The notes under the pieces are model-generated. The model saw nothing but the letters and a program-made list of their open reading frames with translations. It did not search any database and was not told the DNA's origin. From Saprospirales bacterium GYS_P2D (GTDB taxonomy: Bacteria > Bacteroidota > Bacteroidia > Chitinophagales > Saprospiraceae), in contig WUUP01000001.1 of assembly GCA_009833045.1 (NCBI GenBank), positions 737,586 to 801,585 on the forward strand: DNA of 64,000 nucleotides. The letters run 5' to 3'. Numbering within the stretch: the first letter of the stretch is position 1; each line of letters begins with the position of its first letter. Below, one piece after another: positions 1 through 64,000 of the stretch. A program made the translations under genes and the position numbers.

Positions 1-3000
1 GATCGGCTTTCCCTTTAGCCACTCCTGAGGCGATGATACCTACACCAGCCTTAGATACCAGCTTGACGCTGATACGGGCTTTTCTATTCGCATTTTTCAG
101 ATCATAGATCAGCTGCGCTAAATCCTCTATCGAGTAGATATCGTGATGCGGTGGGGGTGATATTAGTCCTACCCCAGGTGTACTGTGTCTCACACTGGCG
201 ATCCACTTGTCCACTTTATGCCCCGGCAGCTGACCACCCTCTCCCGGCTTAGCACCTTGGGCCATCTTGATCTGGATCTCATCCGAGTTCGTCAGATAGT
301 TAATCGTCACACCAAATCGTCCTGAGGCCACCTGCTTGATCGCACTGCGCTCCCAGTCTCCGTTGGGTAGTTTTTTAAATCTACTTTCATCCTCACCTCC
401 TTCACCACTATTCGACTTACCACCGATTCTATTCATGGCTTTCGCCAATGTAGAATGTGCCTCGTATGAGATCGATCCAAATGACATAGCTCCTGTAGCA
501 AATCGCTGCAAAATGCTCTCCACTGACTCAACTTCCTCTATCGGTACTGGATTGAACTCTTTAAAGTCCAAGAGACTACGAAGTGTACAGGCTTTCTTAT
601 GCTGATCATTGATGACCTTAGCATACTTCTGGTAGCTGTTATAGTCATTAGTCTTAGTCGAGTGCTGGAGCAAGTGTACCGATGTAGGATTAAACAAGTG
701 GAACTCTCCTCGACGCTTCCACTGATAGATCCCCATATCGATGAGCTCATCTTGGAAATCATCTTCGAATGCTACTTTATGCTTGATCAGCGCCTCCTTA
801 GCGAGCATATCAAAGGTCATACCTTCGATACGTGATACTGTCCCTCTGAAGCATACATCTACTACCTCCGATGAGATACCGAGTGCCTCAAATGCCTGTG
901 CACCTCGATAAGATGCCACGGTAGAGATACCAAGCTTGCTCATGATCTTCAGGAGGCCTTTATTGACCGCCTTGATATAGATATTGATGTATTTAGTGAG
1001 ATCATACTCCCCTAACTTGCCACGTACGTGGAGATCCTTGATGGTCTCATAGCTAAGCTCGGGATAGATCGCATCTGCCCCATAGCCGATACAGGTAGCG
1101 AAATGATGGGTCTCTAAGACATCTCCTGACTTAAGTATCAGACTAACCTTCTGTCTTAGTCCTTTCGCTACAAGATAGTGGTGCAGCCCTCCTACCATGA
1201 GTAATGATGGGATCGGCACATTCGCCTCTGAGATTTGGGTATTATCCAGTATGATAAGATTAGTCCCGCCTTCTACGAGCACCTCTGCCTGATGACAGAT
1301 CTCTTGAATCTTCAGATGTAGATCGCCAGGATGATAGTCCGCTCCAAATGTACACTCTATAGATGCACAGCTATAATCCGGCAGATCGATATACTTTAGC
1401 TTGTAAAAGCTCTTTTTGTCCAATACTGGAGACTCTAAGCGTATGAATTTGACGGTATTCTCTTGATAGTTGAGCACATTATCACTGCTACCGAGCACCG
1501 TCTTGAGAGTCATATACTCTGCCTCTCTAAGGGAGTCGATAGGAGGATTAGTCACTTGAGCAAACTGCTGCCTGAAGTATGCAGAGATATGCTGTGCATA
1601 TCGTGAGAGTACCGCCAGAGGTATATCAGCACCCATAGATCCGATGGGATCTTTTTTAGCATCAAGCATTCCCTTTAGTATGAGATCTTCATCCTCGAGG
1701 GTATAGCCCTGAGCAGTCTGTCTCTTGACCAATGGGTGCTCTGATGTCTCGTCATCTGCAGACTTCGCTTGGATCTCATTGATATGTACTTTACTCTCTT
1801 CGAGCCAAGCAGCATATGGCAGACGATTACAGATTATTTTTTTGAGTTCCTCATCCCCGATCACACGTTTTTCGTCGAGATCGGCGATGAGTATTTTTCC
1901 TGGTTCGAGTCTTCCTTTTTTGATGATCTTCTCTGGCTCGATAGGGATCACTCCTGTCTCAGATGCCAGTACGAGATAGTTATCATCAGTCAGACAATAT
2001 CTGGAAGGGCGGAGACCATTACGATCGAGTGTGCCTCCGATGAGGGTCCCATCGGTAAAACACATACTCGCAGGACCGTCCCAAGGCTCCATCAGGGCCT
2101 CGTGATACTCATAAAAGTCTTTCTTGTACTTCTCCATAAACTCAGCATTTTGCCAAGCCTCTGGGATCATCATCATGAGCGCATGTGGGATGCTACGACC
2201 ATTAGCTACGAGAAATTCCAAGACATTGTCAAAAATGGAAGAATCACTATTGGTAGGATTAAAGAGTGGAAACATCTTCTGCAACTCCTCATCAGTGAAA
2301 AGATCACTCTTGATATCTTTCTCCTTGGCTCTCCACCAGTTTTTATTTCCCTCGATGGTATTGATCTCCCCATTGTGAGCGATCACTCTGAATGGTTGCG
2401 CCAGCTTCCATCTCGGCACTGTATTAGTCGAAAATCTCGAGTGGACCAAAGCCACCGCTGACTCCAATTTTCTATTTTTCAGGTCAGCATAGTATTCTCT
2501 CACCTGAGTACTACTGAGCTGTCCTTTGTATATGAGCGTCTTAGTAGATAGTGATGGCACATAAAAGTCATGCTTATACTCAGGGAATTCTTTGACCACG
2601 GCATGGGTCACCATCTTTCTGAGAATGAGCAATATGCGCTCATGTTTCTTTTGATCCATTTCTTCTTTTGGCATAAAGAAGAAATGATAGATGTCCGGCT
2701 CAGTACTTGACGATGCCTCTCCTAATATCTCACTATGTACAGGGACTTTTCTATCTCCGATCATCTCCAGTCCGAGTTCGTCCGCATAGCGACGTACTAT
2801 GTTACGTATCTCGTCAAAGCTCCTGTCTTTCGGTAAAAAGAAACATCCTACTGAATAGTCTCCTGCCGCTGGCAGTATGAATCCTAAATTTTCTGTCCTG
2901 AACAAATTGTCAGGTATATGTATCAGTACACCCGCTCCATCTCCACTCTCAGGATCACATCCACATGCTCCACGGTGCTCCATGTTTTCGAGCATAGTCA

Positions 3001-3121
3001 ATGCATCCGATACTAATTGATGAGAATATTTCTTCTCAAGATTAGCGATCATCCCTATACCGCACGCATCACTCTCGAGTTGAGGTACGTATAGGCCTTT
3101 TTCTTGACGACTATCTACCAT
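1..3121 (-). CDS. gltB: glutamate synthase large subunit, N-terminal 1040 residues (runs off the left edge)
   Basis: Large subunit of glutamate synthase (GOGAT), which transfers the amide nitrogen of glutamine to 2-oxoglutarate in the cytoplasm. I translated the minus strand from an ATG at 3121. After a short propeptide comes [10 protein letters not shown], whose Cys20 is the expected Ntn-type glutaminase nucleophile, then [17 protein letters not shown] and [10 protein letters not shown] of the class-II glutaminase domain. The last visible residues (about [21 protein letters not shown] minus its end) belong to the FMN-binding synthase domain, still in the same frame, so I see no net frameshift. 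The family is about 1500 residues, so roughly 460 C-terminal residues lie outside. No small subunit is visible here. The 236 bp upstream (3122-3357) hold no gene and no exact -7 box. Confidence 0.96.
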
Positions 3122-3357
3122 AATCTTGCAGTTATCTTCTATAAATAATGACTATTTATCAAACTGAAATTTGCTTAAAAATTCAAATTTGATTCTTTCA
3201 CGAGATCAAAAAGTCAAAATGATTCACTCTCTGTATCAACGTGCCACAAATGATAATTTCACCAGTGGAATTGGACAAAATACAGCATTTTATGAAGATT
3301 TGATAGCAGGACTATAGTCGATCTTAATTAGAATAAGTTTAGACTAACTCGCCATGA

Positions 3358-4194
3358 TCAAGCTATTACTTGCTCTGGATGTTGTGGTTTTGTCCGAGTT
3401 TTGACTTCATCAAACGTCTCATTGTACAATGGGTGTAATGTCCCCATGACTCGATCCCAAAAGGTAAAATAGAGGCCATAGCTATTGTCAAAATGTTTGT
3501 GGTGAAGATTGTGATGGATAGAGGTATTAATCCATTTGCCTAACCAGTGATTATTAAATCCCTTAGGATACCACTCATAGCCACTATGGCCATAGACATT
3601 GTACACGATCTGAAACAAGAAAAAGAATCCAAATGTGCTGAAATGCAAAGGCAGGGCAAAAGCCAGAATAGGTAATATCGCACCCTCAAAGAATCCCTCA
3701 ATCGGGTGAAATGAATAGGCCGCCCAAGGTGAGGGATTAGTAGACTTATGATGGACCAGATGAGCCGTCTTGAATATGGCCGGATGATGCATCGTCCGGT
3801 GCATCCAGTAGAAGTAAGTGTCGTGAATGAAAAACATCAATGGAAAACTCAATACGTAGTACCAGATAGGATACTCCCCGATGTCCCAGTATATCTTGCT
3901 GTATTCGGTGATAGGACTATTGAAAATCAACATGCCCATGCCTGCAAAAATGAATATGGTCATGAGAGAATAACTGACCTCTCTGATATAGTCTTTATTA
4001 TTAGGTAGCTTTCGCTGTATCTTCTTATACGCCCATTTATTCTTGAATATCACATAATAGAGCAAAAAGAATATCGTAGCCGTGATGATATATCGACTGA
4101 AGATGATCCAATAATGCATCATATATTGACCCAAGATCTCCGAATCCATAGAATTTTTAGTTTTGATTTTTACAAATTCCTTATCAGTGGTCAA
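3358..4194 (-). CDS. sterol desaturase / fatty acid hydroxylase family membrane protein
   Basis: Integral membrane di-iron oxygenase of the fatty acid hydroxylase superfamily, 278 residues. The histidine clusters that bind the di-iron centre are all present: HDTYFYWMHRTMHH near residue 124, HLVHH near 143 and HHNLHHKHF near 228. Hydrophobic segments lie near residues 28-46, 70-88 and 108-124. The family acts on sterols, carotenoids, fatty acids or sphingoid bases; the substrate cannot be told from sequence. The start at 4194 is uncertain, since a second ATG lies 15 codons in. A second, larger member of the superfamily sits at 16685-17761. The next gene upstream (Crp-like) is separated by 40 bp, so co-transcription is possible. 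Confidence 0.88.
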   Translation of the reverse strand: MTTDKEFVKIKTKNSMDSEILGQYMMHYWIIFSRYIITATIFFLLYYVIFKNKWAYKKIQRKLPNNKDYIREVSYSLMTIFIFAGMGMLIFNSPITEYSKIYWDIGEYPIWYYVLSFPLMFFIHDTYFYWMHRTMHHPAIFKTAHLVHHKSTNPSPWAAYSFHPIEGFFEGAILPILAFALPLHFSTFGFFFLFQIVYNVYGHSGYEWYPKGFNNHWLGKWINTSIHHNLHHKHFDNSYGLYFTFWDRVMGTLHPLYNETFDEVKTRTKPQHPEQVIA

Positions 4195-4234
4195 GATAGA
4201 TCAGCCACTACTGATATGCATTAACTTTTGTTAA

Positions 4235-4819
4235 TTAGTCAGATTTAATCCGATTTCGGATACGGGATAGTGATACTGCGGTGACCCCGAGATAAGTAGC
4301 GATATGTTTGAGTGGGACCTGATTAGGTAGTGCAGGCCTCTCTGCCAATAACTTGAGATATCGCTCTTCAGGCTTGAGGCTGATATACTGCTCTACTCGT
4401 TGTATTGACTGGATGAGATTTTCTTGTAAGATATGTACTCGGATGGTCTCGATGCGATCATTATAAGTGGTCAGTGTCTGAAGCTCATCATAATCAATCA
4501 TCAAAACACGGCATGGCGTCGACACCTCAATAAAGCGTGTCGTAGGGACATTCGCCAGCAGGCTATCCAGATTACCAAATATTTCAAACTGCTCTCTAAA
4601 ATCAAATGTATAGTCCACTCCATCCCTCAAGAAATATACTCGCACCAAGCCCTCTAACACAAACCCTAAAATCCTACGAGTCTCTCCCTCTCTGAGCAGC
4701 TGCTCTCCCTGAGGATACTCTCTGATCTCTGCAAATGACATCACCATAGAGATGTCCTCATCACTCAAAAATGGATATTTCGACTTTAGAAAGTCCCTGA
4801 GTGGTCTTATGAATTCCAT
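4235..4819 (-). CDS. Crp/Fnr-family transcriptional regulator
   Basis: Cytoplasmic DNA-binding regulator, 194 residues, of the short Bacteroidota Crp type. The N-terminal cyclic-nucleotide-binding-like beta barrel covers about residues 20-130 (YPQGEQLLREGETRRILGFV is the characteristic strand pair), followed by the dimer helix. The C-terminal helix-turn-helix is visible at about 165-194 (LKHIATYLGVTAVSLSRIRN). The usual phosphate-binding RxA signature of true cAMP receptors is not obvious, so the ligand is unknown. The stop codon of the SDR gene lies 2 bp upstream, so the two genes form an operon. By analogy, such regulators often control the short-chain dehydrogenase or quinone-linked gene beside them; this is inference. 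Confidence 0.9.
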   Translation of the reverse strand: MEFIRPLRDFLKSKYPFLSDEDISMVMSFAEIREYPQGEQLLREGETRRILGFVLEGLVRVYFLRDGVDYTFDFREQFEIFGNLDSLLANVPTTRFIEVSTPCRVLMIDYDELQTLTTYNDRIETIRVHILQENLIQSIQRVEQYISLKPEERYLKLLAERPALPNQVPLKHIATYLGVTAVSLSRIRNRIKSD

Positions 4820-4821
4820 GA

Positions 4822-5616
4822 TTAGAAACTTTGCTCTCGAGCTTTCTTGCGCAGTACCTTATGGTAGACACTTGGCAGAAAGTTGCGCAGTTTGATGTAG
4901 TGCACCTCTTTTCCACCTATGAATTTTTCGTTCTTGCCCTCTGCTACAGCCCTTTTTATTTCCTTGGCGCAGGTCTCTGCGGAGATTCCGTTTTCTTGAT
5001 TTTCATCCATTATACCATGAGTCTCGCCATTCTCTCCGATGGCATTGACAGATATATCCGTCTTGACATAGCCTGGATATATCATGTGTACCTCTACGCC
5101 ATGATCACCTACTTCTGCCCTCACTGCGTCATAGTAGCCGACCAGCGCATGCTTAGTAGCGGCATATGTAGAGCGATAGGCTGTAGAGAGCTTGCCTGCG
5201 AGACTACTGATCACTACTATATGGCCAGATCCTTGAGCGATCATATCAGGCAGCACCGCCTTGGTCAGTGCTATATTCCCAAAAAAATTCAGATCAAAAA
5301 GGGCTTTATCTACTTCGATATCTGTCTCTAATGCTCTGCCTCGCTGTGAGCGCCCGGCATTATTTACTAATATATCTATAGTCCCAACTTGACTCTTGAC
5401 TGCTGCATAGTGCTCTGGAATAGTCTGATATTCGGACACATCCATAGGATAGATGATCGCTTGGTCTGGATATGGAAGGGATTCTCGGACAGCTTTCAGC
5501 TTTACTTGATTTCTCGAGGAGAGTACGAGCATGTGCTGCCCATCAGAATATTGCTGAGCGACTGCTGCTCCGATACCTGATGAGGCACCAGTGATCCACA
5601 CGACTTTTTGATCCAT
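4822..5616 (-). CDS. SDR family oxidoreductase
   Basis: Classical short-chain dehydrogenase/reductase, 264 residues. The Rossmann nucleotide-binding motif TGASSGIG is at residues 9-16, the structural NNAG motif near 87-90, the catalytic Ser in VVISSLAG near 138, and the catalytic YAATK near 151-155. The basic residue after strand beta-2 (SSRNQVKLK) favours NADP(H) over NAD(H). The overall layout resembles DHRS7-like members of the family, for which substrates vary. It is the first gene of a two-gene operon with the Crp-like regulator (2 bp spacing). The 52-bp gap to the histidine kinase downstream of its promoter holds no exact -7 box. Confidence 0.9.
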   Translation of the reverse strand: MDQKVVWITGASSGIGAAVAQQYSDGQHMLVLSSRNQVKLKAVRESLPYPDQAIIYPMDVSEYQTIPEHYAAVKSQVGTIDILVNNAGRSQRGRALETDIEVDKALFDLNFFGNIALTKAVLPDMIAQGSGHIVVISSLAGKLSTAYRSTYAATKHALVGYYDAVRAEVGDHGVEVHMIYPGYVKTDISVNAIGENGETHGIMDENQENGISAETCAKEIKRAVAEGKNEKFIGGKEVHYIKLRNFLPSVYHKVLRKKAREQSF

Positions 5617-5668
5617 AGGGATGTGCTATTTTGTGTGGTCAAATTAGTAAAAATGCTATCAAATAACC

Positions 5669-7726
5669 TTAGAGAGCCTTAGATATCGTAAAATGAAAAG
5701 AAGCTCCGCCAAGTGGAGAATCCTCTATCCAAATATTACCATTGTGCTTTTCGATGATCTTATTGATGAGGGCCAGCCCCATACCAGTGCCTGTGTATTC
5801 TGACTTAGGATTAAGCTGTTTAAATGGTTCGAATACCTTTTCTCGGTACTCTGGTGCGATACCTATGCCATTATCCGATATGACAAACTCTAAGCGATCA
5901 TTATGATCAATATAATCGATATTGATATGAGGCTCTTTATCCTTCTCGACGAATTTCATGCCATTAGACAGAAGATTTTGAAAGACTTGACGGAGCTTAC
6001 TTCGATCTCCTCTGAATGAGCTCTCGGGCAATTCTTCGATCTCGACTCTTGCCTTCGTCTCCAGTAGTTGATGATTCATATTTCGGAATACTACATCCAG
6101 TTCATCCTTGATATCTACTTCCTCGATATTCAGATCCAAGGCGTTGACTTTAGAGTAGCTCAAGAGATCTTCGACTAAGCTATACATATCCTTGGAGGCC
6201 GTCTCGATCATATCCATATACATCTGCTCACTCTTATCCATCCGATCATAGGCTTTCTTTTTGAGTAGCGTGATGAAGCTACCGACTGTACGGACGGGAG
6301 ATTTCAGATCATGAGATGCTATATGAGCGAACTGCTTGAGTTGTATATTGGACTCGATGTATTTTTCGAGTACTTCATTCTTACTATCCAGAGTTTCCTT
6401 TGCTTCCTTGAGTCGTTCATTAGTCTTTACTAACTCTCGATTAGTTTCAGCTCTTTTCTTTATCAGGTAGCCCGCCACGAGTACGAATAGCGCAAACATG
6501 GCTGTAGCGAGAGTAAGTAGCCTAAGAATTCTGCGGTTGAGTCTTTCTTTTTCCTTGAGGGACTCCAGCTCTTTTTCTATAGCTATATTGTTGTACTTCG
6601 CCTCGAGCTCATCGAGCATGACAGCATTTCGAGATTCAGCCTCTTTCTCCGATAGAGATACATAGAGGACATGCATATCATGAGCCTTGTCATACTGACC
6701 AGATTCATGATAAGCCTGCTGTAGATGGTTGACTAATGTGATTCGATCTGAGTAATTATTAGCGATGACAGTGCAGTCGTAGGCGTCTTTACCGATAGTG
6801 ATAGCATCCTGCCAGTCACCTTGATCTATCGCAATACTGGTCAACCTGAGTTGCGCTCGACACCTCTCCAATGGAAAATCTCCTCCCTCACATAGCTTTA
6901 CTATTTCATTTGCATAGTATTTAGCGTTTTCCAGTTCTTTGTCTTCCTTGTAGATATCAGAGAGGACAATATAGGTCTGAAGCAGACTCTCCTTATCACC
7001 ACGACTTTTGATGAGATCGAGTGAATTTAGGACCGTTTCTTTAGCGAGATCATTTTTTCCCAACTTATACTGGACGAATGCCAAATCATCGATGTGCATG
7101 ATATTCACACCTTGATGATTGACTTCATTTGCCATTTGTCGTGATTTCTCAAAATAGTCCAAGGCTCTATCATAATACCCCATCTCTGAGTAGGTCACTC
7201 CTATGTTTGCTATGATTAGAGCTCTCTCCCATGACTTCTCCAGATGCTTCTCATGGAGCTCGAGCGCCTCAAAGAAATAGCTAATCGCCTCCTCTCTACG
7301 AAGATCTAATCGAATGGTCAATGCCATATTATTAATACAGGCGATCTCCGTGAGCACATCCCCTATTTCATGTGCTTTATTTCTGGCTGTCCTAAAATAT
7401 TTGACTATAGTATCTACGGGTGCACCTTCTTTAAACTTTACTGTTCCGATATTTTTAGTAGCGACTACCTCACCTTTAGCATAGCCTATTTCTTGGGAGA
7501 GCTTGAGTGCTTTTTCTGCGTATTCTTTATGTCGCTGTAGCGAAAATCGATTGGATTTGATACTGATGTCATTCATCAGATCTACTCGCCTGATCGGATC
7601 AGTGACGTGCTCGAGACTATCGACCATAGCATCTATAGTAGCCAGATCTACCTGAGCATGACCATCACTCTTAATCCATACGAGGATAATAATAGTGAAG
7701 AATAATATGAAATTTTGTTTCATCAT
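5669..7726 (-). CDS. TPR-containing sensor histidine kinase (copy 1 of 3)
   Basis: Membrane sensor kinase of 685 residues. Order: signal peptide or first membrane segment (about 5-22), exported TPR solenoid (about 30-370, many repeats of the Y..A....A form), single membrane helix near 405-425, short coiled coil, HisKA dimerisation domain with phospho-acceptor His near 472 in FAHIASHDLKSP, and a HATPase domain with N box (QNLLSNGMKF), G1 box (ISDNGIGI) and G2 box (GTGMGLAL). There is no HAMP, PAS or receiver domain. It is the most downstream member of a tandem trio with very similar C-terminal halves. No response regulator is encoded nearby, so its partner lies elsewhere. The stimulus is unknown; TPRs suggest a peptide or protein partner in the periplasm. 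Confidence 0.92.
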   Translation of the reverse strand: MMKQNFILFFTIIILVWIKSDGHAQVDLATIDAMVDSLEHVTDPIRRVDLMNDISIKSNRFSLQRHKEYAEKALKLSQEIGYAKGEVVATKNIGTVKFKEGAPVDTIVKYFRTARNKAHEIGDVLTEIACINNMALTIRLDLRREEAISYFFEALELHEKHLEKSWERALIIANIGVTYSEMGYYDRALDYFEKSRQMANEVNHQGVNIMHIDDLAFVQYKLGKNDLAKETVLNSLDLIKSRGDKESLLQTYIVLSDIYKEDKELENAKYYANEIVKLCEGGDFPLERCRAQLRLTSIAIDQGDWQDAITIGKDAYDCTVIANNYSDRITLVNHLQQAYHESGQYDKAHDMHVLYVSLSEKEAESRNAVMLDELEAKYNNIAIEKELESLKEKERLNRRILRLLTLATAMFALFVLVAGYLIKKRAETNRELVKTNERLKEAKETLDSKNEVLEKYIESNIQLKQFAHIASHDLKSPVRTVGSFITLLKKKAYDRMDKSEQMYMDMIETASKDMYSLVEDLLSYSKVNALDLNIEEVDIKDELDVVFRNMNHQLLETKARVEIEELPESSFRGDRSKLRQVFQNLLSNGMKFVEKDKEPHINIDYIDHNDRLEFVISDNGIGIAPEYREKVFEPFKQLNPKSEYTGTGMGLALINKIIEKHNGNIWIEDSPLGGASFHFTISKAL

Positions 7727-7785
7727 TTGCTTAGCGCATACAGAAGAAGGACACAGTAAGTATAGCTATCACCTCAGTATCCACA

Positions 7786-9825
7786 CTACAAATCCTTAGC
7801 AATGGTAAAATAAACAGAGGAACCTACATCTTTTACTGATTCAATCCATATACGGCCTTTATGCTTTTCTACGATACGCTTGCACAGGGCGAGCCCCAAT
7901 CCAGTACCGGCATATGTACCCTTTTGATTGAGCTGAGTGAAGGGCTCGAATACTTGCTGCGAATACTCTTTATCGATACCTATCCCATTATCAGATATGA
8001 CAAACTGCCACTCCGTCTCTTTATCCTCGCATCTCAGATGGATCACAGGAGTCTTCCCTTCCGGCATGAATTTGAGAGCATTTGACATAAGATTTTCGAT
8101 CACTTGCCGTAGCTTGATTCTATCAGCTCGGAGGCTATGCTTCTCGTTACATTCCAGATTTATAGTGGCCGATTTTTCTTTGATGCTATAGGTCAGATGA
8201 TTCATCACTTCCGCTATGAGTCGTTCGGCATCTACTTCTTCTATCTCGAGCTCGAGTGCATTGACCTTGGAGTAGCTCAGCAGGTCTTCTACCAATTGAT
8301 ACATATCGGTAGCCGCATTCAGAGAGAGGGTCATGTATTCTTTCTCCTTATCATTGAGTCGATCCTTAGCACTATTCATGGTCAGCCCGATGAAGCTATT
8401 GACAGTGCGCAGAGGAGACTTCAGATCATGAGATGCGATATGTGCAAACTGCTCTAACTGAATATTAGATTCTATGTATTTTTTGAGCTGCTTATTTCGC
8501 TCTTCGAGTGACTTATCTCGTTGATGTAAGACATTGTTTTGATCCTGGAGTTGAGAGGCCAGCTTGTTCTTTTTACGATAAAACAAAGTAGCTATAAAGC
8601 TAAGAGATACAGTACTGATGATCCCTGCCCAAAGCAAATTCACTAAGCGATTAGAAGATTTTTGTTTTTCTTTTAAATAGGCTACTTCCTGAGCTTTGAC
8701 TTGATTTTCATACTTGAGCTCTACCTCTTCTGTCGCCACTTCAAATCTTCGCTCAATCTCATACTGTATCAGTTCGACATACTCCCTATGTATGAGATCT
8801 TTATTCTCTTCCTCATTGAGCAGATCATATATTTCATACTGCTGCTCAAGCACATTCATTTTGATCGCACTACTTGCTTTTTGCTCTGCGCACTCCATTG
8901 ACTTTTGGCTGTATTCGAGAGCTGACTGACCCTTGTCTTGCGCCAGATATATATCTGTCAATCGATAATAAGCTCCACATCTGTATAGTGGGAAATCACT
9001 TGTTTTTAGCTCTGTCAGTATGCTATTGGCGACTGCTTCAGCCTCTTCATATCTATCTTGATCTATGAGTATATCTGACAGAGCCAACAGCGTCTGATAT
9101 AGTGTCTCAAAGTCACCTTCCTCTCTGATCTCATCTATAGAGTTCTTCAAGATATCCTCAGCCTCAGTATAGTTGCCCAGTCGATACTTCGTCATGGCGA
9201 TATCATCGACATGCATGAGATTGATATGATCCCAGCCATTTTCATTGGCCAATATTCTGGACCTTTCGTAGTACTCCAATGCTTTATCATAGTCTCCCAA
9301 TCTATAATACTGAGTCCCTACATTGGCTATGATCATAGCGGTTTTCCAAGTCGGATCCGATGTCTTAGTCTCTATATCCAACGCCTGAAGCATATACTTC
9401 AGAGCAGCATGATATAGCTCATGCTGACTTAGCGCCAGTGCCATATTGTTGAGACAGGATATCTCTATATCGACTAATCCTTTGGCCTCCGCCTCATCTA
9501 ATGCCTGACGATAATAATGTAGCACCGTATCCAGTGGGGCGCCTTTTTTCCGCTTAGCTATTCCTATATTCTTCAGTGCTGTCACCTCTCCTCGTACATA
9601 GCCTATCTGTTGCGCTAAGGTCAATGCTTCATAGGCGTATTGCTCCTCTGTATCGAGAGAGACTCGATAGTAGAGCAGGCTAAGTCTATTGAGCAGATCT
9701 ACTCGTGCACTATCGTCTGTCTCATTAGCCAGTTGGGCCTCAAGACTGTCGATGGCGACAGGACTGAGCTGCCCCATTGCGCTAATAGCATAGGATAGTA
9801 ATATTATGATTGACAGCGTTTTCAA
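7786..9825 (-). CDS. TPR-containing sensor histidine kinase (copy 2 of 3)
   Basis: Paralogue of the neighbouring kinases, 679 residues, with the same plan: signal peptide (1-19, ending SAMGQ), periplasmic TPR array to about residue 365, membrane helix near 392-415, coiled coil, HisKA with phospho-acceptor His near 466 (HIASHDLKSPLRT), and HATPase with ENLMSNALKF, ISDNGIGI and GTGLGLAL. The kinase core is almost collinear with copy 1 (208 residues after HDLKSP in both), and the beginning of the TPR part is also alike (DSARVDLLNRLS versus DPIRRVDLMNDIS). This points to tandem duplication. Gaps of about 58 bp separate it from both neighbours; a shared transcript is plausible. Confidence 0.92.
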   Translation of the reverse strand: MKTLSIIILLSYAISAMGQLSPVAIDSLEAQLANETDDSARVDLLNRLSLLYYRVSLDTEEQYAYEALTLAQQIGYVRGEVTALKNIGIAKRKKGAPLDTVLHYYRQALDEAEAKGLVDIEISCLNNMALALSQHELYHAALKYMLQALDIETKTSDPTWKTAMIIANVGTQYYRLGDYDKALEYYERSRILANENGWDHINLMHVDDIAMTKYRLGNYTEAEDILKNSIDEIREEGDFETLYQTLLALSDILIDQDRYEEAEAVANSILTELKTSDFPLYRCGAYYRLTDIYLAQDKGQSALEYSQKSMECAEQKASSAIKMNVLEQQYEIYDLLNEEENKDLIHREYVELIQYEIERRFEVATEEVELKYENQVKAQEVAYLKEKQKSSNRLVNLLWAGIISTVSLSFIATLFYRKKNKLASQLQDQNNVLHQRDKSLEERNKQLKKYIESNIQLEQFAHIASHDLKSPLRTVNSFIGLTMNSAKDRLNDKEKEYMTLSLNAATDMYQLVEDLLSYSKVNALELEIEEVDAERLIAEVMNHLTYSIKEKSATINLECNEKHSLRADRIKLRQVIENLMSNALKFMPEGKTPVIHLRCEDKETEWQFVISDNGIGIDKEYSQQVFEPFTQLNQKGTYAGTGLGLALCKRIVEKHKGRIWIESVKDVGSSVYFTIAKDL

Positions 9826-9883
9826 TTGGTTGCGTTTTATTAAAAATAAAAAAAATAAGCAGCAACATGGCGATAAATAAAAG

Positions 9884-12046
9884 TCATGACAAGAACTTGC
9901 TAATAGTAAACGTAAACTTAGTCCCTTTGCCGAGCTCAGACTCTACCCATATTTTTCCTTGATGCTTTTGTATGATGCGTTTGCAGAGAGACAATCCTAA
10001 TCCAGTACCCGCATATTCCTCTTTTTTGTTGAGCTGCTTGAATGGTTCAAACACCTTTTCCTTATATTCATCGTCGATACCGATTCCATTATCCTCTATC
10101 TGGAAGACATAGTTCTCTAAGCTCTCTTTACCAGAAATATTGATCATCGGTGTGCGATCATCAGGCATAAACTTGATAGCATTGGCGATGAGATTTTGAA
10201 AGACTTGTCTCAGTTTTATACTATCTGCTTCGATCTCGTCGACCTCAAGCTCTACGTTGATGACCGCTTTTGACTCTACGATATTTTGATTGAGATGACC
10301 GAGCACTGTCTCGACGAGCTCCTTAGTTTTGACAGGCTCTACCTGTAGGCTCAGCGCATTCACTTTAGAGTAGCTGAGGAGATCTTCTATGAGCCCAAAC
10401 ATCTCTTTCGATGCTTTCAGTGCCCTATTGATATAGTCCTTTTCTTTGTCAGAAAGTCTATCCTGAGCCGTCGCCTTGACTAATCCGATGAAGCTACTGA
10501 TCGTCCTAATCGGAGACTTCAGATCGTGAGATGCGATGTGAGCAAACTGCTGTAGCTGAATATTAGACTCAATGTATCTCTTTAGCTCGCTATTCTTCTC
10601 TGCTAAAGTATTTTCAGCAGCGACCAGCTCTTTATTCTTTATTTCCAATTTTTCATTGGCCTTGCGACTCACGTAGTTACTTCTCAGCAAAAAGCCCATC
10701 ATGATAAACAAACCCAAAAGTCCAAAAATCAAATATTTAGACGTCATTTTTGCAGACTCAATCTGATGCTCATAATCTATCTGTAGCAACTTTTGTTGAA
10801 TTTCTTTTTGTTGCTGTGCTTCTTCGATATCATGCATAGTCTGCTTGATACTGATATCCTTTATTTTTTGAACACTGAGAAATTCTGCAGCGGCATTTCG
10901 CTCAATGGTGCGATATTCATAGGCTAAGGCAAAATTTCCTGTTTGCGAAAGCAAATCCGCCATAATACCTGCCCCTTCTTGTAGTACTTCGAGATCTCTT
11001 ACTTTGTCAGCCCAGTCCATTGCCGCCTGGACTAGTTCTTTGGTATCCGTCTTTTTATTAAGAGCTAGGCAGATGATGCTTTTATGAAGCTTAGCTTGCA
11101 TCTCAGATTTCTTCACTTGTGATTTTTGCGCTTCTGAAATAGCTTGATCTACCAGCTCCAATGCTTGGCTGAGTCTGCCTTGTTGCATTCTCACCTTAGA
11201 CAGATATAGATAAGTACGAGACATCTTTGGAAAACTACCTAAGCGATTAGCCAGATCTATCGATCGCTGCAATACTCTTTCACTTTCATCACTATTACCC
11301 ATTTCATATTCTGCTATCCCCTTTAGATTGAGTGGTTTGATAACAAACTGTTGATTGTCAACAGAGTCTTGATATACCAGTATCTCATCCAGTATAGCAT
11401 CGGCCTCTCTATAGTTTTTGATCAGGATGAGGACTTCAGCGATATTAGCTTTTGCCGCTATCATTTTGTCGAGATCATTTGCTTTTTTGAAATGCTCATA
11501 TGCTCCTTGAGCTTGACTGATACCTTCTTCAAACTCTGATACTAAAATCTGCAAATCCGACATCCATAGCCTATTAAAGCCTAGTGATACCTGTGAAGGA
11601 TTTTCGATCTGCTGAAGTAGCCGATAGGCCTCATTGAGATATTTTTTAGCATCGTCATACTCTGATCGGAGCATATAGATGCGCCCCAGACGACTCAGTA
11701 GAATAGCATTGGAGCGAGGCTTGTCACCTCGAGAATAAAAGGGTAAAATTTCATTAATCAATCGGACACTCCGCTCATTATCACCAGACATGAATAGATA
11801 AAGGCTCAGATAGTACTTTGACTGCGCCTCTAGGCTATCCAGTTCGTACTCATGAGAGAGGGTTAAGGCGCTATCCATGACCTCGATAGCATCAAAAAGG
11901 TTCTTTTTATAGAGTTCTTTCCCTTTAGCTATGAGATGCACTATACTATCCTCTACAGGAGGATCACTCGACACACGAGCATCGAGAGACCATACTGTGC
12001 ATATGATCAAAAATGATAAAATAAGGGTGCGTACTATTGACTTCAT
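9884..12046 (-). CDS. TPR-containing sensor histidine kinase (copy 3 of 3)
   Basis: Largest and most upstream member of the trio, 720 residues. Signal peptide 1-24, periplasmic TPR solenoid to about 410, membrane helix near 436-455 (YLIFGLLGLFIMMGFLL), coiled coil, HisKA with the acceptor His near 507 (HIASHDLKSPIRT), HATPase with FQNLIANAIKF, IEDNGIGI and GTGLGLSL. Its kinase core is closer to copy 2 than to copy 1 by eye (CKRI, DKEKDYI). The TPR half is clearly more divergent than the kinase half, which suggests different input signals feeding similar output modules. No response regulator adjoins it, and the upstream 102 bp hold no exact -7 box. Confidence 0.92.
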   Translation of the reverse strand: MKSIVRTLILSFLIICTVWSLDARVSSDPPVEDSIVHLIAKGKELYKKNLFDAIEVMDSALTLSHEYELDSLEAQSKYYLSLYLFMSGDNERSVRLINEILPFYSRGDKPRSNAILLSRLGRIYMLRSEYDDAKKYLNEAYRLLQQIENPSQVSLGFNRLWMSDLQILVSEFEEGISQAQGAYEHFKKANDLDKMIAAKANIAEVLILIKNYREADAILDEILVYQDSVDNQQFVIKPLNLKGIAEYEMGNSDESERVLQRSIDLANRLGSFPKMSRTYLYLSKVRMQQGRLSQALELVDQAISEAQKSQVKKSEMQAKLHKSIICLALNKKTDTKELVQAAMDWADKVRDLEVLQEGAGIMADLLSQTGNFALAYEYRTIERNAAAEFLSVQKIKDISIKQTMHDIEEAQQQKEIQQKLLQIDYEHQIESAKMTSKYLIFGLLGLFIMMGFLLRSNYVSRKANEKLEIKNKELVAAENTLAEKNSELKRYIESNIQLQQFAHIASHDLKSPIRTISSFIGLVKATAQDRLSDKEKDYINRALKASKEMFGLIEDLLSYSKVNALSLQVEPVKTKELVETVLGHLNQNIVESKAVINVELEVDEIEADSIKLRQVFQNLIANAIKFMPDDRTPMINISGKESLENYVFQIEDNGIGIDDEYKEKVFEPFKQLNKKEEYAGTGLGLSLCKRIIQKHQGKIWVESELGKGTKFTFTISKFLS

Positions 12047-12148
12047 TATCCAGTTATTCCGAATGCAGTATTAGACTCAGAAAAGAATGAATAATCGAAT
12101 AACGTAAAAAGGTTTTAAATAGACCCTACAGAATACAATACAAATAGT

Positions 12149-13525
12149 CTACAGGTTCTTAACCTCTGACACCAAATCTTGTATACTAGCCTTAGCGTCA
12201 CCGAAAAACATTTTTGTTTTTTCGTGAAAAAATAGCTGATTTTGTATTCCTGCATAGCCCGGACTCATACTTCTTTTGAGCACGATGACATGTTTTGCAT
12301 TCCATACATTTAGTACAGGCATACCATATATGGAGCTCGATGGATCGTCTACAGCAGCAGGGTTCACGACATCATTAGCTCCTACTATCACGACTACATC
12401 AGTGCTCGGTAGTGCGGCATTAGCATCATCGAGATCGAGGAGTTTAGGATAGGGCACATCAGCCTCAGCGAGGAGCACGTTCATGTGTCCTGGCATACGA
12501 CCTGCGACTGGATGGATAGCATATTTGACATCTACTCCATTCGCCTCGAGCATATCATCGAGCTCTTTCAGTGCTTTCTGAGCTTGCGCTACAGCGAGAC
12601 CATATCCCGGGACAAACATCACTGACTGCGAATAGTAAAGTAGTATAGAAGTATCTACTGCATTAGTGGATTTAGCTACTTGATCACCATCTGTTTGAGC
12701 GCCGCCTCCAGATCCAGCGAATCCTCCGACGACGACATTCCATAGCGATCGATTCATCGCTTGACACATCAGGACTGTGAGTATAGTGCCCGATGCTCCT
12801 ACCAATATACCACCTACGAGCATCAGGTTGTTATTATAGATGAGTCCGGCAGCTGCCGCTGATAATCCAGTGAATGAATTGAGCAAGGAAATCACCACCG
12901 GCATATCTGCTCCTCCTATCGGCGCCACGAATGACCATCCATAGAATAATGTCAGGACCAAAAACGCTATCAATAATGGGATACTCTGTACGCTGATCGT
13001 GAGATATACACACATAGCCAAACAGGCCACGAGGAGTATTTGATTGATGATATTATGTTTTGGCCAAACCACTTGACTGTCCTTGAGCTTACCATCGAGC
13101 TTGAGGTATGCCAGGATACTCCCCGTGAAGGCCACTGCTCCAATGAGCAAGGCAAACAGAGAAATAGCTTTGCCACCCGTATCCAGATCGGTAGTGGTAA
13201 GCTCTACGATCGATAGGATGGCCGCACAGAGACCTCCGAGACCGTTGAAGATCGATACCAGCTGTGGCATCGCCGTCATTTGTATTTTTTTGGCTGCCGC
13301 CCAACCTATGCCAGCACCGGCGAACATACCTCCGATGATCCATGCATAGTTGCCTCCTCCATCTATACGATTGTCAAAGAGAGCGCCGAGGATACCTACA
13401 CCCATGCCTATGGCTGCCAGTGAGTTGCCTCGACGAGCTGTATCTGGAGAGCTCATCTGTCTCAAGCCCCATACGAAGAGGACTGCTCCTATCAGATAGG
13501 CTATATCTATTATTGTCGTTATCAT
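12149..13525 (-). CDS. pntB: NAD(P) transhydrogenase subunit beta
   Basis: Inner-membrane beta subunit of proton-translocating transhydrogenase, which couples hydride transfer from NADH to NADP+ with proton entry. 458 residues, the usual length. The first 260 residues are a string of hydrophobic helices (domain II), and the C-terminal 180 residues are the NADP(H)-binding domain III with the fingerprint FVPGYGLAVAQAQ, the HPVAGRMPGHMNVLLAEA segment and VIVGANDVVNPAA. Last gene of a three-gene operon in the order pntA1-pntA2-pntB, 42 bp after pntA2. A main source of NADPH for biosynthesis in this organism. Confidence 0.97.
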   Translation of the reverse strand: MITTIIDIAYLIGAVLFVWGLRQMSSPDTARRGNSLAAIGMGVGILGALFDNRIDGGGNYAWIIGGMFAGAGIGWAAAKKIQMTAMPQLVSIFNGLGGLCAAILSIVELTTTDLDTGGKAISLFALLIGAVAFTGSILAYLKLDGKLKDSQVVWPKHNIINQILLVACLAMCVYLTISVQSIPLLIAFLVLTLFYGWSFVAPIGGADMPVVISLLNSFTGLSAAAAGLIYNNNLMLVGGILVGASGTILTVLMCQAMNRSLWNVVVGGFAGSGGGAQTDGDQVAKSTNAVDTSILLYYSQSVMFVPGYGLAVAQAQKALKELDDMLEANGVDVKYAIHPVAGRMPGHMNVLLAEADVPYPKLLDLDDANAALPSTDVVVIVGANDVVNPAAVDDPSSSIYGMPVLNVWNAKHVIVLKRSMSPGYAGIQNQLFFHEKTKMFFGDAKASIQDLVSEVKNL

Positions 13526-13567
13526 GTTTCTTTCTTTATTAGGATATTAGAATTAAGAGAGTGGAGC

Positions 13568-13879
13568 CTATTTTTTCTTCTTTTTAAACATCTCCAGCAT
13601 GCGATCCGTCACAGCGAATCCTCCGACCACATTGATCATACCGAGAGCGATCGCTACGGTACCGAGTGTGAGCGAGAGATAGTCATCTGGTGCGGATCTC
13701 CGGATCAGGATGATCGCTCCGATGATGATAACACCTGAGATAGCATTAGCTCCAGACATGAGTGGTGTGTGGAGCACAGTAGGCACCTTACTGATAACCT
13801 CAAATCCTAAAATAACAGTGAATATCAAGAGATAAATCATTAATAGATTATCACTGATGAATTCTAATATAGCTTGCAT
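13568..13879 (-). CDS. pntA2: NAD(P) transhydrogenase alpha subunit, membrane part
   Basis: Short membrane protein of 103 residues corresponding to the C-terminal membrane part of the alpha subunit. Three to four helices are visible, with the conserved stretch KVPTVLHTPLMSGANAISG near residues 31-49 and a lysine-rich C-terminal tail. In many bacteria alpha is a single chain; here it is split into pntA1 and pntA2, as in Rhodospirillum and most Bacteroidota. It begins 2 bp after the pntA1 stop codon, consistent with translational coupling, and precedes pntB by 42 bp. Confidence 0.95.
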   Translation of the reverse strand: MQAILEFISDNLLMIYLLIFTVILGFEVISKVPTVLHTPLMSGANAISGVIIIGAIILIRRSAPDDYLSLTLGTVAIALGMINVVGGFAVTDRMLEMFKKKKK

Positions 13880-13881
13880 GA

Positions 13882-14961
13882 TTATTCTGATTTTGTGATG
13901 ATTGATTTGCTGAGTATTTCGTCATCTGACTGCAGATCGATAGCTCCATCTCTGACGATATGTTTTAGCAGATTGAGGATGTTATTGCTGTATAGCGTAC
14001 TGGCATCTTGAGGCATACGATTTGCCAGATTGGAGTCTCCGACGATTTTGACACCATTGATATCTACTACTTCGTCGTTGACAGCTCCTTCACAGTTACC
14101 TCCAGTAGAGGCGGCGAGATCCACGATGACTGATCCGGGTTTCATTTTTTTGACCGTATCCATGGTGATCAACTTAGGAGCTGGACGTCCACGCAGCTGG
14201 GCCGTCGTCACGATGATGTCGGCTCCCTGAGCCTTTTCTTGTATCAGTGCTGCCTGTCGCTGCTTATACTCTTCAGTCTGCTCTACGGCATATCCACCGG
14301 CATCCTTATCATCCCGAGCACCTTCTACCTCGACGAATTTTGCACCGAGACTTTGCACCTCTTCTTTGACCGCTGCTCGAGTGTCAAATGCCTCTACCAT
14401 AGCGCCAAGTCTTCTCGCAGTAGCGATCGCCTGTAGACCTGCGACACCCGCTCCGAGTATGAGCGCTTTGGAGGGCTTGATACTACCGGCTGCCGTGATC
14501 ATCATCGGCATATAGCGAGGCATATGCTGGAGTGCTACGAGCACCGACTGATAGCCAGCGATAGATGCCATAGACGATAGCACATCCATCGACTGAGCGA
14601 GTGATGTCCTCGGGATCATATCCATGCTGATGGCATTGACCTTGAGCTTTGAGAGTCTATCGACCAGCGATGAATCGTTAAATGGAGCATACTGTGCGAT
14701 CACCACAGCACTCACCTTGAGCGCACTATACTCCTCATCCGTGATATCAGGATTGATCTGTACGACTATATCGGCTCCACTGATGATCTCTGATCGAGAC
14801 TTGACCTCTCCATCTACATAATCCTCATTAGCAAAAAAAGCTCCTTGACCGATCTCACTCTCGAGCCATACAGTACTGACTACCTTTAGTAGCTTGGATA
14901 TATTAGCCGGGACGAGTGGTGAGATATCTGACTTATGGTCTTTGAGAAAACCTATAATCAT
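13882..14961 (-). CDS. pntA1: NAD(P) transhydrogenase alpha subunit, soluble NAD(H)-binding part
   Basis: Domain I of the transhydrogenase, 359 residues, which binds NAD(H) on the cytoplasmic face. It shows the alanine dehydrogenase/PNT N-terminal domain (KDHKSDISPLVPANISKLL, then residues to about 135) and the C-terminal Rossmann domain with GAGVAGLQAIATARRLGA near 167-184 and the mobile loop DKDAGGYAVEQTEEYKQRQ near 220. First gene of the pnt operon. The start at 14961 gives a normal N-terminus. Its upstream region also carries the palindrome at 14991-15006, shared with the divergent gene at 15113. Confidence 0.96.
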   Translation of the reverse strand: MIIGFLKDHKSDISPLVPANISKLLKVVSTVWLESEIGQGAFFANEDYVDGEVKSRSEIISGADIVVQINPDITDEEYSALKVSAVVIAQYAPFNDSSLVDRLSKLKVNAISMDMIPRTSLAQSMDVLSSMASIAGYQSVLVALQHMPRYMPMMITAAGSIKPSKALILGAGVAGLQAIATARRLGAMVEAFDTRAAVKEEVQSLGAKFVEVEGARDDKDAGGYAVEQTEEYKQRQAALIQEKAQGADIIVTTAQLRGRPAPKLITMDTVKKMKPGSVIVDLAASTGGNCEGAVNDEVVDINGVKIVGDSNLANRMPQDASTLYSNNILNLLKHIVRDGAIDLQSDDEILSKSIITKSE

Positions 14962-14990
14962 ATGACGATATTTATGATAGTTTTGATAGT

Positions 14991-15006
14991 ACTGACCGAG
15001 GTCAGT
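14991..15006. promoter_or_regulatory. palindrome in the pntA1 / 15113 divergent region
   Basis: Perfect 7-bp inverted repeat ACTGACC-GA-GGTCAGT between the divergent pnt operon and the small membrane protein gene. Its position, 30 bp upstream of the pntA1 start, suits an operator. The binding protein is unknown, and a 7-bp arm could be chance. Confidence 0.4.
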
Positions 15007-15096
15007 TGATTGATTACGATGGCAATAATAGGAAATATCCCTATAACCGCAATCGTTGCCGAAGTCCCGTCATTACTTTTATTCTCTTTGGATTAC

Positions 15097-15104
15097 TACC
15101 TTTG
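15097..15104 (+). promoter_or_regulatory. -7 promoter box close to a start codon
   Basis: TACCTTTG matches the Bacteroidota -7 consensus TAnnTTTG exactly. It ends 8 nt before the ATG at 15113. It also argues against the upstream in-frame ATG at 15056, which lies before the box. No good -33 element is visible. Confidence 0.55.
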
Positions 15105-15112
15105 CCCTCCAT

Positions 15113-15517
15113 ATGATCTCATCTAAAGAAACACTGGCCAGAGTAAATGAACTGATTGACTTAAAAATGGGCTTTTTGGGTGCAATCTTCATGGGTAGCA
15201 TCGTTTTTTGGATCAATTTTGATCATGGCTGGGATGAGGCGCTCGTAGCCGGACTCAAGCAATTTTCTTACACATTATTTTTTGGAGGTCTATTCATTAA
15301 GATGGCTGAACACATCGCTACTAATCAAGCAAAAAGATGGAAGGGCATTCTGTTAGGGGGAGTTATCCCCATGATTGCCACCGCATTTTTGACTTTCACC
15401 GTCCACTCGATCAAGGGTACTCCGGAGCCTTTTAATAGTACAGTCCCCACTATCCTTTTAGCCTGGATGAGCTTCTCTATATGGAGCTGGATGCAGACTC
15501 GTCCTACCCAGGATTAG
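15113..15517 (+). CDS. small membrane protein of unknown function
   Basis: I do not recognise a family. With the start at 15113 the protein has 134 residues. Three or four hydrophobic helices are visible (about GFLGAIFMGSIVFWI, FSYTLFFGGLFI, ILLGGVIPMIATAFLTF and TILLAWMSFSIWSW), separated by short charged loops, so it is an inner-membrane protein. The longer reading frame from 15056 is less likely because the -7 box at 15097-15104 would lie inside the coding region. It stands alone between the divergent pnt operon and a convergent monooxygenase gene, and ends 27 bp before that gene's stop codon. Confidence 0.72.
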   Translation: MISSKETLARVNELIDLKMGFLGAIFMGSIVFWINFDHGWDEALVAGLKQFSYTLFFGGLFIKMAEHIATNQAKRWKGILLGGVIPMIATAFLTFTVHSIKGTPEPFNSTVPTILLAWMSFSIWSWMQTRPTQD

Positions 15518-15524
15518 GATCTAT

Positions 15525-15542
15525 TTTTGGCTATAGCCAAAA
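15525..15542. repeat. 18-bp perfect palindrome containing GCTATAGC
   Basis: TTTTGGCTATAGCCAAAA lies in the 27-bp gap between two convergent genes. The same 18 bases recur at 36149-36166. It could form a 7-bp stem with a TATA loop and serve as a bidirectional transcription stop, but it lacks a following U run. Confidence 0.7.
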
Positions 15543-15544
15543 CA

Positions 15545-16669
15545 CTATGACGCTATATTATCTGCTATCCTCATTGAGTCATCTTGGATCGTACCGAGGA
15601 TACCTCCCAGCTTATAATTATCATATCCGATGAAGTAAGCTCCAGTCAGATCACCCTCCCCGATAGCGTCCCGAGGCACACCATTCTCATCTAAAAAATC
15701 CTGTACCATAGGGAAATATGATGCAACGTCAGCAGTATATCCAGTCGCCAATATCACAGCATCTATCTGCTCAGATGATCCATCGCTAAATCTGACCTCA
15801 TGCTCATCAAATCCTTTGATATCTGGCTTGACAGTGATCGTACCTCGTTTGATCGCATCGATCGTACCTATGTCTACGATAGGAGTTTTACCGGTCTCTC
15901 GGAGCTGCTTAGCAGGCGCCATGTCAGACACCTGTAGCCCATAGGGTCGCAGATCTCCAAAATACACCCTACGTATCTGTGAGCCCAGCCAATCACCTAA
16001 ACCAAAAGGAAATTTAGCCAATACTTTAGAGGTGACCTGTACGGGGCGACCATTGAGATCTCGAGGCACCACACTGATCGGACTCCGTACGGATAGATAC
16101 GTATGCACCTGATGCTCAGAGAGATCGAGCGCCAGTTCTGCCCCAGTATTGCCCATACCTACGACGAGGACATTCTTACCCACATATGGCTCGGCATTCT
16201 TGTAGTATCGACTATGTACGACCTTCCCTCGGTAGCTCTCCAGACCAGGCCAGCTCGGCTGCTTAGGTGTCCGATTGACACCCGTAGCGATGATGACCCT
16301 CTCAGCTCTATAGGCAGTATCCTGTGTAGTGACCTGCCAAGCCTCGTCTATTCTATCGATCACCTGTACCTCCTGATGCAATCTGGGTCTGATATCAAAA
16401 TGTCTCGCATAATCCTCCAGATAATCCACTAATCGCTGTCGAGGCACATACAGAGGAAAATCCTCGGGAAAAGGCAAGTGAGGCAGGTGAGACCATTGCT
16501 TGACGGTATGTAGATGTAGCCGGTCGTAGTGCCGATGCCAGCTATGAGCGACCTGATCAGAGCCCTCGATGATATCAAAAGGAATCCCTCTATGCCGAAG
16601 ACGCCCAGCTATAGCCAGCCCAGATGGGCCGGCTCCAATGATTAGATTTTGTGATAGTACTATGTCCAT
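15545..16669 (-). CDS. flavin-containing monooxygenase family NAD(P)/FAD oxidoreductase
   Basis: Cytoplasmic flavoprotein of 374 residues. Motifs in order: FAD-binding GAGPSGLAIAGRL (12-24), an FMO-like YRGKVVHSRYY near 149 in place of the canonical FxGxxxHxxxY/F, the NADPH-binding GMGNTGAELALDL near 171-183, and the ATGYTADV motif near 312. Length and motif spacing fit the YUCCA/CzcO-like branch, which oxygenates small organic or sulfur/nitrogen compounds. It lies 15 bp downstream of the hydroxylase-CDGSH gene and is probably co-transcribed with it. The cluster context (aldehyde dehydrogenase, dehalogenase, TetR) suggests work on a hydrophobic carbon source; the exact substrate is unknown. 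Confidence 0.88.
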   Translation of the reverse strand: MDIVLSQNLIIGAGPSGLAIAGRLRHRGIPFDIIEGSDQVAHSWHRHYDRLHLHTVKQWSHLPHLPFPEDFPLYVPRQRLVDYLEDYARHFDIRPRLHQEVQVIDRIDEAWQVTTQDTAYRAERVIIATGVNRTPKQPSWPGLESYRGKVVHSRYYKNAEPYVGKNVLVVGMGNTGAELALDLSEHQVHTYLSVRSPISVVPRDLNGRPVQVTSKVLAKFPFGLGDWLGSQIRRVYFGDLRPYGLQVSDMAPAKQLRETGKTPIVDIGTIDAIKRGTITVKPDIKGFDEHEVRFSDGSSEQIDAVILATGYTADVASYFPMVQDFLDENGVPRDAIGEGDLTGAYFIGYDNYKLGGILGTIQDDSMRIADNIAS

Positions 16670-16684
16670 ACACGGACTAATATA

Positions 16685-17761
16685 CTAAGATCTGAGACTC
16701 AAATGTGAGTCATCACAGTATGGAGGTGTTTTCGTCAGCTTGCAGGTACATAGCGATACCCTGCGCTCAGACTTCACCTCAAACTTCATAGGCTTGATCT
16801 TAGTACCATTATGGTATCCATTACAAAAGGGCTGATCCTTGCTATAGCCACACTGACAGTACAGATAGGTACCCGGCTGCAGCACTTCTCGATAAGGCTC
16901 GGTGCCTGTTTGTTTTTCTTTTTTGAAAGTCTTAGACAGCTCACTCTCGGCCTTAGGCGCCTTCATGAATGGATAGAGCAGGTGAGCATACCATGGATCA
17001 TCCGTATCCTCCTGTAGTCCAAACTCTGCAGGATACTGGCGAGTAAATTTAGCAGTACCGAATAGCTGATCCCAGAGACTGAAAGTATTACCAAAATTAC
17101 CATTTGGATCACTGATATTATCAGCCATAGATCGGCCATGATGACTATAGTGAAATGCCGGTGTCACGAAAATACGCTCTACGGCTGTGGTGATAGGATT
17201 GAGCCACTTATGTCGATACCAAAACCGATCCCAAGTCCATGTGCTATGTGAACTGGTCACCACTACCTGCTTAATAATCAGACCCAATATGACTGCAGGA
17301 GCTAATCCTAAGTACGTACAGATCGCTCCCCACCATAGATTGGGCATGAGCATGTAGTACACCCAAGAATTGCGATAAGAAACTAATATGCCCATATCCT
17401 TAGCAGCGTGATGTACTCGGTGATGCTTCCACAGCCACTCATACTCATGGGCAAATCGATGATACCAATACTGCGATACATCATCTATGAGCAGATAAAA
17501 GGGTAGCGCCAGCCATATGGACCATGAGGATAAGACATTAGAATAAGCCGGCAGTAAGGCATCTCCTATCCATACCACCGCTAATACTTGCATAGTCTTG
17601 GTCGCTGCGACGACGAAAAACCCGATTAACTCGAGCGTCCAATCGTGTTTATTACGATGCGTCTCATGATAATGTCCATGGATGACCTCCAATGCGGCAA
17701 AAAAGACTAAAATAGCCACTACCGCATATACGTCAATGTTTGGTATATTAAGCCAATTCAT
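16685..17761 (-). CDS. fatty-acid-hydroxylase-family protein fused to a double CDGSH iron-sulfur tail
   Basis: A 358-residue fusion. Residues 1-260 form a membrane di-iron hydroxylase of the sterol desaturase superfamily: helices near 10-28, 45-65, 78-95 and 145-168, with His clusters HRFAHEYEWLWKHHRVHH near 117-134 and HYSHHGR near 210. Residues about 290-358 contain two CDGSH-type [2Fe-2S] motifs: CQCGYSKDQPFCNGYH and CTCKLTKTPPYCDDSH, each with the three Cys and one His that bind the cluster. CDGSH domains carry or transfer electrons, so the tail may deliver electrons to the di-iron site within the same chain; this is inference. It is the first gene of the left arm of a divergent cluster, 69 bp from tetR. 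Confidence 0.88.
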   Translation of the reverse strand: MNWLNIPNIDVYAVVAILVFFAALEVIHGHYHETHRNKHDWTLELIGFFVVAATKTMQVLAVVWIGDALLPAYSNVLSSWSIWLALPFYLLIDDVSQYWYHRFAHEYEWLWKHHRVHHAAKDMGILVSYRNSWVYYMLMPNLWWGAICTYLGLAPAVILGLIIKQVVVTSSHSTWTWDRFWYRHKWLNPITTAVERIFVTPAFHYSHHGRSMADNISDPNGNFGNTFSLWDQLFGTAKFTRQYPAEFGLQEDTDDPWYAHLLYPFMKAPKAESELSKTFKKEKQTGTEPYREVLQPGTYLYCQCGYSKDQPFCNGYHNGTKIKPMKFEVKSERRVSLCTCKLTKTPPYCDDSHLSLRS

Positions 17762-17803
17762 TATATAGTAGTTTTAGTTTTTAAAATACGACTAAGACGA
17801 ATA

Positions 17804-17819
17804 TAGTATAATTATACTA
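17804..17819. promoter_or_regulatory. 16-bp perfect palindrome, candidate TetR operator
   Basis: TAGTATAATTATACTA is a perfect dyad in the 69-bp intergenic region between the hydroxylase fusion (minus) and tetR (plus). Autoregulating TetR proteins usually bind a dyad of this size in just such a divergent promoter. It overlaps the first two bases of the -7 box at 17818-17825, so binding would block transcription of tetR and probably of both arms. Confidence 0.7.
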
Positions 17820-17825
17820 ATTTTG
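17818..17825 (+). promoter_or_regulatory. -7 promoter box of tetR
   Basis: TAATTTTG fits TAnnTTTG exactly and ends 5 nt before the tetR ATG at 17831. Transcription would then start at or next to the A of the ATG. No -33 TTTG is seen at the usual distance. Confidence 0.5.
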
Positions 17826-17830
17826 AAACT

Positions 17831-18451
17831 ATGAGTAAAACCAAAGACAAAATCATCAATAAATCGATTGAATTATTCAATGAGTTTGGCTTTAGCAATA
17901 TCAGCCTCTTTAGGATAGCCGATGAGCTGGGTGTGAGTCCTGGCAATCTTACCTACCATTATAATAAAAAAGACGATCTGATGGCCGCCGTCTATAAGAG
18001 ATTTCAAGATGAACTCGCCCAGATCACACCTCCTGACTACTATAATAATCAGCTCGAGGAGATGGACCAGCAGTTGGCCCAGTTTTTCATGCTTCAGGAA
18101 CGATTTACTTTCTTTTATCTGGATCTACTGGAGATAGAGAGGGCTTTTCCGGCTATAGCCGAAAAACACTATCAACACATCCAAAAACAAATCGAGAGAC
18201 TCCGAGAAGTGCTACAGTACAATAAGTCCACAGGCCTACTGAAGCAATATCAAAATCAAGAAATCTATCATCGCATAGCTCATCATATATGGATGATGAC
18301 TGTCTACTGGCTAGCGCAAAGTAAAATACGAGGTACAGAGACCAGCATAGATGATCTCAGAGAGTCTTTTTGGGTACTACTCTTCCCTCACCTTACAGTG
18401 CAGGGTGCGGGAGAATTGAACAAATTTTATGATATGAGCAAATTTAAATAG
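17831..18451 (+). CDS. TetR/AcrR-family transcriptional regulator
   Basis: Cytoplasmic repressor of 206 residues. The N-terminal helix-turn-helix is typical: KDKIINKSIELFNEFGFSNI then IADELGVSPGNLTYHYNKKDDL (residues about 5-52). The C-terminal ligand-binding and dimerisation part is all-helical and starts with a basic-hydrophobic linker. It sits between the two arms of a lipid/haloalkane-type gene cluster, next to a perfect palindrome that overlaps its own promoter, and so is probably the cluster's local repressor. The ligand is likely a hydrophobic substrate or its acyl/aldehyde product (inference). The ALDH gene follows after 76 bp. Confidence 0.93.
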   Translation: MSKTKDKIINKSIELFNEFGFSNISLFRIADELGVSPGNLTYHYNKKDDLMAAVYKRFQDELAQITPPDYYNNQLEEMDQQLAQFFMLQERFTFFYLDLLEIERAFPAIAEKHYQHIQKQIERLREVLQYNKSTGLLKQYQNQEIYHRIAHHIWMMTVYWLAQSKIRGTETSIDDLRESFWVLLFPHLTVQGAGELNKFYDMSKFK

Positions 18452-18527
18452 GTCCAAGTCAGGACTCACCGTATGAAAAAGCAATAAATTAACTCAAGTC
18501 TATTGATACAAACTAAAACTATCTAAC

Positions 18528-19961
18528 ATGTCTACTTCTACAGCTACTACATCTGCCGTCGATACGGATCGCATCCAGGAGATATTCGCAGCACAAAAAC
18601 AGCATCAATACGCTGTGGCTCGGACTACTGCTAATGAGCGCATCAAAAAGCTAAAGGCACTGCATAAGTCGGTACTCGCACATAAAGAGGATATCAGAAA
18701 AGCGATGCACGATGACTTCAAAAAGCATCCCAGCGAAGTAGATCTGACAGAAATATATCCCGTCACTGGGGATATCAAGCATACGATCTCTCACATCCGC
18801 AAATGGATGCGGCCAGAGCGTGTCGGTACTCCGATGGCGCTCCTCGGCTCCAGCTCCTATATACACTATGAACCCAAAGGAGTCTGCCTGATCATCTCTC
18901 CGTGGAATTTTCCCATCAATCTCACTCTCGGGCCACTGGTCTCCGCTATCGCTGCGGGCAACTGTGTGATGATCAAGCCCTCAGAGCACACACCTCATGC
19001 CTCTGCCATCATGGGCAAGATCGTCAAGGAGCTATTTGATGAGCGAGAAGTAGCATTGGTCCAGGGAGGAGTAGAGACATCAACCGCCCTACTCGACTTG
19101 CCGTTCAATCATATATTTTTCACTGGAGCTCCAAGCATCGGCAAGATCGTAATGAAGGCAGCAGCCAAGCATCTCACCTCTGTCACTCTGGAGCTCGGAG
19201 GCAAGTCGCCTACCGTCGTCGACGAGACCGCTAATCTCAAAACAGCAGCTAAACGAATAGCCTGGGCCAAGTGCCTCAACAATGGTCAGATTTGCATCGC
19301 TCCCGACTACCTATTCGTCCATGAGAGCAAGGCTGATGAACTCATATCGCTCATCGATCAGCAGATCAAAGCGATGTATGGAGACAACATAGGTCAGTCC
19401 GACTCCTACTGTCGTATAGTGAATAATAAGCACTATCACCGCATCAAAAGCTACCTGGACAATGCGGTCGAAAATGAAGTACAGATCAAAGCGGGTGGTA
19501 AGATGAACGATGCAGAGGATTTCATAGAGCCAACTATCGTGACGAATGTCGATGCCGAAATGGATCTGATGATGCATGAGATCTTTGGACCTGTCCTACC
19601 TGTCGTGACCTACAAAAATCTGGATGAAGCTATCGATAAAATCAACCAGAAAGAAAAACCGCTGGCACTCTATATCTATAGCAAGAACAAAAAGAACGTC
19701 AACAAAATCATCAATAACACTCGTGCTGGAGGCACCTGTGTCAATCACAGTGCGATCCACTTCTTCAATAATAATCTCCCATTTGGAGGAGTGAATAACA
19801 GTGGTATTGGCAAAGGACATGGGGAGTTTGGATTCAAAGCCTTCTCCAATGCTCGAGGAGTACTCAAGCAATGGAGCCCGATCAGCGCCATCGAAAATAT
19901 GATGCCGCCGTACAATGATCTCAAACAAAAAATGATCGATCTCAGTATCAAATACTTCTAA
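18528..19961 (+). CDS. aldehyde dehydrogenase, class-3-like
   Basis: NAD(P)-dependent aldehyde dehydrogenase of 477 residues. Visible motifs: SPWNFPINLTLGPLVSAIAAGN near 125-146, FTGAPSIGKIVMKAA near 203, the catalytic Glu in LELGGKSP near 226, and the catalytic Cys in NNGQICIAPDY near 255. The C-terminal tail (GVLKQWSPISAIENMMPPYN...) and the short coenzyme domain match ALDH3-type and bacterial fatty/coniferyl aldehyde dehydrogenases. It oxidises an aldehyde to an acid. In this cluster the aldehyde could come from an alcohol made by the dehalogenase or by a hydroxylase, though no alcohol dehydrogenase is present between them. The dehalogenase gene follows after 15 bp. Confidence 0.95.
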   Translation: MSTSTATTSAVDTDRIQEIFAAQKQHQYAVARTTANERIKKLKALHKSVLAHKEDIRKAMHDDFKKHPSEVDLTEIYPVTGDIKHTISHIRKWMRPERVGTPMALLGSSSYIHYEPKGVCLIISPWNFPINLTLGPLVSAIAAGNCVMIKPSEHTPHASAIMGKIVKELFDEREVALVQGGVETSTALLDLPFNHIFFTGAPSIGKIVMKAAAKHLTSVTLELGGKSPTVVDETANLKTAAKRIAWAKCLNNGQICIAPDYLFVHESKADELISLIDQQIKAMYGDNIGQSDSYCRIVNNKHYHRIKSYLDNAVENEVQIKAGGKMNDAEDFIEPTIVTNVDAEMDLMMHEIFGPVLPVVTYKNLDEAIDKINQKEKPLALYIYSKNKKNVNKIINNTRAGGTCVNHSAIHFFNNNLPFGGVNNSGIGKGHGEFGFKAFSNARGVLKQWSPISAIENMMPPYNDLKQKMIDLSIKYF

Positions 19962-19976
19962 ATACAGCTAACTACT

Positions 19977-20870
19977 ATGAATATCCTGAAAACTCCTGTG
20001 GATGCTTTTGCCAGCATCCCTGACTATCCATTTGCACCACACTGGCAGACGGTGGCGGATGATCTGACTATCCACTATGTCGACGAAGGTCCTAAGGACG
20101 GAGAGGTCGTAATGCTCCTCCATGGTGAGCCGTCATGGTCGTACCTCTATCGTAAGATGATCCCAGTATTTAGCGCAGCGGGATATCGAGTTATAGCTCC
20201 CGATCTCATCGGATTTGGCAAGTCAGACAAGCCTGCTGAGATGAGCGACTACAGTTATGCCAAACATCTACAGTGGATGAGTGAATGGCTGGAGAGCTTA
20301 GACTTGTCGGGGATCAATCTATTCTGTCAAGACTGGGGCGGCCTAATAGGCCTGCGTCTGGTTACTAAATATCAAGATCGATTTGCCAGAGTAGTAGTGG
20401 GCAACACGGGCCTACCGACAGGAGAGTTTGGTTTCCCAGAAGCATTCCTCCAATGGCAAAAATATAGTCAAAGTGTAGATGAGCTGCCGATAGGTAAGAT
20501 CATGCAAAATAGTACTGTGACTAAGCTATCTCCAGAAATCATAGCTGCTTATGAGGCACCTTTCCCTGATGCCTCTTATCAAGCTGGAGCGAAGATCTTC
20601 CCGTCACTGGTGCCGACAGCAGCAGATCATCCAGAGGCAGCTAATAATAAAGCTGCATGGCGCATCCTGAGTCAATGGAAGAAGCCATTCTTAACCTTAT
20701 TCAGCGATAGCGACCCAATCACAAAAGGAGGCCATAAGCCATTTGAAAAAATAGTACCCGGAGCGCAGCACGATCAGCATCGCATCATAGCCGGAGCAGG
20801 ACACTTCCTCCAAGAGGATAAAGGCGAAGAGATCGCTGAGGTGATGATAGAGTGGATAAAGAGTACGTAG
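19977..20870 (+). CDS. haloalkane dehalogenase (subfamily I type)
   Basis: Alpha/beta-hydrolase of 297 residues that hydrolyses a carbon-halogen bond to an alcohol, halide and a proton. The catalytic set can be read off: oxyanion region LLHGEPSWSYLY with HGEP at 49-52, nucleophile Asp119 followed by halide-stabilising Trp120 (CQDWGG), a candidate acid Asp246 in SDSDPITKG after strand 7 as in DhlA-like enzymes, and base His276 (AGAGHFL). A Trp at 160 may be the second halide ligand. Alternative: an epoxide hydrolase, but those carry a Tyr pair in the lid and usually not Glu-Pro after HG, so I favour dehalogenase. Probably in one transcript with the ALDH gene. Confidence 0.86.
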   Translation: MNILKTPVDAFASIPDYPFAPHWQTVADDLTIHYVDEGPKDGEVVMLLHGEPSWSYLYRKMIPVFSAAGYRVIAPDLIGFGKSDKPAEMSDYSYAKHLQWMSEWLESLDLSGINLFCQDWGGLIGLRLVTKYQDRFARVVVGNTGLPTGEFGFPEAFLQWQKYSQSVDELPIGKIMQNSTVTKLSPEIIAAYEAPFPDASYQAGAKIFPSLVPTAADHPEAANNKAAWRILSQWKKPFLTLFSDSDPITKGGHKPFEKIVPGAQHDQHRIIAGAGHFLQEDKGEEIAEVMIEWIKST

Positions 20871-20907
20871 TACTGCTGCTATATAAGATGATGGAATAAG
20901 TAAAGTC

Positions 20908-20934
20908 TCCCTGACAGGGAAGTGCCCTCAGGGC
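20908..20934. repeat. two adjacent GC-rich hairpins
   Basis: TCCCTGACAGGGA (20908-20920, 6-bp stem) is followed 3 nt later by GCCCTCAGGGC (20924-20934, 5-bp stem). They lie 38 bp after the dehalogenase stop codon. They lack a U run, so they are more like REP-type repeats than a terminator, though they may slow decay of the upstream mRNA. Confidence 0.5.
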
Positions 20935-21174
20935 GTAGGGCTCCGATCTGTGCGCAGAGTGCTGAGTAGCGAGTATTTGGCGCTTTCTTTCTGCCATCGA
21001 ACTCATCCTCCTGTCCTTCTCTTGAAAAAGAAGGATGGTAATGCAGGTTTTCAACTTAAATGATCATCGCAATCAACTTATTACTACAATATCAGTACTC
21101 CATTTTAAGGGCGGAGGGCTCTGATAGTGGAAAGGAAGCAATCATTACCTGACATACACATTCTCTCTATCCTG

Positions 21175-21324
21175 CTGTCATCTCGACGACAGGAGAGATC
21201 CCCATACATGAATAGCACTGAGCCACTATCTGGTAAAACTACCTTGAGCTAAGACCTGCCGAATGTGACTTTTGACACCATATTCTGATGAATGAAGATT
21301 TCTCTCTGACGTTCGAAATGACAG
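21175..21324. repeat. 150-bp MITE-like element with imperfect terminal inverted repeats
   Basis: The left end CTGTCATCTCGACGACAGGA (21175-21194, then GAGATC) and the reverse complement of the right end (21297-21324: CTGTCATTTCGAACGTCAGA, then GAGAAATC) are the same motif with a few changes. Such CTGTCATTTCGA...AGAGAAATC ends recur in many Bacteroidota intergenic regions, to my recollection. It has no coding capacity. I cannot see a clear target-site duplication. Confidence 0.6.
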
Positions 21325-21354
21325 GATCGATTTAGAGGGCTAAGAAACACCCCT

Positions 21355-21386
21355 CAATCAATTTTCAATTCATTGAAAATTGATTG
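21355..21386. repeat. perfect 15-bp inverted repeat over a stop codon
   Basis: CAATCAATTTTCAAT, 2 nt, then ATTGAAAATTGATTG. The right arm encodes the last residues of the minus-strand gene at 21365-22360, and the left arm holds part of the stop codon and the bases beyond. It would form a strong AT-rich mRNA hairpin at the 3' end but has no following U run. Confidence 0.7.
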
Positions 21387-22360
21387 ACTATTTCATCTGG
21401 CAAGTCGATTTGACTACTGCTCAAAAAAGTAAAGAACTGGAATTCTTGATTCTTTTCTTGGAACGCAAATTTTCGATAAAACTCGTCTAAAGGATCTAAT
21501 CCTATTTTCTTTCTCTTTAATTCTTGATTTGATAATATCTCATCTGATGGTTTGTCCGTATAGTACTTCCCTTTCACTTTCCAGATAGAATGTGATCCGA
21601 ACCCACGATCCGTTTTAAAATCACCAGATCTATCATATAGATATGCGTATACACCATTATGCAATTCTCCCCTTTTTACAAATCTCAATAGTAAATCAGA
21701 TAAATCTCTACCCACCTTGTAGTTATCCGCACTTGTGAAATTATGTAATAGGACTAACGCAATAGTGCTAAAGTGGTCTATGGCACTCTTATTTGCAAAA
21801 AACAATCCGACTTGATACTCACCGGGATATCCATTTTCAAATATTTCCGCAAGGTCATCCATTATTCTATCATCCTCTTTGAATGTTGTATCTCTCAAAA
21901 TGGTATAGCTTGGATCTTGGTTTCGCCAGAATTGATCCCTGCAAAGAAAGGATTCAATTCGTGATCTCAATTCCAGATTAGTATTTGAGAAGTATTCATT
22001 TCTGAGGCTTGGATAATTATCGACTATTTGAAGCCAGTATTTTGTTTTTATGAAGTTCCTAAAGCTTTCATTATTTCTAAAGAATTCGAGATTGCAGCCC
22101 AGCCTAATTAGGCCTTTTATAAACTCAGAGGAAGCTGCGTCCTCCCCTATTTTTATGGAGCAAATTAGCGCATTGTACAAATCTTTTGAAAATGGCCTAT
22201 CAAAGGCCCTGAATGCACTTTCGTAATATTTGACTGCACTTATGAGCGAATCATTTAAAATTTGTGATTCTGCCTTATTGATTAATTGATAATACTTTTC
22301 AACGTCTTGCGATTTCAAAGTCGTGCTGAAAAAGAGTATCAGTATTAGAATCCTCAACAT
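21365..22360 (-). CDS. secreted protein of unknown function, AT-rich
   Basis: 331 residues with a clear N-terminal signal peptide (MLRILILILFFSTTLKSQ, cleavage after KSQ or close). The N-terminal part after cleavage has a TPR-like helical repeat (NKAESQILNDSLISAVKYYESAF). A central motif LCRDQFWRNQD near 139-149 resembles DUF6624-type proteins, but I am not certain. No T9SS sorting domain is present, so it is probably periplasmic. Base composition is strikingly low in G+C (about one third in lines I counted) compared with neighbours at about 45 percent, and it borders a repeat-rich region, which suggests acquisition by transfer. Function unknown. Confidence 0.8.
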   Translation of the reverse strand: MLRILILILFFSTTLKSQDVEKYYQLINKAESQILNDSLISAVKYYESAFRAFDRPFSKDLYNALICSIKIGEDAASSEFIKGLIRLGCNLEFFRNNESFRNFIKTKYWLQIVDNYPSLRNEYFSNTNLELRSRIESFLCRDQFWRNQDPSYTILRDTTFKEDDRIMDDLAEIFENGYPGEYQVGLFFANKSAIDHFSTIALVLLHNFTSADNYKVGRDLSDLLLRFVKRGELHNGVYAYLYDRSGDFKTDRGFGSHSIWKVKGKYYTDKPSDEILSNQELKRKKIGLDPLDEFYRKFAFQEKNQEFQFFTFLSSSQIDLPDEIVNQFSMN

Positions 22361-22580
22361 TTAATCTAATTATTCTTGAATGACTATGCCAGTTCCGAAA
22401 CATGCAGCCTACTGACTAAGGAAGCATACCCAATCATCCACTGCTTATTTCTGCTGTGTTACCAATAACTCTCCCCCCCTTCCCCTTCCATTAAAAGTAC
22501 TAAATACCTCGTAAAAGCATAGGCTAACACCTATCATCAAATCAGTAATAGTATCACAACTACTCATACTAAATACCACA

Positions 22581-22611
22581 AATAAAAATGGCAGAGACCA
22601 AGATCTCTGCC
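22581..22611 (-). terminator. intrinsic terminator of the 22645 gene
   Basis: On the minus strand GGCAGAGA-TCTTGG-TCTCTGCC forms an 8-bp perfect stem followed by ATTTTTATTT, 34 bp after the stop codon at 22645. It ends the transcript of the secreted protein gene. Confidence 0.82.
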
Positions 22612-22644
22612 GTCATAGGATTATTATAGTTGGATTGATATTTC

Positions 22645-23643
22645 TTATTTGACTCTAACGATGGCGATCTGATCGACGTCGTAGTTAGGGCAGTCCAGGC
22701 AGTGACTATCAAATCTCAGTGTCGTCCATCCACCATTAGTGTAGTCGCTGATCCAGTTAGTCCCCGAGAGGGTGCCGAGACCATCGCCATCTTTGTCTTG
22801 CCAGAGCGCATAGGCAGCGAGCTTGCGATACTTTTGTCCAGTCAGGCTATATGAGCCTTCGTTCCATCCTGTACCTAATAGTCCAATCTTCGCTGGACGC
22901 TCCCCGTACTCATTGTAAAAGGCATCTGCTAACTCTGAGAGTATCGCAGACTTACTCCCGGCGCTCCATTCATCTTTGGGTAGTGGAGGTAGATATTTGA
23001 AGGCTAAGTCCTGGAGATCCTGCTCTGATATAGATATCTCAAATGATCCAGAGGCTATCACATCTGTACGATTGTCCCCAGAGACATTCAGACCATATAC
23101 GTCCATACGTACCTGATGCATACCTGCTCCTTCCTCAAGCAGCGCTAATACAAAGGCTCGAGCAGAGATATTACGATTGCCATATCTGAGCTCCTCATCC
23201 TCATCCGTGGGCAGGACGTAGTGCCTCCATGATGTCCAGATATAGATCGGGTCCATATCCGTCAGCTCCTCAGTATAGTAGGTGCGATCTGACTCCGGTA
23301 TGTGCCGATACAGACCAAAACTCCGCTTGTGACTCACCTGCTGTCCATTGATATAGAGATCATACATATGAAACTTGGGACTATACTCCTCACCTCCCTG
23401 CCATGGAGTATTGGAGAGACTATGAGCGGCATATACTCGAGCATAGATAGGATCAGATCCACTGAAGCTCGACCTAAAGAGCGTAGGTATCTCACTCTGA
23501 AAACCAATGGCCACAGGCTGATCTGTGAAGACTATCTGACCTACGTACTTTTCATGAGTGGTAGAGGTCATACCCTGATCCTGAGAGTGTAGCGCTGTCA
23601 TCATGAGTAGGCTTGTCAATATGAGTAAAATGTATTTCATCAT
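22645..23643 (-). CDS. secreted protein of unknown function, partner of the LuxR-type membrane regulator
   Basis: 332 residues with a signal peptide (MMKYILLILTSLLMMTALHSQ). The mature part is rich in aromatic residues and beta-strand pattern (AHSLSNTPWQGG, YDLYINGQQVSHKRSFGLYRHIP) and ends with a region like TNWISDYTNGGWTTLRFDSHCLDCPNYDVDQIAIVRVK, here only partly quoted, with a CxxC (HCLDCPN). I do not recognise the family. No T9SS sorting domain is seen, so periplasmic or lipid-free export is likely. It starts directly after the stop codon of the upstream regulator (no gap), so the two are translated from one mRNA and may act together. A clear terminator follows. Confidence 0.8.
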   Translation of the reverse strand: MMKYILLILTSLLMMTALHSQDQGMTSTTHEKYVGQIVFTDQPVAIGFQSEIPTLFRSSFSGSDPIYARVYAAHSLSNTPWQGGEEYSPKFHMYDLYINGQQVSHKRSFGLYRHIPESDRTYYTEELTDMDPIYIWTSWRHYVLPTDEDEELRYGNRNISARAFVLALLEEGAGMHQVRMDVYGLNVSGDNRTDVIASGSFEISISEQDLQDLAFKYLPPLPKDEWSAGSKSAILSELADAFYNEYGERPAKIGLLGTGWNEGSYSLTGQKYRKLAAYALWQDKDGDGLGTLSGTNWISDYTNGGWTTLRFDSHCLDCPNYDVDQIAIVRVK

Positions 23644-24576
23644 TTATTTTTTAGTGGTGACTTGAGATGGGCTTTTGACGGGTGATTTTGGAGATACTAA
23701 GATCTCAGGCGGTCTCTCGGCATAGCAATCCTCGAGTTCATTCACTTTTTCATACTTGTACACGACGAATGAGAAGTCATTAGTAGTTAGCTCGCCTAAT
23801 AGATCATAGATTTTTACGAGCATAGTCCCATCTACACTACTGGTGACTCCTATTTTTGGTGATCCTCCTGCCATGGTGATTTGGGTAGGATATTGCCGAT
23901 AGTGATAGTCCTCATCATCTATCTGTATCTCATAGCGCTGGAGCGCTTCATTGTAGGTGGACATCCAGTTTTCCGACCCTGAGATCCGATTTCCACTGCC
24001 TCCCCATACCGTACCATAGGCTATCTCTCCAGAGGCATGCGTCTGTACTTCGTATTGTCCTACCGTAGGTGAGGGATAGTACACCGTATCTGTAATCATC
24101 CGAGAGGCATAGGTGAGTCCATAGAGTGGCATAGCCACACATCCTCCATATGGCTGCAGATAGAGTATACCAGATGCTGCATCTGCAAAATAAGTCTGCA
24201 TGCCATAGTCATCGATAGCGAGCTTTTGCTCTGGATCCCCCACATCGATCATAATAGCTCCGCTATCCCCATTCTCAGATATATTCTCACCAGCGGTGAG
24301 CTCCATACCGATAGTCTGAGCGATAGAATGTTGGCTGATACCAAAGAGGATGATGATGGAGAATACGGGCAGGAGCTGCAACATAAAGCTCTTATAGATG
24401 AGCCCCGCCACATTCTTCACCTCGAGCTTTCGCCTGAGATTCTTTCGATGAGTGATCACCGTCTCAGGACTGATGTATAGTTTATGAGATATTTCTTTAG
24501 TCGTGTGCTGTTCGGCGATCAACTTAAGGACTTCTATCTCTCTGTTAGTGATTGGAGTTTTTTGGCAATGATTCAT
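23644..24576 (-). CDS. membrane-anchored LuxR-type regulator with N-terminal HTH and exported C-terminal domain
   Basis: 310 residues from the ATG at 24576; an earlier in-frame ATG at 24651 would add 25 residues that do not look like part of the domain. The N-terminus is a GerE/LuxR helix-turn-helix (TNREIEVLKLIAEQHTTKEI then LYISPETVITHRKNLRRKL). A single hydrophobic helix follows (LLPVFSIIILFGISQHSIAQ), then about 200 residues of beta-rich, probably periplasmic sequence ending in a Pro/Ser/Lys tail. The HTH at the N-terminus with a sensory part outside resembles ToxR/CadC logic but with a LuxR DNA-binding domain. It is immediately followed by the secreted 332-residue protein, a likely ligand or co-sensor (inference). 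Confidence 0.8.
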   Translation of the reverse strand: MNHCQKTPITNREIEVLKLIAEQHTTKEISHKLYISPETVITHRKNLRRKLEVKNVAGLIYKSFMLQLLPVFSIIILFGISQHSIAQTIGMELTAGENISENGDSGAIMIDVGDPEQKLAIDDYGMQTYFADAASGILYLQPYGGCVAMPLYGLTYASRMITDTVYYPSPTVGQYEVQTHASGEIAYGTVWGGSGNRISGSENWMSTYNEALQRYEIQIDDEDYHYRQYPTQITMAGGSPKIGVTSSVDGTMLVKIYDLLGELTTNDFSFVVYKYEKVNELEDCYAERPPEILVSPKSPVKSPSQVTTKK

Positions 24577-24720
24577 AGTGTTGTTTAGCTGATTAGATGA
24601 TACGATCACTTTGGAGTCACTGGATTGACCCTTGATCGATGTCGAGATCAAAAATCAGCTAACACCTTGATAATCAAGCTATACAGACAGGGTAGAATCA
24701 CCTACCCTTTAGGGGTAGTT

Positions 24721-26163
24721 CTATTGATTTGGACTTCTTTTGAGGATTTCTTCGCCGATTTGGTTCTTGATTAGTGACTTTGCTTCCTTCCGGTTTGCCA
24801 CACCCAGTTTGGCATATATATTTCTCAGATGAAACTTGACCGTGTTGATAGAGATATAGGCAGCTTCAGATATTTCTGCATTGGTCTTGCCCTGTAGTAC
24901 CAGCTCGAGCATCTCTATCTCCCGAGTAGATAGTGGCTCATCCAGCTCATCACTCCACTGGACTAACTCACTCTGATCCCAGATCTGCTCTCGACCCAGC
25001 TGGATTAGGATTTGATTTTTTAGATTGTCGACTTCCGTCTCCAGCAGTTCTTTTTGGAGTTTGACTTTATTCCATATCAGATAGGCGATACCAAGCAACA
25101 AGACAGCCAGAGCGACTAATCCTCCTGTGATATATCGATAGCGAGATAGCTTATAGGAAGCTACATCATTTTGAGCTTGGAGTAGCTCGATTTCATTTTG
25201 TTTTTGCTCCGTCTCATACTTTGTAGTGAGCTCTCCCAGCTGTTGAGCCTTCGCTATGTTGAATATTTCATTTTCTAACTCATGATACCCCTTTAAGTGT
25301 TTAAAAGCATTCGCTGGATCGCCTGCATCCTCATAGGACTGATAGAGCACCTCAAGTGCATATAGCTCGTCTTGTCGGAGGCCATTGAGCTGAGCTCCTT
25401 GATAGGCTCGCTTTGCATAGTTGATGGCTTTTCTATTATCTCCTATCTGCTGATAGGTCTCAGCAAAATTTAATAAACACTGCACCACACCATCCTGCTG
25501 ATCCACCGACTCATAATATGCTAATGCTTCATCAAAATAGTCCAAGCCTTCTGTATAATTCTTTTCAGCGACCCCTACTGTGCCCAGATTGAGCAAGACA
25601 TCTGCACGGCCATCCACATCTCCTATCGATTCAAACAAAAAAAGCGCTCTCTTATAGCTCGATTTTTCCGCTGACAAATCTCCCAGATAGCCTTTTGACA
25701 TGCCGATATTCATCAGACTCAGCCCCATCTGAGAGCTATCACCTAACAGTGCAGCCTGATCATAGGCCTTTTGAAAATACTGGACACTCTGCTCATACTC
25801 CTCCGTATACATCATATCGATCCCGATATTGTTATATAGCTCCTCCATCAGCTTTTGATCCTGCTGAGACTCCGCCCCTGGTATCAACTCAAAATATGCC
25901 GCCGTAGATACATCATACTCTCCATTGACGCTATGAGCGATAGCCTTCTTGAGCTCTATCCATAGCTGTAGACTATCTTGAGATGACCGATTATTGAGAT
26001 CTGTAGCCTTTCGGCAATAGTATAAAGCCGAATCAATATTAATCTCCGCATACTTAGTACATAGCGCATAGGCATCATTCAGACTCAGCTCGGACTGACT
26101 CTCCCCCTTGAAGACAATGAAAATGGAAAGAAAAATGAATGTAGTAAACTGATAGATCGACAT
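24721..26163 (-). CDS. TPR sensor with C-terminal LuxR-type HTH
   Basis: 480 residues. Signal peptide or first helix at 5-22, periplasmic TPR repeats from about 30 to 310 (for example YNNIGIDMMYTEEYEQSVQY, GLDYFDEALAYYESV), a membrane helix near 344-364 (ITGGLVALAVLLLGIAYLIW), a short coiled coil, and a GerE-type HTH at about 405-470 (STREIEMLELVLQGKTNAEI, ISINTVKFHLRNIYAKLGV). It is a one-component transmembrane regulator in which the histidine kinase module of the 5669-12046 proteins is replaced by a DNA-binding domain. It is 69 bp upstream of the other LuxR-type membrane protein, and 26 bp downstream of the mpg gene, so it could be read from the guaB promoter. Confidence 0.88.
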   Translation of the reverse strand: MSIYQFTTFIFLSIFIVFKGESQSELSLNDAYALCTKYAEINIDSALYYCRKATDLNNRSSQDSLQLWIELKKAIAHSVNGEYDVSTAAYFELIPGAESQQDQKLMEELYNNIGIDMMYTEEYEQSVQYFQKAYDQAALLGDSSQMGLSLMNIGMSKGYLGDLSAEKSSYKRALFLFESIGDVDGRADVLLNLGTVGVAEKNYTEGLDYFDEALAYYESVDQQDGVVQCLLNFAETYQQIGDNRKAINYAKRAYQGAQLNGLRQDELYALEVLYQSYEDAGDPANAFKHLKGYHELENEIFNIAKAQQLGELTTKYETEQKQNEIELLQAQNDVASYKLSRYRYITGGLVALAVLLLGIAYLIWNKVKLQKELLETEVDNLKNQILIQLGREQIWDQSELVQWSDELDEPLSTREIEMLELVLQGKTNAEISEAAYISINTVKFHLRNIYAKLGVANRKEAKSLIKNQIGEEILKRSPNQ

Positions 26164-26189
26164 AGTATCGCTAAGCTAAAAAAATAGGG

Positions 26190-26807
26190 TTAATACTTCA
26201 CCACATCTGGCTTACTGGTCCAGCGATGATCCTTTATCCGATAGCGCCATGGCCAATGAGCGCACTCCTCAGCATAGGCGATACCTACTCGTTCGCTGGC
26301 TATGATATCGCCTGGAGACACCTCTTGATCATGATAGAGTCGGATGGAGCCGTCTTGCCGCACCAGAGAACTGCCATCATAGTCTCGAGTGATCCCCATC
26401 GCTTGCGTCCACTTACCAGGACCATTCGTGAGATTGGGCGTCGGGCTATCCATGGATCTACGATGCAGCATGAGGTCTATACCCTCTATCGGCTCCACTG
26501 CTCTGATCAGTACGACATGAGCCATACCCTCGGGAGCTGTGATCACATTAAAGAGATGATGAATCCCATAGCATAGATAGACATAGGCTCTGCCAGGCGC
26601 CTCATACATACCCGCAGTACGCTTAGTCACCTTATTGCCATATGCATGAGATCCCTTATCATCAGGAGCTCTGTAGGCCTCAGTCTCTACTATCCGAGCC
26701 GAACAGTAGCCTCCATCTATCTCATTGACAATGACATCTCCGAGTAGCGCCTGTGATAGCGCTAAAACATCTGTGCCTGATAGCTCTGCCTCCGTATATA
26801 GCCTCAC
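26190..26807 (-). CDS. mpg: DNA-3-methyladenine glycosylase (AAG/MPG family)
   Basis: Base-excision repair enzyme of 205 residues that removes alkylated or deaminated purines from DNA. Characteristic motifs of the AAG family: IVETEAYRAPDDKGSHAYGN near 41-60 with the catalytic Glu, RTAGMYEAPGRAYVYLCYG near 64-82, HHLFNV near 85, VLIRAVEP near 101, and NGPGKWTQAMGI near 127. Length is normal. It starts 2 bp after the guaB stop codon on the same strand, so it is translated as part of that operon. Confidence 0.95.
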   Translation of the reverse strand: MRLYTEAELSGTDVLALSQALLGDVIVNEIDGGYCSARIVETEAYRAPDDKGSHAYGNKVTKRTAGMYEAPGRAYVYLCYGIHHLFNVITAPEGMAHVVLIRAVEPIEGIDLMLHRRSMDSPTPNLTNGPGKWTQAMGITRDYDGSSLVRQDGSIRLYHDQEVSPGDIIASERVGIAYAEECAHWPWRYRIKDHRWTSKPDVVKY

Positions 26808-26809
26808 GA

Positions 26810-28294
26810 CTATCCTCGGCGAGAGTAGTTAGGTGATTCTTTAGTGATGGTGATATTGTGCGGATGACTCTCTACGACACCCGATCCAGTGATCTTGACC
26901 ATCGGCGATCCCTGTATAGATGGGATATCTGGAGCCCCACAGTAGCCCATACTGGCTCTGAGTCCACCTGTATACTGGACCATGACCTCTGAGATCGTGC
27001 CTTTATATGGTACACGTCCTTCGATACCTTCTGGTACGAGCTTTTTGACATCATCCTCTGCATCTTGGAAGTAGCGATCCTTAGAGCCTTTTTGCATCGC
27101 TCCGAGAGATCCCATTCCTCTGTATACTTTGAATTTTCGTCCTTCGTAGATAATCGTCTCCCCTGGCGCCTCTTCTGTCCCAGCGAACAGTGATCCTCCC
27201 ATGATCGTACTCGCTCCAGCTGCTAATGCCTTAGCGATATCTCCCGTATAGCGGATACCTCCATCGCCGATGATTGGTACGCCTGCCTTGAGTCCCGCTT
27301 TAGCAGCATTCATGATGGCGCTGAGCTGTGGCACACCAACACCTGCGATGATACGAGTCGTACAGATACTACCAGGCCCGACACCTACTTTGACACCATC
27401 TACACCGGCGTCGATGAGCGCCTGAGCACCGCCTTCTGTAGCTACATTACCACCGACGATCTGTAGATCTTTAAATTTTTGTTTGACCTCCTTGATGACA
27501 TTGAGCACTCCCTGACTATGGCCATGAGCGGTATCGACGATCACGACGTCTACTCCTACACTCGCCAGTGCGTTCACTCTGTCAAAAGTATCACTACCGA
27601 CACCTACAGCAGCACCTACTAAGAGTCGGCCATGACTGTCCTTGCTGGCATTGGGATAGCTCTCCACTTTCATGATATCCTTGTAGGTGATGAGTCCGAG
27701 AAGCGTTTTGTGCTCATCTACTACTGGGAGCTTTTCGATCTTATATTTTTGGAGTATTTCTTCAGCTTGTTTGAGATCAGTATTGATCGGAGCCGTGATG
27801 AGATTATCCTTAGTCATGATATCTCTTACCTTGCGAGACAGCTTTGTCTCAAATCTCAAGTCACGATTAGTCAAGATACCCACCAGCTTTCGATCTCCGT
27901 CGATCACTGGGATACCTCCGATGCGATGAGTACGCATCATGTCATGAGCATCCTTGAGTGTCTGATCAGGGGTGAGCGTCACGGGATCTATGATCATGCC
28001 ACTCTCTGATCGCTTCACCTTTCTCACTTGCTCCGCTTGATCTTCGATCGACATATTCTTATGGATGATACCGATACCTCCCTCACGAGCCATAGCGATA
28101 GCGAGATTGTACTCGGTCACTGTATCCATCGCTGCTGAAATGATAGGTACATTGATCGTGAGATCACGGGTCAACTTAGATTTTAAACTTACTTCTCTCG
28201 GGAGAACCTCCGAATACTGGGGCATCAAAAGCACATCATCAAAAGTCAGTGCCTCCACTATGGGTTGAAATCGTGGGCTTGTATCTTTTTCCAT
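26810..28294 (-). CDS. guaB: inosine-5'-monophosphate dehydrogenase
   Basis: Oxidises IMP to XMP with NAD+, the committed step of GMP synthesis. 494 residues from the ATG at 28294. The barrel starts with [20 protein letters not shown], two CBS domains follow at about 100-215 ([20 protein letters not shown]), then [11 protein letters not shown], the loop [11 protein letters not shown] with catalytic Cys, [14 protein letters not shown], and the flap GMGSLGAM. A start 8 codons further upstream (28318) is excluded if the -7 box at 28298-28305 is real, because the box lies between the two. An in-frame GTG 12 codons in is another possible start. The first gene of an operon with mpg. Confidence 0.97.
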
Positions 28295-28297
28295 GCA

Positions 28298-28305
28298 CAA
28301 AGCTA
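28298..28305 (-). promoter_or_regulatory. -7 promoter box of guaB
   Basis: On the minus strand TAGCTTTG, an exact TAnnTTTG match, followed by TGC and the ATG at 28294. With only 3 nt between box and start codon the mRNA would begin at or inside the ATG, or a later start (GTG near 28258) is used. Confidence 0.5.
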
Positions 28306-28457
28306 AAACTATTCTCATTGACTAAAAAAGCGAAGACGACAAAAAATGATTTTTACTCAGCTCTATCTTTCTTGACACTTCATTTTGAGTTTGACATATT
28401 TCTTGATCGATGTATATCCACATGTATCTACTTTAGCTATAGCTCAATAAGGCTCCT

Positions 28458-28886
28458 ATGATCAAAAAGATAAAAGTCAATACTGCCGAATATGACCAAG
28501 CCGTAGCGCTACGCATAGATTTGTTTTTTAGCGATTTTGAAAATCCTGAATCAATGATCAATGACAAACACGAATCCCATGCTACTCACGTCGCATATCT
28601 CAGGGATGATCAGGTCATAGGCACTGGGCGCCTACATCTCACTGATGATAGAGCAGTCATCTCGCAGATGGCTATCGATCCTAGCTATCAGAGACAGGGC
28701 ATCGGCAGTGCGATCCTGATGGACCTAATCAATAGATCTCAAAATAACAACATGTCAGAAATAAGACTCAGCGCCCGTATTACGGCACTTTCCTTTTATG
28801 AAAACCATGATTTCGTAGCCACAGGTGATCACTACCCCTCTCAAAAAACAGGTGTCATACACCAAGAAATGATCTTGAAACTTTGA
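28458..28886 (+). CDS. GNAT-family N-acetyltransferase
   Basis: 142 residues of the GCN5-related acetyltransferase fold. The acetyl-CoA pyrophosphate-binding loop is QRQGIGSAIL near residues 77-86, preceded by the strand RAVISQMAIDPSY and followed by IRLSARITALSFYENHDFVATG, the usual terminal motif. The layout is that of the YjcF/ElaA-like branch. The substrate is unknown. The gene is oriented with tadA, 84 bp upstream of it, but tadA has its own promoter box. Confidence 0.87.
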   Translation: MIKKIKVNTAEYDQAVALRIDLFFSDFENPESMINDKHESHATHVAYLRDDQVIGTGRLHLTDDRAVISQMAIDPSYQRQGIGSAILMDLINRSQNNNMSEIRLSARITALSFYENHDFVATGDHYPSQKTGVIHQEMILKL

Positions 28887-28940
28887 TCAATATACTAACA
28901 GCCCTTTGGAGTTTCTTTGACCCAATAGCCAAGAGAATAA

Positions 28941-28948
28941 TACCTTTG
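28941..28948 (+). promoter_or_regulatory. promoter of tadA
   Basis: TACCTTTG at 28941-28948 fits the -7 consensus, and TTTG at 28916-28919 lies 21 nt upstream, a good -33 element. This is the most complete promoter I see in the window. The ATG follows after 22 nt. Confidence 0.65.
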
Positions 28949-28970
28949 ATACCAAATAGAAATAGACATC

Positions 28971-29435
28971 ATGGTCGAACTCTTCAGTGACGAATACTTC
29001 ATGAAGCAGGCCTTTAAGGAGGCGGTCAAGGCATATGAAGCCGACGAAGTACCTGTAGGCGCCGTCATCGTGAGCCAAAACCGGATCATCGCTCGTGCTC
29101 ACAATCAGACAGAAACGCTCAATGACACCACGGCTCATGCGGAGATGATAGCCATCACCTCGGCAGCATCTTATCTGGGTGCTAAGTATCTCAAAGACTG
29201 TACGCTATACGTGACCCTCGAGCCATGTGTGATGTGCTGTGGAGCCAGCTACTGGTCGCAGATCGATCGTATCGTCTATGGAGCTGAGGATCCCACACGA
29301 GGCTTCATGCGCTATGGCAAAGAGATGCTCCACCCTAAGACGAAGCTCGAATTTGGGATCATGGCCAATGAATGTGCAGGCCTGCTCCAAGAATTCTTTC
29401 AAAAGAAAAGGAAGCAAAAAGCCAGTCTGAAATAG
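28971..29435 (+). CDS. tadA: tRNA-specific adenosine deaminase
   Basis: Zinc-dependent deaminase of 154 residues that converts A34 to inosine in the anticodon of tRNA-Arg. The zinc and proton-shuttle motif HAEMIAI is near residue 53, and the PCVMCCGA motif with two Cys ligands near 83-90. The stretch VPVGAVIVSQNRIIARAHNQ near 23-42 is typical of TadA rather than cytidine or guanine deaminases. Length is normal. Preceded by a good -33/-7 promoter. Confidence 0.93.
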   Translation: MVELFSDEYFMKQAFKEAVKAYEADEVPVGAVIVSQNRIIARAHNQTETLNDTTAHAEMIAITSAASYLGAKYLKDCTLYVTLEPCVMCCGASYWSQIDRIVYGAEDPTRGFMRYGKEMLHPKTKLEFGIMANECAGLLQEFFQKKRKQKASLK

Positions 29436-29572
29436 CCCATCAGCCCGCTGACTCGTTAGCAGAATGTTAATCTAATGGTACTATTGCTCCCTGCGGTTAA
29501 AATTGCCTTAAGACGAGAGTACAAAAAGTGACTCTGCACTATTATTGTATTGTACAGCAACACTGACAGACT

Positions 29573-30121
29573 ATGAAAAACCTCATGAAATCCTCAATGA
29601 TAGCTTTGGCGGCTCTACTGACGCTCAGTTCATGTACTAGCAAGCTGCGTTATTTCACTCAAGATCTCTACCAAGAGTATCAATGGACCGATGATGAGCT
29701 CGAGCGTATCCAGTTTTATGTATCAGAAGATATCGTCCTGCGCAAGAAATATAGTGGCGAAAATGCCCGTATCTCCGATGGCAAAATCAAAGTCGTGGAC
29801 GGTAGTAAAGTAGAAGAGGTCATCATAGAAGCCGGTACTCCAGGTGTATTCGTCCACTCGCCTAAGCGGGGACGCTTTGCCATATCTTTTGACTCGAGAG
29901 ACGAGAGCAAGTATTTGATGTTTGGCCCAAATCCTAAGGCTAATGGCAAATTTGTCCTACTCGCTAAGGACTGGGATCGCAGATGGGGGCAGATCACCTA
30001 TGGAGACCAGACCTATGAGACCAGCAGTGCCAGTGCCTATGCAGCTCTCATGGTCGACATCAAGCACGCCAAGAAAGTCAGCGTCAAGTCGACCAGAGCT
30101 CGTGGCAATACGGTCAACTAA
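29573..30121 (+). CDS. lipoprotein of unknown function
   Basis: 182 residues with a lipoprotein signal peptide: basic start MKNLMKSS, hydrophobic core and lipobox LSSC with Cys21 as lipidation site. The mature part is short and beta-rich (EDIVLRKKYSGENARISDGKIKV, here shortened, and GKFVLLAKDWDRRWGQITYGDQTY). I do not recognise a named family; similar small lipoproteins are widespread in Bacteroidota. It stands alone, with its stop codon touching the stop codon of the convergent lrp gene (30121/30122, no gap). Confidence 0.84.
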   Translation: MKNLMKSSMIALAALLTLSSCTSKLRYFTQDLYQEYQWTDDELERIQFYVSEDIVLRKKYSGENARISDGKIKVVDGSKVEEVIIEAGTPGVFVHSPKRGRFAISFDSRDESKYLMFGPNPKANGKFVLLAKDWDRRWGQITYGDQTYETSSASAYAALMVDIKHAKKVSVKSTRARGNTVN

Positions 30122-30583
30122 TCATATATAAAACTCTGATGACTGCTTGATCTCCTTCAGCACAAAGGCACTATTGAGCACACCTATATTTTCGATCTTA
30201 GACAGTTTGGACTTGACGAAGTAGTGATAGTCCTCCAGACTCTTAGTATGTATCTTGAGTATGAAGTCTACCTGACCAGCCATATGGTAACATTCTTGGA
30301 CCTCATCGAGGGCGATAATTTGCTCTTCAAATTTTTCGATAAACTCCTCATTGTGATACCTCATCGACACCTGACATATGGTAGTCACTGATCGATCTAT
30401 GAGATCTTTATCCAGAATGGCCACATAGTTTTTGATATAGCCTTGCTTTTCCAGACGTCTGATGCGCTCGTATACAGGAGAGGGCGTTAGATTGAGGATT
30501 TTAGCGATTTCTTTAGCTGTCTGCTTAGCATCCCGCTGCAGGATCCGCAGTATCGTCATGTCCGTTTCATCGAGTTGCTGCAT
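30122..30583 (-). CDS. Lrp/AsnC-family transcriptional regulator
   Basis: 153 residues. The N-terminal winged HTH reads LDETDMTILRILQRDAKQTA then IAKILNLTPSPVYERIRRLE, and the C-terminal RAM ligand-binding domain covers about 70-145 (VQECYHMAGQVDFILKIHTK is its signature strand-turn). It is divergent from the threonine-degradation pair tdh-kbl, 184 bp apart, so it probably controls these genes in response to an amino acid; Lrp in Escherichia coli controls tdh-kbl in this way. Function in this organism is inferred from position. Confidence 0.92.
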   Translation of the reverse strand: MQQLDETDMTILRILQRDAKQTAKEIAKILNLTPSPVYERIRRLEKQGYIKNYVAILDKDLIDRSVTTICQVSMRYHNEEFIEKFEEQIIALDEVQECYHMAGQVDFILKIHTKSLEDYHYFVKSKLSKIENIGVLNSAFVLKEIKQSSEFYI

Positions 30584-30632
30584 CTCACCATATTTTTTAC
30601 TAAAAGCTATATTATTTCATTTTCTCTTGTCG

Positions 30633-30640
30633 CAAATATA
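30633..30640 (-). promoter_or_regulatory. -7 promoter box of the lrp-like gene
   Basis: On the minus strand TATATTTG matches TAnnTTTG exactly, about 50 nt before the ATG at 30583. Confidence 0.5.
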
Positions 30641-30662
30641 ACTGCAACAAATACTTAATAAA

Positions 30663-30686
30663 GCAATATTTACTGCATTTTATTGC
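30663..30686. promoter_or_regulatory. candidate Lrp-type operator region
   Basis: GCAATA and TATTGC form a 6-bp inverted repeat 12 nt apart in the divergent region between the lrp-like gene and tdh, surrounded by further TGCAA/TGCAT motifs. The AT-rich, loosely repeated layout is what Lrp-family regulators prefer. Short arms make this tentative. Confidence 0.3.
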
Positions 30687-30767
30687 ATCATTGATAGAAT
30701 AAGCGATTCCTTATAATTTTACAAGCGATAATCACTTTGATATACTCACATCAAAATCGATGATCGC

Positions 30768-31739
30768 ATGAAAAACAAAACCCTCATCATAGGTGCTCTG
30801 GGCCAGCTCGGCACCGTTCTCAGCGCTCAGCTAAGAGAACTACATGGCTCAGATCAGGTAGTAGCCTCAGACATCCATCAGCAGGACCACTATGATGGCA
30901 TCTACGAAGTCATTGATGCTACAGATGCAGAACGCATAGCGGCTGTCATACGTCAGCATGAGATCACTGAGATCTATCACCTCGCAGCGATACTCTCAGC
31001 TAAAGGAGAAGAGCAACCGCTGCGTACCTGGCATATCAATATGAGTACCCTATTCAATGTGCTTGAGGTAGCTAAGAGCGAAGGTATAAAGCGAGTATTT
31101 TTCCCGAGTTCCATAGCAGTTTTTGGCGCTGAGGCTCCTCGACTTAACACTCCCAATCACGCTTATCTCGATCCAGCCACAGTATATGGGATGAGCAAAT
31201 CAGCAGGCGAACTCTGGGCTCAATACTACTATGACAAGTATGGACTCGATATCCGCTCGCTGCGCTATCCAGGAGTGATCGGATATCAGTCGCTACCAGG
31301 TGGTGGCACTACCGACTATGCAGTAGATATTTTTCATCATGCTGTACGAGGTGATGACTATAGCTGTTTTCTCCGAGAGGATGCTACCCTACCGATGATC
31401 TATATGGATGACGCTATCCGAGCTACTATCGAGCTCATGCAGGCACCTCGAGAGCAGATATCGGTACGCACTTCATATAATCTCGCAGGACTAAGCTTCT
31501 CTCCTGCGGAACTCACTGCTGAGATACAGCGCCATTATCCATCATTCAGCGTCAGCTATCAGCCCGATCACAGACAGCAGATAGCCGATAAATGGCCTAA
31601 GACCATAGATGACTCGGTCGCTCGATCAGACTGGGGATGGCAGCCCAGATATGACCTCACTACACTCTGCGAGACCATGATAGCAGGTCTCAGAGATCAG
31701 TACCACCAACAAGATAAAGACTCGCTCATCAGAGCATAA
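30768..31739 (+). CDS. L-threonine 3-dehydrogenase, SDR/epimerase type
   Basis: NAD-dependent extended SDR of 323 residues. Motifs: GALGQLG at 9-15 for NAD binding, [11 protein letters not shown] near 72, SSIAVFG near 113, and YGMSKSAGE near 139 with the catalytic Tyr and Lys. This is the form of threonine dehydrogenase found in animals and Bacteroidota, not the zinc-dependent Escherichia coli enzyme. The next gene is kbl, 32 bp downstream; together they turn threonine plus CoA into glycine and acetyl-CoA via 2-amino-3-ketobutyrate. A UDP-sugar epimerase is the alternative, but the kbl partner decides. Confidence 0.87.
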
Positions 31740-31771
31740 TCCTAAATAAATCACATACTAAAAGAATCCAG

Positions 31772-32962
31772 ATGTACGGCAATATAAAAGCACAACTCCA
31801 GCAAGAACTCCAAGAAATAAAAGAAGCAGGCCTATACAAGGCAGAACGAGTCATCACCACCCCTCAAGGGTCTAAGATAGACACTACGCAGACCAGTGAT
31901 GTACTCAATTTTTGTGCAAATAACTACCTGGGCCTATCCTCACATCCTGATGTGATAGCTGCAGGCAAAGCCGCTATCGACTCCCATGGCTACGGGATGT
32001 CATCTGTCAGATTCATCTGTGGTACTCAAGATATCCACAAGGAGCTCGAGCGCAAGACAGCCGAATTTTTAGGAATGGAAGACTGTATCCTTTATGCAGC
32101 GGCTTTTGATGCCAATGGTGGAGCTTTTGAGCCCATCCTCGGACCAAAAGACGCCATCATATCAGATGCGCTCAATCATGCCTCGATCATCGACGGTATC
32201 CGCCTCTGCAAAGCGAAAAGATATCGCTATGATCATAATGACATGGCCTCTCTGGAGGAAAAACTCAAAGAGGCCAGTGACGCTCGTCGTAAGCTAATAG
32301 TGACAGACGGATCATTCTCCATGGATGGGACGATCGCTCAGCTTGACAAAATCTGTGACCTGGCAGATCAATATGATGCACTGGTGATGGTGGACGAGTG
32401 CCACTCGACGGGATTTCTCGGAGCGACAGGTCGTGGGACACATGAGTACAGAGATGTAATGGGCCGTATCGATATTATCACAGGCACCTATGGTAAAGCC
32501 CTCGGAGGAGCTTCTGGAGGATTCACCGCTGCACGTCGAGAGATCGTGGAGATGCTCAGACAGCGATCGAGACCTTACTTATTTTCTAATACGGTGGCAC
32601 CCTCTATCGTAGGTGCATCGATAGCTGTCCTCGATCTACTCAGTAGCTCAACGGCACTGCGAGATCAGCTCGAAGAAAACACCAAGTACTTCCGTACAGC
32701 TATGACAGAGGCGGGATTTGACATCATACCAGGAGATCATCCTATAGTACCTGTGATGCTTTATGATGCTAAGTTGTCTCAGGATTTCGCCGCTAAGCTG
32801 CTTGATGAGGGGATATATGTGATCGGATTTTTCTATCCCGTCGTGCCTAAAGGCAAAGCTCGTATCAGAGTGCAGCTATCGGCAGGGCATGATCGAGCAC
32901 AGCTCGAGAAAGCAGTAGCCGCCTTCACTAAGGTCGGCAAAAAACTCGGAGTGATCAGCTGA
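31772..32962 (+). CDS. kbl: glycine C-acetyltransferase (2-amino-3-ketobutyrate CoA ligase)
   Basis: PLP enzyme of the alpha-oxoamine synthase family, 396 residues, cleaving 2-amino-3-ketobutyrate with CoA into glycine and acetyl-CoA. Motifs: [16 protein letters not shown] near 46-61, [20 protein letters not shown] near 75-95, [11 protein letters not shown] near 209-219, and the PLP lysine in [13 protein letters not shown] near 240. Length and motifs match KBL better than BioF or serine palmitoyltransferase. Second gene after the threonine dehydrogenase, 32 bp apart. Confidence 0.95.
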
Positions 32963-33010
32963 TCACTCTCATCGAGTATTCATTAGGACTCGTCGTGTAT
33001 AGAGACCTTG

Positions 33011-33054
33011 TACTGACATTTTGCGGTACTTTATACTGAAGCAAAATGTCAGTA
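33011..33054. promoter_or_regulatory. perfect 14-bp inverted repeat before a membrane-protein gene
   Basis: TACTGACATTTTGC (33011-33024) and GCAAAATGTCAGTA (33041-33054) are exact reverse complements with a 16-nt spacer. The right arm ends 2 nt before the ATG at 33057. As RNA it would sequester the translation start; as DNA it could be an operator. Confidence 0.7.
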
Positions 33055-33056
33055 TT

Positions 33057-33644
33057 ATGCGTCTTCCAGATAGTATATTTCAATCTTTTGATCGTAATCG
33101 CTCAATGCAGCGAAAGGGTAATCGATCATACATGAGTGAGGGGTATACACCACCCACTACTCCCTACAGTTTGAAAAATAGAATTTTCGCCGAAGTCAGC
33201 GCAAACAACCAATCATATCTTAACAAATCGTCTATTCTGATTTTCCTCGTACTTTTTACCAGTTTAATCTTAGGTGTATGGATCACTCATGCGACGTCAA
33301 ATAAACCTGTACCCCACCTTGATAGCAGCTATTATATTACTAACTATCAGAGAAATGTCAACGATGGCTTTTACTACTATGACAGAGGTAGTCACCTCAT
33401 GGCCATTCGGCACTTTAGGATTGCAAAAAATCTATTTGAAGGAATGGATGCTAACTATGGAATGACGTTGAGTTTGGTCGCTATCTGTCAATCAGAAGGC
33501 AGAAACTGTGCTTTAGCAGATGACTATTATAATACTATGATGGCTTCATCAGCTTTCAGAGAAGAAAAAGATAAATATGAATTTCTTCAAAAAGTAAAAG
33601 AGGAAGGATACGCACCATCATACTCGTACACTGGTGCCCGATAG
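33057..33644 (+). CDS. single-pass membrane protein of unknown function with TPR-like C-terminus
   Basis: 195 residues from the ATG at 33057. An earlier frame from a TTG at 33021 would start within the inverted repeat and is unlikely. Residues 1-55 are basic and probably cytoplasmic (FDRNRSMQRKGNRS), one membrane helix follows near 58-80 (SSILIFLVLFTSLILGVWI), and the rest has a TPR-like segment (NDGFYYYDRGSHLMAIRHFR, YGMTLSLVAICQSEGRNCAL). Layout is similar to anti-sigma or gliding accessory proteins, but I recognise no family. The 3' end overlaps the convergent pcm gene by 27 bp. Base composition is lower in G+C than the neighbours. Confidence 0.7.
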   Translation: MRLPDSIFQSFDRNRSMQRKGNRSYMSEGYTPPTTPYSLKNRIFAEVSANNQSYLNKSSILIFLVLFTSLILGVWITHATSNKPVPHLDSSYYITNYQRNVNDGFYYYDRGSHLMAIRHFRIAKNLFEGMDANYGMTLSLVAICQSEGRNCALADDYYNTMMASSAFREEKDKYEFLQKVKEEGYAPSYSYTGAR

Positions 33645-34271
33645 CATCGGCACGAAGCTAAATGAACCGAAGTGTTCTTCTTTTTTCTGCGTCTCAGAGA
33701 GCTTAGTGATGCGCTTCATCTGCTGCACCTCACCTTCACCCTCAGGGATGACGAGATAGCCACCGACCTTGAGTTGAGCGAATAGTTTAGATGGGAAAAA
33801 TGGTGCCGCAGCTGTGATCAAGATCTTATCATAGGGAGCAAATCTCGGTGCTCCGGCAAATCCATCACCATAGAGAGTGCGTATACGCCCGTAGCCCATC
33901 TGGATGAGCTTCTGAGAGGTCTTTTCGAATAAGGTCTTCTGACGCTCAATACTGTACACTTTGCATCCCATCTGACTGAGCACAGTGGCTTGATATCCTG
34001 ATCCGGTGCCTATCTCGAGCACCTTGTCTCGGGGCTGAAGCTCGAGTAGCTCCGTCTGAAATGCCACCGTATATGGCTGCGATATCGTCTGGCCTGCATC
34101 TATCGGAAAAGCCATATCCTTATAGGCCCAAGTATCAAACGCCTTGTCCAAAAAGAAATGTCGAGGGATAGACCCTATAGCCGCCAAGACTCTTTGATCA
34201 CGGATTCCTTTTTTCTTCAGTTCTGCTACTAATTTTTGGCGTAAGCCTCGATGACGGTAGTTATCTATCAA
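33618..34271 (-). CDS. pcm: protein-L-isoaspartate O-methyltransferase
   Basis: SAM-dependent repair enzyme of 217 residues that methylates L-isoaspartyl residues of aged proteins. The substrate-binding motif DAGQTISQPYTVAFQTELL is at about 58-76, SAM motif I LEIGTGSGYQATVL near 84-97, and post-motifs RIRTLYGDG and YDKILITAAAP further on. Length normal. Convergent 3' overlap of 27 bp with the membrane-protein gene on the other strand. Confidence 0.95.
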   Translation of the reverse strand: MIDNYRHRGLRQKLVAELKKKGIRDQRVLAAIGSIPRHFFLDKAFDTWAYKDMAFPIDAGQTISQPYTVAFQTELLELQPRDKVLEIGTGSGYQATVLSQMGCKVYSIERQKTLFEKTSQKLIQMGYGRIRTLYGDGFAGAPRFAPYDKILITAAAPFFPSKLFAQLKVGGYLVIPEGEGEVQQMKRITKLSETQKKEEHFGSFSFVPMLSGTSVRV

Positions 34272-34365
34272 TTCTTATTAGCTTTTGATGGTATGCTAAA
34301 CATCTTTTTATCAGCGGCTAATATATTGCATTTTATTTTAATATGAGTAAGCCGAGAGGATTTTT

Positions 34366-34824
34366 CTATGAGCTCATCTCGGCTTTATATTCCATGGCGA
34401 TATGTGGGATATCGTCTTCCATATAGGACTGACCTACGGTCTCAAACCCTAACTTTTCGTAAAAAGTAAGTGCATATACTTGAGCTGAAAGCCGTATCTC
34501 ATCGCCGAGCTTTTCTTTTGTCCATTGGAGACAGGCCTTCATGAGTTCTTCGCCCAGCCCCTGACCTCTGTATTCTTTATCCATGATGACTCGTCCTATT
34601 GCATGATGCGTTTTATAGGATAACCCTTTAGGCACGATACGAGCATAGGCTATTAGTTCACCATCCTGGTAACCCAAGACGTGATAGCAGTGCATATCCT
34701 TGAAGTCTGCATCTTGATAGGGGCAGTTTTGCTCCACTACGAATACTTTTTGGCGCAACGCCAAAAGCTCATACAGCTCATCCAAATCTAACTCTTCATA
34801 TGACTTACAAAACAGCTTCATCAA
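34366..34824 (-). CDS. ElaA-like GNAT acetyltransferase
   Basis: 152 residues of the ElaA branch of GNAT proteins. Signature segments: ELYELLALRQKVFVVEQNCPYQDADFKD near the N-terminus (here paraphrased in part), then GELIAYARIVP, IGRVIMDKEYRGQGLGEEL with the acetyl-CoA loop near 85-95, and IRLSAQVYALTFYEKLGFETVG. The substrate of ElaA is unknown. It overlaps the upstream lamin-tail gene by 4 bp (ATGA type), so the two are translationally coupled, although their functions seem unrelated. Confidence 0.9.
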   Translation of the reverse strand: MMKLFCKSYEELDLDELYELLALRQKVFVVEQNCPYQDADFKDMHCYHVLGYQDGELIAYARIVPKGLSYKTHHAIGRVIMDKEYRGQGLGEELMKACLQWTKEKLGDEIRLSAQVYALTFYEKLGFETVGQSYMEDDIPHIAMEYKAEMSS

Positions 34825-36563
34825 TCTAAATTCTTAGCGATTACAAAAGTAAACTTCTCTCGATGAGTAGACCCACTCTCAGGTGATAGGAGCTGAACTA
34901 AGGCTACATAGATGCCTGCTGGTAGCACGTCACCATCATGATTATCCCCCTTCCAGGTCCAGCTACCTTGACCTCCTACGATCTCATTATTCAGCAAGTC
35001 TATCATGAGCTGACCTCGGTCATCATATATATTCAGTCTGACGAGATAGTCGAGCTCATCCATCACATAGTCGATCTCGAGTTCATCTTGATAGCCATCA
35101 CCATCGGGTGATATCACAGGAGTCAGTAGCTCCAGCGTCAGTGGCTGTCTCTCCCAGTCAAGTGGGATTCCATTCTCTGCACCAGGTGTCCCATAGTCAT
35201 CTATCGCACTACTCGAGGCCCAGTATCTACCGGGTACTCCAGAGAGGCGCTGCAGACTCACACCCTCTACATCATCCAGAGAGACATGATGATCATCCTC
35301 GTCATAAGCTACCTCATCGATGATGATATCCCCATAGCTCAGCACGATATATCCGCTACCATTATTCATCGGTGGAATATCCGTATCACGCATGCGTGCA
35401 GGATCCCCAAAAGGATATCTATCGACGATATCATCAATATCTTCTGTCAGGCAGATCAGCTCACCAGGCGCCAGCATCTCCGAGAGATTGATGTTTCTCT
35501 CTTGGTTATTATCTGTATTACTGAGTGACCATCCGATCAGTGAGTAGGGATTATCACTTACATTTTTGAGCTCTATATAGTCAGCACCATCATCGGTAGG
35601 ATTGAATAGGATCTCATTGATCAATATATCTCCAAAATCTGGCACAAATGGCACCAAAAAAGTCAATGTGGTATCTGAGAGATTACCATACCAATCAGCA
35701 ATCCGTGATAATGACACTACATAGCTCTGTCCATAGATCAGCTCTTCATTAAGTCGTATAGACAGACTATCATCGGACTGATCAAGCTCAAAATCCACCA
35801 ACGGATCTATGGTGACCAAGGACTGATCAGTCAGTTGGATGTACTCATCCCATATGATATTTAGTTTATTCGATAGCAAGTCGCTCTGGATTATCTGAGG
35901 GCCCATCGTGTCGACTCTCATCTCACCAAAATACAGGTCATCAAAGTAAAATCTATCACTGCGAGTGCTCGTATATTGGCATTCTATACCCAAAAAGCCA
36001 GATATAATTGACACATCATCATCCACTGAGACTCTCAGTTCCTCCACGTATAGTCTTCTACCAGTATAGTCCGTATAGATGATCCATTGTCCATCCAGAT
36101 AATCGACACGTAGGCTGAGTCTCACGGGCGCTGTTGCTACTGCACCTATTTTGGCTATAGCCAAAATATCCTCAGATCCATCTATACGCTGATATAGCAT
36201 CAGCGCATCCTCACTCCCAGACTCTCCGATATGCAGATAGTATGCGTCGAAAACAGACAGCTGCTCTTCCTGTGACCAGAGATATATGTCTATGCCGTTA
36301 GCCCCAGAGGGGGCAAAATCCAACTCGAGATCTATCTCAAATGACATACCCTCTGACCACGATACTGGATGAGCTAATACAGCACGACCGCCCTGTCTAT
36401 CCATCAGCCGTAGACGCTGCTCCTCTACGCCAAATAGCTCAAGATCACCAGTCCAATCAGCGTTCAGTCCTCGATCAGCGTTAGAAAAGTCGAGACTAAA
36501 TTGGCAAAGGGCTGATGTGCAGCTTGTTAATACCAGAAAGAACATCCAAATTTGCGAGCTCAT
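34821..36563 (-). CDS. secreted lamin-tail-domain protein with T9SS type B (gliding-type) C-terminus
   Basis: 580 residues from the ATG at 36563, which places a signal peptide at once (MSSQIWMFFLVLTSCTSALCQ); an earlier ATG at 36608 adds 15 unlikely residues. After cleavage: a beta-sandwich region (DFSNADRGLNADWTGDLELF on), a bacterial Ig-like stretch (PQIIQSDLLSNKLNIIWDEY), a lamin-tail domain at about 305-430 (ILINEILFNPTDDGADYIEL, LIGWSLSN, APGELICL), then a C-terminal gliding-type domain (VISPDGDGYQDELEIDY, WKGDNHDGDVLPAGIYV). The last domain directs proteins through T9SS. A cell-surface or secreted role is likely. Overlaps the acetyltransferase gene by 4 bp. Confidence 0.88.
   Translation of the reverse strand: MSSQIWMFFLVLTSCTSALCQFSLDFSNADRGLNADWTGDLELFGVEEQRLRLMDRQGGRAVLAHPVSWSEGMSFEIDLELDFAPSGANGIDIYLWSQEEQLSVFDAYYLHIGESGSEDALMLYQRIDGSEDILAIAKIGAVATAPVRLSLRVDYLDGQWIIYTDYTGRRLYVEELRVSVDDDVSIISGFLGIECQYTSTRSDRFYFDDLYFGEMRVDTMGPQIIQSDLLSNKLNIIWDEYIQLTDQSLVTIDPLVDFELDQSDDSLSIRLNEELIYGQSYVVSLSRIADWYGNLSDTTLTFLVPFVPDFGDILINEILFNPTDDGADYIELKNVSDNPYSLIGWSLSNTDNNQERNINLSEMLAPGELICLTEDIDDIVDRYPFGDPARMRDTDIPPMNNGSGYIVLSYGDIIIDEVAYDEDDHHVSLDDVEGVSLQRLSGVPGRYWASSSAIDDYGTPGAENGIPLDWERQPLTLELLTPVISPDGDGYQDELEIDYVMDELDYLVRLNIYDDRGQLMIDLLNNEIVGGQGSWTWKGDNHDGDVLPAGIYVALVQLLSPESGSTHREKFTFVIAKNLD
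36149..36166. repeat. second copy of the 18-bp GCTATAGC palindrome, inside a gene
   Basis: TTTTGGCTATAGCCAAAA, identical to 15525-15542, encodes part of ILAIAKIGA in the lamin-tail protein gene. Confidence 0.7.
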
Positions 36564-36631
36564 AAATCGAAGATATACGAGATTGGATTGATTTATGTAA
36601 GAAGTCATTTAATTAATATAAAGTCATCATC

Positions 36632-37621
36632 ATGAAAATCGCTGTAGTAGGAGTCACTGGTTTAGTCGGTGGCGTCATGCAAGAAGTGCTAAAAGAAAGA
36701 AAGGTACCTATCACAGAATTTCTCCCAGTAGCCTCGGCTAAGTCTGTAGGCAAGGAATTAACATTCGACGGTAAGTCATACAAGATCATCGGACTCGAAG
36801 ATGCTGTAGCCGCTCGTCCTGATATCGCCATATTCAGCGCAGGAGGATCTGTCTCTAAAGCTTGGGCACCAAAATTTGCTGAAGCAGGTACATTCGTCAT
36901 CGACAACTCCTCAGCATGGAGAATGGACGCTGATAAGCCCCTCTGTGTCCCTGAGATCAATGCTAATCAACTCACTAAAGAAGATAAAATCATCGCTAAC
37001 CCTAACTGCTCAACCATCCAGATGGTACTGGCTCTACGTGATATCCATAAAAAATATGGTATCAAGCGCCTGGTCATCTCGACCTATCAGTCAGTGAGTG
37101 GGACTGGTGTCAAAGCGGTCAAGCAGATGAATGATGAGCGTGCAGGAGTAGCTGCAGATATGGTCTACCCGCACCCGATCGATCAAAACTGCCTACCTCA
37201 CGGTGGAGACTTCAATGAGGATGGATATACCACCGAAGAAATAAAGCTGGTCAACGAAACGAGAAAAATCCTCGGTGATGACTCTATCCAGGTCACTGCG
37301 ACAGTGGTCAGAGTCCCCGTACAGGGTGGTCACTCTGAGTCAGTCAATATAGAGACGGTCAAACCATTTGATCTGGCAGATATAGTGACTACACTCGAGG
37401 AGACTGAAGGCATCGTAGTGCAAAATAATCATCAAAACAATGAATATCCGATGCCGCTTTTTGCGCATCATAAAGATGAAGTATTCGTCGGGAGGATCCG
37501 TCGTGATCATTCCATCGACAATGGTATCAATCTCTGGATCGTAGCTGATAATCTCCGAAAGGGAGCAGCAACAAATGCGGTACAGATTGCAGAATACCTA
37601 ATAAAAAACGAAATTGTGTAA
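36632..37621 (+). CDS. asd: aspartate-semialdehyde dehydrogenase
   Basis: NADP-dependent enzyme of 329 residues that makes aspartate semialdehyde for lysine, diaminopimelate, threonine and methionine synthesis. GVTGLVGGVMQEVL at 7-20 binds NADP, the catalytic Cys is in ANPNCSTIQMV near 125, and the terminal GRIRRD and LWIVADNLRKGAA segments are typical. Normal length. A hairpin with a short T run follows at 37636-37660. Confidence 0.96.
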   Translation: MKIAVVGVTGLVGGVMQEVLKERKVPITEFLPVASAKSVGKELTFDGKSYKIIGLEDAVAARPDIAIFSAGGSVSKAWAPKFAEAGTFVIDNSSAWRMDADKPLCVPEINANQLTKEDKIIANPNCSTIQMVLALRDIHKKYGIKRLVISTYQSVSGTGVKAVKQMNDERAGVAADMVYPHPIDQNCLPHGGDFNEDGYTTEEIKLVNETRKILGDDSIQVTATVVRVPVQGGHSESVNIETVKPFDLADIVTTLEETEGIVVQNNHQNNEYPMPLFAHHKDEVFVGRIRRDHSIDNGINLWIVADNLRKGAATNAVQIAEYLIKNEIV

Positions 37622-37635
37622 ACTAAACAGCGTGC

Positions 37636-37660
37636 AAAGAGGCTCGATGAGTCTCTTTTG
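37636..37660 (+). terminator. likely terminator of asd
   Basis: AAAGAGGCTC-GAT-GAGTCTCTTT makes a 10-bp stem with one G-U pair, followed by a short TTTTG. It lies 15 bp after the asd stop. The T run is weak. Confidence 0.55.
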
Positions 37661-37714
37661 ATATTGATTTGTACCGACTGTGTATTATTTGATTTAACTA
37701 ATACTGCGTATATT

Positions 37715-39016
37715 ATGAAAACACGGATAGTCGTCTGGGGAACCAACGAAAATGAAGAAAAACTCCTAATCGGAGTAGAACTGGTAGAAAGGGAGAACAA
37801 AGTCAAAGTACATACTATCTCTCAGGAAGAAGCTACGGAGGAGTTTTATACTAAGATGATGAATATCTGGCGAGAAGGTCAAGAGCTACCTATGCCTGAT
37901 AGTCATACGATCATCGAGCGTGAGCTCTCCATCACCGATAGTCTACTACCGGACAATCTCAAGACACTACGTGGAGACATACTCAATAGAGCAAAAACCG
38001 AATGGCACTTCGTCGTACTCTCGGCTAAGCTCTATGATACATACAACGATGAAATAGAAGAGATCAAAGAACGTGTCGAGCAGCTCACAGGCTGGGACGG
38101 TGGTGTATGGGAAGAAATGAAAGGATTTTGGAGCAAGGTGCAAAAGCAGAGCTCCGAGAAGAACCTATTCAGAAATCACGCTAACGAACTTCGTAATAAA
38201 ACCAATGAGCTTTTTGAGACCATGAAAGGCTACAAAAAGCAAATGAATGAGGAGTTTGATCGTATCAGCAAGGAGCACTTTAGTGAATTCGCTGAGAAGC
38301 TCGATGATATCGAAAATCGTATCGAAAAGGGACTCGGTCTACAACCTATATTCAACGAGCTAAAGGCACTACAAAACTCATTTAAAAAATCAGAACTCAA
38401 CCGTAAGGACCGCAATAATCTGTGGAAGCGAATCGATAATGCATTCAAGACAGTAAAGGAGAAAAAATATGGCGACAAAGGTGGCGAAAATAATGCCATG
38501 ACTCGACTGACTCGTCGCTATGAAGGACTCCTCTCCGCCATCCAAAAGATGGAGCAATCTATCAAGCGAGATGCCAAGGATGAGGAGTTTCAGCTCAAGC
38601 GCATCAATAATACTGATGGGCAACTCGAACTACAGATACGTCAGGCTAAGCTCGCTATGATCCAGGAGCGTGTAGCATCTAAGAAAACAAAGCTTGACGA
38701 CATGCTACGTACCAAAATAGATCTCGAGAAGAAAATCGAAAAAGAAAAGGTAAAAGAAGAAAAGCGCAAAGAGCAGGCTGAAATCGAGAAAGTGAAAGCC
38801 TCTGTCAAAGAGGAGATCGCTGCTGATATCCAACAAGCCGCAGAGAGTCGAGAGGCAGAAGCGGATAAACTTGCCAAGGCAGCCGAAGAACTCAAAACTC
38901 GATCTCAAAGTAAGCAAAAAGTGACACCACCTCCAGTAGAGCTTCCTTCTGATCCGGTATCAGATGATGAGGACAGCGTGCCTCCTCCAGCTAATCCTAA
39001 GGGAGAAGAAGAATAG
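37715..39016 (+). CDS. coiled-coil protein of unknown function
   Basis: 433 residues from the ATG at 37715 (an in-frame start at 37658 would overlap the asd terminator). The N-terminal 110 residues look globular (MKTRIVVWGTNENEEKLLIG, then HTIIERELSI). From about 120 the protein is almost wholly helical and highly charged, with heptad patterns (EEIKERVEQLTGWDGGVWEE, NRIEKGLGLQPIFNELKALQ, then long KIEKEKVKEEKRKEQAEI coils), ending in a proline-rich acidic tail (PPPVELPSDPVSDDEDS). No signal peptide or membrane helix, so cytoplasmic. It resembles Bacteroidota proteins loosely named DNA repair ATPase-like, but no ATPase motif is present. Monocistronic, with a strong terminator. Confidence 0.82.
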   Translation: MKTRIVVWGTNENEEKLLIGVELVERENKVKVHTISQEEATEEFYTKMMNIWREGQELPMPDSHTIIERELSITDSLLPDNLKTLRGDILNRAKTEWHFVVLSAKLYDTYNDEIEEIKERVEQLTGWDGGVWEEMKGFWSKVQKQSSEKNLFRNHANELRNKTNELFETMKGYKKQMNEEFDRISKEHFSEFAEKLDDIENRIEKGLGLQPIFNELKALQNSFKKSELNRKDRNNLWKRIDNAFKTVKEKKYGDKGGENNAMTRLTRRYEGLLSAIQKMEQSIKRDAKDEEFQLKRINNTDGQLELQIRQAKLAMIQERVASKKTKLDDMLRTKIDLEKKIEKEKVKEEKRKEQAEIEKVKASVKEEIAADIQQAAESREAEADKLAKAAEELKTRSQSKQKVTPPPVELPSDPVSDDEDSVPPPANPKGEEE

Positions 39017-39040
39017 GTCAATAAAAACTATTTAAGTATT

Positions 39041-39070
39041 AAAGGGAAGCTCGATAGGCTTCCCTTTTTT
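39041..39070 (+). terminator. strong intrinsic terminator of the coiled-coil protein gene
   Basis: AAAGGGAAGC-TCGATAG-GCTTCCCTTT, a perfect 10-bp stem followed by TTT. With AAA on the other side it can also act on the convergent gene at 39082. Confidence 0.88.
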
Positions 39071-39081
39071 GCTTTTTGGGA

Positions 39082-39474
39082 TCATGGCTGTACATCTCGG
39101 AGATCATTGATGACTGAGAGGCGCTGATTCCAGATGAGGGGATAAAGTATTTCAAACTCGATAGCTGTATTAATGATCGAATTAGAGCTCTGCTCTGCAG
39201 CATAAGATTGCTCGAGAATGTAGGCCTTGCGAGCGGATTTTATATCCCTTTTGGCCAGTTCTTCTTCGCCGAGCATCGTATGCACGTAGGCTCGCTTGAC
39301 ATATCCGAGATACTCGTCAGGGTATTCATCTATGTGATTAGTAAATGCGTCCAGGGCTAACAGATATTGACCTTGTACCAGATTATTATCTCCGATGTTG
39401 ATCCAGTTAGTCTGTGACATGAGCGGTGCCGTCCAAAGTAGGCACCAGATGCAGATAGCTTTGATTTTTTCCAT
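39082..39474 (-). CDS. small secreted TPR-like protein
   Basis: 130 residues from the ATG at 39474, which starts a signal peptide (MEKIKAICIWCLLWTAPLMSQ); an in-frame ATG 14 codons earlier is unlikely. The mature part holds about two TPR units (VQGQYLLALDAFTNHIDEYP, GYVKRAYVHTMLGEEELAKR) and a helical tail. Periplasmic by prediction. It follows the ECF sigma gene by about 150 bp on the same strand. Function unknown. Confidence 0.72.
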   Translation of the reverse strand: MEKIKAICIWCLLWTAPLMSQTNWINIGDNNLVQGQYLLALDAFTNHIDEYPDEYLGYVKRAYVHTMLGEEELAKRDIKSARKAYILEQSYAAEQSSNSIINTAIEFEILYPLIWNQRLSVINDLRDVQP

Positions 39475-39622
39475 AGGACTGAGCTTTTGATGGTTTTTTA
39501 AAAAAAGGCTGCTCACCTAACCAAGCAGCCTTCGAATTATGAAAAGCACTATTACTATATTTTTTCATCAGAGTAGAGAGAGGATATCCGCATCACCCTG
39601 ATAGGAATATTCATCCATTTTT

Positions 39623-40126
39623 TTACTGCATGGCCACTCTATCTTCCATTTGCTTTTTGAGTCGCTTACGAGACAGGTGGATACGACACTTGACGGTACC
39701 GAGAGGCTTATCGGTCTCGTCAGCTATCTCATTGTAGCTGTATCCTGCTCGGAGCATCTCTATCATCTTGCGATCGCTATCTCTCAGGATATCCATGGCC
39801 TGTTCGACCTCCTCAGCAAATAAGCTGTACTCTCCAGCATTATCATCCGCAAACTGATCACTGGCCTGTACTTTCTCACATATAGCTGCAGACGTGTAGC
39901 GTTTACTTCTACGTTTATTACTCAAGAATATATTTCGCATGATCGTAGTCGACCAATTTTTAAAGTTGGTACCAGGTTTAAAAAGATGAATCTTAGATAT
40001 GGCTCGGTACATCGTCTCCTGAAACAAGTCTTCTGCATCTTGATGATCTCGAGTAAAGTACAGAGCTGTCCTCTTGAGATAGGCTTGATTGGGGTTTAAG
40101 GCGAGTTCGATTTCTTTAGTAGTCAT
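39623..40126 (-). CDS. ECF-type RNA polymerase sigma factor
   Basis: 167 residues from the ATG at 40126. Region 2 (AYLKRTALYFTRDHQDAEDL FQE, with a gap added here) contains the typical DAEDLFQET motif near 35-43 and the -10 recognition helix INLF-like TNFKNWSTTIMRNIFL. Region 4 near 105-160 (MIEMLRAGYSYNEIADETDK, LGTVKCRIHLSRKRLK) has the HTH for -35 recognition. No anti-sigma factor adjoins, so control may be by another route, as with many Bacteroidota sigma factors of this group. The targets are unknown. Confidence 0.92.
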   Translation of the reverse strand: MTTKEIELALNPNQAYLKRTALYFTRDHQDAEDLFQETMYRAISKIHLFKPGTNFKNWSTTIMRNIFLSNKRRSKRYTSAAICEKVQASDQFADDNAGEYSLFAEEVEQAMDILRDSDRKMIEMLRAGYSYNEIADETDKPLGTVKCRIHLSRKRLKKQMEDRVAMQ

Positions 40127-40261
40127 AATCTGAGATTTTATTTGTTCAGCGTTACTACTCATAAACATTAATTAATATTTATAGGTTCTGCAATAATACT
40201 TAGTAATTCTTATGCAATACATAAACGATCATTAATGTATTAAGAGTGAAAGTATCTCAAT

Positions 40262-41212
40262 CTATTGAGAGTCGACATAGTCATGGATCTTAAAAACCCG
40301 TAAGACCTCTCCTATCTGATCAAGCTGTCTGGCAGATAGCTCGGATCGCCAGCCGTATAAGATTTGATCCTGATCTCGCTGCGTGATGGCCTCCACAGCA
40401 GTACTGTCACTATGCACTATACCTCGTGAGGGTCGGGCCAATGGCGCCATCATACTCGGCTGATACTTCATATCGACATGCTGACAGATCGACCTGAGGG
40501 ACTGCTCCGTATCACTCACCATGTCTTCATAGCGGATTACCATAGTAGATGGATGTAGCGGATAGTGGTAGATGATATAGTTTTCGAGACACCAGCTCAG
40601 GACAAATCGCAGCAGCTCGCTATCACCGTCCGATATCTGACGGATCATGCCTGTTTGATCAATAGATAGGCTGTTAGCTATTTGTGCTGCTTGCGCAAAA
40701 TCGGATATATAGTGTCTCCAACCATTTCTTATGCGAGAGAGAGCTACAGCTGCTGGATGACGTACCAGATAGATAGCCCTGTCAGATGCAAAATGATCCA
40801 TGATCTCTCGATAGTGATAGTTGAGCTTCTGCAGTTTATGAAAAGTTCGATTGCTGCTGTACCTATAGCTTCCTTTCCTTAGATCTGCATAGTTATAGGC
40901 ATTCCAATATCGCCCTTTACTGATATCATACAAGTATTCTACTACGCCGCTCAGCTGCTCATCAGATAGATCGACATATCGCTCGGCCAGTGAGTCTGGA
41001 GAGAGATGACGACAGAGTAGTGAGGGACTACCATTCACCAGTGAGAAGGTCTCGCTGGCTACTTTGACGCCACGACCAGTGGCCATCATTTCTGTCAATA
41101 GCGTAGAACCTGATCTCGGCAATGCAAATAAAAAGACATCAGGCGCAGACTTCTCATGTCTGTGTAGAGGCCGCAATAGCTGCTTGATTACTATTTTGAT
41201 GGATTGTTTCAT
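40262..41212 (-). CDS. sulfotransferase family protein
   Basis: 316 residues from the ATG at 41212 (an ATG at 41248 gives 12 more residues). Transfers sulfate from PAPS to a hydroxyl or amine. The 5'-phosphosulfate loop is FLFALPRSGSTLLTEMM near 27-43, and the 3'-phosphate motif is YLVRHPAAVALSRIRNGW near 140-157, with the conserved Arg and Ser. The C-terminal segment MVIRYEDMVSDTEQSLRSIC is also typical. Cytoplasmic. The acceptor could be a polysaccharide, lipid or small molecule; no sulfation genes are adjacent. Confidence 0.86.
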   Translation of the reverse strand: MKQSIKIVIKQLLRPLHRHEKSAPDVFLFALPRSGSTLLTEMMATGRGVKVASETFSLVNGSPSLLCRHLSPDSLAERYVDLSDEQLSGVVEYLYDISKGRYWNAYNYADLRKGSYRYSSNRTFHKLQKLNYHYREIMDHFASDRAIYLVRHPAAVALSRIRNGWRHYISDFAQAAQIANSLSIDQTGMIRQISDGDSELLRFVLSWCLENYIIYHYPLHPSTMVIRYEDMVSDTEQSLRSICQHVDMKYQPSMMAPLARPSRGIVHSDSTAVEAITQRDQDQILYGWRSELSARQLDQIGEVLRVFKIHDYVDSQ

Positions 41213-41351
41213 GCCTCCACCAAGGTAGCGCCTATAGATCAGAAGCATGAGTTGATTTCTGGGAATTTGAGTGTGTCATCAAGCTTGAACAATAAATCAT
41301 GTTAACAGCTCGACTTATCCATTAAATTCTTCATCTCGCAAGAGAGATGAG

Positions 41352-41359
41352 TACCTTTG
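41352..41359 (+). promoter_or_regulatory. -7 promoter box of the rlmB operon
   Basis: TACCTTTG matches TAnnTTTG. It lies after the ATG at 41347, so that ATG is unlikely to be the start; the in-frame TTG at 41383, 23 nt beyond the box, fits. Confidence 0.55.
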
Positions 41360-41382
41360 TTCTTTTATTCAAATTTTATCTA

Positions 41383-42135
41383 TTGAGATCAGAAAAGCCC
41401 AATTCACAATTAGTCTATGGACGAAATCCTATCATCGATGCCATTGAGTCCGGCAAGACGATAGAGAAAGTATTCATCAAGGATAGCCTGACCGGTGATC
41501 TGGAGAAAGAAATCCGGGCACTCTGCAAGGCACATGATATTCCGCTCAAGCGGGTCCCTCTGGTCAAACTCGATAAGCTCACTCGAAATAGAAATCACCA
41601 GGGACTGGCAGCATTCACCTCATTGATATCCTATCAGCGACTCGAGGATGTCATACCGCATCTCTATGAGCAGGGAGTCTCGCCGATGATCATGATACTG
41701 GACAACATCCAAGACATACGAAATATCGGGGCTATAGCTCGGTCCTGCGAGGTACTCGGAGCTCATGCTATAGTACTCAGCGGAAAATATGTCGGCACCA
41801 TCAACGAAGATGCCATCAAAACATCAGCTGGTGCCTTATATCGCATCCCTGTCTGCAAAGAGAAAAACTCTCTCAATGCCATCGACACACTTAATGAGTA
41901 CGGTATCAAAGTAGTCGGCACCTCCCTCAAAGCAAAAAGTCCACTGCAAGGAAATCTAAAAGGACCAATCGCTGTTATAATGGGGTCAGAGGATGACGGT
42001 CTGCACATCACTATCGAGCACAAATGCCAAGAACTGGTCAAGATCCCTCAAGTAGGTGACACTGACTCTCTCAATGTATCGGTAGCGGCAGGCATACTTC
42101 TCTACGAACTGTACTTACAAAACATCAAAGCTTAA
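41383..42135 (+). CDS. rlmB: 23S rRNA (guanosine-2'-O)-methyltransferase, SpoU/TrmH family
   Basis: SPOUT methyltransferase of 250 residues, using a TTG start at 41383; family members begin just before the QLVYGRNPIIDAIESG segment, and the ATG at 41347 would precede the -7 box. The N-terminal substrate-binding domain covers 1-85, and the knotted SAM-binding domain has NIGAIARSCEVLGAHAIVL, AVIMGSEDDGLH and VSVAAGILLYEL. It methylates a guanosine (G2251 in Escherichia coli) in the peptidyl transferase region; other TrmH-type members act on tRNA. First gene of an operon with the TraB/GumN lipoprotein and gamma carbonic anhydrase. Confidence 0.9.
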   Translation: MRSEKPNSQLVYGRNPIIDAIESGKTIEKVFIKDSLTGDLEKEIRALCKAHDIPLKRVPLVKLDKLTRNRNHQGLAAFTSLISYQRLEDVIPHLYEQGVSPMIMILDNIQDIRNIGAIARSCEVLGAHAIVLSGKYVGTINEDAIKTSAGALYRIPVCKEKNSLNAIDTLNEYGIKVVGTSLKAKSPLQGNLKGPIAVIMGSEDDGLHITIEHKCQELVKIPQVGDTDSLNVSVAAGILLYELYLQNIKA

Positions 42136-42154
42136 TAAAAAACATATCACTCTG

Positions 42155-43078
42155 ATGAGATATTCACTTTTTGCACTTTCGATCATAGCCTCGCTCCTAT
42201 TCTCATGCAAGTCTGCCAAGGATAGTGTGCAAGAGATGCCTACCAAAAAGCAAGAACCATTAGCTAACTCACTACTGTGGGAGATCTCTGGCAATGGATT
42301 GGCTGAGAGCTCTTATCTATTTGGTACGATACATATCATCAATAAAGAAGACTACTTCCTGCCAGAGGGGACGCTCAGCGCTATCGATCAAAGTTCTGAT
42401 GTGGTATTTGAGATCGATATGACCGAGATGAATGATATCTCTAAAGTGATGCCTCTTATGCAAAAAGCATTCATGGAAAATGACTTGACACTGAAGGATC
42501 TACTCAGCGAAGAGGAATACGCATTGGTCAATGATCACTTTCAGGGTATGGGACTCCCATTGATGTTCATGGAGCGTATCAAGCCGATGTTTTTGACAGT
42601 ATTCGCCTCTGGCGATATCAATCCTGGTGATCTACAGAGTGGCGAAGTAAAATCATACGAAATGGAATTCGCTGAGATGGCACAAGAGTCCAATAAGACC
42701 ATCGGAGGACTTGAGACGATCGAATATCAAATTTCTATTTTTGATAGTATCCCATACACGGAGCAGGCTCAGATGCTCGTCGAGTCTATCCAGTCGTCTG
42801 ATCTGGGTGATGATCAGTTCAAAGAACTCGTCGATCTATACAAGCAGCAAAATGTCGCTCAACTCTATGAGATGATGAAAGGAGACGAGAGCATCAATGA
42901 GCATGAAGATGTACTGCTCATCCAGCGCAACAAAAATTGGATCCCGGTGATGTCTGAGCGTATGGCCTCTACTAAGACTTTCTTTGCGGTCGGAGCAGGA
43001 CACCTCGGAGGCCCAATGGGAGTCATCAATCTGCTCCAAGAAGCAGGCTATACCGTCAAGCCAATGGTCAAATCATAG
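42155..43078 (+). CDS. TraB/GumN-family lipoprotein
   Basis: 307 residues. The N-terminus is a lipoprotein signal peptide (ALSIIASLLFSCKSAK, Cys18). The body is of the TraB/GumN (Tiki-like) family, with SYLFGTIHIINKEDYFLP near 51-68 and the terminal FFAVGAGHLGGPMGVINLL near 280-298. The conserved GT.H and GAGH motifs are the metal-binding histidines of the family, whose eukaryotic members are metalloproteases; whether this one is a protease is not known. Starts 19 bp after rlmB and ends 4 bp before the carbonic anhydrase start. Confidence 0.9.
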   Translation: MRYSLFALSIIASLLFSCKSAKDSVQEMPTKKQEPLANSLLWEISGNGLAESSYLFGTIHIINKEDYFLPEGTLSAIDQSSDVVFEIDMTEMNDISKVMPLMQKAFMENDLTLKDLLSEEEYALVNDHFQGMGLPLMFMERIKPMFLTVFASGDINPGDLQSGEVKSYEMEFAEMAQESNKTIGGLETIEYQISIFDSIPYTEQAQMLVESIQSSDLGDDQFKELVDLYKQQNVAQLYEMMKGDESINEHEDVLLIQRNKNWIPVMSERMASTKTFFAVGAGHLGGPMGVINLLQEAGYTVKPMVKS

Positions 43079-43082
43079 ATCT

Positions 43083-43598
43083 ATGGCCAATATCATATCG
43101 GTAAGACAAAAAACACCCATCATACATGACAGCTGCTGGGTAGCTGATGACGCAGTGATCGTAGGCAATGTCACGATCGCAGAGGAGTGCAGCATATGGT
43201 TTAAGTCAGTCATCAGAGGCGATGTCTGCAGTATTCAGATCGGTAAAAAAAGTAATGTCCAAGATGGCGCCATTATTCATGGCACCTATAATAAATCAGA
43301 ATCCATCATCGGAGACAATGTCTCTATCGGGCATGGGGCCATCCTACATGGATGTCACATCCATGATAATGTCTTGGTGGGTATGCGAGCGGTGGTGATG
43401 GACAATGTGATCGTGGAGCCGAATGTAATCATCGCAGCAGGAGCTGTAGTATTAGAAAATAGTCACCTCAAGTCAGGCTACATATACGGAGGCACTCCTG
43501 CTAAAATACTCAAGGAACTGGATCCAGAGAATCTACAGTTTCACATCACACGTACAGCAGATGCTTACGTGATGTATTCTGGTTGGTATCAAGAATAA
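43083..43598 (+). CDS. gamma-class carbonic anhydrase family protein
   Basis: 171 residues of left-handed beta-helix hexapeptide repeats (VIVGNVTI, IQIGKKSNVQDGAIIHGTY, IGHGAILHGCHIHDNVLVG). Residues expected in the gamma family are visible: Arg and Asp in VIRGDV, Gln in NVQDG, and the three histidines in IHGTY and GHGAILHG. Trimeric cytoplasmic metalloenzymes of this type hydrate CO2, though many are inactive relatives (PaaY, YrdA). The true start is at 43083; an upstream frame start at 42984 lies in the previous gene. Third gene of the rlmB operon. Confidence 0.92.
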   Translation: MANIISVRQKTPIIHDSCWVADDAVIVGNVTIAEECSIWFKSVIRGDVCSIQIGKKSNVQDGAIIHGTYNKSESIIGDNVSIGHGAILHGCHIHDNVLVGMRAVVMDNVIVEPNVIIAAGAVVLENSHLKSGYIYGGTPAKILKELDPENLQFHITRTADAYVMYSGWYQE

Positions 43599-43608
43599 TC
43601 TACACGGC

Positions 43609-44637
43609 CTAAGACTTAGCTCGATAAGCTATATAAGCTCGGAGATCAGCCAGCTGCTGCTCAGACATTTTCTCTTTGGTATAGTTAGGCATGTATGACT
43701 TCTTACCATACTTAGAGTAAGTACCATACCTGACTACCTGATAGATGGAGTGGTTACTCCAGGTATCCGCCTTAGCATCGAGATGTGAGAAGCTCATTTT
43801 ATTATCATCCAGATGGAGAAATGAATAACGCTTTTGATAGTGACAGTGGAGGCAGCTATTATCATAGATCAACTTCCCATTGTCCTTGTCACCTGTATAT
43901 CCTGTACCGATCTTTCGGTCAGCTGGTGGCTCTAAGAATGTAGCCTCTGCAGCTTGCGGGTATTTTCGCTTGAGCAGCCGGACTGCCTCATCACGGATCA
44001 CATCATTCTCCACAGCAGCAGCTATAGAGCTGATCTCCAGTTCACTGAGCGTCAGATCACTGATCTTCAGATCAATGGTCCAGAGATAAGCCAATATTGC
44101 TTCGAGCTCCCAATCTTTTAGCTTGCGTCCCTGAGCGCACTCTTGAGCACAGAGCTGTATTGCCTCTCGGATATCATTTCTCGCTGGTTCGACCAGATCA
44201 CCATATTTTTTATCGTAGTCCCCATTGTAGTATGTCTCCCGATTGACAGCGCCATAGAGCGTCGTCCCTTGTAGGTATGGGAGACCCTGCTGTACTACAT
44301 ATTCGAGACGTGCCTGTGGAGTTACGTTAGACAGATCGGGATCTTCTCGCTCGAGATTATGACATGAGGTACAGACGAAATGCTTACTCTGTCTCCTTGA
44401 TTTATTGAGACCATCTCTTTTGGAAAATCCATTTTTCACAATATCCTCGCCGATCTGTGCTAAGCCTTCTTGTGTTGACCGAGGTTTTTTATCTCCGATA
44501 TCTTCACCAAGCTGCTCTAAGATCATGGCCACGGAGTCATCTCCCGATATACTGATCTCAGTAGGAGCTCTCTCCTCTATGAAGGCGAATGACAAACAGG
44601 TAATAGCGATGACTGATATGACTATATACTTCCACAT
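43609..44637 (-). CDS. dihaem c-type cytochrome
   Basis: 342 residues with a Sec signal peptide (MWKYIVISVIAITCLSFAFI). Two haem-binding motifs are present: CTSCH near 93-97 and CLHCH near 262-266, each in a typical cytochrome c domain (the second with MPNYTKEKMSEQQLADLRAYIAY containing the axial Met). Periplasmic electron carrier or oxidase subunit; part of the layout resembles thiosulfate dehydrogenase-like proteins, but I would not assign a substrate. It starts 7 bp after the DUF5777 gene, and the two are probably one transcript and one function. Confidence 0.9.
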   Translation of the reverse strand: MWKYIVISVIAITCLSFAFIEERAPTEISISGDDSVAMILEQLGEDIGDKKPRSTQEGLAQIGEDIVKNGFSKRDGLNKSRRQSKHFVCTSCHNLEREDPDLSNVTPQARLEYVVQQGLPYLQGTTLYGAVNRETYYNGDYDKKYGDLVEPARNDIREAIQLCAQECAQGRKLKDWELEAILAYLWTIDLKISDLTLSELEISSIAAAVENDVIRDEAVRLLKRKYPQAAEATFLEPPADRKIGTGYTGDKDNGKLIYDNSCLHCHYQKRYSFLHLDDNKMSFSHLDAKADTWSNHSIYQVVRYGTYSKYGKKSYMPNYTKEKMSEQQLADLRAYIAYRAKS

Positions 44638-44644
44638 AGTGATC

Positions 44645-45523
44645 CTATAGACTGAATAATCTTGATATAGTAAATCCTAATCTGAACTCTCCCTCTCCCC
44701 AGCTACTGGATGTGTATGGGATAAAGTCCGTCTCAGAGATACCTCGAGAGTTAGTCAGATTGACCTGAAATACATGGCCTCCTCCCGTGTCAAACTCAAA
44801 GCCAACTGCTAACGGAATCGTATAATCAACTCCTGTATCTCGCTCATCAGAGAGCATGGGTAAGACGGCATCAAATATGATACCCATAGACTTAGTCGCC
44901 TGTATGCGCATACCTGCATTGAGCGCTGCTATATCATTTTTATCTCCGATCTCTACAACATTGCGAGCAGTCCATGAGCCCCCCAGTTGCAGTGAAAATC
45001 GATCTGAAAACTTTCGGGCTATCTGCAGACCTAAGTGATATGTGAGTCGATGAGAACTCTTATCAAATGACGTGATCTGTCCCTCCAGAGAACTTTTCTG
45101 CATCGTACTGTAAGAGGCCAATCCTACCGCCGCCATACTGAATGTGGCACTACTATTCTCTCGCTGCTCCATGATCTTGTACTTAAATAAGCCATTGAGA
45201 TTTTGCTTGAGCGGACCAGAGCCCTTAGTACGTGTGATACCGACCATCGTGCGATCACTCAGCCCATACTCGAGACCTATCGCTATATCGCTGGCGCTCT
45301 CCAGTCCATAGAAGGTAGTCCATCCACCGCTCTCTCCGGCCAAATCTCCAAAACGATGCACTACCCTGAAATCTAACTTATGAGCCGGAAGCGTCTCTAC
45401 GGAGTGCATATTAATCACTCGAGTATGTCTGAATGTCTGTACTACTTTATTGTCGTCTACTCTATCTTGGCCGAACACTGCTGAAGCGATCAAGAGTCCA
45501 ATCAGTATGTAAAAATGTCGCAT
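44645..45523 (-). CDS. DUF5777 family outer-membrane beta-barrel protein
   Basis: 292 residues with a signal peptide (MRHFYILIGLLIASAVFGQ). The start of the mature part, FRHTRVINMHSVETLPAHKL, then VHRFGDLAGE and SDIAIGLEYGLSDRTMVGITR, is the recognisable signature of DUF5777. The rest alternates aromatic/hydrophobic strands ending in FRLGFTISRLFSL with a C-terminal hydrophobic residue, as in outer-membrane barrels. In Bacteroidota these proteins often accompany c-type cytochromes or YceI-like proteins, as here, so it may be linked to extracytoplasmic electron transfer (inference). First gene of the pair. Confidence 0.9.
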   Translation of the reverse strand: MRHFYILIGLLIASAVFGQDRVDDNKVVQTFRHTRVINMHSVETLPAHKLDFRVVHRFGDLAGESGGWTTFYGLESASDIAIGLEYGLSDRTMVGITRTKGSGPLKQNLNGLFKYKIMEQRENSSATFSMAAVGLASYSTMQKSSLEGQITSFDKSSHRLTYHLGLQIARKFSDRFSLQLGGSWTARNVVEIGDKNDIAALNAGMRIQATKSMGIIFDAVLPMLSDERDTGVDYTIPLAVGFEFDTGGGHVFQVNLTNSRGISETDFIPYTSSSWGEGEFRLGFTISRLFSL

Positions 45524-45582
45524 AGAAAATTCTAATATGAGCTGTATGCTATTAAGAAAGGCAAATAAAACTCTTTTTGCTA

Positions 45583-45590
45583 TAAATTTG
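45583..45590 (+). promoter_or_regulatory. candidate -7 box upstream of the bacilliredoxin gene
   Basis: TAAATTTG fits TAnnTTTG, 133 nt before the ATG at 45724. The long leader makes the assignment uncertain. Confidence 0.35.
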
Positions 45591-45723
45591 TATTGTTATG
45601 AGATAAGGAAGCTTCTTTGTATAGTATTCATTCTCATGAGATGATTATACTACTACTTATGGAGCCTACCTCACTACATAAATAAACTCTATTTCAAATA
45701 ATTAATTTTAATAAAAGATAAAT

Positions 45724-46137
45724 ATGTATCCTGTTGAACTGACTATACCGATGGCTAAGGATCTTACGGATTTTGGCTTTGTAGGGTTGAAGAATTCTGA
45801 TGAAGTAGTAGAGCTATTGGACAAAAAAGAAGGTACTGTACTCCTCGTGGTAAACTCTGTATGCGGATGTGCCGCAGCCAATGCTCGTCCAGGAGCTAAG
45901 CTTGCTCTCCAGAATGATAAAAAGCCAGATGTGTGCGCCACAGTATTTGCTGGTGTGGACAAGCCTGCTGTGGAGACGGCTCGAGAGTATCTACTCCCGT
46001 ATCCTCCGTCATCTCCAGCCATTGCATTATTTAAAGATGGTCGACTCGTACACATGCTCGAGAGACATCACATCGAGGGTCGCTCAGCACAGATGATCGC
46101 TGACAATCTTGTCCAAGCCTTTGATGCATTTTGCTAA
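45724..46137 (+). CDS. bacilliredoxin (BrxA/BrxB family)
   Basis: 137 residues of thioredoxin fold with the family's CGC active site at Cys47-Gly-Cys49 (VVNSVCGCAAANARPG) and a second conserved segment PPSSPAIALFKDGRLVHMLERHHIEGR. Bacilliredoxins remove bacillithiol from proteins after oxidative stress. This implies the organism makes bacillithiol, which some Bacteroidota do; no bsh gene is in the window. Monocistronic, with its own leader and a very strong terminator shared with the convergent secreted protein gene. Confidence 0.95.
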   Translation: MYPVELTIPMAKDLTDFGFVGLKNSDEVVELLDKKEGTVLLVVNSVCGCAAANARPGAKLALQNDKKPDVCATVFAGVDKPAVETAREYLLPYPPSSPAIALFKDGRLVHMLERHHIEGRSAQMIADNLVQAFDAFC

Positions 46138-46163
46138 TAGCTCCAGTCTTCTGATAAGATAGA

Positions 46164-46200
46164 AAAGGGGATCCATTCAGTCGAATGGATCCCCTTTATT
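46164..46200. terminator. bidirectional intrinsic terminator
   Basis: AAAGGGGATCCATTC-AGTC-GAATGGATCCCCTTT, a perfect 15-bp stem with a 4-nt loop, flanked by A and T runs. It separates the convergent genes ending at 46137 and 46219. Confidence 0.93.
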
Positions 46201-46218
46201 TATTCTTTCTATTCGCTC

Positions 46219-48786
46219 TTATCGAGTGATGATTACCATTTTGTTTAGTTGGATAGTGCCTACCTTGATCGAGAGTAGGTAGTGACCTGTCTCGAGATCA
46301 CTCACATCCAGTAGCATTTCTTCTTTTCCTTTGTATAGATACTGCTGATCATATGCCTTAATCTCACGCCCACTTACATCGTAGATGCTCGCCACACCGA
46401 TCGCATTTTCTTCGAGCGTCATTCCTACCGCCATTATATCCTTGGCTGGATTAGGGTAGACATCCGCTACGACGCTGTTATTTCGCTCTACATTGATCGC
46501 TATGATATCGCTGTATGCATAGCCACCGTCATAGTCGAGCTGCTTGAGTCGATAGTAGTAGGTAGTGCTTGTCGCAATATCCTTGTCCAGATACTGATAT
46601 CTGCTGATGAGAGCTGTTGTACCATTGCCCTCAACCTCGCCTATTTTCACAAAATCTCCAGCTCCTACTGCTCTCTCGATTTCAAACTTGTCGTTATTGA
46701 TTTCTAAAGCTGTCGCCCAAGTAAGTTCATTGATATTCAGCGCAGCATTCCACTCTCCATCGAATGAGATCAACTCTATAGGTACCACACCAAATCTGAG
46801 ACCTGCGTTGACACCCTGGACCTCCTCACTTGGCATCAAAAAGAATACTTCTGTAGATGTAGTGTTGGGATCTATATCATTGTCCACGAGCTCATCGTCA
46901 CCTATCCCCAGCGATACAAAGCTGTCTCCATTATCTCCTGAGGCCAGCGATCTCACTTGATAAGAGCCCATAGGTACATCTTCAAAGCAATAAGCTCCAT
47001 TTTCGTCAGTACTGGCGAGCTGGATGACTAGATTGCCATTATCTATACTGATGAGCTGTAGTTGACTATTTGCGATAAGCGAGTCAAGTCCAGCATCATA
47101 TACATTATTTTCTGTCTCGGCATCTTCTTTCCATACGATACCACATATACGACCTCCGAGATAGAGACCATAGTCGACATTTTCTATTTTTTGACCTGGC
47201 TGTAGCGTATAGTTCGCTGTTGTATTCGGACCATTCTCATTATTAAGATCACTATCTATGTCATCATCCGCTCTACGATCTGCAGGACTGACCACATAGG
47301 TATCAGGGATGATCACTTCAGTGAAATAAGTAGTCGGTGCGATCCCGTCAAAGCAGTAATAACCTACTTCACCCGTTTCCGGATTAGTCGATGTGACTGT
47401 AGTCGCAACGAGCATGTTGTCCGTATCATAGAGATTGATCACTACATCATTGAGTCCAGGCTCTCCTTCATCTTGGACACCATTACCATTCAGATCTTCC
47501 CAAGCGACTCCTCCGAGTCCTGCTGAGGTAAAGAATCCAGCATCGATATCATTGATTACTTGGCCAGGTGATACATTGATGGTATTTGACAGGCCATTTG
47601 GATTAATATCACTATCGAGTGTCCCATTGTCACCCTGTCCTCTTGGAGATATAGTATAGCCATTTGGACCGATGAATTCTACGATATATCCACTCTGATA
47701 CACATTGAAAATATAGTAGCCCGGCTCTCCTGTGTCCGGATTATTCGTTGTCGTAGTAATACAAGATGGGAAGTCACTAAAGTCAGGTACTCCATCAAAG
47801 TTAAAGTCCGCATAGAGATTGACAGTGACACCATTGATACCTGGCTCATCAGGATCTTGGATACCGTCACCATTGAGGTCTTCCCATACATAGTCACCGA
47901 TTATGGCTCTTTCTTCGCCAGTGATGATCTGGGTCTGACGCCCAACACACCCACTCGCTAAGGCCACCTCTACTGTATAGGTAGCTGGTTCATTAGCATC
48001 TACGATGATAAAATCCTGTGTAGATCCTGTACTCCATAGGTAACTATCATACTGCTCTCCCACTACTAATATCGCCTGCTGAGTAATATCACAACCCTGT
48101 AAATCAAAGAAAATAGTAGGATTGAGCGCTTGACAAACACCCACGATATAGCCCTCTCCGATATCATAACATGTCCCTGATACATCCATGAGATTGGCAT
48201 CGACTTCGAGACCTTCTATTCCTGCTGCAGTCTCATAATTGACCGCAAAGGCTACATAAAGACCCATCTCCAGCTCTCCAAAATCCGGATTATCTTGTAC
48301 CACGAGTATATTTCCATCACTATCGGTGAGTATATATTGGGTAGTAAAGTCAGGGTCATCATTACCACCTGTAGCAGCTAATACGACCTCCTCTCCCAGA
48401 CAATAATTACACGGATCGAGCTCCTCACAGACGGTGATAGACATCGGGTCTGAGATATCAATACAGTCTCCCGATACTACATGTATATTACTACCTACTG
48501 TGAGACCATCTACTGTAGTATCATTTTTAAAATTGACACCATAGATCATATAAAAGCCCTGTATATCCACCTCAAACTGGGTCCGATCAGATATCTGAAG
48601 AATCTCTCCAGACTGATCAGTGAGGATATACTGAGTCGTATATAGATCAGTTGTATTTTGTCCGTCCGCATTGAATGTCACGATACCTGTCCTATAGTCA
48701 CATGACTGTGCTGTGATATTGGATATAGATCCAATAGTCAACAGCAATACTAAAGAAGCAAGATATCTTATCGCTGACAGCTGCAT
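46219..48786 (-). CDS. large secreted SdrD-B-repeat protein with T9SS type A sorting domain
   Basis: 855 residues from the ATG at 48786, where a signal peptide begins (MQLSAIRYLASLVLLLTIGS); an in-frame ATG at 48882 adds 32 residues without signal character. The mature part has two related N-terminal repeats (TQYILTDQSGEILQI and TQYILTDSDGNILVV, each ending in a Cys-containing VSGxCxDI motif), then three SdrD-B/Cna-B-like domains starting near residues 295, 422 and 542 (GDYVWEDLNGDGIQDPDEPG, GGVAWEDLNGNGVQDEGEPG) with aspartate-rich calcium-binding loops, a VPIELISFDGEW-type beta-domain from about 664, and the sorting domain from about 774 (VYPNPAKDIMAVGM). Cell-surface attached or released adhesin-like protein, function unknown. 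Confidence 0.9.
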   Translation of the reverse strand: MQLSAIRYLASLVLLLTIGSISNITAQSCDYRTGIVTFNADGQNTTDLYTTQYILTDQSGEILQISDRTQFEVDIQGFYMIYGVNFKNDTTVDGLTVGSNIHVVSGDCIDISDPMSITVCEELDPCNYCLGEEVVLAATGGNDDPDFTTQYILTDSDGNILVVQDNPDFGELEMGLYVAFAVNYETAAGIEGLEVDANLMDVSGTCYDIGEGYIVGVCQALNPTIFFDLQGCDITQQAILVVGEQYDSYLWSTGSTQDFIIVDANEPATYTVEVALASGCVGRQTQIITGEERAIIGDYVWEDLNGDGIQDPDEPGINGVTVNLYADFNFDGVPDFSDFPSCITTTTNNPDTGEPGYYIFNVYQSGYIVEFIGPNGYTISPRGQGDNGTLDSDINPNGLSNTINVSPGQVINDIDAGFFTSAGLGGVAWEDLNGNGVQDEGEPGLNDVVINLYDTDNMLVATTVTSTNPETGEVGYYCFDGIAPTTYFTEVIIPDTYVVSPADRRADDDIDSDLNNENGPNTTANYTLQPGQKIENVDYGLYLGGRICGIVWKEDAETENNVYDAGLDSLIANSQLQLISIDNGNLVIQLASTDENGAYCFEDVPMGSYQVRSLASGDNGDSFVSLGIGDDELVDNDIDPNTTSTEVFFLMPSEEVQGVNAGLRFGVVPIELISFDGEWNAALNINELTWATALEINNDKFEIERAVGAGDFVKIGEVEGNGTTALISRYQYLDKDIATSTTYYYRLKQLDYDGGYAYSDIIAINVERNNSVVADVYPNPAKDIMAVGMTLEENAIGVASIYDVSGREIKAYDQQYLYKGKEEMLLDVSDLETGHYLLSIKVGTIQLNKMVIITR

Positions 48787-48928
48787 ATCACTTGATTTAT
48801 AGCCGAAGAGCGTCAGATCACAAATAGATCCAGATCGATTTGATGTTAGATTTTGCACTTTGATTTTTTCGCTCTTCATCATTAGTAGATTTCTTAGATT
48901 TTGATAATAGATGATCAGATCCTACTGA

Positions 48929-50428
48929 TTAGTTTCCACTAAGAGTCGGAGCTTGAGCGGCACAGTTTTCTTGACATATAGTGACCTGACTACAGTCTGG
49001 ATCGAGACAGTCCACGAGTCCGTCACCATCATTGTCCACACCATCGCTACACATAGTCGTACCTGTCTCTACCATATTCTCTCCACATGATGTGTCAAAA
49101 CAAGCAGAGTTGCCACTGGATGGTGAGAGATCATTGAATGTTGATGGCACGAGATTTCTGACATCAGAGACTGTCATCCATTCTTGGATAGCGAGAATCC
49201 CCGTATTGTAAGAATCAGTGAGGCCATTGCGTCCCCATGCAGTCTCAAAACATACATCACCATCCATGATCGCCTCATCTGTCATCGTGAAGCATATCTC
49301 AGCAGTCGTAGTATATGAGCCGACATTGATCACTTGATCTGTACCTCCTGCTTGACTCACTAAGTCGATAGAGAAATCTATAAATCCTAAGTCATCTTCA
49401 AAGGCTAAGTCTCCTACACCTGCTGCATTTTGGTTTTCGATAGGTGTGCCTCCCATGATACTCACAGGCTGATAGTCTGCACCAAGTCTACTCACTACTG
49501 ATGTGAATGTACCTACTCCACTATTGTAGAAGAGTCGATAATCCTGATTACCCAGCATGAATGACATATCTCCTGCACCTCTCAGCTGTATATTATAACA
49601 AGCCATATTGGACCCACAGTCCACTGATGATAGAGCGAGATTGATATCATATGAGTTTGATTCAGGTGCACATGGCATGACCATCGCACAGTCATCATCC
49701 GCACAGTCTACGAGACCATCGAGGTCATTATCCTCTCCATCGCTACATGCTGTTGGGGTATTTTCATTAGTTTCTCCTTCACAATAGAAAGTGAGGCACG
49801 CTTGCTCATTATCATTTTCGTCGAGATCATCATACACCATACCCATAGCTTCCGCAGTGGAGTTAGCAGCGAGCCACTGTGATATTTCTACGAAAGCTGT
49901 CGCATATCCATCTGTACGACCCATACGGGCCCATACGAGATTGAGACACTCTGATGCATCATCGATCACGTCCCCAGTCACTTGAAAACACAAGCTCGAC
50001 GTCGTGATCCACTCTCCCGATCCAGGTAGATCAACACCACCACTGGACAGGTTCATCAGATCGATAGAATAATTGAGAAAGCTCAATGTACTCGCAAATG
50101 GTAAGTCCCCGGGAAATCCGGAAGCATCAACATTTTGCTGATCGGATGTCAGTAGCGGAGCAGAATACTGATCGGCATTGAGACGAGACTCAGCAGAGCC
50201 ACTGATATAAGAGGCTACAGAGCCATCATAAAAGATGCGGTAGTTCTGGCCTGCCAGATTCCAAGTTTCATTGGTAGCAGCTTTGACCTGCACGAGATAG
50301 CACGCTTGACCTGACTCACAGTCAAAGTCTTCGAGCATGAATCGAATATCGAATCTTTCTTGAGCAAACAGGCATGTACCTACCATCAGTAAGCACGCCA
50401 CGAGGAGTGAGTTGTACGTTTTCATCAT
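48929..50428 (-). CDS. secreted protein with two QNYR domains and two Asp-rich metal-binding motifs
   Basis: 499 residues, signal peptide MMKTYNSLLVACLLMVGTCL. Two copies of an unnamed domain at about 25-190 and 255-420: each has an opening strand with Cys, then GQNYRIFYD or NQDYRLFYN, GDLPFASTLSFLNYSIDL or GDLAFEDDLGFIDFSIDL, a xxCF strand, and WARMGRTDGYATA or WGRNGLTDSYNTG. Each copy is followed by a CSDGxDNDxDGLVDCxDxDC motif (near 226-248 and 462-484) as in MopE-type metal-binding repeats. It ends shortly after the second motif (CAAQAPTLSGN) and shows no T9SS sorting domain. Function unknown; see the cluster finding. Confidence 0.85.
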   Translation of the reverse strand: MMKTYNSLLVACLLMVGTCLFAQERFDIRFMLEDFDCESGQACYLVQVKAATNETWNLAGQNYRIFYDGSVASYISGSAESRLNADQYSAPLLTSDQQNVDASGFPGDLPFASTLSFLNYSIDLMNLSSGGVDLPGSGEWITTSSLCFQVTGDVIDDASECLNLVWARMGRTDGYATAFVEISQWLAANSTAEAMGMVYDDLDENDNEQACLTFYCEGETNENTPTACSDGEDNDLDGLVDCADDDCAMVMPCAPESNSYDINLALSSVDCGSNMACYNIQLRGAGDMSFMLGNQDYRLFYNSGVGTFTSVVSRLGADYQPVSIMGGTPIENQNAAGVGDLAFEDDLGFIDFSIDLVSQAGGTDQVINVGSYTTTAEICFTMTDEAIMDGDVCFETAWGRNGLTDSYNTGILAIQEWMTVSDVRNLVPSTFNDLSPSSGNSACFDTSCGENMVETGTTMCSDGVDNDGDGLVDCLDPDCSQVTICQENCAAQAPTLSGN

Positions 50429-50506
50429 CTACTTATTAGTTATTAAGGTCCTCAGACCTAATATCTCAAGGTAAAGGTAAACATATTATTGAAAAATATA
50501 ATATAT

Positions 50507-50525
50507 AGTAGAAAAAATTTCTACT
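50507..50525. promoter_or_regulatory. 8-bp inverted repeat upstream of the two-domain QNYR gene
   Basis: AGTAGAAA-AAA-TTTCTACT, a perfect dyad about 80 bp before the start at 50428 and downstream of the 50575-50608 terminator. Possible operator. Confidence 0.35.
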
Positions 50526-50574
50526 CCCTCCTTTTTCTTAACCTTAATAAGCGGATGCGAACAGTACAGACGTA

Positions 50575-50608
50575 AATAAAAAAAGCAGAGATATCCCTAT
50601 ACCTCTGC
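50575..50608 (-). terminator. intrinsic terminator of the 268-residue QNYR gene
   Basis: On the minus strand GCAGAGGTAT-AGGG-ATATCTCTGC (one G-U pair) is followed by TTTTTTTATTT, 45 bp after the stop at 50653. Confidence 0.85.
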
Positions 50609-50652
50609 CTTTGAATGAGTAATATAAATGAGAATGAATCTTACCTAATTCA

Positions 50653-51459
50653 TTAATTATTATCTGTTTTGATAATGCTCTTAGTGAATATCTCTCCACT
50701 ATCTGCGATGAGCTCAACAGTATAGCGACCTGCAGGCCATCCTGATAGGTCATAGTCTGATACGGACTTACCATCTACACTATCATATACCACCTCTCTA
50801 CCGATGACATCTTTGATCAGTATGTCAACAGTGGATTCCTGGCGATCGATAGCTATCTGTACTCTATCGACTACAGGATTAGGAAATACCTCCATAGATA
50901 TATCCTCTGATATGGTATTGTGAGCCTGCGTATAGTCGATCATGAGCTCTGGGTCGAGTACTGCTTGCTCTTCTTCATCTACCCACTTAGATAGAGTCAC
51001 CTGTGCACTGGCATAGTACTCTGTTCGCTCATTTGCCCAGATCACATCAAATCCTTTTTGTGTTGTAGGCATGAAGCATGCTTTTCCGACTCGGGTCCAT
51101 TCTCCTGATTTATCCACATTGATCGTCTGATCAGTATTAGCTCTCGCATCTACAGACAGAGACAAGAATCCTACGTCTCCATGTATAGAACTGATCATAT
51201 CAGTTTTGCTATACGCCTCTTGATCTAATGAAAGAGTAGTTTTTTCTTTAATCACCTCTGCCTTACTGGCGTCATAAAACAAGCGATAGTTTTGACCGGC
51301 CAGCTTGATATCCTCATTGTACGGAGATCGGAGCTCGAGATCAAAGCACTGCTCTGACTGAGAGGTGTTGATATGATTGAGTCTGAGCTCAACTTTGCTC
51401 TGCTGTGCTTGGGCTACTACGCACATCAAGCTCAATAAAAGTATAATGTAATTCTTCAT
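50653..51459 (-). CDS. secreted single-QNYR-domain protein with T9SS type A sorting domain
   Basis: 268 residues, signal peptide MKNYIILLLSLMCVVAQAQ. One QNYR domain at about 22-165 (ELRLNHINTSQSEQCFDLEL, LAGQNYRLFYDASKAEVI, GDVGFLSLSVDA, GKACFMPTT, VIWANERTEYYASAQ). The C-terminal 75 residues are a T9SS sorting domain: MEVFPNPVVDRVQIAIDRQ, VIGREVVYDSVDG, DLSGWPAGRYTVEL. It is thus exported to the cell surface. It is the only one of the three QNYR genes in this cluster with a visible sorting domain. 51 bp downstream of the 200-residue paralogue and probably co-transcribed. Confidence 0.88.
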   Translation of the reverse strand: MKNYIILLLSLMCVVAQAQQSKVELRLNHINTSQSEQCFDLELRSPYNEDIKLAGQNYRLFYDASKAEVIKEKTTLSLDQEAYSKTDMISSIHGDVGFLSLSVDARANTDQTINVDKSGEWTRVGKACFMPTTQKGFDVIWANERTEYYASAQVTLSKWVDEEEQAVLDPELMIDYTQAHNTISEDISMEVFPNPVVDRVQIAIDRQESTVDILIKDVIGREVVYDSVDGKSVSDYDLSGWPAGRYTVELIADSGEIFTKSIIKTDNN

Positions 51460-51510
51460 GACTATATATTACAATTGTTTATAATATATCAATCACTATG
51501 CCAATGTTGA

Positions 51511-52113
51511 TTACTGGGTAAGGTAATCGGTATATTCAGCGACTGAAGTGCTTATTAGTTTGCTCTCTCCATTTATCGAGGATAGCTCTATGTATGCTCG
51601 GCCATATGCCGCTGTTGCTTCTTCTCTGGCTAATATGATAGACATCGGAGCAGTCTCATCTGACACGGCAAAACACATCTCTGCGATGTTGACAAAATCA
51701 GGTGATAAAGCAACTCCTGCTTTCTCCAGATTATTCTGAACAATAGAGAAATTAATAAAGCCCAGATTATTCTCAAATGCTAAATCCCCTGTACCAGAAG
51801 CATCGACACCTGCCACATGCTGTACCAGACGGAGTTGATACTGATCAGACGGAAGTGCCTGCTTCATGCTACTCTCATCCAGTTTCAGATTATCGGCATT
51901 ATAAAACAGGCGATAATTTTGACTGGATAGACTTAAAGCTCCTCCAGTAGGATTAGCTATCTGTAGTTGGACACACTTCTGCGCATCACTGCTACTGGCA
52001 TCTGCTACACGGATGTGCACACCATCCTGAGCATAAGACACGCTGCCCATCATGAGGATAGCTCCACTGAGTATTTCTTGAATTAGGCTTTTGATTGTTT
52101 TCAATTTCATCAT
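51511..52113 (-). CDS. short secreted QNYR-domain protein without sorting domain
   Basis: 200 residues, signal peptide to about residue 28 (LSGAILMMGSVSYAQ). The mature protein is nearly one bare QNYR domain: VQLQIANPTGGALSLSSQNYRLFYN, GDLAFENNLGFINFSI, AEMCFAVSD, AREEATAAYGRAYIEL. It lacks both metal-binding repeats and a T9SS domain, so it should remain periplasmic or use another route. Start of the cluster's left-going transcript; the 240 bp upstream (52114-52353) are AT-rich and shared with the divergent lipoprotein gene. Confidence 0.85.
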   Translation of the reverse strand: MMKLKTIKSLIQEILSGAILMMGSVSYAQDGVHIRVADASSSDAQKCVQLQIANPTGGALSLSSQNYRLFYNADNLKLDESSMKQALPSDQYQLRLVQHVAGVDASGTGDLAFENNLGFINFSIVQNNLEKAGVALSPDFVNIAEMCFAVSDETAPMSIILAREEATAAYGRAYIELSSINGESKLISTSVAEYTDYLTQ

Positions 52114-52341
52114 TTACTATTTGAGCTCTGCAATATAGTTTGGGGTAATGCAAGGACTCTGTATTATTCTCCACACTGAGGACACATGGTGAGCAGTAGT
52201 ACCACTACTCTGATTACTATTTTCGGGTAGACAGATGATCTACATCACCAGCGAATCAAATATAATAATTATTTATAATATGTTTAATTAAAATAAATTT
52301 TATCTTTTATATTAAATAATTTCACATATATGAAATATTGA

Positions 52342-52349
52342 TATATTTG
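52342..52349 (+). promoter_or_regulatory. -7 promoter box of the 52354 lipoprotein gene
   Basis: TATATTTG fits TAnnTTTG exactly, followed by CATC and the ATG at 52354. Transcription would start at or beside the start codon. Confidence 0.5.
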
Positions 52350-52353
52350 CATC

Positions 52354-52842
52354 ATGTATTTACTGCGCTGTGCTATAGCACTTATCATGATCGTGTTATT
52401 GACATCTTGCGGAGGAGACACATTGAGTTCTTTAAGTAAAGATGATATCAATAATATCCTCGCTAAGGTGAACGAAGAAGACCTTGCATTTAAGGAGGGT
52501 GACGTCAAGTTTGACTCGATCCTGACTTATGCTGGTACCAGGACTTATCTTGGAGAAGAGCAACGAATTAAAATGAAGCTCTTTTACTTTGGATCATTGA
52601 CCAGAGGATACTATAATCTCGCTGATCAAGATGATAAAAATCTACAAGTTTTTGGTCGACGCATAGATGATAATTGGGCATTCAAATGTGTCACTAAGAT
52701 CAACATGGAAGAAGCAGGAGGATACATGATACTTGATGACGATCTCAATGGGATATGGTCTTCGGGACATATCAATTTTGATACTGAAAAAATCTCGTTA
52801 GAGAAAAAAGATACGGACTATCAGGACTTGAGTCAGTGGTAG
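52354..52842 (+). CDS. lipoprotein of unknown function
   Basis: 162 residues with a lipoprotein signal peptide (MYLLRCAIALIMIVLLTSC) and Cys19 as lipidation site, followed by Gly-Gly-Asp, which would not retain it in the inner membrane by any rule known for this phylum. The mature part is charged and shows no family I know. A -7 box ends 4 nt before its ATG. The gene is divergent from the QNYR cluster and followed by a good terminator at 52882-52909. Confidence 0.8.
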   Translation: MYLLRCAIALIMIVLLTSCGGDTLSSLSKDDINNILAKVNEEDLAFKEGDVKFDSILTYAGTRTYLGEEQRIKMKLFYFGSLTRGYYNLADQDDKNLQVFGRRIDDNWAFKCVTKINMEEAGGYMILDDDLNGIWSSGHINFDTEKISLEKKDTDYQDLSQW

Positions 52843-52881
52843 TCTCCCAGAATTAAACTTGGGTTGGTTGGTCTATTATGT

Positions 52882-52909
52882 AGGGTCGGTGTTCCGGCCC
52901 TCTTTTTTT
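52882..52909 (+). terminator. intrinsic terminator of the lipoprotein gene
   Basis: AGGGTCGG-TGTT-CCGGCCCT (8-bp stem with one G-U pair) followed by CTTTTTTT, 39 bp after the stop at 52842. Confidence 0.87.
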
Positions 52910-52930
52910 GTCCCAATATTATCTCGCACT

Positions 52931-53746
52931 ATGGCACTACTCTCTCACAGCTGCATCAATGGTCACATCACTGCATCAGCTGAAGCTACCATTTCTATCT
53001 CTGATCTTGCTCTCCATCGTGGGGTAGCTGTATTTGACTACTTCAACTATGATCATGGCCAAAATTCTCATGTAGATCTATATATGGATAGGCTCTATCG
53101 AAGTGTATCTTTAGCTGGTTTGGCTTTCGCCATAGAGCGAGATGAACTACTGAATATGATCCATGAGGTATACGAGCTCAATGGCACACCTCTATGCAAT
53201 ATTAAAGTAATAGTCACTGGGGGCAATAGCCCTAATGGCTATCAGATCGGAGACTCCGCTAATATCATCATCCTGAGCTATGACAAGGTCGTACCTGATC
53301 CAAGGCTATATCGCACTGGAGCTAAGCTCATTACTACTCATTATCCTCGAGTCTGGCCAGAGATCAAGAGCATCAACTATTTCGCCACAGCGATCATGCA
53401 GTCTCAGATGGCTGCAGCCAATGCGATAGACATACTCCATGTAGTCGATGGGCAGCTACGAGAGACCTCTCGATCAAATATCTACATAGTAAAAAATGGA
53501 GTCATCAGCACACCCAAAGATGACGTACTCTGGGGAGTGACTCGACAGCGACTGATCAATAGTAAGGCGGTCGAGCTCAGAGATATATCATGGGAGGAGA
53601 CCTTGGATGCGGACGAGATATTCATCACCAGTACGACAAAAGGAATCATGCCTATAGTGGACATCGATGATCATACTATCGGATCTGGAGTGGTCGGTCC
53701 TATCAGCCAGTCCCTACAGCAGCAGTGGATCGACGCTGCCTTTTGA
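52931..53746 (+). CDS. class IV aminotransferase (branched-chain / D-amino-acid type)
   Basis: Fold-type IV PLP enzyme of 271 residues; the ATG at 52931 lies after the terminator, whereas an in-frame ATG at 52859 precedes it. Family features: the entry INGHITASAEATISISDLALHRG, then GVAVFDYFNYDHG, the PLP lysine in PEIKSINYFATAIMQ near 158, the phosphate-binding RETSRSNIYIV near 191, and the C-terminal DEIFITSTTKGIMPI. Members include branched-chain aminotransferases, D-amino-acid aminotransferases and aminodeoxychorismate lyases; length and the FITSTTKG motif suit the first two. The 3' end overlaps the convergent transporter gene by 44 bp. Confidence 0.9.
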   Translation: MALLSHSCINGHITASAEATISISDLALHRGVAVFDYFNYDHGQNSHVDLYMDRLYRSVSLAGLAFAIERDELLNMIHEVYELNGTPLCNIKVIVTGGNSPNGYQIGDSANIIILSYDKVVPDPRLYRTGAKLITTHYPRVWPEIKSINYFATAIMQSQMAAANAIDILHVVDGQLRETSRSNIYIVKNGVISTPKDDVLWGVTRQRLINSKAVELRDISWEETLDADEIFITSTTKGIMPIVDIDDHTIGSGVVGPISQSLQQQWIDAAF

Positions 53747-54602
53747 TGACGATAGGATAAGCGACCACACAAGCGATGACCATTAGCACTCCCAGATAAA
53801 AGCTGGGATTCACATCTTGATAATCCTTCAGTATCAGTGCAGCCAATGCAATACCGTAGACCGGCTCCAGATTGATGATAAGATTGGCCGTGAAAGCAGA
53901 TATAAACTTGAGTGCTCTAAGATGCAGCGTGAAAGCCCAGTTAGTACAAATGAAAGCTAACACCACCAGATATACCCAATCCATACGAGCTGGTATCCAC
54001 TCAACTGACCCAGACCATACCAACGGTATCATCAATGTGAGAAACAGCCAAGAACTGAATAACTCTAAAAAGGTGATCGTCCGAGGCTCGACCTCATCCA
54101 CCATTTTTTTATTGAGCACCGCAAAAAGGGCCGACAAAAAGGCACTGATCAATCCCACTCCAAATCCCAATAACATATCCCCGCTCAAATCGCTGGCGAT
54201 AAGCATCATACCTGGTATCACTGCTATTCCAAAAAAGACATCTAATCTTCTCAGTCGCACTCTGAAAAATAGGGGTTCAATAAATGAGGTAAAAAAGGCA
54301 GTAGTAGATAGCGCTACCAGCGTAATAGACGCATTAGCATATTTGATAGCACCAAAGAAAGTCAACCAATGCAGAGCAATTAGGACTCCTATTCCAAAAA
54401 ACTTAAACAGCATTGACCTGGACAATACTCGGATATGGCTCCATATCGACGGCACCATCGCCAATCCCAGACTCGCCAATCCTACTCTCCACCAGACCAG
54501 CCAAAATGCAGATAGCTGGATCAGATCGCCCAGGATCGCAGTAAATCCCCAAAGCAGGATAGCAAAATGCAACTGTAGATAGGCTCGCTTGATCGTATCC
54601 AT
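53703..54602 (-). CDS. EamA-family (DMT) transporter
   Basis: Inner-membrane protein of 299 residues with ten hydrophobic helices in two EamA repeats (first LHFAILLWGFTAILGDLIQL near 9-28; second FGVGLISAFLSALFAVLNKK near 148-167). Members of the drug/metabolite transporter superfamily export amino acids, metabolites or drugs; the substrate cannot be told. Convergent overlap of 44 bp with the aminotransferase gene. Divergent from the peroxiredoxin gene by 90 bp. Confidence 0.93.
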   Translation of the reverse strand: MDTIKRAYLQLHFAILLWGFTAILGDLIQLSAFWLVWWRVGLASLGLAMVPSIWSHIRVLSRSMLFKFFGIGVLIALHWLTFFGAIKYANASITLVALSTTAFFTSFIEPLFFRVRLRRLDVFFGIAVIPGMMLIASDLSGDMLLGFGVGLISAFLSALFAVLNKKMVDEVEPRTITFLELFSSWLFLTLMIPLVWSGSVEWIPARMDWVYLVVLAFICTNWAFTLHLRALKFISAFTANLIINLEPVYGIALAALILKDYQDVNPSFYLGVLMVIACVVAYPIVIKRQRRSTAAVGTG

Positions 54603-54660
54603 GAGACAAGACTACTCAAAAGAATTAAGCTGTCAGAGAACTATAATCTATTTTTTCCAT

Positions 54661-54668
54661 TAACTTTG
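54661..54668 (+). promoter_or_regulatory. -7 promoter box of the peroxiredoxin operon
   Basis: TAACTTTG matches TAnnTTTG. It ends 24 nt before the ATG at 54693, and its last bases would form an in-frame TTG that is not the start. Confidence 0.6.
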
Positions 54669-54692
54669 AAGGCATTAAACCTTGTGAATCGC

Positions 54693-55163
54693 ATGAACTT
54701 GAAAATTGGTGATAAAGCTCCAAGTTTTACTCTGAGAGCTACCGACAAGTCTGAAGTAAATCTCTCAGATTATAAAGGAAAAAACGTTCTGGTATTATTC
54801 TTTCCATTAGCCTTTACGGGTGTATGTACGGCAGAGCTCTGTGACATCAGAGATCAGCTGGCGAGCTATACGAGCCTAAATACTGAGGTACTCGCTATAT
54901 CTGTAGATAGCCTTTTCACGCTTGAGCGATTCAAAGCTGATCAGGGATATAACTTCCCCTTACTCTCCGACTTCAATAAAGAAGTGAGCAGAGCCTACGG
55001 CGCCCTGTATGAAGACTTCGTGCTGGACATGAAAGGTGTATCAAAACGATCTGCTTTCTTAATTGACAAAGAGGGGACTATTAAATATGCTGAAATTCTT
55101 GACAACGCAGCTGAGTTGCCTAATTTTGCAAAAATAAAAGAGACCTTAGGTTCTCTATCTTGA
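54693..55163 (+). CDS. peroxiredoxin (AhpC/TSA, AhpE-like)
   Basis: Thiol peroxidase of 156 residues from the ATG at 54693. The peroxidatic Cys is in FPLAFTGVCTAELC near 44-57, with the conserved PxxxT/SxxC pattern as Pro-Leu-Ala-Phe-Thr-Gly-Val-Cys, and a second Cys five residues later could be the resolving residue. The rest (LAISVDSLFTLERFKADQGY, LLSDFNKEVSRAYG) is normal. Reduces hydrogen peroxide or alkyl hydroperoxides with a thiol reductant. First gene of an apparent operon with clpS, aat and maybe the M16 peptidase. Confidence 0.93.
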   Translation: MNLKIGDKAPSFTLRATDKSEVNLSDYKGKNVLVLFFPLAFTGVCTAELCDIRDQLASYTSLNTEVLAISVDSLFTLERFKADQGYNFPLLSDFNKEVSRAYGALYEDFVLDMKGVSKRSAFLIDKEGTIKYAEILDNAAELPNFAKIKETLGSLS

Positions 55164-55190
55164 TTTATCAGACAGACGCAGACCCTTACA

Positions 55191-55499
55191 ATGGAATCAT
55201 TATTCAATTCGATCGAAGAAATAGAAGAAACCACCGTATTAGACGAAGTACATGTAGGTGATAAATCTGAGCTGATCGTCTACAATGACGACTACAATAC
55301 TTTTGACTGGGTGATCAAGTGCTTTATGGAGGTATGTGATCATACCTTTGAGCAGTCAGAGCAGCTATCTCTCATCGTACATTTCAAAGGTAAAGCGGTA
55401 GTAAAAACTGGACCCTTCGAAAAGCTAAAGCCTATGAAAGATGCACTCATCGATAGAGGTCTATCAGCTGTGATCGAAAGCTATACTGAGAAGTACTAA
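55191..55499 (+). CDS. clpS: ATP-dependent Clp protease adaptor
   Basis: 102 residues of ClpS fold, which hands proteins with destabilising N-terminal residues (Leu, Phe, Trp, Tyr) to ClpAP. The core shows YNDDYNTFDWVIKCFMEVC near 38-56 with the pocket residues Asn-Asp-Asp and Thr-Phe, and the strand HFKGKAVVKTGPFEKL. It is 27 bp after the peroxiredoxin gene and 17 bp before aat, whose product attaches Leu or Phe to N-termini, so the two proteins belong to one degradation pathway. Confidence 0.95.
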   Translation: MESLFNSIEEIEETTVLDEVHVGDKSELIVYNDDYNTFDWVIKCFMEVCDHTFEQSEQLSLIVHFKGKAVVKTGPFEKLKPMKDALIDRGLSAVIESYTEKY

Positions 55500-55516
55500 T
55501 CTACGACTCAGTCTCA

Positions 55517-56176
55517 TTGCTATATTTTCCCCACCCTTATACCGCCGACAGTGATGGCCTATTGGCTATTGGAGGTGATCTTTCAGCCGAGCGACTTTTA
55601 TTGGCCTATAAATTTGGGATATTCCCATGGTACAATGATGATCCCATCCTTTGGTGGTGGACTCATCCTCGATGCGTACTCTATCCAAGCCAGATAAAGG
55701 TGGCCAAAAGTATGCGGCCCTACTTCAATCAAAAGAAATATCGAGTCACCTTTGACTATGACTTCAGATATGTCATCGAGCAATGCTCCTACACCCATCG
55801 GCCTCATCAGTCAGGGACATGGATCAATCCCGATATCATCGATGCCTATACCGAGCTCCATGAACTGGGATATGCCCACTCTGTAGAAGTTTGGCAGGGA
55901 GGTGAGATCGTCGGAGGACTTTATGGTATGGCTTTGGGTGAAATATTTTTCGGTGAGTCAATGTTTGCTCATGCGAGCAATGCCTCCAAATTTGGCTTCA
56001 TAAGTTTAGTTAAAACTCTGGAGCAGCAAGGATTCTCATTGATCGACTGTCAGCAGGAAACCTCACATCTTGTCAGTATGGGAGCTGAGATGATCAGTAA
56101 AGAGAAGTTTTGGGATCACATCAAAACGAATCTACCCATCTCTGACGAACAGTGGATGCCGAAATCCTCAGCATGA
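55517..56176 (+). CDS. aat: leucyl/phenylalanyl-tRNA-protein transferase, TTG start
   Basis: Attaches Leu or Phe from tRNA to N-terminal Lys or Arg of proteins, making them ClpS/ClpAP substrates. 219 residues. Motifs: GLLAIGGDLSAERLLLAYKF near 14-33, FPWYNDDPILWWWTHPRCVL near 36-55, SGTWINPDIIDAY near 96, and SLIDCQQETSHLVSMGAE near 173-190. The only possible start codon between the in-frame stop at 55487 and the conserved core is the TTG at 55517. Spacing and function suggest co-transcription with clpS. Confidence 0.95.
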   Translation: MLYFPHPYTADSDGLLAIGGDLSAERLLLAYKFGIFPWYNDDPILWWWTHPRCVLYPSQIKVAKSMRPYFNQKKYRVTFDYDFRYVIEQCSYTHRPHQSGTWINPDIIDAYTELHELGYAHSVEVWQGGEIVGGLYGMALGEIFFGESMFAHASNASKFGFISLVKTLEQQGFSLIDCQQETSHLVSMGAEMISKEKFWDHIKTNLPISDEQWMPKSSA

Positions 56177-56192
56177 ATGCGCTGAATAGCGC

Positions 56193-56200
56193 TAAATTTG
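56193..56200 (+). promoter_or_regulatory. -7 promoter box of the M16 peptidase gene
   Basis: TAAATTTG fits TAnnTTTG, 30 nt before the ATG at 56231, so the peptidase gene has its own promoter after aat. Confidence 0.5.
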
Positions 56201-56230
56201 CATCCCAATAATAGATAGTAGCAATACCCA

Positions 56231-57478
56231 ATGATACACTACGAAAAATACACTCTGGACAATGGCCTGACCGTGCTCATAGAGCAAGATAAGACGACTA
56301 CCATGGCCGCTGTCAATGTCCTCTACAAAGTAGGATCAAAGAATGAAGATCCCGATAAAACAGGATTTGCTCACCTCTTTGAGCATTTAATGTTTGGGGG
56401 CTCTGATAATGCACCGGATTTTGACACTCCGCTCCAGATGGCCGGTGGAGAAAACAATGCATTCACTAATAATGATTACACCAACTTTTATGATGTAGTG
56501 CCCGTCCAAAATATTGAGACGGCCCTTTGGCTTGAAGCTGATCGTATGGCGCACCTGACGCTCAATCAAGAAGCACTCGATGTACAGAAAAAGGTAGTCG
56601 TAGAAGAATTTAAAGAAGTATGTCTCAACAAGCCCTATGGGGACACTTGGCATCATCTATCTGCTCTCACCTATCAGAAGCATCACTATCAGTGGCCTAC
56701 TATCGGCAAAGAAATCAGCCACATCGAGAAAGCTCATCTGGGTGATGTAGCAGACTTCTTTCAGCGATACTATCATCCACAAAATGCTATCCTCAGTATC
56801 TCTAGCCCATTATCATCATATGAGATATTGACTATAGTCAAAAAATACTTTGAAGAGATACCTTCTCATAGTACCAACTATCTACAGAGTCCAGCAGAGC
56901 CAGAGCAGCGTGAGTCCCGCTCACTCACTGTGACAGGCGAGATACCTATACCGATGTTCGTATTAGCCTATCACATGCCAGGCCGTACTCATGAGGAGTA
57001 TTATGCTTGCGATCTGATCAGCGACATACTCGCCAATGGGCGATCTGCCCGGCTCTATAATCGTCTCGTGAAAGAGATAAAATGTGTATCTGAGATCGAC
57101 TGCTATCTCACTGGATCTATGGATAATGGTCTCATCATCATCGAAGGCAAACCAGCCGAAAATGTGAGTATCGAGGAATGTATCCAACACGTCTGGCATG
57201 AGATCCAACTCCTCCAGACTGAGCTCGTAGATGAACGAGAACTCCAAAAGGTCAAGAACAAAGCAGTCAGTAGTATCGCCATGAGTGATCTCAATGTGCT
57301 CAACAAAGCCATGTCTATGGCCTATTTTGAAAATCTCGGTCAGATCGAGATCATGAATGAGCAAGAAGAGTACTATGAAAGCGTCACTCCACAGGACATC
57401 CAAGCTGCCGCTAAAAAGTACCTACGACTAGAAAATATGAGTCAGCTAAACTACCTCCCTGCGATTAATCCCTCTTGA
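56231..57478 (+). CDS. M16-family zinc metallopeptidase
   Basis: Pitrilysin-type protein of 415 residues without signal peptide. The inverted zinc motif HLFEH (FAHLFEHLMFGG) near 47-51 and the downstream Glu in VVVEEFKEVCLN near 123-128 are intact, so it should be an active peptidase. The second half (VTGEIPIPMFVLAYHMPGRT, DILANGRSARLYNRLVKE) is the inactive M16 C domain. Processes peptides or small proteins; role unknown. A pair partner (as in PqqF/YmxG complexes) is not adjacent. Confidence 0.92.
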   Translation: MIHYEKYTLDNGLTVLIEQDKTTTMAAVNVLYKVGSKNEDPDKTGFAHLFEHLMFGGSDNAPDFDTPLQMAGGENNAFTNNDYTNFYDVVPVQNIETALWLEADRMAHLTLNQEALDVQKKVVVEEFKEVCLNKPYGDTWHHLSALTYQKHHYQWPTIGKEISHIEKAHLGDVADFFQRYYHPQNAILSISSPLSSYEILTIVKKYFEEIPSHSTNYLQSPAEPEQRESRSLTVTGEIPIPMFVLAYHMPGRTHEEYYACDLISDILANGRSARLYNRLVKEIKCVSEIDCYLTGSMDNGLIIIEGKPAENVSIEECIQHVWHEIQLLQTELVDERELQKVKNKAVSSIAMSDLNVLNKAMSMAYFENLGQIEIMNEQEEYYESVTPQDIQAAAKKYLRLENMSQLNYLPAINPS

Positions 57479-57537
57479 TATACCTTTATCTCTCGTCAAG
57501 AGTTATATCTTGAGCAGAACCGTAAAGAAATATTGAG

Positions 57538-58962
57538 ATGCAGATTAAGTTTTGTGGAGCAGCACGCAATGTGACAGGCAGCTGTCACCTGATTACACTA
57601 GATACTGGATATAGAATACTACTCGACTGTGGCCTCTATCAAGGAGGTGGCAAGGAAGATGATATATCAAATAGACAATGGTACTTTGAGCCAAGCAATG
57701 TTGACACGCTCATCCTATCCCATGCCCATATTGATCATACAGGCCGAGTCCCATATTTAGTCAGATCGGGATTCAGAGGGACGATACACTCCACACATGC
57801 TACGAGGAGTCTCTGCTCGATCATGCTACTCGATAGCGCCAAGATACAAGAGCGGGATGCAGAGCTCACTAATAAACGCATCCTCGCAAAACGAAAAAAG
57901 AAAAACGGTAATTCCAAGAAAACCCCTCTCGTAGAACCTCTTTATGACACGGACAATGTCAGTGATACGATGCGACTATTCGCCAGCTATAGCTACGATC
58001 GCTGGTACAAGATCCATGATCAAGTGGAGATCTGCTTCAGAGATCAGGGGCATATCCTCGGATCAGCCAGTGTCTCACTACGGATCACTGAAGGATCTAA
58101 GACGACGACAGTAGGATTCACCGGTGATATCGGTCGTCCGGACCGCCCTATACTCCGAGACCCAGCACAGCTCCCAGAGGTGGACTATCTGATCTGTGAG
58201 TCGACATATGGTGATAAGGAGCACGAGTCTAAGCCTGTACAGAGTCAGATGTTTCTCGATGTGATGAGACAGACTTGCATCGAAAATAGAGGTAAGCTCA
58301 TCATCCCGGCATTCAGCATTGGACGGACTCAGGAGCTCGTTTACATGATGGACCAGATGTACAATGATGGCAGTCTACCAAGGGTACCCGTCTATGTCGA
58401 TAGCCCACTCGCCGTCAATGCCACTGAGATCTACGGCTCACACCCAGAATGCTTTGATAATCAGCTCAATCAATACCTCCTGACGGATGATGATCCATTT
58501 GGATTTAACAGTCTACACTATGTGCGCTCCGTCGATAAGTCTAAATGGCTCAATGCTACTCAAGAGCCCTGTGTCATCATATCGGCCAGTGGCATGATGA
58601 ATGCTGGTCGTATAAGGCACCATATGTTTCATAATCTGGAAGATCCAAAGAGCACCTTTTTAATAGTAGGATACTGCTCACCTGACACAGCTGGTGGCAT
58701 ACTCAAAGCAGGTGCCTCAGAGCTAAAGATCCAAGGAGAAGTACTGAACGTAAATGCTAACATCATGTCCATGGACTCCTTCTCTGCTCACGGTGATCGC
58801 AAGGAGATGCTCAACAATATCTCTAATCAAAAATCAACCGTAAAGCGCATATTCTTAGTACATGGAGAGTATGATACTCAACAGCAATTCGCTGAATATC
58901 TGGGCCAAAATGGATTCCCTAAAGTGACAGTGCCGGATCTGGGTGAAGAGATATCGCTATAG
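57538..58962 (+). CDS. MBL-fold RNA/DNA-processing enzyme with beta-CASP domain
   Basis: 474 residues. The metallo-beta-lactamase core has FCGAARNVTGSCHLI, SHAHIDHTGRVPYL near 62-75 (HxHxDH), CFRDQGHILGSA near 165 and FTGDIGRPDRPIL near 193. The beta-CASP part has LIIPAFSIGRTQELVYMM and the RMMBL end SFSAHGDRKEML and FLVHGE. This matches the YsiA/CPSF73-like nucleases and mRNA 3'-end type hydrolases found in many bacteria. It probably cleaves RNA; cytoplasmic. Alone, in the same orientation as the M16 gene after 59 bp. Confidence 0.93.
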   Translation: MQIKFCGAARNVTGSCHLITLDTGYRILLDCGLYQGGGKEDDISNRQWYFEPSNVDTLILSHAHIDHTGRVPYLVRSGFRGTIHSTHATRSLCSIMLLDSAKIQERDAELTNKRILAKRKKKNGNSKKTPLVEPLYDTDNVSDTMRLFASYSYDRWYKIHDQVEICFRDQGHILGSASVSLRITEGSKTTTVGFTGDIGRPDRPILRDPAQLPEVDYLICESTYGDKEHESKPVQSQMFLDVMRQTCIENRGKLIIPAFSIGRTQELVYMMDQMYNDGSLPRVPVYVDSPLAVNATEIYGSHPECFDNQLNQYLLTDDDPFGFNSLHYVRSVDKSKWLNATQEPCVIISASGMMNAGRIRHHMFHNLEDPKSTFLIVGYCSPDTAGGILKAGASELKIQGEVLNVNANIMSMDSFSAHGDRKEMLNNISNQKSTVKRIFLVHGEYDTQQQFAEYLGQNGFPKVTVPDLGEEISL

Positions 58963-58986
58963 TGGATAGTGTTTATTCGATTGGAT

Positions 58987-60492
58987 TCACTCAATTAAAA
59001 AATCACCACCTACTTCGAATAAACTACCAATTGTACTTTCGAAAGGTGTAGCATTGTTTTGAATAATCCGAAGACTCCCATTGATAAGACTTGGACTTAG
59101 CGATGACCCTGTGATAATAAATCTATCGTTGTTCAAAAGTCCCATTTCAGAATAGTCGAATAGTGTCATATCTCCCCCATGTACGAATACCTCATAATTC
59201 TCAAGCCCGATAGGTGAATTGGAAATGGAGATAGAAGAAGTTATAAAGGTGACGAAATCACCTCTATTTGTTATCCCTATCAACCCTGAAGAATCTATGG
59301 TAATATCCCCCCTGTTTCTGGTGATCCCATCATTCTTAATTCCGATATTTCCTACATTACTTATGTTCAAAGTACCATCATTTTCAAAGACACCGTCGGC
59401 TATAGTTGAAACACCCAAAATACCGATTTTTCTCATTTCAATAGTGCCCCCAGAGCGATTCGTAAAAGTATTAATACCTAATCCTATTGAAATACCATTT
59501 ACTCGAACTCGCTCCATATAGATGCTATCATAGTTATCAAAGGATCCTCCATTGGACAGGGTCATAGCACTGTTACTACTACTATCAATTACCATTGTGG
59601 ATCTATTTTCAAATCCCCCACCATTACTAACAACTATACCTGATCTCAATATTCTTATCAATCCACCTGTATCGTTTGTCGCAAATCCAGAACTCAACAA
59701 CCGCCCTCCATTGCATACAATTTCTCCCGAATTGAAAAGACTATCTCTGTTTGTGAATGCCTCAAAGGCTTGAGCTATAGATAGACTACCTCTATTGTAT
59801 AAGTTAGCTCTATTATCGATTCCATAAATATTATCTTCTCCACTTTTTAGCTCTATATTTCCTGTATTTATGAAATGACCACTGCCTCCATTAAATATTC
59901 CTGCATCACCAAATTGTGTAGGATCTGTACTGTTACTAAAATCTCGAATTATAATATCTCCATTGTTAATGAGGCTATCAGTGTTGTAAATTCCTCTGTA
60001 GCGGGAGTCTTCTATAACCAAGCTGCCGTTATTGATTAATTTGCTAAGGTTTCGTATTCCTTCATTAGTGACCTCAAGAATTATTATCTCTCCTTGATTA
60101 AGGAGTTCGGATCCATTGCGATTAGCAAGTGCATCTCCTTGCGTTCCAAATATTCTAAGTCTGCCTTGGTTTTTTAAGTAAGCCCCAGAAAGATCGCACG
60201 CAACACCAATACATTCCTCGATTGTTAATTCTGATCCTGCGCTAATGACCAATCCCGACTGAATCAAATCAAGACTATTTATAATTGGGTGAAAAGCTTT
60301 TACTATGACAGTATCACCAGTGTCAATGAGTACCAAATCTGAATCGTTAGGAACTCTTCCTTCTGACCAGTTGTCAGGTTCTTCCCACAATTCATTCTTA
60401 GCTCCTATCCATTCTATCGAATACTGAGCCTCCAATGAGCTTACTATTAATAGTATTCCAGCGATCAATAGGCCATAGATATTTTTCATCAT
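58987..60492 (-). CDS. secreted repeat protein, probable beta-helix
   Basis: 501 residues from the ATG at 60492; an upstream TTG in frame at 60510 lies in the -7 box. Signal peptide MMKNIYGLLIAGILLIVSSLEAQ. The body consists of some fifteen short irregular repeats of the form LxNxGxIxIxxxx (KNQGRLRI, LLNQGEIII, LINNGSLVI, LINNGDIII, FINTGNIEL), which suits a right-handed beta-helix as in autotransporter-like or hemagglutinin-type adhesins. No T9SS sorting domain is seen; it ends EVGGDFLIE, perhaps truncated. AT-rich compared with its neighbours. No family recognised. Confidence 0.78.
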   Translation of the reverse strand: MMKNIYGLLIAGILLIVSSLEAQYSIEWIGAKNELWEEPDNWSEGRVPNDSDLVLIDTGDTVIVKAFHPIINSLDLIQSGLVISAGSELTIEECIGVACDLSGAYLKNQGRLRIFGTQGDALANRNGSELLNQGEIIILEVTNEGIRNLSKLINNGSLVIEDSRYRGIYNTDSLINNGDIIIRDFSNSTDPTQFGDAGIFNGGSGHFINTGNIELKSGEDNIYGIDNRANLYNRGSLSIAQAFEAFTNRDSLFNSGEIVCNGGRLLSSGFATNDTGGLIRILRSGIVVSNGGGFENRSTMVIDSSSNSAMTLSNGGSFDNYDSIYMERVRVNGISIGLGINTFTNRSGGTIEMRKIGILGVSTIADGVFENDGTLNISNVGNIGIKNDGITRNRGDITIDSSGLIGITNRGDFVTFITSSISISNSPIGLENYEVFVHGGDMTLFDYSEMGLLNNDRFIITGSSLSPSLINGSLRIIQNNATPFESTIGSLFEVGGDFLIE

Positions 60493-60507
60493 TCTATTTT
60501 TTCTGCT

Positions 60508-60515
60508 CAAACATA
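60508..60515 (-). promoter_or_regulatory. -7 promoter box of the repeat-protein gene
   Basis: On the minus strand TATGTTTG fits TAnnTTTG, 15 nt before the ATG at 60492. Confidence 0.5.
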
Positions 60516-60636
60516 TCGACCATATTGAGCCAGATCCCTATACCCAGGTATAGTAATAGAAATAATAAGAAAGAAGACGTGAAAAAAATGGCTCTATGTT
60601 AGTCCACCAAATAAATAATTAGTGATCATATACTTA

Positions 60637-63057
60637 CTACTGCCCTACTCGACTGGCTTCGTCTTCGAGGCCTGTCTTTCTTTGGCGAGATTGGATCTTT
60701 TGATTTCCAAAATTATATGACATGCTGAGACTGGCTCTACGGCTATCCCAATTGCCACTACCCGATGAGACTAAACCATCAAATCGAGATACTCCACTCC
60801 AGCCACTTTGATAAAATACATCATTGAAGCTGAGCTTGACATTGAGCTGATCTTGGAGAAATTTCTTTTGCACACCAAAGTTAAGCGCCCAAGAGGTATC
60901 GTACTCAAATACACCTCCCCAGACTCCCGGACCTGCGAAATAACCTGATACTTCTCCTTTAAATCCACCTGGTAAAGTCAATGTATGTTGCTGATAGATA
61001 GAGTAGGACCATGCTTGGACGTCTACGACTGCTCCATCGCCATAGTCAGCTTGATTGTCCAGATGGGAGATGCTGAGATTAGAGTAGACATTCCACTTCG
61101 TACTGAGATCCACTGGCGCACTGGCGTTAAATGACCACACCGACTGCTCAGCCAAATTATCCCAAGAGATAAAGTTAGCTCTGGGATCAAACTCATCTGG
61201 TGCTATCAATCTGGTGATTTGATTAGTCGTGAAGCTATAGCTCAGCTTAAAGTTATATCTATACATGAGCGTATAGCCCAGCTCCACATTATTGACGATC
61301 TCCGGATTGAGAAATGGATTTCCTTTTTCGTAAGAGATCTCACTCAGCTGAAAATTAAATGGATTCAATACATTGTAGTCAGGACGATTGATACGACGTC
61401 CATAATTAAGATTAAATGTATTAGTAGGATTCAGCGTGAAGGTCAAGCCTGCATTAGGAAACCAACTCAGATAATCAATCTCAACTGGTGGCTCGGTCAG
61501 ATCAGGATTGAATGCCTGGAGATCACCAGTGGCTTTGGTTTGCTCCCCCCGCAGACCAAGCGACATATTCCATCGATCTCCCAATGGTCTGGCGAAACTT
61601 ACATAGCCTGCATAGACCATCTCGTCATACTTAAATCTATTAGAATTGTTATCATTTCTGATTGACTCTCCGCCATGCACATTATAGACTAAGAAAGTAT
61701 TGTCTGATACTACATTGCTCAGCTTAGTACCAGCACCGAGTGTACCTCCTACCACTTGTGTCTCAAAGTCAATTTTAAGGGTCGAGATATCAATATCGGA
61801 TGGTGTATCATAGCGATTGACGACCTCAGTGAGCACTACCTCTTCCGCAGCGTCATAATACTGATTAGGCTGCTCAAGAGTGGCTTCGCTATCGTAGCTA
61901 CCATAGTCCAGATCGACATTGAGCGTAGTGCCATTCTTGGTATCATATCGATAGTTGAGGTTGTAGGTATTTCGAGTTCTATCATTGAGGCTGACATTTT
62001 CAGCGATGAGTATACTATCTATAGTAGTACTCGATTGCAGTCCGATAGCTATCCGATTGTTATTTAAATTTTCATTGTCAAACTGGCCTCCACTGGCGAG
62101 TACACCTATGGTGTGCTTATCACTCAGATAGTAGTCGCCTCCTATCCTAAAGTCAAATCCACTACCGCTCCAGTTCATATTATTTGACTCGACAAGCCTT
62201 AAGCCATTCTGGGTGCTATTAAAATTGATATCATTAAATCCATTATTATCATTATAGCCCACGTTACCAAAAAGGTTGAATTTCTCGGTACGCACATTCC
62301 CATTAAATCGAGTATTTCCTCTGAATTTTTTCCCTTGGCTGGCATTCATACTTACCGTGCCATTAGCACCTACATTCTCCGCTTTTTTGAGTTTGATATC
62401 GATGATACCTGCATTTCCTTCTGCTTCATATTTGGCTCCAGGATTAGAGATGATATCGATTTTATCGATTTGCTCAGCCGAGAGATTCCTGAGATAGTTA
62501 GTGAGTTCATCTCCTGCTATCGGTATCCGCTTTCCGTCTACATAGAGGAGTACTCCTGCTCGACCGAGTACATTGATATTTTCATTGTTGTCCACAGTGA
62601 CACCAGGAGCTTTGCGCAATAGTTCTATAGCATCAGATCCAGCAGCATTGATCGTACCGTCTACATTGAATACGGTTCGATCTGGCTTGACCTCGACCAT
62701 CACTCGAGACGCTGTCACGATCGTCTCACTCAGCTCTATTCCTCCGATGCCAAATGATAATACACCCAAATCAATTTCTCCTTGACCTGATATTTCCAGC
62801 TCCTGACGGATGTCCTCCAGTCCAATATATGAGGCTAATAAATAGTAATTACCATCAACTATATTCAGCATTTTAAAAGCGCCATTTTCGTCTGTAGTTT
62901 CAACCTTAGTCAATTCTTCAGTGGCACTATCATAAAGAGCAATGTTAGCAAATACGACTGGAGCACCATCATTTTCTTGAAGTGTTCCAGAGATAGTAGA
63001 TTGCCCAAAGGCAAATAATGAAGAGAGTAGTAATAGTAGGGTGAATAGAATTTTCAT
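60637..63057 (-). CDS. TonB-dependent-receptor-like outer-membrane protein
   Basis: 806 residues. Signal peptide (MKILFTLLLLLSSLFAFGQ), a carboxypeptidase-regulatory-like domain at 20-100 (SGTLQENDGAPVVFANIAL, TDENGAFKMLNI), a TonB plug near 110-220 (ELLRKAPGVTVDNNENINVLG, KIDIISNPGAKYEAEGNAG), then a barrel of the OMP_b-brl_3 type with NLNYGRRINRPDYNVLNPF near 550. No TonB box is visible between the two N-terminal domains, and no SusD-like gene or transporter adjoins. The ligand is unknown; siderophore, peptide or polymer uptake are options. Confidence 0.92.
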   Translation of the reverse strand: MKILFTLLLLLSSLFAFGQSTISGTLQENDGAPVVFANIALYDSATEELTKVETTDENGAFKMLNIVDGNYYLLASYIGLEDIRQELEISGQGEIDLGVLSFGIGGIELSETIVTASRVMVEVKPDRTVFNVDGTINAAGSDAIELLRKAPGVTVDNNENINVLGRAGVLLYVDGKRIPIAGDELTNYLRNLSAEQIDKIDIISNPGAKYEAEGNAGIIDIKLKKAENVGANGTVSMNASQGKKFRGNTRFNGNVRTEKFNLFGNVGYNDNNGFNDINFNSTQNGLRLVESNNMNWSGSGFDFRIGGDYYLSDKHTIGVLASGGQFDNENLNNNRIAIGLQSSTTIDSILIAENVSLNDRTRNTYNLNYRYDTKNGTTLNVDLDYGSYDSEATLEQPNQYYDAAEEVVLTEVVNRYDTPSDIDISTLKIDFETQVVGGTLGAGTKLSNVVSDNTFLVYNVHGGESIRNDNNSNRFKYDEMVYAGYVSFARPLGDRWNMSLGLRGEQTKATGDLQAFNPDLTEPPVEIDYLSWFPNAGLTFTLNPTNTFNLNYGRRINRPDYNVLNPFNFQLSEISYEKGNPFLNPEIVNNVELGYTLMYRYNFKLSYSFTTNQITRLIAPDEFDPRANFISWDNLAEQSVWSFNASAPVDLSTKWNVYSNLSISHLDNQADYGDGAVVDVQAWSYSIYQQHTLTLPGGFKGEVSGYFAGPGVWGGVFEYDTSWALNFGVQKKFLQDQLNVKLSFNDVFYQSGWSGVSRFDGLVSSGSGNWDSRRASLSMSYNFGNQKIQSRQRKTGLEDEASRVGQ

Positions 63058-63189
63058 GTAGTGCAGTTATAGTTAGTACATACAAAAAGACGTATAACTA
63101 TGTAAAGTGTAAACAGCTATCGAAGCGTTTTAGATGAAACACGGCTAAATCCGTATCAACCAAGGAGGAATGTGTACTAAAAAGTGAGG

Positions 63190-63882
63190 TCAACAAGGAG
63201 ACGCCTGAGCTATCAGCTCACAAAAGTCGCTGAAATCTCCATAATCTGAGATCACATGTTGGACACCATGTGTCCTCAGTACATGCTCGTCCCCTGCATG
63301 ACGGACGCCTATGAGCGGCAGCCCCATCCGACGAGTGGTCTTGACATCCCAGATCGCATCTCCCACATAGACGGTTTTCTCGATATCGTCATGAGCAGCC
63401 TGAGCACTATCTATAGAGGTCTGTAGGATATCCTCACGAGTCTCCATATCATCGGCATAGCCTGCATGGATACCATCAGTCGGTATATTGAGATGATCCA
63501 GCTTAAATAAAGCTGGTCTTCGCCATCCTCCAGTAGCGATACCGACTACATAGTCATCATGAGCGAGCAGCTGCTCTACGGTGGAGCGAGCACGTGGCAC
63601 CTCTCTGAATCTGCTGGCATCCTCCTCACGACGCTCCTGCATCAAGCCGATATAGACCTCCTCAAAAGTCAATCGATCCTCGGCTGTACATACACCTCCA
63701 AAATGATCACTGTACACATGCGAGAAAATCGTATGATCCGTGACATGTGGATAGTCCCTCCAATCGATCGAAGGGAATGCCCTGCCAAAATATCGCTCAT
63801 AGGCATCAGCAAAGCACTGACTATCTACCTTATTAGAGTAAAGTAGCGTACCGTCTATGTCAAATATCACTAAGGTCTTCAT
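63190..63882 (-). CDS. HAD-family hydrolase, phosphoglycolate-phosphatase-like
   Basis: 230 residues. Motif I with nucleophile and acid Asp is VIFDIDGTLLYSNKVD near 5-20, motif II Thr in GIATGGWRRP near 115, motif III Lys and motif IV in TVYVGDAIWDVKTTRRMG near 168-185. The helical C1 cap is of the PGP/beta-phosphoglucomutase type. A small-molecule phosphatase in the cytoplasm; the substrate is not clear. Starts directly after the uvrA stop codon, with no gap, so it is read from the uvrA transcript. Confidence 0.9.
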   Translation of the reverse strand: MKTLVIFDIDGTLLYSNKVDSQCFADAYERYFGRAFPSIDWRDYPHVTDHTIFSHVYSDHFGGVCTAEDRLTFEEVYIGLMQERREEDASRFREVPRARSTVEQLLAHDDYVVGIATGGWRRPALFKLDHLNIPTDGIHAGYADDMETREDILQTSIDSAQAAHDDIEKTVYVGDAIWDVKTTRRMGLPLIGVRHAGDEHVLRTHGVQHVISDYGDFSDFCELIAQASPC

Positions 63883-64000
63883 CTATGCATGTTGTGCTTC
63901 CCACTCCAGTTTCTGCTTCAGATAGTGACCAGTGTATGACTCCTTGACATTGATCAGCTCCTCTGGTGATCCCTCAAATACTAAATGTCCTCCGTCTACT
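63883..64000 (-). CDS. uvrA: excinuclease ABC subunit A, last 38 codons (runs off the right edge)
   Basis: The minus strand encodes DGGHLVFEGSPEELINVKES then YTGHYLKQKLEWEAQHA and a TAG stop at 63883-63885. The DGG...EGTPEE...YTGxYLK pattern is the hallmark C-terminus of UvrA, the damage-recognition ATPase of nucleotide excision repair. The rest lies outside the window. The stop codon touches the ATG of the HAD gene (63882). Confidence 0.87.
   Translation of the reverse strand, partial: VDGGHLVFEGSPEELINVKESYTGHYLKQKLEWEAQHA

Follow-up and report, generated by a model that had tools for sequence, protein, structure and literature searches.

The described systems closest to the locus analyzed here are donor-strand complemented pili, the type A cargo of T9SS and the cohesins. 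Donor-strand complementation is known from chaperone-usher pili. It also operates in the type V pili (Mfa/Fim) of Bacteroidales, where a short terminal peptide completes the beta-sandwich of a partner, as the end of one protein of our locus would by analogy. T9SS type A cargo carries a sorting domain (PF18962/TIGR04183). Cohesins (PF00963; types I and II, e.g., 1TYJ, 4UYQ and 5LXV) adopt a nine-stranded jelly-roll beta-sandwich and bind dockerin in a calcium-dependent manner at their 8-3-6-5 sheet, an interface described in PMC5429695.

We analyzed a window, by which we mean the whole stretch of 64,000 nucleotides. Three adjacent ORFs on its minus strand, at 48929-52113, encode four copies of a domain referred to here as QNYR, and the three differing architectures described in the sequence-only reading were borne out. 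W200 (51511..52113, 200 aa) combines a signal peptide, assigned by eye as in the other proteins of the locus, with one bare QNYR domain (51514-52035) of predicted cohesin fold. It gave no Pfam match at E ≤ 1 and no T9SS tail was found; a similar small gene occurs in the same gene order in the relatives L060-L065. W268 (50653..51459, 268 aa) carries a signal peptide, one QNYR domain (50890-51405) and a T9SS sorting domain (about 50671-50889, residues 191-263; PF18962, 3.1e-09). W499 (48929..50428, 499 aa) has a signal peptide and two QNYR domains, a (49781..50362, residues 23-216) and b (49088..49657, residues 258-447), each followed by an acidic double-disulfide repeat (49670..49747, C228-C253, and 48974..49051, C460-C485). 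These repeats, previously read as MopE-like Asp/Cys motifs, match NF033662 in two stretches (E 8.4e-19), the better of which, residues 454-485, covers the second repeat. No T9SS signal was recognised in W499 by the Pfam and NCBIfam profiles that match W268 and W887. Its extreme C-terminus is the candidate donor peptide CAAQAPTLSGN (48932..48964, C489-N499), a putative strand A.

Only 46 bases separate the stop of W499 from the start of its SdrD-B neighbour W887 (46219..48882, likewise on the minus strand), which comprises a signal peptide, two FN3-like repeats, SdrD_B repeats (1.8e-57) and a T9SS tail (about 46231-46461; PF18962, 1.3e-10). W887 measures 887 aa when counted from the first ATG; another in-frame ATG further on would give 855 aa and opens a cleaner signal peptide, so that both lengths are defensible. 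The first repeat of the mature protein (48424..48711, residues 58-153, three Cys) lacks the donor segment and is the candidate acceptor domain. The second repeat, of the same family (48130..48423, four Cys), has no donor segment ahead of it either.

The four QNYR copies are homologous, with a resemblance beyond chance at the sequence level. They align over about 165-195 residues at 22-33% identity in all pairs, with BLASTP E-values of 3.5e-34 (W499a-W499b), 1.5e-20 (W200-W499a) and about 1e-18 (W268-W499a), and the invariant columns of the alignment include C19, L34, Q37, Y39, R40, F42, Y43, F93, S97, C123, F124 and Y151. An earlier estimate of about 150 residues for the domain proved too short, the length being nearer 170-190 residues, but the domain was rightly left unnamed, since neither Pfam nor NCBIfam holds a family for it. 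The own genome contains seven further QNYR matches outside the four window copies. The shared Cys proposed for the domain hold for window-type copies, which contain one to three Cys pairs, but not for six single-domain copies scattered elsewhere in the own genome, in which the pair is missing together. Across 95 copies, the co-occurrence of Cys43 and Cys147 is perfect (both in 71, neither in 24, one alone in 0). As anticipated, QNYR occurs in many architectures and often in clusters; it was detected in 17 of 100 genomes. Multi-domain relatives include proteins of 904-914 aa with three QNYR copies and one 1970-aa ORF that joins two QNYR copies to Dockerin_1.

To predict the fold, AlphaFold2 was run on W499 domain a with 90 natural rows and returned a confident model (pLDDT 97.3, pTM 0.92). 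The best 20 Foldseek matches listed (E 1.6e-6 to 5.3e-4) all belong to cohesins, cohesin-like modules or components of cellulosomes. Of the 50 VIA matches listed, rows 1-48 (Z 12.7 to 9.8) consist of entries for cohesins, scaffoldins or cellulosomes, followed by a GH84 interaction module in row 49 (Z 9.4) and an unrelated entry in row 50 (Z 8.5). The best VIA match, 1TYJ, covers 144 residues at Z 12.7 and an rmsd of 2.7. Sequence identity among the structural matches listed is 4-16%. The predicted QNYR fold is a nine-stranded jelly-roll beta-sandwich like that of cohesins across the whole domain, and the earlier guess of a cohesin-like sandwich was thus right as far as the modelled fold goes. 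We therefore describe QNYR as a divergent module of predicted cohesin-type fold.

Profile comparison may point in the same direction. Using hhalign against 15 Pfam-recognised Saprospiraceae cohesins, 83 columns were aligned at E 1.9e-4 with a probability of only 48. Both Cys fall in the same columns, and the QNYR motif strand aligns with the GxQFSxNYDP strand of these cohesins. PF00963 did not match W499, W268 or W200 at E ≤ 1, for which reason QNYR is filed as cohesin-fold and not as a PF00963 member; one distant relative (L045) shows a sub-threshold PF00963 match (E 0.015). PDB sequence searches with 9-row and 90-row profiles returned nothing meaningful and no cohesin. The proviso of the sequence-only reading, that the domain might fall within a known, characterised family, came half true: the fold is known, the sequence family is absent from the libraries searched. 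Like cohesins, QNYR proteins have tandem copies, free and T9SS-tailed versions and, in one ORF, a dockerin. Unlike cohesins, they lack a Pfam match, use T9SS anchoring, bear one to three Cys pairs in window-type copies and display a near-constant QNYR motif, a conservation to which the scan of named genomes itself contributed in part, as it required that motif. The idea of a first cohesin in Saprospiraceae was dropped, as 59 of 100 genomes have PF00963 matches above cut-off.

A cohesin fold raises the reading that QNYR domains bind dockerins of the own genome and form part of an ordinary Saprospiraceae cohesin-dockerin network missed by Pfam. This reading, compatible with the assembly favoured below, is possible but somewhat doubtful. 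The own genome holds 20 Dockerin_1 and seven Cohesin matches, of which 18 and six, respectively, lie above the Pfam cut-off, and the relative's ORF with two QNYR domains and a dockerin fits as well. Against it, none of the 20 Dockerin_1 matches falls in the window. That recognised dockerins are much more widespread (71 of 100 genomes, own included) than QNYR (17 of 100) counts against the assembly favoured below. Asp-rich double repeats beside QNYR genes at five loci were considered as dockerins, a candidate unsupported by Pfam or profile comparison: PF00404 gave no match at E ≤ 0.1 in the proteins of four of the five loci (L067, L069, L070 and L085), and hhalign of the five-row alignment of these tails against dockerin profiles yielded a probability of 2.7.

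A different link emerges between W499 and W887. The last residues of W499, CAAQAPTLSGN followed by the stop, align with CNAQAPVLTGE inside the fused protein L061, and mature W887 opens with a domain missing the very segment that closes W499. In three relatives (L061-L063) the equivalents of W499 and W887 form one continuous protein, so that the SdrD-B neighbour, tentatively added to the cluster before, does belong to the unit. An acceptor lacking a strand that is borne by another chain is thus seen at the level of sequence, by comparing split with fused or unsplit versions. A Saprospiraceae CxADAGTL...C repeat, for which no Pfam name was found, is unsplit in L104, L105 and L112 and has the same first segment, second Cys and core; in the window and other split pairs, by contrast, the first segment sits on another protein. 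The link, formerly ascribed to a calcium-binding partner, most simply appears to be a domain split between two proteins. From this split, evident in sequence and synteny, we infer strand pairing: the resemblance of the W499 end to the missing strand suggests that both secreted proteins join outside the cytoplasm.

AlphaFold2 modelled the fused L061 junction with middling confidence (pLDDT 82.4; 74 and 81 in the donor-segment blocks) and shows the donor VLT as a short strand. All 50 PDB alignments listed begin within or just ahead of the donor segment, with Z no higher than 8.0 and no family prominent among the matches listed; given the middling model and these scores, FN3-like denotes a class and not an identification. 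All eight window-type upstream proteins have an odd number of Cys after residue 30. Six complete partners count 13, 13, 14, 14, 55 and 14 Cys; with parity thus mixed, the Cys counts provide no proof on the partner side. The second repeat of W887 presumably folds although it has no donor segment, which may therefore be dispensable. Together with the quality of the junction model and the mixed parity, this repeat favours a rival in which an old gene fission left W499 and W887 independent, each half folding alone, with the Cys tail of W499 serving as a general tether, stability or sorting tag. We consider this unlikely in view of the recurrence and the trees described next.

Split pairs were surveyed in genomes of the same family, at 30 loci returned by a partner-domain search and 40 fetched regions, which represent part of the matches. 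Among 28 cases with a signal peptide, four domains retain their own segment (L104, L105, L112 and L212) and served as controls. For 17 of the remaining 24 signal-peptide-adjacent domains without their own strict motif, the upstream protein ends in the strict donor motif, which was defined after the first cases had been seen; looser counts are given alongside. Four further upstream endings match less strictly (L123, L204 and L206 on visual inspection, L203 under a relaxed motif), and three were set aside as non-split: L202 and L220, where no signal peptide adjoins the domain, and L223, which has its own variant segment. None of three controls has an upstream protein ending in the motif (the locus of L112 contains no ORF upstream of the domain). 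That the motif adjoins partners without the segment and not these three that retain it argues against a simple fission. In L204 an acidic repeat separates the signal peptide from the domain, and in the strict case L189/L216 about 50 residues do so.

Of 19 ORFs with a strict-motif ending, 18 lie upstream of a partner, and the motif occurs in one of 585 other ORFs, a figure that is not a genome-wide background because the presence of the partner domain governed the choice of loci, and the 603 ORFs, read from stop to stop, include many that are not genes. In L234 a motif-bearing ORF has no recognisable partner after it. The 17 distinct strict upstream proteins, many of them mutually related, fall into clusters of nine, five and three without BLASTP similarity between clusters at 1e-2, and into five clusters once looser cases are included. 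By sequence, the split thus recurs across no fewer than three upstream families unrelated to one another, and a break at the same place in each of them again speaks against the fission reading. Of nine partners scanned, seven matched a T9SS tail, six above cut-off.

In the tree of W499 domains, fused proteins are nested within split ones (supports 99/98, 94/91 and 88/86), from which we take split to be older than fused, so that the window's pair does not trace back to a single recent fission in its lineage. In a smaller partner-domain tree the fused proteins form one side of a branch, with a partly weak inner order.

Two further rivals fare worse. If QNYR domains were glycan-binding modules and the proteins adhesins, their secretion, the frequent tandem arrangement and the carbohydrate-binding entries in the fold neighbourhood (cellulose-binding and CBM3 entries at Foldseek ranks 22, 25 and 26) would be accommodated; these entries rank behind the cohesins, which outrank other folds in both the Foldseek and VIA lists, and recognised cohesins align with QNYR in the Cys pair and the strand-3 motif, making this reading improbable. 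Stop-codon readthrough or a frameshift yielding one W499-W887 chain, suggested by the short spacer and the fused relatives, is practically ruled out, as W887 is equipped with a start and a signal peptide of its own, as are the other partners displayed, and the window spacer contains additional stop codons.

The explanation we favour, and hold to be moderately probable, is a two-level surface assembly in which W499 is attached to W887 by the split domain. QNYR would be a divergent cohesin-type module showing a protein-binding sheet. W268 would hold such a module on the surface through its own T9SS signal, W200 would be a free module, and W499 a two-module adaptor without sorting signal. W268 and W887 resemble T9SS type A cargo in carrying a sorting domain; unlike in such cargo, no such domain is seen in W499 and W200, which would need a carrier or another route. 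The anchor of W499 would be W887, a T9SS-borne SdrD-B stalk. The last eleven residues of W499 would provide strand A, with its Cys, of an FN3-like domain whose other strands open mature W887. Both chains would pass the inner membrane via Sec, after which the W499 tail would complete the W887 domain, an intermolecular disulfide would probably lock the two, and the pair would exit jointly using the T9SS signal of W887. Building on the computed homology, fold prediction, gene order, recurring split and nested fusion, we infer strand insertion, disulfide, joint export and dockerin binding. Unlike in pili, the donor would lie at the C-terminus and be strand A of an FN3-like domain that is divided between adjacent genes and fused in relatives, and W499 and W887 would apparently form one pair and not a polymer.

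More tentatively, and short of probable, the split FN3-like domain may be a standard plug in Saprospiraceae, with the W499-W887 pair as one example among three or more unrelated families. Secreted proteins devoid of a T9SS signal would terminate in strand A with its Cys, and the next gene downstream would encode a secreted partner, usually T9SS-tailed, that lacks the strand. The chains would join in the periplasm, and unrelated cohesin-like, Calx-beta and other modules would be carried by T9SS and presented on one common type of anchor. Among the titles and beginnings of abstracts listed in literature searches, none names a QNYR-type cohesin or a partner linked to T9SS cargo through a split domain.

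If the proposed assembly is true, T9SS would move signal-less proteins through a built-in two-part joint, and T9SS cargo lists based on sorting domains would be incomplete for this large environmental family. The joint would offer a plain rule for reading partner proteins off sequence and a small, perhaps covalently locked pair of a type that lends itself to display. The family of QNYR domains would contribute a cohesin-type module, missed by the profile libraries searched, in bacteria rich in recognised dockerins.

The window's QNYR-domain genes lie on the minus strand as the sequence-only reading had placed them: W200 (51511-52113), W268 (50653-51459) and W499 (48929-50428), named by the amino acid length of their products. 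That they encode four copies of one domain was borne out by alignment and by BLASTP, in which comparisons involving W499a, the first W499 copy, gave E-values of about 1e-18 to 3e-34, and the QNYR domain is real. W499 and W200 showed no Pfam match, even at E<=1; W268 carries a C-terminal sorting domain (T9SS tail) in Pfam, its remaining matches falling below cut-off. NCBIfam recognized two acidic double-disulfide repeats in W499. The next gene downstream of W499, in the same direction and after a 46-base gap, encodes the SdrD-B protein W887 (46219-48882, minus strand; SdrD_B and T9SS tail in Pfam). All signal-peptide calls rest on visual inspection or a crude hydrophobicity criterion. The cluster is followed by genes for a DUF5777 outer-membrane barrel and a cytochrome c-like protein with two CxxCH motifs (43609-45523, minus strand); by eye, a similar-looking pair follows a 501-aa gene and its downstream partner at loci L059, L064 and L065.

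A fold model of the QNYR domain, computed from an alignment of 90 natural domains, reached a mean pLDDT of 97.3 and a pTM of 0.92. The best 20 Foldseek matches in the PDB were cohesins, cohesin-like modules or cellulosome components. When the 1000 best Foldseek chains were re-examined with VIA-align, rows 1-48 were cohesin, scaffoldin or cellulosome entries (Z 12.7 to 9.8), followed by a GH84 interaction module (row 49, Z 9.4) and an unrelated entry (row 50, Z 8.5). The predicted fold thus agrees with the cohesin-like beta-sandwich suspected earlier, and the domain, which had been called unnamed, has no name in the libraries searched (Pfam and NCBIfam). Sequence alone gives no cohesin, as PF00963 was unmatched in Pfam and PDB sequence searches returned none. 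Comparison with a profile of 15 Saprospiraceae cohesins recognized by Pfam aligned 83 columns (E 1.9e-4, probability 48), which is suggestive and not decisive. This alignment places QNYRxFYD on the cohesin strand GxQFSxNYDP, and both QNYR cysteines coincide with the two cysteines of these cohesins. Of 95 domains, 71 contain Cys43 together with Cys147 (W499 numbering), 24 lack the two and none has a single one, and Cys37 and Cys161 are concordant in 90 of 95, counts that allow two columns of slack and are inflated by relatedness; on a simple reading, the co-occurring pairs would be disulfides. The dockerin face of described cohesins is assigned to sheet 8-3-6-5 (PMC5429695); as we read the profile comparison, the QNYR motif would lie on strand 3 of this sheet.

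Genome searches with a 9-row profile found the domain in 17 members of a 100-genome set (own plus relatives) and in 3 of 296 genomes across the phylum, own included. The own genome holds 11 matches, four inside the window. Six of the seven others are single-domain proteins of 271-327 aa, scattered over the genome, with a T9SS-like tail by eye; the seventh, a weaker match, is a 593-aa protein with acidic repeats (by eye) and a CHU_C sorting domain at its end. Two single-domain genes on different contigs, C21:569822 (L014) and C23:101243 (L013), are 98.5% identical, as the result either of recent duplication or of the assembly. The scan of named genomes yielded 33 loci, labeled Saprospiraceae (22), Bacteroidetes (7), Chitinophagales (3) and Flavilitoribacter nigricans (1). 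Clustering recurs in six of them (L060-L065), in the order bare gene, domain with T9SS tail (~275 aa), domain with T9SS tail (~300 aa), two-domain gene; L064 deviates in having one more copy ahead of the others and a third gene of reduced length, and the window shows this order minus the third gene. In another lineage, L074 (622-4623) encodes three QNYR domains, SdrD_B repeats and a T9SS tail in a single 1334-aa chain.

Recognized cohesins and dockerins also occur. Of 20 Dockerin_1 matches in the own genome, 18 exceed the cut-off, as do 6 of its 7 Cohesin matches; among the 100 genomes, 71 carry dockerins and 59 carry cohesins above cut-off. In one relative, a 1970-aa ORF combines two QNYR domains with a Dockerin_1 match near a 2288-aa ORF with three QNYR domains, an arrangement that looks scaffoldin-like. 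At L067, L069, L070, L085 and L244, two Asp-rich repeats form the C-terminus of the protein encoded immediately ahead of a QNYR gene. These tails appear dockerin-like by eye; four were tested without gaining Pfam support, and a profile comparison was negative. A separate type of ending recurs at the C-termini of L067-L070, L072 and L047: approximately C[LIV]P[VILF], a brief hydrophobic run, and K/R at the stop or close to it. Its carriers are two-domain QNYR proteins and a distant relative that belongs to another order. Both two-domain proteins with this ending that were scanned contain a GEVED domain, and the ending is possibly a second joint or signal.

The more surprising part, beyond the sequence-only reading, is a domain split between W499 and W887. 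The suspicion that the SdrD-B neighbor belongs to the cluster proved right: at L061-L063 a single chain of 1334-1335 aa unites the two-domain and SdrD-B proteins. Aligned with these fused chains, W499 ends in CAAQAPTLSGN and mature W887 starts with QSCDYRTG, the corresponding junction of L061 reading CNAQAPVLTGETGVAGTCDYVNG. Unsplit Saprospiraceae repeats have a similar first segment before the same core (CEATAGTLV...C, CTADAGTLS...C). The fused and unsplit versions therefore place the break within one domain, after its first segment. A like ending and downstream start occur at seven further two-gene loci (L059, L060, L064-L066, L071 and L075), with a Calx-beta middle replacing the acidic repeats in L066, L071 and L075; the L065 partner was taken from reading frames and recovered again when signal-peptide-adjacent cases were sorted. 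A tree built on the first W499 domain groups the fused proteins in one clade (99/98) nested among split ones (94/91, 88/86), so fusion looks derived from the split state. Literature searches, with thin coverage of subscription journals, returned no description of such a joint.

If the joint were general, unrelated proteins upstream of partner genes, which encode secreted proteins whose first domain lacks the donor segment, should end in this Cys motif. Four loci were read in which a domain lacking the segment immediately follows a signal peptide; in each of them the upstream gene ends in the motif (CDADAGTWN, CSANAGTLSY, CNADAGNW and CNAKAPKLSKL, each before the stop), and a profile search found QNYR only in the last of these proteins. 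A profile of 12 partner domains matched at least 190 of 298 family genomes, with at most 17 candidates scored per genome, and only 6 of 296 phylum genomes, own included. The survey covered loci L059-L131 and L174-L243, part of all matches, and the strict motif was defined as C.A.A[PGA].[LIWVMF] within the final 22 residues of the upstream protein. Among 28 distinct signal-peptide-adjacent cases, four keep their own segment, and the motif was found upstream in none of the three of these having an upstream ORF. The other 24 comprise 17 with the strict motif (including L189/L216, with ~50 residues between signal peptide and domain), one with a relaxed form (L203), three with a variant by eye (L123, L204, L206) and three judged not to be split cases (L202, L220, L223). 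Of 603 distinct stop-to-stop ORFs (>=150 aa, loci from L009 on), 19 end in the strict motif, 18 of them directly upstream of a partner (exception, L234). The 17 strict upstream proteins form three clusters of 9, 5 and 3, between which BLASTP found no similarity at 1e-5 or 1e-2; adding the four looser cases gives five clusters. Nine partners were scanned for a T9SS tail, which was above cut-off in six, below it in L075 and absent in L127 (Pfam) and in L123, truncated by the contig end.

The window's own genome likely holds a second such pair at L123 (contig C4); its upstream protein, Calx-beta-type by eye, ends in CTVQAPMVIIGNN before the stop, and its partner has at least 1908 aa and an HYR match. 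The partners at L127 (2377-3372) and L206 (2596-3657, minus strand) themselves end in a Cys motif (CCDTTVKGFLR and CPCDFPSGFIR, respectively, before the stop), as if a chain of joints continued to a third protein.

A model of the fused junction, computed from 16 natural rows, had a pLDDT of 82.4 overall and of 74 and 81 in the ten-residue blocks holding the donor segment, where VLT forms a short strand. All 50 structural alignments listed begin at model residue 34-38, in or just before this segment; the listed matches are mostly FN3- and Ig-like domains, and as Z is at most 8.0 they indicate the fold class only. All eight window-type upstream proteins have an odd number of cysteines after residue 30 (21 or 9), made odd by the final one, and in their partners the first domain contains three. 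From the model and these cysteine counts, we infer that the upstream tail would insert into the partner domain to form its strand A, where a disulfide may lock it, and that the upstream protein, which lacks a sorting domain, would exit together with its T9SS-tailed partner. A surface assembly is a plausible reading of the cluster as a whole.
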